Source: Acidimicrobiales bacterium (GTDB lineage: Bacteria > Actinomycetota > Acidimicrobiia > Acidimicrobiales > Poriferisodaliceae). Taken from it: a stretch of DNA of 5,443 bases. Below are positions 1-5,443 of this stretch, piece by piece; position 1 is the stretch's first letter, and the number at the start of each line of letters is the position of its first letter. The stretch is from positions 1 to 5,443 of the forward strand of contig JAHDHM010000261.1 of NCBI GenBank assembly GCA_020631315.1, given 5' to 3'. The notes under the pieces were generated by a model. The model saw only the letters and a program-made list of their open reading frames with translations. It was not told the origin of the DNA and searched no databases. Made by a program: the position numbers and the translations under genes.

Positions 1-6
1 CGTCGG

Positions 7-11
7 CTCCT
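7..11 (-). promoter_or_regulatory. Possible ribosome binding site for a gene beyond the left edge
   Basis: On the minus strand, 27 bases after the stop codon of the DJ-1/PfpI enzyme, there is an AGGAG followed by six bases (CCGACG) up to the window edge. The same AGGAG, seven bases before its ATG, serves the enzyme gene upstream. The position fits a third gene of the operon starting just outside the window. The start codon itself is not visible, and a five-base match can arise by chance. Confidence 0.3.
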
Positions 12-38
12 GAGGCACACCGGTCAAGGTCGCCTGGT

Positions 39-653
39 TCAGACCGGGTAGGGCACGTCCTCGTAGGGCGGCTGCGGCTCGTACTGGATGAAGCGCTGCA
101 CCTGGCGGGCATGCTCGGGTGACTCGATCTGGCCGACGAGCCACAGCGCCATGTCGATGCCGGCGGACACGCCCTGACTCGACACCACGTTGCCGTCGGC
201 GACGAACCGCTCGTCACGAACGACGGTGCAGTCGCCGCGGGCTTCCATCGCGTCCTCGAAACCCCAGTGAGTGCAGAGCCGTCGGCCCTTGGCCAGCCCG
301 GACTCGTGCAACAGCAGCGAGCCGGTGCAGACACTGGTGACCCACTCGCAGTCGGGTCCGACCCGCCGGAGCCACTCCATCAGCACGTCGTTGTCGACCT
401 CGGTCCGGGTTCCGGATCCGCCCGGAACGAGCACCACGTCGAGGTCGGGGTGATCAGCGAACGAGTGGTCGGCGACGACGCGCATGCCCTTGTTCGCTCG
501 GACGGTGCCACCGTTCTGGGCGATGGTCACGACCGAGTCGATCGGACCGTCCGGGCCGGATCGGATCATGGCCGACGCCGTCAGCACCTCCCATGGCCCG
601 GCGAAGTCGAGCTCCTCGGCGCCGTCGAAGATCAACACTCCGTAGGTGGTCAT
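39..653 (-). CDS. DJ-1/PfpI family protein, isonitrile hydratase-like
   Basis: A complete protein of 204 residues with the DJ-1/PfpI (class I glutamine amidotransferase-like) fold. It most resembles isonitrile (cyclohexyl isocyanide) hydratases, cytoplasmic enzymes that add water to isonitriles to give N-substituted formamides. Asp16 (in LDFAGP) matches the catalytic acid of that family. Cys109-Thr110 in SVCTGS form the nucleophile elbow, His129-Trp130 follow in CTHW, and VSSQGVSAGIDMAL (157-170) and FIQYEPQPPY (188-197) are typical of the C-terminal half. The start is the ATG at 653, because AGGAG lies seven bases before it and the protein begins directly with the first beta strand (YGVLIFDG). 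Its ATG overlaps the TGA of the upstream regulator gene as ATGA, so translation is probably coupled. The frame stays open further upstream, but that extension lies inside the regulator gene and is not family-like. The true substrate is unknown, and other DJ-1 activities (deglycase- or ThiJ-like) cannot be excluded. Confidence 0.88.
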   Translation of the reverse strand: MTTYGVLIFDGAEELDFAGPWEVLTASAMIRSGPDGPIDSVVTIAQNGGTVRANKGMRVVADHSFADHPDLDVVLVPGGSGTRTEVDNDVLMEWLRRVGPDCEWVTSVCTGSLLLHESGLAKGRRLCTHWGFEDAMEARGDCTVVRDERFVADGNVVSSQGVSAGIDMALWLVGQIESPEHARQVQRFIQYEPQPPYEDVPYPV

Positions 654-1723
654 GATGCTGCTCCTGTCTCGAGTCCGCGGTCGACGCTGACGAGGTCGTG
701 CACTGAAGCTTCGCCGAAGCGAGCGCGGTAGGCACTCGGCGGTACGCCGAGGTTGCGGAGGAACGCACGGCGCATCGTCTCGGCCGTACCGAAGCCACAG
801 TCCTTCGCGATCGCGGCAACCCCTGACGACCGGTGCTCCAGCGCTCGGCGTGCCTCGTCGACGCGCACTCGCTCCACGTAGCGGCCGGGGCTCTCCCCGA
901 TCTCCTTGCTGAAGACACGGGTGAAGTTCCGTTCGCTCATCCCCGCGTGTTCGGCGAGCCGACCGACCGACAGGTCGGCGTGCGGTTCTGCATGGATGAG
1001 TGCCCGCACACGCTGGATCGGTTCGACCTCGACCGGAGGCGCCCACACCGGCGCACAGAACTGGCTCTGCCCACCGGGGCGACGCAGGAACATCACCAGG
1101 TGCCGGGCGATCGCCTGGGCCACCTGGGTGCCGAGATCGTCCTCGACCAGCTTGAGGACGAGGTCGATACCAGCCGTCACCCCGGCCGACGTGGCGATGC
1201 GGCCGTCGTTCACGTACAGGGCGTCGACGTCGAGTGCGACTCGCGGGTAGCGCCGCTCGAACTCCTCGAACCGCGACCAGTGCGTCGTCGCCGACCGACC
1301 GTCGAGCACTCCGGCTTCGGCCAGGAGGAAGGCGCCGGTGCAGACCGAGACGACTCGCCGGCAGGCCGAGTGTGCTCGACGGATGACCTCCATCAGGCCC
1401 GCATCGGCGTAGGTGCGGTGCACACCGTTGCCTCCGGCGACGACGAACGTGTCGACCGTCGACACGTCGAGGTCGTCCCAGGCTCGATCGGCGTGGAGCG
1501 TGATCGGTCCGTCGCTACGTACCGGCCCCGCGTGCGGACCGACGAGTTCGACCTCGTACTCGGGCTCTCGCAGCCTGGCCGTGCGGATCGCGACATTGGC
1601 TCCATCGAACACCTCGACCGGCCCGGTCACGTCGAGCGACTGGAAGCCCTCGACGAACAGCACTGCGACGCGGCGCGTCAGACGCGCGGAGGAAGCTGCG
1701 GGCGAGGAACTGACCGGCGACAT
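650..1723 (-). CDS. GlxA-family transcriptional regulator (DJ-1/PfpI sensor plus AraC HTH)
   Basis: A protein of 357 residues from the ATG at 1723, the usual size for GlxA/FtrA-type AraC-family regulators. Residues about 17-210 form a DJ-1/PfpI domain: RRVAVLFVEGFQSLDVTGP at the start with Asp31, SVCTGAF with Cys128-Thr129, TTHW with His148-Trp149, and TSAGVTAGIDLVL. Residues about 235-335 form the AraC DNA-binding domain with two helix-turn-helix units, LSVGRLAEHAGMSERNFTRV (251-270) and GVAAIAKDCGFGTAETMRRA (301-320), followed by the typical LGVPPSAYR. In this family the sensor domain is thought to bind a small metabolite, but the ligand here is unknown. The nucleophile-elbow cysteine is kept, which is common in these regulators and does not prove catalysis. 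The gene is divergent from the heliorhodopsin and overlaps the next enzyme gene by four bases. The start is uncertain: the GTG at 1774 would add 17 residues, and neither start has a clear Shine-Dalgarno sequence. Confidence 0.92.
   Translation of the reverse strand: MSPVSSSPAASSARLTRRVAVLFVEGFQSLDVTGPVEVFDGANVAIRTARLREPEYEVELVGPHAGPVRSDGPITLHADRAWDDLDVSTVDTFVVAGGNGVHRTYADAGLMEVIRRAHSACRRVVSVCTGAFLLAEAGVLDGRSATTHWSRFEEFERRYPRVALDVDALYVNDGRIATSAGVTAGIDLVLKLVEDDLGTQVAQAIARHLVMFLRRPGGQSQFCAPVWAPPVEVEPIQRVRALIHAEPHADLSVGRLAEHAGMSERNFTRVFSKEIGESPGRYVERVRVDEARRALEHRSSGVAAIAKDCGFGTAETMRRAFLRNLGVPPSAYRARFGEASVHDLVSVDRGLETGAAS
661..665 (-). promoter_or_regulatory. Ribosome binding site of the isonitrile hydratase-like gene
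   Basis: AGGAG on the minus strand lies seven bases before the ATG at 653, inside the last codons of the regulator gene. It decides the start of the downstream enzyme and supports translation of both proteins from one mRNA. Confidence 0.75.
1447..1467. repeat. 21-bp perfect palindrome inside the regulator gene
   Basis: Two 10-base arms (ACGTGTCGAC and GTCGACACGT) flank a single central C at 1457. The palindrome lies in the DJ-1 domain region of the regulator gene. Ten bases of it, GTGTCGACCG (1449-1458), recur exactly at 1731-1740 beside the start of the same gene. It could be an internal operator, or a by-product of GC-rich codon use, since GTCGAC is frequent here. Confidence 0.4.
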
Positions 1724-1825
1724 GTCACGAGTGTCGACCGATCGGCCGGTTGGCGTCAACGACACGCACCCCACGTATCACGCCATCGGGGGAACACAGC
1801 TGCAGGCCGTCTGGTTGGACAGGCC
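1724..1825. promoter_or_regulatory. Divergent control region between regulator and heliorhodopsin
   Basis: This gap of about 100 bp separates the divergent starts and must hold the promoters of both genes, unless the regulator starts at the GTG at 1774. It contains GTGTCG (1731-1736) and its inverted copy CGACAC (1760-1765), 23 bases apart, around a GC-rich stretch with CCGATCGG. The first arm is part of the 10-mer shared with the palindrome at 1447-1467. These may be regulator half-sites. I see no convincing sigma-70 promoter for the plus-strand gene; TATCAC at 1776-1781 is only a weak -10 candidate. Confidence 0.5.
1730..1759 (-). promoter_or_regulatory. Candidate promoter of the regulator gene, possibly leaderless
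   Basis: On the minus strand TTGACG (1759-1754) is a 5/6 match to the -35 consensus. After 18 bases comes GACACT (1735-1730), a weak -10 that keeps the important A at position 2 and T at position 6. It ends six bases before the ATG at 1723, so transcription could start at or next to the start codon. A leaderless mRNA would explain the missing Shine-Dalgarno sequence, and such mRNAs are common in actinobacteria. The -10 is poor. Confidence 0.25.
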
Positions 1826-2629
1826 ATGCTCGATCTCGACCGCCCGATCCTGACGCTCGCCCCCGACGTCACCGCCAAGCTCCGCCGCTGGAACCTGCTG
1901 GCGGCAGGACTCCACTTCGTCACCGGCTTGGTCATCGTGTTGATCGGCGACCGTGACTTCGGGCTGCCCGTCACGTCGTTCAACATCAATGGCCCGCCCG
2001 GGAACGACATCGACAACGGCGTGTTCAACGAGGTGTTCTCGTTCCCACTGGCGCTCGGCGTGGCGGCGTTCTCGTTCCTGTCCGCGCTGTTCCACGTGAT
2101 CGTGGTGATCGCCGACGATCGCTACCACCACGAGCTCGAGCGCGGCCGGAACCGCTTCCGATGGGTCGAGTACTCGCTGTCGTCGACGCTGATGATCGTC
2201 CTGATCGCCATGGTCACCGGCATCACGGACATCGCCGCGCTGATCGCCATCGCCTTCGTCAACGCCGCCATGATCCTGTTCGGCTGGATCATGGAGATGG
2301 TCAGCCGACCGGGCCCCGACGCCTGGTGGACGCCATTCTGGTTCGGGTGCGTCGCCGGGATCGGCCCGTGGACGGCGATCGTCGTGTCGATCATCGCCAA
2401 CGTGAGCGCCGACGGCGGCGAGGGCCCACCCGCGTTCGTCTACGGCATCATCGTGTCGATCTTCGTGTTCTTCAACTGCTTCGCCGTCACCCAGTGGCTG
2501 CAGTACCGCCAGACCGGCAAGTGGGCCGACTACGTGCACGGCGAGAAGACCTACATCGTCCTCAGCTTCGTCGCGAAGTCCGCACTGGCCTGGCAGATCT
2601 TCGGCAACACCCTCATCCCCGACGCCTGA
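1826..2629 (+). CDS. Heliorhodopsin (HeR)
   Basis: A complete 267-residue, seven-helix membrane protein of the heliorhodopsin family, retinal-binding photoreceptors of inverted topology distinct from type 1 and type 2 rhodopsins. Helices lie at about 21-41, 72-97, 111-131, 134-155, 169-191, 202-226 and 241-263. Compared from memory with the reference protein 48C12, Lys251 in SFVAKSALAWQIF is the retinal Schiff-base lysine (Lys241 there), Glu115 in FRWVEYSLSS the counterion (Glu107), and His30 and His90 match His23 and His80; Ser247 matches Ser237. Further family stretches are NGPPG, NAAMILFGW, PFWFGCVAGI, FVYGIIVSIF and the NTLIP end. The ATG at 1826 leaves about 20 residues before helix 1, as expected; its only upstream SD-like match is weak (GGACAGG, ending two bases before the ATG). 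The open frame reaches much further upstream, but only antisense to the regulator. Heliorhodopsins are generally not ion pumps and are thought to be sensory or to modulate partner proteins; the partner here is unknown. Confidence 0.97.
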   Translation: MLDLDRPILTLAPDVTAKLRRWNLLAAGLHFVTGLVIVLIGDRDFGLPVTSFNINGPPGNDIDNGVFNEVFSFPLALGVAAFSFLSALFHVIVVIADDRYHHELERGRNRFRWVEYSLSSTLMIVLIAMVTGITDIAALIAIAFVNAAMILFGWIMEMVSRPGPDAWWTPFWFGCVAGIGPWTAIVVSIIANVSADGGEGPPAFVYGIIVSIFVFFNCFAVTQWLQYRQTGKWADYVHGEKTYIVLSFVAKSALAWQIFGNTLIPDA

Positions 2630-2654
2630 TCGCGGCGGTCTTCCCGATCCACGG

Positions 2655-2685
2655 GGTCGCAGCGCGCACTACGCGCGCTGGGACC
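2655..2685. terminator. Hairpin between convergent genes, probable bidirectional terminator
   Basis: CAGCGCGC (2660-2667) pairs with GCGCGCTG (2673-2680) around a five-base loop (ACTAC). After one G-G mismatch, GGTC (2655-2658) pairs with GACC (2682-2685), giving 12 base pairs in total. It lies 25 bases after the heliorhodopsin stop and the same distance after the SDR stop on the other strand, as expected for a shared terminator. There is no T-run on either side, so it may instead act as an RNA-end stabiliser. Confidence 0.6.
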
Positions 2686-2709
2686 ATCCAGATGCGGGAG
2701 GGGTGATGG

Positions 2710-3552
2710 CTACAGGGGCCAGAGGTGGATCTCCGGGTTCCGTTGATCGATCACGTCTTGGGCGCGACCGACGGCCGACGGGAACCAGTCGTCGTGGGTG
2801 ATGATCCAGAAGCGACGCTCCTGGATGGCGTCGTAGACCATCTGTGCGATCTCCGACGGGTCCTTCCCGGCGTGGAACGCGGCGAGGATCTGATCACGGA
2901 ACGCCGCCTGCTCGGGCGACACGTTCGGGTCGGACTCCCGAGGGCCGCCCGGCCGGTTGCGATCGCTCTCCATCAGGTTGGTCGCCACCCAGCCCGGGCA
3001 GAGCACCGACACGCCGACACCCGTGTGACCACGCAGCGCCAGTTCGTGGTGCAGCAGCTCGGACATGGCGACCACGGCGTGCTTCGAGGCGGTGTAGGCA
3101 CCGGTCGAGGGCATGGCGGTGATGCCGGCCATCGATGACGTGTTCACCACGTGGCCCTCACCCTGCTCGATCATGATCGGCACGGCGTGACGGATGCCGC
3201 GGGCCACGCCGTGCAGGTTGACGTCGACCGTCCAGAGCCAGTCCTCCTCCGTCGACTCCCACATGCCGCCGCCACCGGACACGCCGGCGTTGTTGCACAT
3301 GACGTGGAGCCCACCGAGCGACGACGCCTCCTTCACCGAGCGAGCGACGTCGTCGTCGGACCGCACGTCACACACGACGGTGCGCACGTCGGTGCCGTGA
3401 GCCGAGACCGCCTCCCCAGCCGGTTCGAGCGCGCCGACCTCGACGTCGGCCATCACGACCTTCATGCCGGCTTCGGCGAACCGGTGCGCCATCGCCAGAC
3501 CGATACCGCTGGCAGCGCCCGTGACGAGCGCGACCTTCCCCTCGAGTTCCAT
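2710..3552 (-). CDS. Short-chain dehydrogenase/reductase (SDR), classical type
   Basis: A 280-residue cytoplasmic NAD(P)-dependent oxidoreductase with a Rossmann fold. Visible motifs: TGAASGIG (11-18) for the cofactor; Asp36 at the end of the second strand (VVMAD), which favours NAD(H) over NADP(H); Asp62 in CDV; NNAG (87-90); catalytic Asn112, Ser140, Tyr153 and Lys157 (YTASK); and CPGWVAT (185-191). It is about 30 residues longer than a classical 250-residue SDR, through a segment after the PG motif and a C-terminal tail (RRFWIITHDDWFPSAVGRA) seen in many actinobacterial SDRs. The substrate cannot be told from sequence. The start is the ATG at 3552: AAGGGGG ends six bases before it, whereas the in-frame TTG two codons earlier directly abuts that site. 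It follows the epimerase gene by 39 bases on the same strand, so co-transcription is likely, but a shared pathway is not evident. Confidence 0.93.
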   Translation of the reverse strand: MELEGKVALVTGAASGIGLAMAHRFAEAGMKVVMADVEVGALEPAGEAVSAHGTDVRTVVCDVRSDDDVARSVKEASSLGGLHVMCNNAGVSGGGGMWESTEEDWLWTVDVNLHGVARGIRHAVPIMIEQGEGHVVNTSSMAGITAMPSTGAYTASKHAVVAMSELLHHELALRGHTGVGVSVLCPGWVATNLMESDRNRPGGPRESDPNVSPEQAAFRDQILAAFHAGKDPSEIAQMVYDAIQERRFWIITHDDWFPSAVGRAQDVIDQRNPEIHLWPL

Positions 3553-3558
3553 CGTCAA

Positions 3559-3565
3559 CCCCCTT
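3559..3565 (-). promoter_or_regulatory. Ribosome binding site of the SDR gene
   Basis: AAGGGGG on the minus strand ends six bases before the ATG at 3552. It decides that start over the TTG at 3558. Confidence 0.6.
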
Positions 3566-3591
3566 CGTCGAGCCGACGGTAGTCCGAGCGC

Positions 3592-4584
3592 TCAGTCGAC
3601 TCCGAAGTCGTGGCGGGTGACCTGGGTGTAGGTCTCCCGCGGTCGCAGGACCGCCGAACCGAAGTCGGGTCGGTTCGGCGTGTCGGGCAGCAGCTGGGCT
3701 TCGAGGCACACCGCGGAGTACGACGGGTCGGCGAAGTTGGATGTGTACACCTGCAGACCCGGCTGGTCGGTCGTGACCGTCATCCGCCGACGAGAGGACG
3801 GATCGCGCAGCACTCCCGAGAGTTCTTCACCGACGAAGCAGTGGTCGAACCCGGCGGGACGGTCAGCCAACAACACCGGTGAGCTCAGGTCGAAGTAGCC
3901 CTCGGCGTCGACGATCTCGGTCGGGATCGACGCGTCGTCGACCATCACGACCCGATCCGAACGGACCATCAGCTCGTGCCCACGGGCGTCGTCGGAACCG
4001 GCGAGGTTCCAGTAGGCGTGGTTCGTCAGGTTCACGACCGTCGGCGCGTCGGTCGTGGCGCGGTACCGCAACGTGAAGGCGTCCGGTTCGACATCGATGT
4101 CCAGCCACACCTCCAGCCGACCCGGATGACCTTGGTCGCCGTCGGGCGACACGAGGTGAGCGCGCACACCGGTCTCGGTCTCCGACAGCTCCCAGTTCCT
4201 GAACCCGAAGTGATCGGGACCGCCGTGCAGCTGGTTCGGGCCCTCGTTGGCCACGACCTCGTGGCGGACACCGTCGATCTCGTAGGACGCGCCGGCGATC
4301 CGGTTGGCGTAGCGGCCGATCGTCGAGCCGAAGCCCTTGTTGACGTCAGGGTCGACGTAGTCGTCGATCGACGGCAGCGTCTTCGTCAGATTCACCGACC
4401 GGTCACCGTCCCGGTCCGGGTAGCGAACGTCCGACAGCGTCGCCCCGATCGACATCACCGTGAGCGACAGACGGCCGGTGTCGATCTCGACCCAGTGCCA
4501 CTCGTCAGGCAATGGCGACTCGGGTCCGCTGGTCTCGGTGTGCCACGTGATCTCCACGCCGTGAGTCTGGCAGGCGTCGCGCAC
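3592..4584 (-). CDS. Aldose 1-epimerase (galactose mutarotase family)
   Basis: A 330-residue protein of the GalM family, which interconverts the alpha and beta anomers of galactose, glucose and related sugars in the cytoplasm. Family signatures in order: IGATLSDVRYPDRDG (46-60), GSTIGRYANRI (86-96) with Asn94-Arg95, NEGPNQLHGG (113-122) with His120, VNLTNHAYWNLAG (184-196) with His189 as the catalytic acid, GFDHCF with Asp247, GLQVYTSNF with Gln278, and CLEAQLLPDTPN with Glu295 as the catalytic base. All residues known to bind or act on the sugar are present, so it is probably active; the preferred sugar is unknown. The GTG at 4584 is the longest start. It lacks a clear Shine-Dalgarno sequence, and the conserved domain begins only near residue 29, so a later start such as the GTG at 4557 is possible. 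No other sugar gene is next to it; ahcY lies upstream and the SDR downstream. Confidence 0.93.
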   Translation of the reverse strand: MRDACQTHGVEITWHTETSGPESPLPDEWHWVEIDTGRLSLTVMSIGATLSDVRYPDRDGDRSVNLTKTLPSIDDYVDPDVNKGFGSTIGRYANRIAGASYEIDGVRHEVVANEGPNQLHGGPDHFGFRNWELSETETGVRAHLVSPDGDQGHPGRLEVWLDIDVEPDAFTLRYRATTDAPTVVNLTNHAYWNLAGSDDARGHELMVRSDRVVMVDDASIPTEIVDAEGYFDLSSPVLLADRPAGFDHCFVGEELSGVLRDPSSRRRMTVTTDQPGLQVYTSNFADPSYSAVCLEAQLLPDTPNRPDFGSAVLRPRETYTQVTRHDFGVD

Positions 4585-4602
4585 GACCGAGCCCGGACGC
4601 GA

Positions 4603-4630
4603 GAACGACGGCCCCGAAGGGCCGCCGTTC
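4603..4630 (-). terminator. UUCG-loop hairpin after ahcY
   Basis: On the minus strand GAACG, a mismatch and CGGCCC pair with GGGCCG and CGTTC around a TTCG loop closed by C and G. This is the extra-stable C(UUCG)G tetraloop form with 11 base pairs. It lies about 45 bases after the ahcY stop and 18 bases before the GTG of the epimerase. No T-run follows, so it may be a terminator of the ahcY transcript, an mRNA processing or stability element, or partial attenuation ahead of the epimerase. Confidence 0.55.
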
Positions 4631-4659
4631 CGCAGTTCACGAGCCGACCAGCCGAAGCC

Positions 4660-4676
4660 GATCAGCAGCGCTGATC
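4660..4676. repeat. Small inverted repeat at the ahcY stop codon
   Basis: GATCAGC (4660-4666) and GCTGATC (4670-4676) flank three bases and overlap the ahcY stop codon at 4675-4677. It may form a small hairpin at the 3' end of the message. The role is unknown. Confidence 0.35.
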
Positions 4677-5443
4677 AGTACCGGTAGTGCGCCGGCTTGT
4701 ACGGGCCCTCGACCGGAACACCGAGGTAGTCGGCCTGATCCTGCGACAGCTTGGTCAGCTTCACGCCGAGCTTGTCGAGGTGCAGACGAGCCACCTCCTC
4801 GTCGAGGTGCTTCGGCAGCAGGTACACGTCGTTCTCGAGGCTCTCGGCGTTGGCGTGGAGCTCCATCTGAGCGAGCACCTGGTTGGTGAAGCTCATCGAC
4901 ATCACGAAGCTCGGGTGGCCGGTGGCGCAACCGAGGTTCATGAGACGGCCCTCGGCGAGGACGATGACCGAGTTGCCCGACGGGAACACGAACTCGTCGA
5001 CCTGGGGCTTGATGTTGCGACGCTGCACGTCGGACATGCGCTCGAGACCGGCCATGTCGATCTCGTTGTCGAAGTGACCGATGTTGGAGACGATCGCGTT
5101 GTGCTTCATCTTCGACATCAGCTCAGCCGAGATGATGTCCTTGTTGCCGGTCGTGGTGACGAAGATGTCGATGTCGCCGACGACGTTCTCGATGCGATCG
5201 ACCTCGAAGCCCTCCATCGCGGCCTGCAGGGCGTTGATGGGGTCGATCTCGGTGACGATCACACGACAGCCCTGGCCACGCAGTGACTGGGCACAGCCCT
5301 TGCCGACATCGCCGTAGCCGGCGACGAGAGCGACCTTGCCGCCCATCATGACGTCGGTGGCACGGTTCAGACCGTCGATCAGCGAGTGACGGCAGCCATA
5401 GAGGTTGTCGAACTTCGACTTCGTGACGGAGTCGTTGACGTTG
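4675..5443 (-). CDS. ahcY: S-adenosylhomocysteine hydrolase, C-terminal part (cut by window edge)
   Basis: The last 255 residues of adenosylhomocysteinase, which splits S-adenosylhomocysteine reversibly into adenosine and homocysteine and so relieves product inhibition of methyltransferases. The visible part begins within [20 protein letters not shown], whose Lys8, Asp12 and Asn13 (fragment numbering) match the substrate-site Lys186, Asp190 and Asn191 of the human enzyme. Then come the NAD-binding GYGDVGKG (42-49) with Glu65 at the end of the next strand, [21 protein letters not shown] with His123, [20 protein letters not shown], and the C-terminal KPAHYRY, whose Lys and Tyr reach into the NAD site of the neighbouring subunit. 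The family is usually 430-495 residues, so the substrate-binding N-terminal part lies beyond the right edge. The internal ATGs at 5349 and 5346 are not starts. No frameshift or missing key residue is seen. Confidence 0.98.

Follow-up and report, generated by a model that had tools for sequence, protein, structure and literature searches.

The window, by which we mean the whole 5,443-nucleotide stretch of DNA analysed here, carries a complete heliorhodopsin (HeR). As a gene it is unremarkable, one more member of a known family; of interest is a natural change, recurrent among its relatives, at a residue proposed to act as a switch. According to that proposal, HeR light signalling involves a Gln26-Trp246 switch (numbering of the HeR 48C12), which two pairs of crystal structures showed. 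Since Trp246 is present and Gln26 missing in a large natural group of HeRs, one-residue swaps in either direction would test the proposal directly, and this Ser/Thr group also raises the question of the retinal source in such bacteria. The genes of the window are as follows.

39-653, minus strand: DJ-1/PfpI gene, from its translation
650..1723, minus strand: GlxA/FtrA-like regulator (DJ-1/PfpI plus AraC helix-turn-helix), divergent, from translation and Pfam; read from the ATG at 1723, with a GTG at 1774 as another possible start
1826..2629, plus strand: heliorhodopsin gene, 267 aa, ATG to TGA, with PF18761, NF038020 and PDB 6su3/6is6 matches
2710..3558, minus strand: short-chain dehydrogenase (SDR), convergent, from Pfam
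3592-4584, minus strand: aldose epimerase, from a profile match
4675 to the window end, minus strand: partial adenosylhomocysteinase (ahcY), from a profile match

Profile, tree and the match to solved structures all identify the open reading frame at 1826-2629 as a complete heliorhodopsin, which bears out what the earlier note had claimed. All 242 positions of PF18761 are covered with an E value of 1.8e-91 and 306 bits, far over the cut-off of 26.7, and the NCBIfam HeR equivalog NF038020 scores 290 bits, where the cut-off is 100. The match is far beyond chance, since 48C12 (PDB 6su3) is found at E 3.4e-72 (phmmer, 246 bits) and the Thermoplasmatales HeR 6is6 at E 2e-53; a PDB search up to E 1 returned heliorhodopsins only, in six distinct sequences. 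We also looked for a better match to another membrane family: no other family in Pfam or NCBIfam matches at E 1e-3, and the identity stands. Residues 18-265 align to the solved HeRs. PF18761 is the only domain, preceded by 18 residues, and the extra N-terminal domain of the MORN- or zinc-ribbon-fused type is absent. Hydropathy alone gives seven segments, some of them merged or overlapping, and with loop limits set by hand the N-terminus and intracellular loops hold 11 Lys/Arg residues versus one outside, a positive-inside count that would suit an N-terminus on the inner side. The family is common, as at least 5670 of 8000 candidates scored pass at E 1e-3; among the relatives, a 270-residue HeR (P0078) matches the acyltransferase domain PF01757 besides PF18761, probably by a chance overlap. 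The description of the family as functionally unresolved, on the other hand, is now only partly true, since published work assigns roles to a few HeRs, involving glutamine synthetase (PMC9529153), an ABC transporter (PMC11109279) and photolyase (PMC9769723).

Judged by its HeR relatives, the host is an Acidimicrobiia-type actinobacterium. The closest 35 of 59 HeR loci are labelled Acidimicrobiales, Acidimicrobiia, Acidimicrobiaceae, Ilumatobacteraceae or Ilumatobacter, the exceptions being L014 and L020, which have other actinobacterial labels. Identity reaches 67% at the nearest locus and 68%, over the compared stretch, for the second HeR copy of genome G353; among proteins, one on a 1665-base contig is 95% identical (P0001) and another 70% (P0004). 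All taxon-named relatives of the ahcY fragment among the 120 matches listed are actinobacterial, including Acidimicrobiales and Microthrixaceae. Plasmid origin was considered and rejected: matches were obtained to 56 plasmid records, all with identities of 60-80% and none over 80% of the query, and the five listed correspond to ahcY. HeRs in Acidimicrobiia were already known (PMC12008989, PMC10205998). Those in our set (Ilumatobacter nonamiensis, L010; uncultured, L001-L030, L033 and L035) fall in the same Ser/Thr clade as the window HeR and are 55-67% identical, whereas the neighbours at their loci differ from those of the window.

Retinal-site and network residues were placed by alignment to 48C12, with the following codons.

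1913..1915, plus strand: His30 (48C12 His23)
1922..1924, plus strand: Thr33 (48C12 Gln26), the altered relay residue, Ser/Thr in the clade
2093..2095, plus strand: His90 (48C12 His80)
2168..2170, plus strand: Glu115 (48C12 Glu107), Schiff-base counterion
2564..2566, plus strand: Ser247 (48C12 Ser237)
2576..2578, plus strand: Lys251 (48C12 Lys241), retinal lysine
2591..2593, plus strand: Trp256 (48C12 Trp246), where the extracellular relay ends

The earlier note had described all key photochemical residues as present. The five that it named (His30, His90, Glu115, Ser247 and Lys251) do lie at the numbers it gave and align to their 48C12 counterparts, and Lys251 falls on the retinal lysine in the alignment with 48C12 and the Thermoplasmatales structure; the change from Gln26 to Thr33 had been overlooked. 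Further residues of 48C12 that are kept are Asn16, Ser76, Tyr92, Arg104, Ser111, Glu149, Glu230, Trp246 and Ser242. The SxxxK motif of helix 7 is present, with Ser247-Lys251 on Ser237-Lys241, and so is the ESL motif of helix 3, with Glu115 and Ser119 on Glu107 and Ser111 and a Leu on Leu118, a position that we take, from bacteriorhodopsin numbering, to be the third place of the motif. The five residues of the cytoplasmic arm do not vary in any row that has a letter there, across 86 loci and 120 proteins; 86 of 90 loci entered this alignment, L034, L055, L058 and L059 being dropped as shorter than 200 residues or containing stops. What a protonated retinal Schiff base requires (the lysine, the counterion, the serines and the histidines) is thus retained, and the protein would be expected to bind retinal. 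The ESL motif is used here as defined for HeRs in PMC9601134.

With respect to colour, Gln213 and Ala240 of 48C12 are kept as Gln223 and Ala250, and Gln148 corresponds to Met156. In a HeR absorbing at 556 nm, exchanges equivalent to Gln213 to Met and Ala240 to Ser (48C12 numbers) are each reported to cause a 5 nm blue shift, and a third exchange, at the position of Met156, to have little effect (PMC7807009). One HeR in the set (L161, genome G573) has a natural Phe at the place of 48C12 His23; the laboratory H23F mutant of 48C12 is described as having a slowed photocycle (PMC9726877).

Compared with the solved structures, the window HeR resembles that of 48C12, from an uncultured freshwater actinobacterium, in its near full-length alignment, lysine, counterion, both histidines, three Schiff-base serines, cytoplasmic network, Trp246 and the GPPG bend of the A-B loop, but differs at Gln26 (Thr33), at Gln148 (Met156) and in the A-B loop residues around the bend. 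The Thermoplasmatales HeR (6is6, 7u55) has the tested retinal-site residues in common with it; unlike the window HeR, it retains Gln26, has a polar YDEI bend in place of GPPG and has Met at the place of 48C12 Gln213. A low-pH switch of His23, Gln26 and Trp243 is reported for the Thermoplasmatales protein (PMC9385722).

The significance of Thr33 lies in what has been proposed for its counterpart. Crystal structures and simulations of 48C12 describe a relay running His80-His23-water-Gln26-Trp246, by which the extracellular-face tryptophan is flipped (PMC9726877); an archaeal HeR shows a similar change, and the relay was proposed as possibly conserved (PMC9385722). In the window HeR, His30, His90 and Trp256 are in place and the Gln is replaced by Thr33, with no alignment gap between the histidine and Thr33. 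This state is shared by relatives: among the 48 loci with 52% identity or more to the window HeR, position 26 is Ser in 29, Thr in 14 and Gln in 5, and of the 38 remaining loci 37 have Gln and one a gap. The best 120 proteins, a set biased towards the clade of the window, have Ser in 82 cases, Thr in 37 and Gly in one, and the two viral-contig HeRs found both have Gln. We also built a careful tree from 86 loci, 15 of the 120 proteins, the window and two references (104 rows), whose bootstrap had not settled. In it, Ser/Thr rows form one clade of 58 (100/98), within which a Thr subclade of 21 (99/94) includes the window; a single Ser row, L097, lies outside the 58-row clade. A literature search that had subscription journals mostly outside its reach met no report of variation at Gln26. 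We conclude that a natural change at the proposed switch residue is present and recurrent among relatives.

Whether this change matters for signalling is where readings diverge. Thr33 could be neutral, with Ser or Thr plus a water replacing Gln and the extracellular relay working as in 48C12. Both Ser and Thr can donate and accept hydrogen bonds, and His23 is kept. All 209 aligned rows have Trp at position 246, and at position 242 they have Ser in 195 cases and Thr in the other 14. Against this, Thr has a considerably shorter side chain than Gln, one that, as far as geometry can be judged from the alignment, would reach less well towards Trp256; the residue splits almost completely by clade; and in the A-B loop the position-26 groups also differ on the side of the extracellular face (48C12 Thr44, Tyr45 and Pro57). 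We regard neutrality as possible, if doubtful. As the rows of the A-B loop comparison had been sorted by residue 26, its perfect split at position 26 itself is circular, and the clade claim is accordingly taken from the trees only.

The reading that we prefer, and consider probable, is that the window HeR is a functional slow light sensor, absorbing at about 550 nm, with a rewired extracellular arm and a cytoplasmic output to a partner encoded elsewhere. It builds on the family, the residues, the single-gene layout and the recurrent Ser/Thr, all observed here directly; we infer retinal binding, sensing, colour, proton route and the effect of Thr33, and the following steps would be expected from 48C12 work and the conserved residues. 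The protein would be an inverted seven-helix membrane protein with retinal on Lys251 and Glu115 as counterion. On absorption of green-yellow light near 550 nm the retinal on Lys251 would isomerise, and the Schiff-base proton would go by Glu115 into the inner cavity of His90 and His30, instead of being pumped. In the clade of the window, Thr33 in place of Gln26 would rewire the extracellular arm, the flip of Trp256 being either carried by the Thr hydroxyl and a water or uncoupled. Output would then run mainly via the conserved cytoplasmic arm (Asn23, Tyr100, Glu240, Arg112 and Glu157), which would open, and the partner encoded elsewhere would be modulated. No partner gene is linked to the window HeR, and the sensor role is thus drawn from the family. 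A rival reading is a light-gated proton transporter. The viral V2HeR3 is reported to show that the HeR scaffold is capable of this (PMC9448325); however, the close kin of the window HeR are cellular, and PMC8612252 states that, as of 2021, ion pumping had not been demonstrated for HeRs, and we consider such transport very improbable here.

The HeR gene is the only recognised plus-strand gene in the window and, since its neighbours lie on the opposite strand, it is outside any operon with them. Upstream, two DJ-1/PfpI genes stand in tandem at 39-1723 on the minus strand; the stop of the first gene shares four bases (650-653) with the start of the second, which suggests a two-gene operon divergent from the HeR gene. 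Searching the 59 HeR loci, many of which end at contig ends, found no relatives of DJ-1, AraC, GalM (the epimerase) or ahcY (0/59) and an SDR in three, at a weak 28-33% identity. Each neighbour cluster is confined to three or fewer of the 35 relatives' loci, as seen with a simple gene caller and with many loci ending at contig ends. An operon partner was thus rejected on opposite-strand neighbours and the lack of recurring company in relatives; the HeR in this group is a single gene without fixed company, and the published operon partners surveyed in PMC8612252 and PMC11109279 are for that reason no guide to it. In the studies on glutamine synthetase and the ABC transporter the partner is reported to be a flanking gene, whereas no same-strand gene flanks the HeR here. 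AbHeR, the glutamine synthetase regulator of Actinobacteria bacterium IMCC26103, is an actinobacterial HeR like that of the window but is described as standing in an operon with glutamine synthetase (PMC9529153), a gene that is not found in the window. No tRNA or Rfam match was found in the window, and no promoter or terminator signal, the promoter scan covering sigma-70 types at 1600-2800.

It could nevertheless be argued that the HeR directly regulates a neighbouring product, as with glutamine synthetase or the ABC transporter, or is itself controlled by the divergent AraC-type regulator, whose start lies some 50-100 bases off on the opposite strand. SDR genes are reported among the ten frequent HeR operon neighbours (PMC11109279). 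Every window neighbour, however, is on the opposite strand, and the near absence of these families from the 59 loci, many of which end at contig ends, speaks against it too; we consider this explanation distinctly improbable.

The retinal supply was examined in relatives. The dioxygenase Blh was found in none of the genomes of the 35 closest carriers, nor in 14 control genomes, by a search that works (17 of 296 Actinomycetota positive). Phytoene synthase is present in 2 of the 35, and these same two (G009 and G010) are the only ones with a full-length CrtY by PF05834, an unspecific model that matches in 35/35; the CrtYc/d lycopene cyclase (TIGR03462) was found in 0/35. An RPE65-type oxygenase, on the other hand, occurs in 29/35. 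Five of the 35 have a type-1 rhodopsin over the cut-off. In genome G020 the only sub-threshold PF01036 match is the heliorhodopsin itself (L075), a case of weak cross-matching between families.

A wider sample comprised 298 genomes evenly drawn from the order of G010 (Ilumatobacter nonamiensis, locus L010, a carrier of the Ser type), of which 83 have a HeR. Blh, phytoene synthase and RPE65 were found in 3, 24 and 55 of these 83, compared with 1, 94 and 84 of the 215 without HeR; the association of HeR with any RPE65 gene at E 1e-3 (55/83 versus 84/215) ignores kinship and genome completeness. Blh as the retinal source was rejected on its rarity in both the close carriers and the order. Some of the RPE65-type oxygenases form one orthologous family, 49-97% identical (L124, L125, L127-L133, L135-L140, L143 and L068), which is a candidate for retinal formation. 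It occurs in 48/298 order genomes at E 1e-100 and, at 66% identity or more, in 12/83 with HeR versus 11/215 without. Because it is equally near to lignostilbene/9,10-cleaving enzymes and to the retinal-forming apocarotenoid-15,15'-oxygenase, and is present without HeR, it is a candidate source and not the answer. Judging from the relatives, the retinal of the host probably comes from import or from a non-Blh route.

Since a known retinal pathway is missing from the majority of relatives, the window HeR might be unloaded in its host, an opsin with another or a decayed role in a cell that makes no retinal. The counts for Blh and phytoene synthase in close carriers agree with this, as do the 22 of 83 order-wide carriers that have none of phytoene synthase, Blh and an RPE65-type oxygenase. 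The tested retinal-site residues are conserved in the clade, however, which would require selection; RPE65-type oxygenases are frequent in close carriers, whose genomes are mostly metagenome drafts; and a rhodopsin-bearing bacterium without known retinal genes is reported to make retinal and to have a working rhodopsin (PMC7734400). Actinomarinales, too, are described as carrying HeR and lacking retinal-synthesis genes (PMC7771536). Judged by these reported cases, missing genes do not equal a dead opsin, and an unloaded protein seems improbable to us.

Finally, the order-wide sample also gives the distribution of position 26. Typing succeeded for 80 of the 83 HeR genomes, 39 of which are Ser/Thr (counting here the mixed-copy genomes G353, Ser and Thr, and G569, Ser and Gln), 39 Gln and two neither (G169, a broken fragment; G552, a gap); the three untyped genomes (G488, G501 and G540) have only fragments lacking helix 1. 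Of 84 typed copies, 81 show the relay tryptophan, and the other three are fragments without that region. In a FastTree of 137 rows, five changes are needed among the three states, Thr is a single clade, and the starred branches alone force three changes for Gln and four for Ser; the position-26 state has thus been gained or lost more than once. A restriction of Ser/Thr to one clade was rejected, the wider typing having found other Ser lineages. Phytoene synthase is present in 2/39 genomes of the Ser/Thr type versus 20/39 of the Gln type (Fisher 7.6e-6), a contrast that we treat as a lead only because the test ignores kinship, genome size and completeness. From this we draw a speculation that we think has a small chance of being correct: the relay of Acidimicrobiia would have been rewired repeatedly, with at least three Gln/Ser changes on the FastTree (gains or losses; at the simplest, three or four Ser gains) and Thr arising once in the subclade of the window, Trp246 being kept throughout. 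The Ser/Thr state would track hosts that do not make carotenoids, and may therefore mark HeRs tuned to scavenged or scarce retinal or to signalling from the cytoplasmic face only.

Some individual copies in this sample deserve mention. The HeR gene of G169 (L198) is split between two frames, through either decay or assembly error. Two HeR copies are found in G025 (L108 and L184), G353 (L097 and L185) and G569 (L186 and L195), and in G569 one copy is of the Ser type and the other of a very divergent Gln type.
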